From positions 1 to 10,192 of the forward strand of contig PJAB01002164.1 of the NCBI GenBank assembly GCA_002887195.1: 10,192 bases of DNA. The letters are read 5' to 3'. Position 1 is the first letter of the stretch. Every line of letters starts with the position of its first letter. A program made the translations under genes and the position numbers. Source of the stretch: Chrysochromulina parva (lineage: Eukaryota > Haptophyta > Prymnesiales > Chrysochromulinaceae). The notes beneath the pieces were generated by a model. That model was not told the origin of the DNA. It worked only from the letters and a program-made list of their open reading frames with translations, and did not search any database. Positions 1 through 10,192 of the stretch are shown here, in pieces.

Positions 1-210
1 CGTTCGAACAAAGCAGCTCATCCCGTCGCCGTTGCGCGTGCCAATCTCAACAAGGCGTTTGCGCGCAAAATAATCGTTGGCCAGCACAGAATGGACATCC
101 TGTGGCGAACGTATAGGAGATATGTCCACCGGGTTGCTGACGGATAAGGTACAGTTGATGTTGAGCTGCGCCTCGGAGCCAAGTGCAAGCAGCATTGACG
201 TCGAAACCAT
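1..210 (-). CDS. Partial methyltransferase-like protein (N-terminal 70 residues; runs off left edge)
   Basis: The minus-strand frame whose codons occupy 208-210 down to 1-3 is open for 70 codons from an ATG at 210 and leaves the window without a stop. Residues 53-63 read LVEIGTRNGDG, which resembles motif I of class I SAM-dependent methyltransferases, the nucleotide-binding loop after the first beta strand. The preceding stretch (about residues 35-52, SPQDVHSVLANDYFARKR) looks like a normal soluble domain. The first 15 residues are mildly hydrophobic and could be a weak leader. The in-frame stop upstream is at 295-297, and the ATG at 210 is the first in frame; one at 195 is an alternative. 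Overlapping minus-strand frames of 83 and 160 codons read as composition artefacts. The methyltransferase call rests on one motif and is tentative; the coding call is firmer. Confidence 0.55.
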   Translation of the reverse strand, partial: MVSTSMLLALGSEAQLNINCTLSVSNPVDISPIRSPQDVHSVLANDYFARKRLVEIGTRNGDGMSCFVRT

Positions 211-798
211 GATGTAGGGTGCCGACGGGGGGGATGCGTTTGCGTTTGTGGGTGCCGATGTGTGAGACCATTTTTGGGTGCAATGAGCAATTCGTCACTT
301 TCCACAGCGTTGCGCGGGCGATTCGTCAGAGTGGGTCGTCCGCAATTTAGCTGGCGGTGCGCACCAATGTTCATCCGATCTGTCCTCTCCCCCGCCCTCT
401 GTACCGGAATAGCTCGTTCCCGCGGCGCGTCCGCGTGTGTCCACCCCCCCTCGCCCCGTGTTAGTACGAGCTGTATCACGTGCTTTAAAGGCCTGAACAT
501 AGATAATTATTTGTCTGACTCCGCAGAGATCGAGGTTATGGCATGTGTCGACTGTTGTGTGAACCGGAACGGCAGAGCTCAGGGCGGCGGTGCATCCACT
601 GACACGTGAGTGAACGCGAAGGACAAACGCATGCATCACATCCAGAGCCTCCCATCCAGAGCCATGCATGCCATAGGGCAGATCTGGATCCTCGGTAACT
701 CGGACGGGGACGCACCCAGATTCCAGATCTCTTGCTCTTTGTCACTCGACGGAGTCGACGTTGCTCCTCTGCTGTGGAGCGTAGTGCGCACGTGCGGC
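211..798. other. Gene-poor stretch between two minus-strand genes
   Basis: I see no convincing gene in these 588 bases. The space should contain the 3' untranslated end of the D27-like gene and the promoter of the partial gene at the left edge, since both point left. Open frames here on both strands have low-complexity, arginine- and cysteine-rich translations typical of chance frames in GC-rich DNA. CACGTG hexamers occur near 478, 603 and 789; such E-box or G-box words are common in GC-rich sequence, so I draw no conclusion from them. No clear polyadenylation signal was identified. Confidence 0.5.
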
Positions 799-2055
799 TC
801 ACTCACATGCCCGCACCGTCGGACCTCCACCATTGAGTTGTCTCATCGCCTCGCGCGAAGTGCAGCCTACGACGCAGCCCTTTGGCCAGGTCGGGTCTTC
901 CGTTGGAGGTGGCGCCAACTCGCCAAAGCTCCATTGGCATTCGTGCGTCGCGAAATTGGGGCTCACTCGCAAGGGCAGCCCGAGCTCAGCAAACAGATTC
1001 TGGGCGGGCAGCTTGCACGAGTTGAGGCACATGCCCTTGCAATTGGACTCCTGCAGGAATTTGCACTTCTCCACCACGAGCCCCCCCAACTCGCCGTCTG
1101 AGCGTCGGTTGAGAGACGCAGGGCCAACGAGGAAGCCGAACGCATACGGAGCCACCACCGCAGTCAGCGTCGGGGCGTAAAACCATGGACCGAGCTGCCG
1201 GCCCGGCTCGAGCCACTGCTTGCCCACGGGCAGCTTGGAGCGCACCCAGCTGAAACCGTCGGCGAGCCACTGTGGGTCGGCGCCAATGCGCTCGTCCTCG
1301 GGGTCAAAAGTCGGCACCTTGCCGCCCATGAAGATGCGATAGAAGGGCGGCAGCACGGGCGTCATCAGTACGCGAAGAGTCCGAATGAGCACCTCCTGCT
1401 GCGCCGCGGGTGAGACGCCCCGCGCCGAGAGCATAAAGCGGCGCATCTCGTCGATTAGCCCACGGATGCCCTTCTCGTCACTGCGCGAGACGCCGGTTTC
1501 CTTTGAGTAGATGTCGCGCGTCAATTCAAGGATTGCGGCCTCGAGCCCGTTTTCGCCCATCGCCTTGTCCGCTAAGGGGCTATCGGGCACCAACCCGTCG
1601 GCAGTGAGACCGCCGATCAGATCAGTCTCGGGGAGTGCGTCGGCGCGTCGCGGCGCTGTGTCGCACGCACGCAGCGGTATGTCTTGCCGGTTGGGCAGCT
1701 CACGTCGCGGGATGGGCAAGAAGGTCGCTGTCTCAATGTAGGCGGCACGATCCGACTTGAGCAAATCGACGAGCAGCTGCGAGCGCCGCTGACGCTTGAG
1801 GAAATCGGCGATCGTCTCGAGAGCCGATGGCGACGCGTTGGTCCCAGCTTGATCGATCGATTCTGTAAGCTCAGCCACCGACAGCGGCGACGCCTGCAGC
1901 TGCTGCAATGCTAGACCCAACAGTAGTACGTCGCCGGAAGTGGCCGGACTACGTCCAAGGATCTCAGCTGTACCCACAGTAGCGTGAATTTGTGAGGCTC
2001 GGCTGGCTGGCCGCAAGGAGAGGGCGCTGGCCGCGTGCCACCAAAGCATTAGCAT
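799..2055 (-). CDS. D27-like protein (DUF4033; beta-carotene isomerase family), probably plastid targeted
   Basis: A single uninterrupted frame of 418 residues with ATG at 2055 and TGA at 799-801. Residues about 308-400 carry the DUF4033 signature of the DWARF27 family: FLVGPASLN near 308-316, then a cysteine cluster at 331, 339, 343 and 347 (C-K-F-L, C-K-G-M-C-L-N-S-C-K), a PNF element at 366-368, C373, a PPP run at 382-384 and C394/C398. Plant D27 is an iron-dependent plastid enzyme that interconverts all-trans- and 9-cis-beta-carotene; algal paralogues are mostly uncharacterised, so substrate and direction here are inference. The N-terminus (MLMLWWHAASALSLRP) is short and hydrophobic with an ASA-L boundary before a basic, Ser/Ala-rich stretch, compatible with the bipartite signal-plus-transit leaders of complex plastids. 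Residues 40-240 are helical, family-variable sequence. No intron is needed. The gene is divergent from the membrane protein gene starting at 2215. Confidence 0.88.
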   Translation of the reverse strand: MLMLWWHAASALSLRPASRASQIHATVGTAEILGRSPATSGDVLLLGLALQQLQASPLSVAELTESIDQAGTNASPSALETIADFLKRQRRSQLLVDLLKSDRAAYIETATFLPIPRRELPNRQDIPLRACDTAPRRADALPETDLIGGLTADGLVPDSPLADKAMGENGLEAAILELTRDIYSKETGVSRSDEKGIRGLIDEMRRFMLSARGVSPAAQQEVLIRTLRVLMTPVLPPFYRIFMGGKVPTFDPEDERIGADPQWLADGFSWVRSKLPVGKQWLEPGRQLGPWFYAPTLTAVVAPYAFGFLVGPASLNRRSDGELGGLVVEKCKFLQESNCKGMCLNSCKLPAQNLFAELGLPLRVSPNFATHECQWSFGELAPPPTEDPTWPKGCVVGCTSREAMRQLNGGGPTVRACE

Positions 2056-2214
2056 GGAGGATGTATCTCCAAAAGCCAGATTTGAGTTTAGAAGAGCTGG
2101 CGATTGTCAGATCCTTGGGTCCAACGTGAGTGTGTGGGTCCGTTTCGTTACCTAATTTGGTGTTTCGTTACCTAATTTCGTTCTAAATTGATGTGAAGAG
2201 CAAATGGCGTGATC
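2056..2214. promoter_or_regulatory. Divergent promoter region with a 17-bp tandem element
   Basis: Only about 160 bases separate the ATG of the minus-strand D27-like gene from the ATG of the plus-strand membrane protein gene, so both promoters must overlap here or lie partly in each other's 5' untranslated region. The interval is richer in AT than the flanking genes. It contains GTTTCGTTACCTAATTT twice, at 2142-2158 and 2162-2178, a 20-bp period of about two helical turns. The layout fits a shared binding site for the two genes, but no known factor site was recognised. Confidence 0.5.
2142..2178. repeat. Tandem 17-bp direct repeat in the divergent promoter
   Basis: GTTTCGTTACCTAATTT occurs at 2142-2158 and again at 2162-2178 without mismatch, separated by three bases. 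It lies 36 bases upstream of the ATG at 2215 and 87 bases upstream of the ATG at 2055. It could be a paired protein-binding site or a recent small duplication. Confidence 0.8.
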
Positions 2215-4068
2215 ATGTTGCACTACCCAACCGACTCGCGGTCAACAGCGAGCCGAGCGAGCCCCGTTGACATGGCCAGCAATGAGTTGCGCGCGTTCAA
2301 ACAACGCATGCTCCGTGAACGCATGGAGACGCTCCGAGATTGTTACGGCGATGCTTCCAGCGTGAAGCTCACTCGCTTATCGCACCCACTCGCGTATCGT
2401 ACGCCGCGCCCCGATGACACGAAGATGAGCAAGTTGCGGGTTCGGTACGGCAAGAGCGACGAGCCTCCGATCCTCATATGCTGCACGGCTCTGCCCTTTA
2501 GCACGGTCAAGGCTGTCGCTCTCTTCCTTGAGGGCGCGGCCATGTTCAGCCTCTCTCGCACGATCTACGATCTGATCGCTGCCGACATCCTCGGCTTGCG
2601 GCCGGTACCCTTTTGTGGCACTCCATACCACCCGGCCCCGTGCAACCCGGTCGGCTCAGCGTGGGACCAGGCTGTCTTTGCGCTCATCGCCATCCCAGTG
2701 ACCGGCTTTGCCAAGCTCATGTTCGGCAACCACCTCATTTGCAACTTCATCGTCGGCTGGGCGTGGGCGAACGCCCTCTCACAGGCCGTCGTGGAGATGA
2801 AGCTCTTCTACCCGGCCATCTGCGAGATTGGCAGCCTCACCACAAGTGGTGACTGCATCGCCTTCGATGCTGCCTTTGCAGTGGCGTTCACGCTCACGAC
2901 GGCGCTCGCGCTCTGGCTCGTCATCGTGATGATCGAGCCCTTCGCCGCGAGGACCGAGATCAACGCCGAGGTCGACGCCGAGATCAACGAGCTCGATAGC
3001 ACGAGGAGCGGCCACACCAGCGCGGCCAATCATGGCCTCGCCCTGGATGCTCATGCGCATTCTCGAGCTGCGTACGATACTCCGCCTCCTCGACGCCCAG
3101 AGGGTACCTCGAGCGCCATCTTGGGCACCTCGGATACTCCGCCCCCTCGACGCCCAGAGGGTACCTCGAGCGCCGTCTTGGGCACCTCGGCCTCCCCACA
3201 ATCGGCCGCGCCACCGTCAAGTCCGACAGCCTCAGCGCCGACGAGGACCTCGCGCTCAGTACAGCGCTCGTCAGCCTGTGAGGAGTTCGTCATGGACTTT
3301 ATTGCGATGGTTAAGTGCGTCGCCTCGGTCGTCACCATGGTCTTGTGGTACAAGACCTTGTACATGGCCGAGTACCTCGCTTTGCCTAGAGATAGTGGGC
3401 GGTACCTCAAGGTGGAAATACAGGTGCTGTACACGCTGGCGATCACTTATGTTGCGACCCTCCTATCCAGCCTTGTGTCCAGGCGCCTCGAGCAGCAGGG
3501 AGTTGCATACTCGTATGCGTTGGTGTACGCAGACGCAGTCCAGGAGGCGCTCGCATTCGTCGTCGGTTGCGCGTGGTCAGACGTGGCCACGGCACTCTTT
3601 CTCTCGCTCAGTCAGGCGCCCACCCTACGTGTCCTCGGCCAGAACCTCGTCGTGACCCTCAGCCTGACGCTCTTCGTCTCGTACTTGATCGTGATCGCTG
3701 GCAAGAGGCATGAGACCTCCGCGAGCCGCAAGGCCACCGGGATGTTCTTGCTCATCCACGGCGGCGCCTTCTTTGTCGGCTGGACATGGCTGATTTGCAT
3801 CCGCGACCTCTACGTGCATTACCTCCGACTCTCCTCTCTCCTCGTAGTCGAGGCGGTCGCCCATGCCGTCGCCCCGACGTACGTGGCGTCCCTCGCGATG
3901 TCGTACTCGACGGCTGCCAAGGCGATAGCCATCCTTTCGGGATCTACGTTTACGGTCGTGCTCGCGCTCGTCTTCTACGCTGCCTCGAGGTGCATCCTTG
4001 GCGCGAAGAAGGCGCGGGATGAGCAGATCGAGAGGCAAGCCGAGACGGGTGGCACCGAGCTGGTCTAA
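2215..4068 (+). CDS. Uncharacterised multi-pass membrane protein with three F-x-V-G-x-[AT]-W modules
   Basis: 617 residues from ATG 2215 to a TAA at 4066-4068. An in-frame GTG lies just upstream, but ATG is the expected eukaryotic start; a second ATG at 2272 (GACATGG) has a better context and is a real alternative. I do not recognise the family. The N-terminal 80 residues are basic and soluble. About ten to eleven hydrophobic segments follow in two blocks, roughly residues 90-240 and 358-591, joined by a polar linker at 245-353 that starts acidic (NAEVDAEINELD) and becomes Pro/Ser/Thr-rich. F-x-V-G-x-[AT]-W recurs at 178-184, 448-454 and 519-525, each within a hydrophobic segment that follows another one, so the protein seems built from a repeated two-helix unit. 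The linker contains a 19-residue tandem repeat. The C-terminus is charged and probably cytosolic. A transporter or channel is possible, but no catalytic or ion-selectivity motif is visible. Confidence 0.75.
   Translation: MLHYPTDSRSTASRASPVDMASNELRAFKQRMLRERMETLRDCYGDASSVKLTRLSHPLAYRTPRPDDTKMSKLRVRYGKSDEPPILICCTALPFSTVKAVALFLEGAAMFSLSRTIYDLIAADILGLRPVPFCGTPYHPAPCNPVGSAWDQAVFALIAIPVTGFAKLMFGNHLICNFIVGWAWANALSQAVVEMKLFYPAICEIGSLTTSGDCIAFDAAFAVAFTLTTALALWLVIVMIEPFAARTEINAEVDAEINELDSTRSGHTSAANHGLALDAHAHSRAAYDTPPPRRPEGTSSAILGTSDTPPPRRPEGTSSAVLGTSASPQSAAPPSSPTASAPTRTSRSVQRSSACEEFVMDFIAMVKCVASVVTMVLWYKTLYMAEYLALPRDSGRYLKVEIQVLYTLAITYVATLLSSLVSRRLEQQGVAYSYALVYADAVQEALAFVVGCAWSDVATALFLSLSQAPTLRVLGQNLVVTLSLTLFVSYLIVIAGKRHETSASRKATGMFLLIHGGAFFVGWTWLICIRDLYVHYLRLSSLLVVEAVAHAVAPTYVASLAMSYSTAAKAIAILSGSTFTVVLALVFYAASRCILGAKKARDEQIERQAETGGTELV
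3076..3189 (+). repeat. 57-bp in-frame tandem duplication coding for two 19-residue units
   Basis: Units at 3076-3132 and 3133-3189 differ at 2 of 57 positions. They encode DTPPPRRPEGTSSA[I/V]LGTS twice (residues 288-306 and 307-325 of the membrane protein); one of the two changes is silent and the other gives Ile/Val. The unit is a multiple of three, so copy number can change without breaking the frame. It sits in the polar linker, where length variation is likely to be tolerated. Confidence 0.95.
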
Positions 4069-4333
4069 GGCGCGCACGGACAAGTGGATACTTTTGTCAC
4101 GTGTCGACATGATAGATTATGGTCAGCAGGTCATTTCTTCAGCGTTGCGGAAAGTGAGAAAAGACAAAAGTGAGAAACTCCGCGCAGAAAAGGCAAAGCG
4201 CGGAAAAGGCACGGCAAGTAGTAGCGGGGCCCGGTACTACGACATGTACTACGGCGACAGACCGCACGGCAACCATAGCCAAATGCCATCCAGGGACCCT
4301 ACGCTCGACGCTTGTAACTCAGCTGATCGATAT
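4069..4333. other. Short space between convergent genes
   Basis: This 265-base interval should hold both 3' untranslated ends. The plus-strand sequence is purine-rich from 4150 to 4210 and has AAAGTGAGAAA at 4151-4161 and 4167-4177. No recognisable gene was seen, and the plus-strand frame through it has no coding character. Confidence 0.5.
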
Positions 4334-6178
4334 CTAGGTCACAATATCGTACGTGCGATGAGTCTTGTCGACATCGAACATGTGCGTCCATGGCACGTCT
4401 CCTCCAAACGTGCGGTTCAGGTTGTGCATCCATTCCTCAACCGACTGCCAAAAGTGGCTGTGCCAGATCCCGTGCCAGTCATCGCAGATGCCGTTGGCAC
4501 ACGTCTGCTTCGGGAACGGAATGGCCTTAGCGTGCCGGTTCTCGAACTTTCCGGGCTGCCCTGGTTTGGGGACCCGGGCTGAGTCTGCGATCCCCCATCC
4601 AGTCCCGCCGGGCAGTATGCGGTAGTCGAGATCGAATCTGAACTGCATCTCGTGGAGCAGATACTCCGGAAGGGCGAAGATCTCGTCCGTCTCATTGTTG
4701 AACGGCCCATAGGTCGTCGACTCGGGCCGTGGCTCGTCAGGAGCCCAGCCCATCAAGCACCATCGTGTCGCATTCAACCACGGCGTGATCAACGGCGAGC
4801 GCCTGCCCGAGCTCGCCATGGGCTGGGGCGCCTTATTGGCTTGGCCAGCCGCCTTCTGGCCGGCCTCGAGGAACTTGGCAGGCCAAAAGAAGAAGACGTC
4901 CATGGCGAAGTGAGGGACGACCTGCATGATGCGCTCGGGTGTCTGAACGCGGCCACCGAGGAATGCCGTCGTGTTCGCGGTCAGCATGCAGTGAGGGAGG
5001 TCCATCAGCATACAATCAGTTGTCATCACACCTGAAAGCGGCCGCCGAGGAATGCCGTCGTGTTCGCGCAGCCGGGCTCGACCCACTCCATCCAATTCGC
5101 GAAGGCGGTCGCACCGTACGGGGTGAGGACCGCGTCGGGGCCACTGTTGTACAGCACCCAAGGGAAGTGCGCCCACATCGAGGCCGTTGCGGCGAGGATG
5201 GAGAGCTCACCTGTGCGGTAGATGGACGAATCATGAGAGAAGATGGGAGAGGAGTACATGGGCGAGGATGGAGAGCTCACCGCACAGGTAGCCCATGTTC
5301 ACCGTCGGACGCACGAGCATTCGGAGCATCTGGCGTGGACCTTCGAGCTCATAGTACTGTAGCATGCGGATCAGCTCTTTCTCACTCCAGGCCGCGTTGT
5401 TGTGTACCAGCAGCAGAGCGGCCAGACCGAGGCCACGCCCCCCTGGCCGCTGGCTCACGTGCGCGAGGGCGGACGCACTCCACCGGAGCATCGCCGCCGA
5501 CTGCTTGTACTGCAGGTCCTTTTGATGGTGGCTCGACATCATGACGAGACCGTAGGCGACGGGACGACTCAAGTGCAGAGCGGAGAGCGCCTCGTCGGCC
5601 TCGGCGCCTTGCAGCACCGTCCCATCCGGAGCGAGAGCTGCTGTCAGCCCCTTGTATGGCTCTTCCCACCCCTTGGTCTTCGTTACCGGAGGCGTCATCG
5701 GATGCCTGAGCTCAAAGTCGTCGAGCCATTTGGAAAAATGCTTGCCGTGGTAGCCATACTTGCCCCATGTTGGCTGTACCGGCGCGGGCCGTGTGTAGCG
5801 CCGTCGGACACACAGCTCCATTGACGACGAGCACTCCTCCTGTGCAAACTTCGCCTCTAGGGTCCGCACAGGTGCATCCTGGGGGCACTGCTGCAGCCGA
5901 CTCCGAATCTGCCATGCCAACCGTTGCCGCGTCATGTTGCCGTCCAGCCCTGCAGCCAAGATCCGTCGGGCTGGCTGGCAGCTGTGTCCCCAGTCCCAGC
6001 ACGTTTGGAATACGTCCAGTGTGCTGCCCATGCGTGACGCCTCACAATCGTGCCGGTTGCGGTTCTGCGTGCAATCCCGGACCTTGGTTCGGTGCTCGAA
6101 AGAGCAGTGGCGCTTGTGGCCAATGGTCGTGTCGGTGCGGCACAGAGGAAAAAGGAGCCATATGATCAGGACCTTCAT
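4334..6178 (-). CDS. Three-exon gene for a secreted or luminal protein of 561 residues (possible glycosyltransferase-like family)
   Basis: Exons are 6178-5281, 5210-5032 and 4942-4334 on the minus strand (898 + 179 + 609 = 1686 nt, 561 codons plus TAG). Removing the two GT-AG introns joins three separately open frames; retention of either gives an early stop. The start MKVLIIWLLFPLC is a short signal peptide. Residues 20-125 are Cys-rich with an N-glycosylation sequon at NMT (81-83). Residues about 225-390 are the most conserved-looking part: NMGYLCGELSILA, then WVLYNSGPDAVLTPYG, then FLGGRFQTPERIMQ and AMDVFFFWPAKF. I associate the order of CGEL, a GPD loop after FPWV, F-P/Q-TP and a MD-FFWPA element with poorly characterised algal glycosyltransferase-like proteins, but this is from memory of family style and unverified. 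More sequons occur in exons 2 and 3 (NTT, NAT, NET, NRT), supporting passage through the secretory pathway. No membrane anchor is evident after the leader. Exon structure is well supported; function is not. Confidence 0.82.
4943..5031 (-). other. Intron 2 of the secreted-protein gene (89 nt, GT-AG)
   Basis: Minus-strand junctions are TTTCAG|GTGTGA and GTTCAG|ACACCC. Retention gives a stop (TGA) four bases into the intron, and the length is not a multiple of three. Splicing reads FLGGRFQ-TPERIMQ. The last 37 bases of the intron are a near copy (35/37) of the last 37 bases of the upstream exon, so the end of exon 2 appears twice. GT-AG is met only at the right-hand end of the repeat in minus-strand orientation. 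Confidence 0.82.
4943..5068. repeat. 37-bp near-perfect direct repeat bordering intron 2
   Basis: Copies at 4943-4979 and 5032-5068 match at 35 of 37 positions (period 89, equal to the intron length). The differences are at 4948/5037 and 4955/5044. The right copy is the end of exon 2 and codes for the ANTTAFLGGRFQ segment; the left copy is the 3' end of the intron. Confidence 0.93.
5191..5281. repeat. 21-bp perfect direct repeat bordering intron 1
   Basis: Copies at 5191-5211 and 5261-5281 are identical over 21 bases (period 70, equal to the intron length). One copy is exonic at the start of exon 2; the other is the start of intron 1 plus the last base of exon 1. The sequence between the copies is unrelated to the exon. 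Confidence 0.95.
5209..5289. repeat. 11-bp perfect inverted repeat straddling both splice junctions of intron 1
   Basis: ACCTGTGCGGT at 5209-5219 is the exact reverse complement of ACCGCACAGGT at 5279-5289. In the minus-strand transcript, ACCUGUGCG|GU at the 5' junction can pair with ACCGCACAG|GU at the 3' junction. Both cuts fall after the ninth base, so the pairing is symmetric about the two splice sites. Three to four bases at each end overlap the direct repeat. Confidence 0.9.
5211..5280 (-). other. Intron 1 of the secreted-protein gene (70 nt, GT-AG)
   Basis: On the minus strand the junctions read CTGTGCG|GTGAGC at the 5' end and CCGCACAG|GTGAGC at the 3' end. The length is 23 codons plus one base, so retention shifts the frame and ends at a stop at 5231-5233. 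After splicing the reading is GYLCG-ELSILAATAS. The first 20 bases of the intron are the same as the first 20 bases of the following exon, so the cut position is ambiguous by sequence alone; the GT-AG choice fixes it. No transcript data are available. Confidence 0.85.
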
Positions 6179-6414
6179 CTGACCGCACCGTTGACGCGCG
6201 GCTCGCCGTGCACGTCAGGCACGTCCTCCCCGACCGCACTCTCTTCGTAGTTCGCACCGCCTAGATGGATAGCAATACGATTGCCAACGACCTTTGCTTT
6301 GGTTGTCGCCGCGTCCTCTTCATCACGACCCTATTTGGGCTTTCTTGTTGGGCTCTGCTGCTGCTGTGAAACACACAACGCGCACGCTCTCCGGACCCCC
6401 AAGCACGGGGGCCG

Positions 6415-6870
6415 CTATCGCAATGAACGGAGGCGTGGCCGACACAGCCTGCTATTACACAGGCCGTTAATCGGCGGCGGGCGGGGGAAGGAGAGACCCT
6501 CCCCCCTAACGTAACCCAATAGTACCGAACTACCGATGGGGCCACTGTTAGCAGCGGCTGCCGCCGCGGCAGCGCGCACGCGCGCGTGCCGCGGTGCCGT
6601 CTCCCCCGCGAGCAGCAGCGTGACTCTCCTCACGTGCACCGTCCGAGTACCCCCCAGCATCCGTGCCGCAAGCACCGCCGCGCGCCGAGCGCGGGCGAAG
6701 CCACGGATCCTCGAAGCGGTATCGTGCGCCTCTCGCCGGCGCCCCGCCACCTCGGCCAGGAGATCCTGGAGGGCAGTGGTACCTGCCCTGCGCATCGCGT
6801 GGCGCGCCGCGTGCTGCATGGGGTCCGAGATGCGTGCCAGCTCATAGGAGTCCGCCGTGGCAAGTAGCAT
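6415..6870 (-). CDS. Possible small protein or exon, Ala/Arg-rich helical (doubtful)
   Basis: A minus-strand frame of 151 residues from ATG 6870. The first 85 or so codons end mostly in G or C, as in the confident genes nearby, and the translation looks helical and amphipathic (for example DPMQHAARHAMRR, then EAHDTASRIRGFARARRA). The later part degenerates into an Ala run and a Pro/Arg-rich tail that looks random, so the true 3' end may lie earlier at a splice site. The same frame is open again upstream (7188-6883), separated by only two TGA codons at 6883-6885 and 6877-6879. It matches no family I know. It may be an exon of a broken gene, or chance. Confidence 0.25.
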   Translation of the reverse strand: MLLATADSYELARISDPMQHAARHAMRRAGTTALQDLLAEVAGRRREAHDTASRIRGFARARRAAVLAARMLGGTRTVHVRRVTLLLAGETAPRHARVRAAAAAAAANSGPIGSSVLLGYVRGEGLSFPRPPPINGLCNSRLCRPRLRSLR

Positions 6871-7203
6871 GTCGACTCAGGCTCAGGCGGGCGGGGGGCC
6901 AGGGAACGCACGTAGGCGGGCGGTGTGCCAAGGATCGCGCGCCGGCTCGAGGGGAAAAAAGCAAACCTCATCATCGCCGTTGCTCCATGCCGGCGGAGGG
7001 CAAAAGAGTAGATCGCGTCCCTCGCCGATGGTGCCCAGTGCTTCGGTTCCCTTCTTTGCCGGTTCCCTCGATGGAATCGAACATGCCATATACCCATATT
7101 CGGCAATTGCAAGCGTGCGCAAGAGAGAGCGTACGCGCGATAGATAAATACAGGCCACCAACAAGGGTGCCCCAGAGATCATCGCCATCAGGCCTTGCCT
7201 GAC

Positions 7204-7206
<3 letters not shown>

Positions 7207-7235
<29 letters not shown>
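7207..7235. repeat. (AG)n microsatellite
   Basis: Fourteen AG units followed by an A form an uninterrupted 29-base dinucleotide run in the gene-poor region. Such runs are length-polymorphic in most genomes. Confidence 0.97.
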
Positions 7236-7846
7236 CGAGAGATGATCTATTCCATCAGCCCCATCTTCACGCCCAATAACCGGGTTAATAGAAGATTTAC
7301 CCAACCGCGGGCCGGGCGTCAGCCGACGCACACGGTTCTACACACATCTAGACGAAGTGAACAACGACGGGCATGAAGTAAGGCATGAAGACTGAGGGCC
7401 AGGAGTGAGGAGACGTTAATATCATCACCTCAACCCCCGCTTCCTCGAGCTCGGAGTGGTACGAGAGCTCTCATCGAAGGAACGTCGGATGGCCCGCGGC
7501 CCGCGCTTGAGTGCGACGTAGGAGGCGAGAAGTGGCTAGACACACCACTGCTCTTCCACTGCTCTAAGCATGTCTAAGTGCAGCTCTGTACTTTTAGTCT
7601 TATACATTGTACAGGGGGTTACGTTCTCACGATAAATTTACTGTCTGGGCATGGAATGTGGCATGCAAGAATTTGTTTAAAAGTTTGTGGGCATGTCACG
7701 TTTTTAATTCCATCTATCTGGAATTATGCTTGTACTCAGCGAGAGATGTGCATCTCAGGGTTGCGGTAACACACGTTATTATGCGTCGTACTCCGTGTTT
7801 CTGGTGGCGAGGTCGTCTACGTCTGCGGTCCTAATTGAGCGCAGAT

Positions 7847-9175
7847 ATGTGCCGCCGAGTTCGGCCGAGCGAGCCGACTGGAGAGGCTTATGCAGCAGAG
7901 GCTGCACCAGAGGCTGCACACACAAAAGAGAAGAAGCGCCCGATTGCAGACACGTTGGCATTCATTGAAGAGTTGGACAAGATGCAGATCACTGCGCAGT
8001 GGATCTATGAAGAATTTCTGTTGACGCGTCTGGAATCAAAGCTACCTTTTATCCAGCAGAAGACGATGATAACCAAAGCAGATGAAGATGACTCTAAAGA
8101 GCTGAAAAGCGATGATGAGCAGGCGCTGTCTGAGCTGCCTCAGCAGGCATCAGAGCTGTCTCGTCAGCTGCGTGACCGCCTGTTCAAGCACGCAATTTAC
8201 ACTCACAAGCAGTTGGAGGACGTGGCGATGCAGGCGGGTGGGGTCGCACTACTGCGCGAGATCCTGGAGTGCAAGGGCGCAGCGGAGGACATCTCCAAGT
8301 ATTATGACAACCTCATTGCTCTTAAGGAAAGCTTTGCGCCAAAGTGGAAATCGATTGAACTGGCGCTCACGGGTGACCTAGAGTCGATGGACGCGTTTTT
8401 GATGAACTTCGGTCTCGCCGCTGCACTCATCGGAGGTGCAGCGATGTCAAACTTCACTTCAATCACCAAAGATGACTGGTTCGCGTACCTCCCACTTGCG
8501 TTGCTCGAAAAAGGGTGTCAGGCGAAGGCGAAGGCGCTTTGCGGCGATGAAGCGCTGTCGCCCGACCAACTTGGATGGGAACCTCTCTACTGCCAAGAGG
8601 CTGTTGATCTACTTATTGAGACACCGACAATGGATCTAACGAATGCCTCCACTTATCCAGGTCATCCAGATCTCTCATGCTGCATGGAAGCCCTCGAGTG
8701 CGCCAAAACCTCAAAGTGGAACCTGGAGTGCGCGTACACCATTGGGTGCGGAGGTGCGTCAGCCGCCATGCTCCTTGTTGTTCTCTTCAGCGCGTGGATT
8801 TACATCTCGCTGCATGCATCATCGGCCAACCGTGGGCGCTCCGAAGAAGCAAATCTACTCAGAGACCAGTTCAAAGATGAGTTTGTCATCGTGCACGTAC
8901 TTTTCTTTTTTGGTGTTATCTTCGGATTCGTTGGTATCATTGCCGTCATCTCGCTCAAGGTTGGGACGCTCGCCCTCTCGTGGACCGCCTGGGGCATCAC
9001 CCTGTGCGCCGCGATCCTCGCCATCATCCTCTTCTTCAAGTGCCCGTTGGAGGTCTATAGGCTCAACCAAACGATCGATGAGAAGAGAGGTTTCGACAAG
9101 GCCAAACTTGTTGCCAAATATGAGAAGTTCCTCGCTGCTCAAAACAAGGCCGAGGCCCCAAAGGCGGATGCGTGA
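7847..9175 (+). CDS. Uncharacterised membrane protein with acidic N-terminal domain and about four membrane segments
   Basis: 442 residues from ATG 7847 to TGA at 9173-9175; the frame extends four codons further up to a TTG, but ATG is the likely start. Residues 1-180 are soluble, charged and mainly helical, with an acidic stretch at about 78-96 (KADEDDSKELKSDDEQ) suggesting a flexible cytosolic linker. Hydrophobic segments lie near 183-203, 298-321, 345-370 and 373-397. Between the first and second is a loop of about 95 residues with eight or so cysteines (C224, C232, C249, C278, C279, C284, C295, C301) and an NAS sequon at 266-268, which suggests a disulphide-bonded extracellular or luminal loop. 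The C-terminus (400-442) is a charged helix. No channel, transporter or enzyme motif is recognised. Codon choice is somewhat less GC-rich than in the genes to the left. No intron is needed. Confidence 0.78.
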   Translation: MCRRVRPSEPTGEAYAAEAAPEAAHTKEKKRPIADTLAFIEELDKMQITAQWIYEEFLLTRLESKLPFIQQKTMITKADEDDSKELKSDDEQALSELPQQASELSRQLRDRLFKHAIYTHKQLEDVAMQAGGVALLREILECKGAAEDISKYYDNLIALKESFAPKWKSIELALTGDLESMDAFLMNFGLAAALIGGAAMSNFTSITKDDWFAYLPLALLEKGCQAKAKALCGDEALSPDQLGWEPLYCQEAVDLLIETPTMDLTNASTYPGHPDLSCCMEALECAKTSKWNLECAYTIGCGGASAAMLLVVLFSAWIYISLHASSANRGRSEEANLLRDQFKDEFVIVHVLFFFGVIFGFVGIIAVISLKVGTLALSWTAWGITLCAAILAIILFFKCPLEVYRLNQTIDEKRGFDKAKLVAKYEKFLAAQNKAEAPKADA

Positions 9176-9770
9176 TAAAGAGGCGCCGACACCGCCAAAG
9201 ATTCGTTCACTGATCTCGCGCATGTATCGCGAGATGCGCGCGGAGATCGCTAAACGAGACCGACGCGGAGGCGCCCCCCAAGGTGATGCACAGGCTGGGC
9301 AGGAGGGGGGCGGATGGGATCGCTGTGGCGCGTAAGCAGCCGAGGCGGCCGAGGCGGCCACGCATTAACGCGTCATCGACGTCATCAAGGCGGCGGTCTC
9401 GTGGACGGTGACTATATTGTACGGAGCTATATTGGCTTCAGCAGCTCAACAGTCACCGCAAGTTCCATGATGGGGGCGGCCGGTCATGTGAACGAAGTCG
9501 GCAGGGGGTCCGCTTCGATGTAACGTGGTCGGGTTGGGGGGTGGCGGCGGTGTGGGGTCCGGACCTTGTAGAACATTGGTGTGTTTGTCCACCGTGCGAC
9601 GCGACGCGACCGCTGTGCGTGGCAGTGCAAATTTCGTGTGGTAGTGCCGGCCGGGCGGGCGGTCGGTGCGCGCTCGCGCGTGCGGTGTGTGGATTGTTTC
9701 GATGTGGACGATGATATGATGGCGATTTTGCCGAACTACGTCGTATACTCAAACAAAAGAAATCTCTCAA
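9176..9770. other. GC-rich gene-poor stretch downstream of the membrane protein gene
   Basis: This interval should start with the 3' untranslated end of the gene ending at 9175. It holds a perfect hairpin at 9213-9235 and a short duplicated CGAGGCGGC near 9341-9358. A second plus-strand frame that overlaps the end of the gene stays open to 9335, with coding-like composition to about 9290. The part from 9380 to 9770 is GT-rich on the plus strand, and I see no gene in it. Confidence 0.5.
9213..9235 (+). other. 8-bp perfect stem with 7-base loop, 37 bases past a stop codon
   Basis: ATCTCGCG (9213-9220) and CGCGAGAT (9228-9235) are exact reverse complements around the loop CATGTAT. It lies in the probable 3' untranslated region of the gene ending at 9175. 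No U-run follows, and the host seems eukaryotic, so I do not call it a bacterial-type terminator. Confidence 0.6.
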
Positions 9771-9774
9771 CTGC

Positions 9775-10192
9775 ATGTATCCCGAATGGGAATGTATCCC
9801 ATGATGTATCCTGATGTATCTCAAATGTATTTACATGCCCTGTTACATTCCAAGAGCATACATGTATCTTGACATGTTGCATGTATTTCACACGTATCCC
9901 AAACGAGTCCAAGATACATTTTGGGATACACATCAGATACATCAAGATACATGTATCTCGGGCGCTTCCTTTGTGTCACACTGGATACATGTCAGGATAC
10001 ATCAGGATACGTGTACATGTATCTTGGACTCTTCATCACGATACATCAGGATACACCGAGATACAAAATCAAGATACATGTATCTTGGACGGGATACATG
10101 CGGGATACAATCTGAAACGCATACCTCGAATATATCCAGTGAGGTACGTAACTGAGATGCAAGATACATGCGAGATACATTCGAGATACATT
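9775..10192. repeat. AT-rich array of GATACAT-type units with an orientation switch
   Basis: About two dozen copies of a short word, GATACAT or its complement ATGTATC, fill this stretch and reach the right edge. From about 9776 to 9900 nearly all copies read TGTATC (for example 9793, 9805, 9815, 9863); from about 9912 on, most read GATAC (for example 9912, 9925, 9936, 9996, 10006, 10040, 10050, 10060, 10174, 10185). Local spacing is often 10-12 bases, exactly 10 at 10040-10060. Where the two orientations abut they make palindromes, such as CAAGATACATGTATCTTG at 10070-10087 and AGATACATGTATCT at 9945-9958. The sequence is degenerate rather than a clean satellite. Open frames through it are repeat artefacts. 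Confidence 0.85.

Follow-up and report, generated by a model that had tools for sequence, protein, structure and literature searches.

Two predicted introns bordered by long exon repeats in Chrysochromulina parva, and dispersed repeat families of the same design

Introduction

The origin of new introns has long been debated, and few recent gains still bear a footprint that can be read. Introners are the closest described systems. In the portion of the account by Gozashti et al. (2022; PMC9860276) available to us, previously characterised introner families have target duplications of 3-9 bp (the figured examples have 4 and 8 bp), occur in both polarities, are spliced in a manner that mostly preserves mRNA length, and may be without terminal inverted repeats. 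In the available part of the Daphnia study, neointrons carry exon repeats of 4-12 bp that are ascribed to staggered breaks (PMC4202315). The accessible passages on the introners of the protist Amoebophrya describe direct repeats of 3-5 nt and inverted repeats of 8-20 nt, mostly in non-canonical introns (PMC7789003).

Here we examine a 10,192-nt stretch of DNA from the haptophyte Chrysochromulina parva (the window), in which two neighbouring introns of one gene are each bordered by a long direct repeat of exon sequence. Judged from their sequence, these introns work like introners, and their duplication footprint is longer than in the descriptions in PMC9860276, PMC4202315 or PMC7789003, to the extent that those texts were available. 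In common with the introners of PMC9860276, as excerpted, this genome has short dispersed families that would make introns, the element contributing one splice site and the duplicated target the other. Unlike in those introners, the duplications here measure 13-45 nt, with a median of 24 in the reduced set defined below, and account for roughly one third of the intron. The ends of the elements vary, and sequences related to them also form minisatellite-like arrays or sit in exons as apparent in-frame insertions. The Daphnia neointrons, in what we could consult of PMC4202315, likewise have internal repeats, whereas the repeats here are longer and the donors come from recurrent dispersed families. 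The Amoebophrya introners share with those of the window direct repeats over the exon/intron boundaries, but the introns here are of the GT..AG type with far longer direct repeats (PMC7789003, in the part available). A published intron made of duplicated gene sequence takes its splice sites from the duplicated sequence, as here; it consists of the gene sequence itself, whereas the introns of the window have a middle part unlike the exon. A search confined to open-access literature returned no paper that mentions both introners and long direct repeats.

Results

The host gene lies on the minus strand, and both of its introns are predicted from reading frames, paralogues and splice dinucleotides. 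Its 561-aa product has no Pfam match at an E value of 0.1. The features of the gene, in window coordinates, are as follows.

6178-4334, minus strand: host gene, three exons (6178-5281, 5210-5032 and 4942-4334), 561 aa once spliced
5280-5211, minus strand: predicted intron 1, 70 nt, GTGAGC...CACAG, phase 1 in codon 300
5261-5281, minus strand: repeat 1, upstream copy; one exon nucleotide plus the first 20 nt of intron 1, giving the predicted 5' splice site
5211-5260, minus strand: unshared part of intron 1; ends in CACAG and would give the 3' splice site
5191-5211, minus strand: repeat 1, downstream copy; last nucleotide of intron 1 plus 20 nt of exon 2
5031-4943, minus strand: predicted intron 2, 89 nt, GTGTGA...TTCAG, phase 0 after codon 359
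5032-5068, minus strand: repeat 2, upstream copy; the end of exon 2
4980-5031, minus strand: inserted element of intron 2, 52 nt, bearing the predicted 5' splice site
4984-5010, minus strand: 27-nt core of family C inside the intron 2 element, from a pattern search of the assembly
4943-4979, minus strand: repeat 2, downstream copy; the 3' end of intron 2, giving the predicted 3' splice site

Excision of both introns leaves a single frame of 561 aa. The unspliced frame meets a stop inside intron 1, and with intron 1 alone excised there are stops in intron 2. Repeat 1 is identical at 21/21 positions with a period of 70, repeat 2 at 35/37 with a period of 89, and in both cases the period equals the intron length. 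When the window was shuffled 60 times by codon blocks, no exact repeat at a period of 40-200 exceeded 13 nt, whereas the two introns have exact runs of 21 and 24 nt. A first-pass annotation had given these coordinates, lengths, repeats and periods, had considered border repeats of this length to be beyond chance, and had noted opposite polarities, with the intronic copy at the 5' end of intron 1 and at the 3' end of intron 2; the repeat, frame and shuffle analyses bear it out on each of these points.

The 52-nt unshared part of intron 2 aligns without gaps at 47/52 positions to a sequence on contig C469 (L089) that sits directly behind a different exon, where the flanking repeat is just 8-9 nt. 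A 30-mer from the left end of the element matched the window and L089 only. The 27-nt core, searched with up to three mismatches, gave 30 matches on 18 contigs including the window, and the reversed-pattern control gave none; several of these family C matches are tandem units of about 24 nt and others are single. A flanking repeat of the target type (score of at least 15) was present in 3/17 fetched family C loci (L131, L133 and L138; the fetched loci were L089 and L129-L144, of which L144 could not be scored), and the one at L131 is 37 nt long with a score equal to that of a 35/37 match. At the other scored loci the repeats either lie within arrays or score less than 10. On these matches intron 2 has its interior in common with unrelated loci, as introners do, and L089 is a candidate intron. 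The interior of intron 1 behaved differently: two probes (29 and 30 nt, up to three mismatches) matched the window only, and its similarity to families A-C did not rise above that of shuffles. At the sensitivity used, intron 1 thus has no sequence shared across unrelated loci, and since no relative of its interior was found, its assignment to the introners rests on architecture. The suggestion that the interiors might belong to a dispersed family therefore holds for intron 2, with its 30 core matches, and finds no support from the two probes for intron 1.

Larger families of the same design are present in the genome. The core of family A, the 23-mer GCATGCAAGTGCTCACCACGGCG, matches the assembly exactly at 395 places, and its reversed control matches at none. 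We examined 65 copies with enough flank, at 63 loci, drawn from matches in list order and from those in sampled contigs; as a control, upstream and downstream flanks were paired from different copies. For families A and B only exact matches were counted, and the fetched loci are part of those matches. A flanking direct repeat with a score of at least 14 was found in 43/65 family A copies and in 3/650 mismatched pairs, and one with a score of at least 18 in 34/65 copies and 0/650 control pairs; in 22/65 copies a repeat scoring at least 14 was absent. At a score of at least 13 (47 copies) the repeats are 13-66 nt long (median 28) and 84-100% identical, 19 of them perfect. A second core-like stretch lies within 150 nt in 13/65 copies, among them those with repeats of 44, 48, 55 and 66 nt, the four longest apart from L064; these 44-66 nt repeats with a second core nearby likely reflect tandem growth. 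Removal of the 13 copies left a reduced set of 52, in which 33/52 scored at least 14 (control 4/520) and 25/52 at least 18 (control 0/520). The duplications in this set, at a score of at least 13, are 13-45 nt long with a median of 24, and 16/37 are perfect. Many family A copies have filler between the duplication and the core.

A long form starting with GTACGTTGATTGCCACTGATG is present in 31 exact copies, and 11/19 of those fetched have a repeat with a score of at least 12, compared with 2/190 in the control. Each of its repeats ends in AG directly before the GT of the element, while the right end varies. Family B, with the 20-mer core CTGATTGCCTCCCTCATCAG, has 525 exact copies; 20/26 score at least 12, but its control, inflated by arrays, reaches 57/260, and for that reason we dropped family B as main evidence. 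At L018 3593-3779 (minus strand), units resembling the family A core form a tandem array with a spacing of 29-32 nt, so possible donors exist as minisatellites.

Of 48 family A copies with a score of at least 12, 29 have GT..AG in register with the repeat. Their typical order is the exon and, past the predicted splice boundary, the GT... of copy 1, followed by filler, core, pyrimidines and CCCCACAG, with the second boundary placed before the GT... of copy 2. These copies have the polarity of intron 1 of the window, the element bringing the 3' splice site, whereas the long form has the polarity of intron 2, the element bringing the 5' splice site. Both polarities therefore recur elsewhere, in agreement with the first-pass view that splice sites are taken from either edge. 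The family A copies with GT..AG have a median intron length of 74 nt (IQR 71-83, n = 29). Duplication length and insert length are negatively correlated in these copies (Spearman -0.59, p = 0.0008, n = 29) and in the reduced set (Spearman -0.46, p = 0.03, n = 23). The long duplications suggest a role for the target copy in lengthening a short insert to a size that can be spliced.

The period is divisible by three in 12/19 family A copies without GT..AG and in 7/29 with it (9/15 and 6/23, respectively, in the reduced set), so many of the copies without GT..AG look like in-frame exon insertions. At seven loci (L069, L041, L082, L077, L051, L033 and L070) the family A core stands between exon repeats at a period divisible by three and the repeat begins at the core or no more than 5 nt after it; from their sequence these are apparent in-frame coding insertions without splicing. 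L041, L070 and L082 have a second family A core nearby.

Further GT..AG candidates with in-register border repeats were found across 220 kb (the window plus L005-L027). Other candidate introns with border repeats, for which the first-pass annotation had proposed a genome search, thus exist in several families and at several loci, and this, together with the dispersed interior of intron 2, upholds its appeal to introners as a precedent. An unbiased check covered 200 kb (L008-L027, window excluded), using array-filtered repeat pairs with a score of at least 16. At periods of 55-100, GT..AG was in register 13 times over both strands (10 distinct pairs), compared with 3.0 +- 1.7 expected; at periods of 101-400 it was in register twice, compared with 2.6 expected. 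The test by itself is of moderate weight, since raised counts were also seen for some control dinucleotide pairs (TG..GA 10, AG..TG 7). The same statistic from unfiltered repeat pairs was discarded as uninformative because minisatellites dominate it.

We then consider what the spliced products would encode. Forty-three excised candidates (29 family A copies with GT..AG and 14 of the long form with a repeat score of at least 9) were translated, and ten of the products were chosen by eye for recognisable sequence and scanned against Pfam. A domain above the cut-off spans the junction in six of these ten hand-picked products: ABC_tran (L083), EPSP_synthase (L105), C2 (L087), Myosin_head (L066), Gelsolin (L045) and Pyr_redox_2 (L064). 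The period is not divisible by three in 5/6 of these loci. L072, L095 and L071 gave sub-threshold matches only, and at L076 the domain begins at the junction. A frame is open within 150 nt on each side in 20/29 cases after excision and 15/29 before, although in sampled sequence with 64% GC, from a GC-rich genome, open frames alone discriminate poorly.

Relatives of the host gene bear on the age of the gains. Three paralogous stretches were found in the same 45-Mb assembly: one on contig C911 (L007) has a single open frame aligned across both intron positions, one on C1290 (L006) reads across both positions in an alignment that is weak and gapped near intron 2, and one on C702 (L005), which covers intron 1 only, reads across that position. 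The gene segments that traverse the introns, used as homology queries, returned one protein each, P0002 and P0003, and no relative of the host protein was found among viral contigs. P0002 is 43% identical and ungapped across both intron positions; it comes from a 1.6-kb ENA contig that may not be genomic DNA. As expected of introners, the insertions are thus absent from related genes, namely the paralogues and P0002. A near-identical strain (P0001, P0003) carries intron 1, judged from protein sequences only. Its frame reads GELSILTHVLLSHVLLSHLLS where that of the window reads GELSILAHVLLSHLLS, and its translated sequences have one residue altered in the intronic repeat copy of intron 1 and a 15-nt unit doubled. 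P0003 continues into intron 2, where its first residue is the same as in the window. Since these records come from other contigs, an assembly artefact is unlikely, and since intron 1 and the beginning of intron 2 are present in the near-identical strain, both gains probably predate its split from the strain of the window. The first-pass reading of a recent gain is upheld only in part: the paralogues and P0002 are uninterrupted at the intron positions that they cover, but intron 1 and the opening residue of intron 2 already occur in the near-identical strain.

Discussion

Both introns likely arose by an insertion into an exon that also duplicated the target sequence, the joining step being the more conjectural part. 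A short piece of DNA would enter the exon and the exon sequence at that point would be duplicated (21 nt at intron 1, 37 nt at intron 2). The end of the insert would carry one splice site, a GT at intron 2 and a pyrimidine-rich tract plus AG at intron 1, and the duplicated exon copy would supply the other. Splicing would then remove exactly one repeat period, comprising the insert and one copy of the target, and leave the mRNA unchanged. The insert of intron 2 belongs to a dispersed repeat family of this genome. Selection would retain those insertions that leave the message intact once they are excised, and this would account for the end of the unit that bears the splice site lying flush with the duplication.

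How the insert was joined is less certain: a short repeat donor may have been copied while a staggered break was repaired, or by template switching that jumped backwards. The long and variable duplications, the variable element ends and the occurrence of donors in minisatellite-like arrays favour repair or template switching over a transposase with fixed ends. Microhomology at the variable end of three truncated copies is clear in L105 (8 nt), partial in L097 and absent in L099. More tentatively, and with rather more doubt than confidence, we suggest a class of introners that spreads without a dedicated transposase, its short repeat donors being copied into exons in the course of break repair or template switching, with about 13-45 nt of the target copied a second time. 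If such a class exists, the target exon is itself part of the new intron, giving one splice site plus spacing, and the introner and break-repair models of intron gain are joined in one genome.

Introners of the MITE-like DNA-transposon kind, moved by a transposase that makes an unusually long target duplication, would explain much of what is seen, for dispersed families, target duplications, a divided supply of splice sites and both polarities are all as published. One transposase normally produces a fixed duplication length and fixed ends. Here the length varies (13-45 nt in the reduced family A set), the element end opposite the splice site is not constant, and the window has duplications of 21 and 37 nt in place of the short target duplication of 3-9 bp in published families. 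Because selection on introns masks the raw length distribution, a transposase with an unusual footprint could still be at work; we regard this explanation as unlikely but worth keeping in view.

The target-primed, LINE-like route, by which an excised intron RNA would be retrotransposed into a new site, typically leaves duplications of variable length and truncated copies. Such duplications and truncations are present here, and in one class the right end is the intron's own 3' end, CACAG. The other class has a fixed left end and a varying right end, however, which means that copies are not all truncated from one side. In addition, the 23-nt core, or a point just past it, is where some copies lacking splice sites end, and no poly-A tract was noticed. 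Retrotransposition is on balance improbable.

The classic model, tandem duplication of an exon segment bearing AGGT, predicts a repeat period equal to the intron length and splice sites at the edges of the copies, both of which are seen, but it also requires the whole intron to resemble the exon. The unshared 50 and 52 nt do not: compared with the exon one period away they match at 15/50 and 9/50 positions for intron 1 and 13/52 and 8/52 for intron 2, and the unshared part of intron 2 belongs to a dispersed family, which contradicts the model for that intron. Local tandem duplication, which the first-pass annotation had offered as a possible origin, was rejected on these figures and is very improbable. 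The notion that these are old, ordinary introns whose border repeats arose by chance, gene conversion or minisatellite growth draws on the presence of intron 1 and of the beginning of intron 2 in the near-identical strain and on that of related sequences in arrays, but it is the least probable of all, as the repeats exceed chance lengths, relatives read through the intron positions, and the register of repeat with splice sites recurs at other loci.

Insertion with duplication of the target is thus the reading we prefer, and because the arrangement recurs, the ways in which introns can be gained may be observed directly in this genome. With families of 395 and 525 exact core matches, and the footprint in 43/65 of the family A copies examined, duplication length, ends and splice-site choice become countable, which makes competing models separable.

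Several minor observations accompany these results. Among viral contigs, one carries the family A 23-mer and none the family B 20-mer. The former is an IMG/VR contig in which a family A element at the contig end (L088 4495-4554) is followed by GTGAGT; it is possibly a chimeric assembly or a virus-borne copy. At L094 a 22-nt target is present in three copies, one with a single change, with two elements between them, an arrangement that would fit repeated insertion or duplication at one site. Elsewhere in the window, an intronless 418-aa ORF at 799-2055 (minus strand) has a D27-like C-terminal domain (PF13225), which perhaps points to an organism with plastids, and a 57-bp tandem repeat at 3076-3190 (two copies, 96%) is an in-frame coding duplication inside a 619-aa ORF at 2209-4068. 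Positions 9790-10192 are occupied by a dense degenerate satellite of the GATACATG type, and similar motifs are found on another contig, at about 820-1070 of L010.
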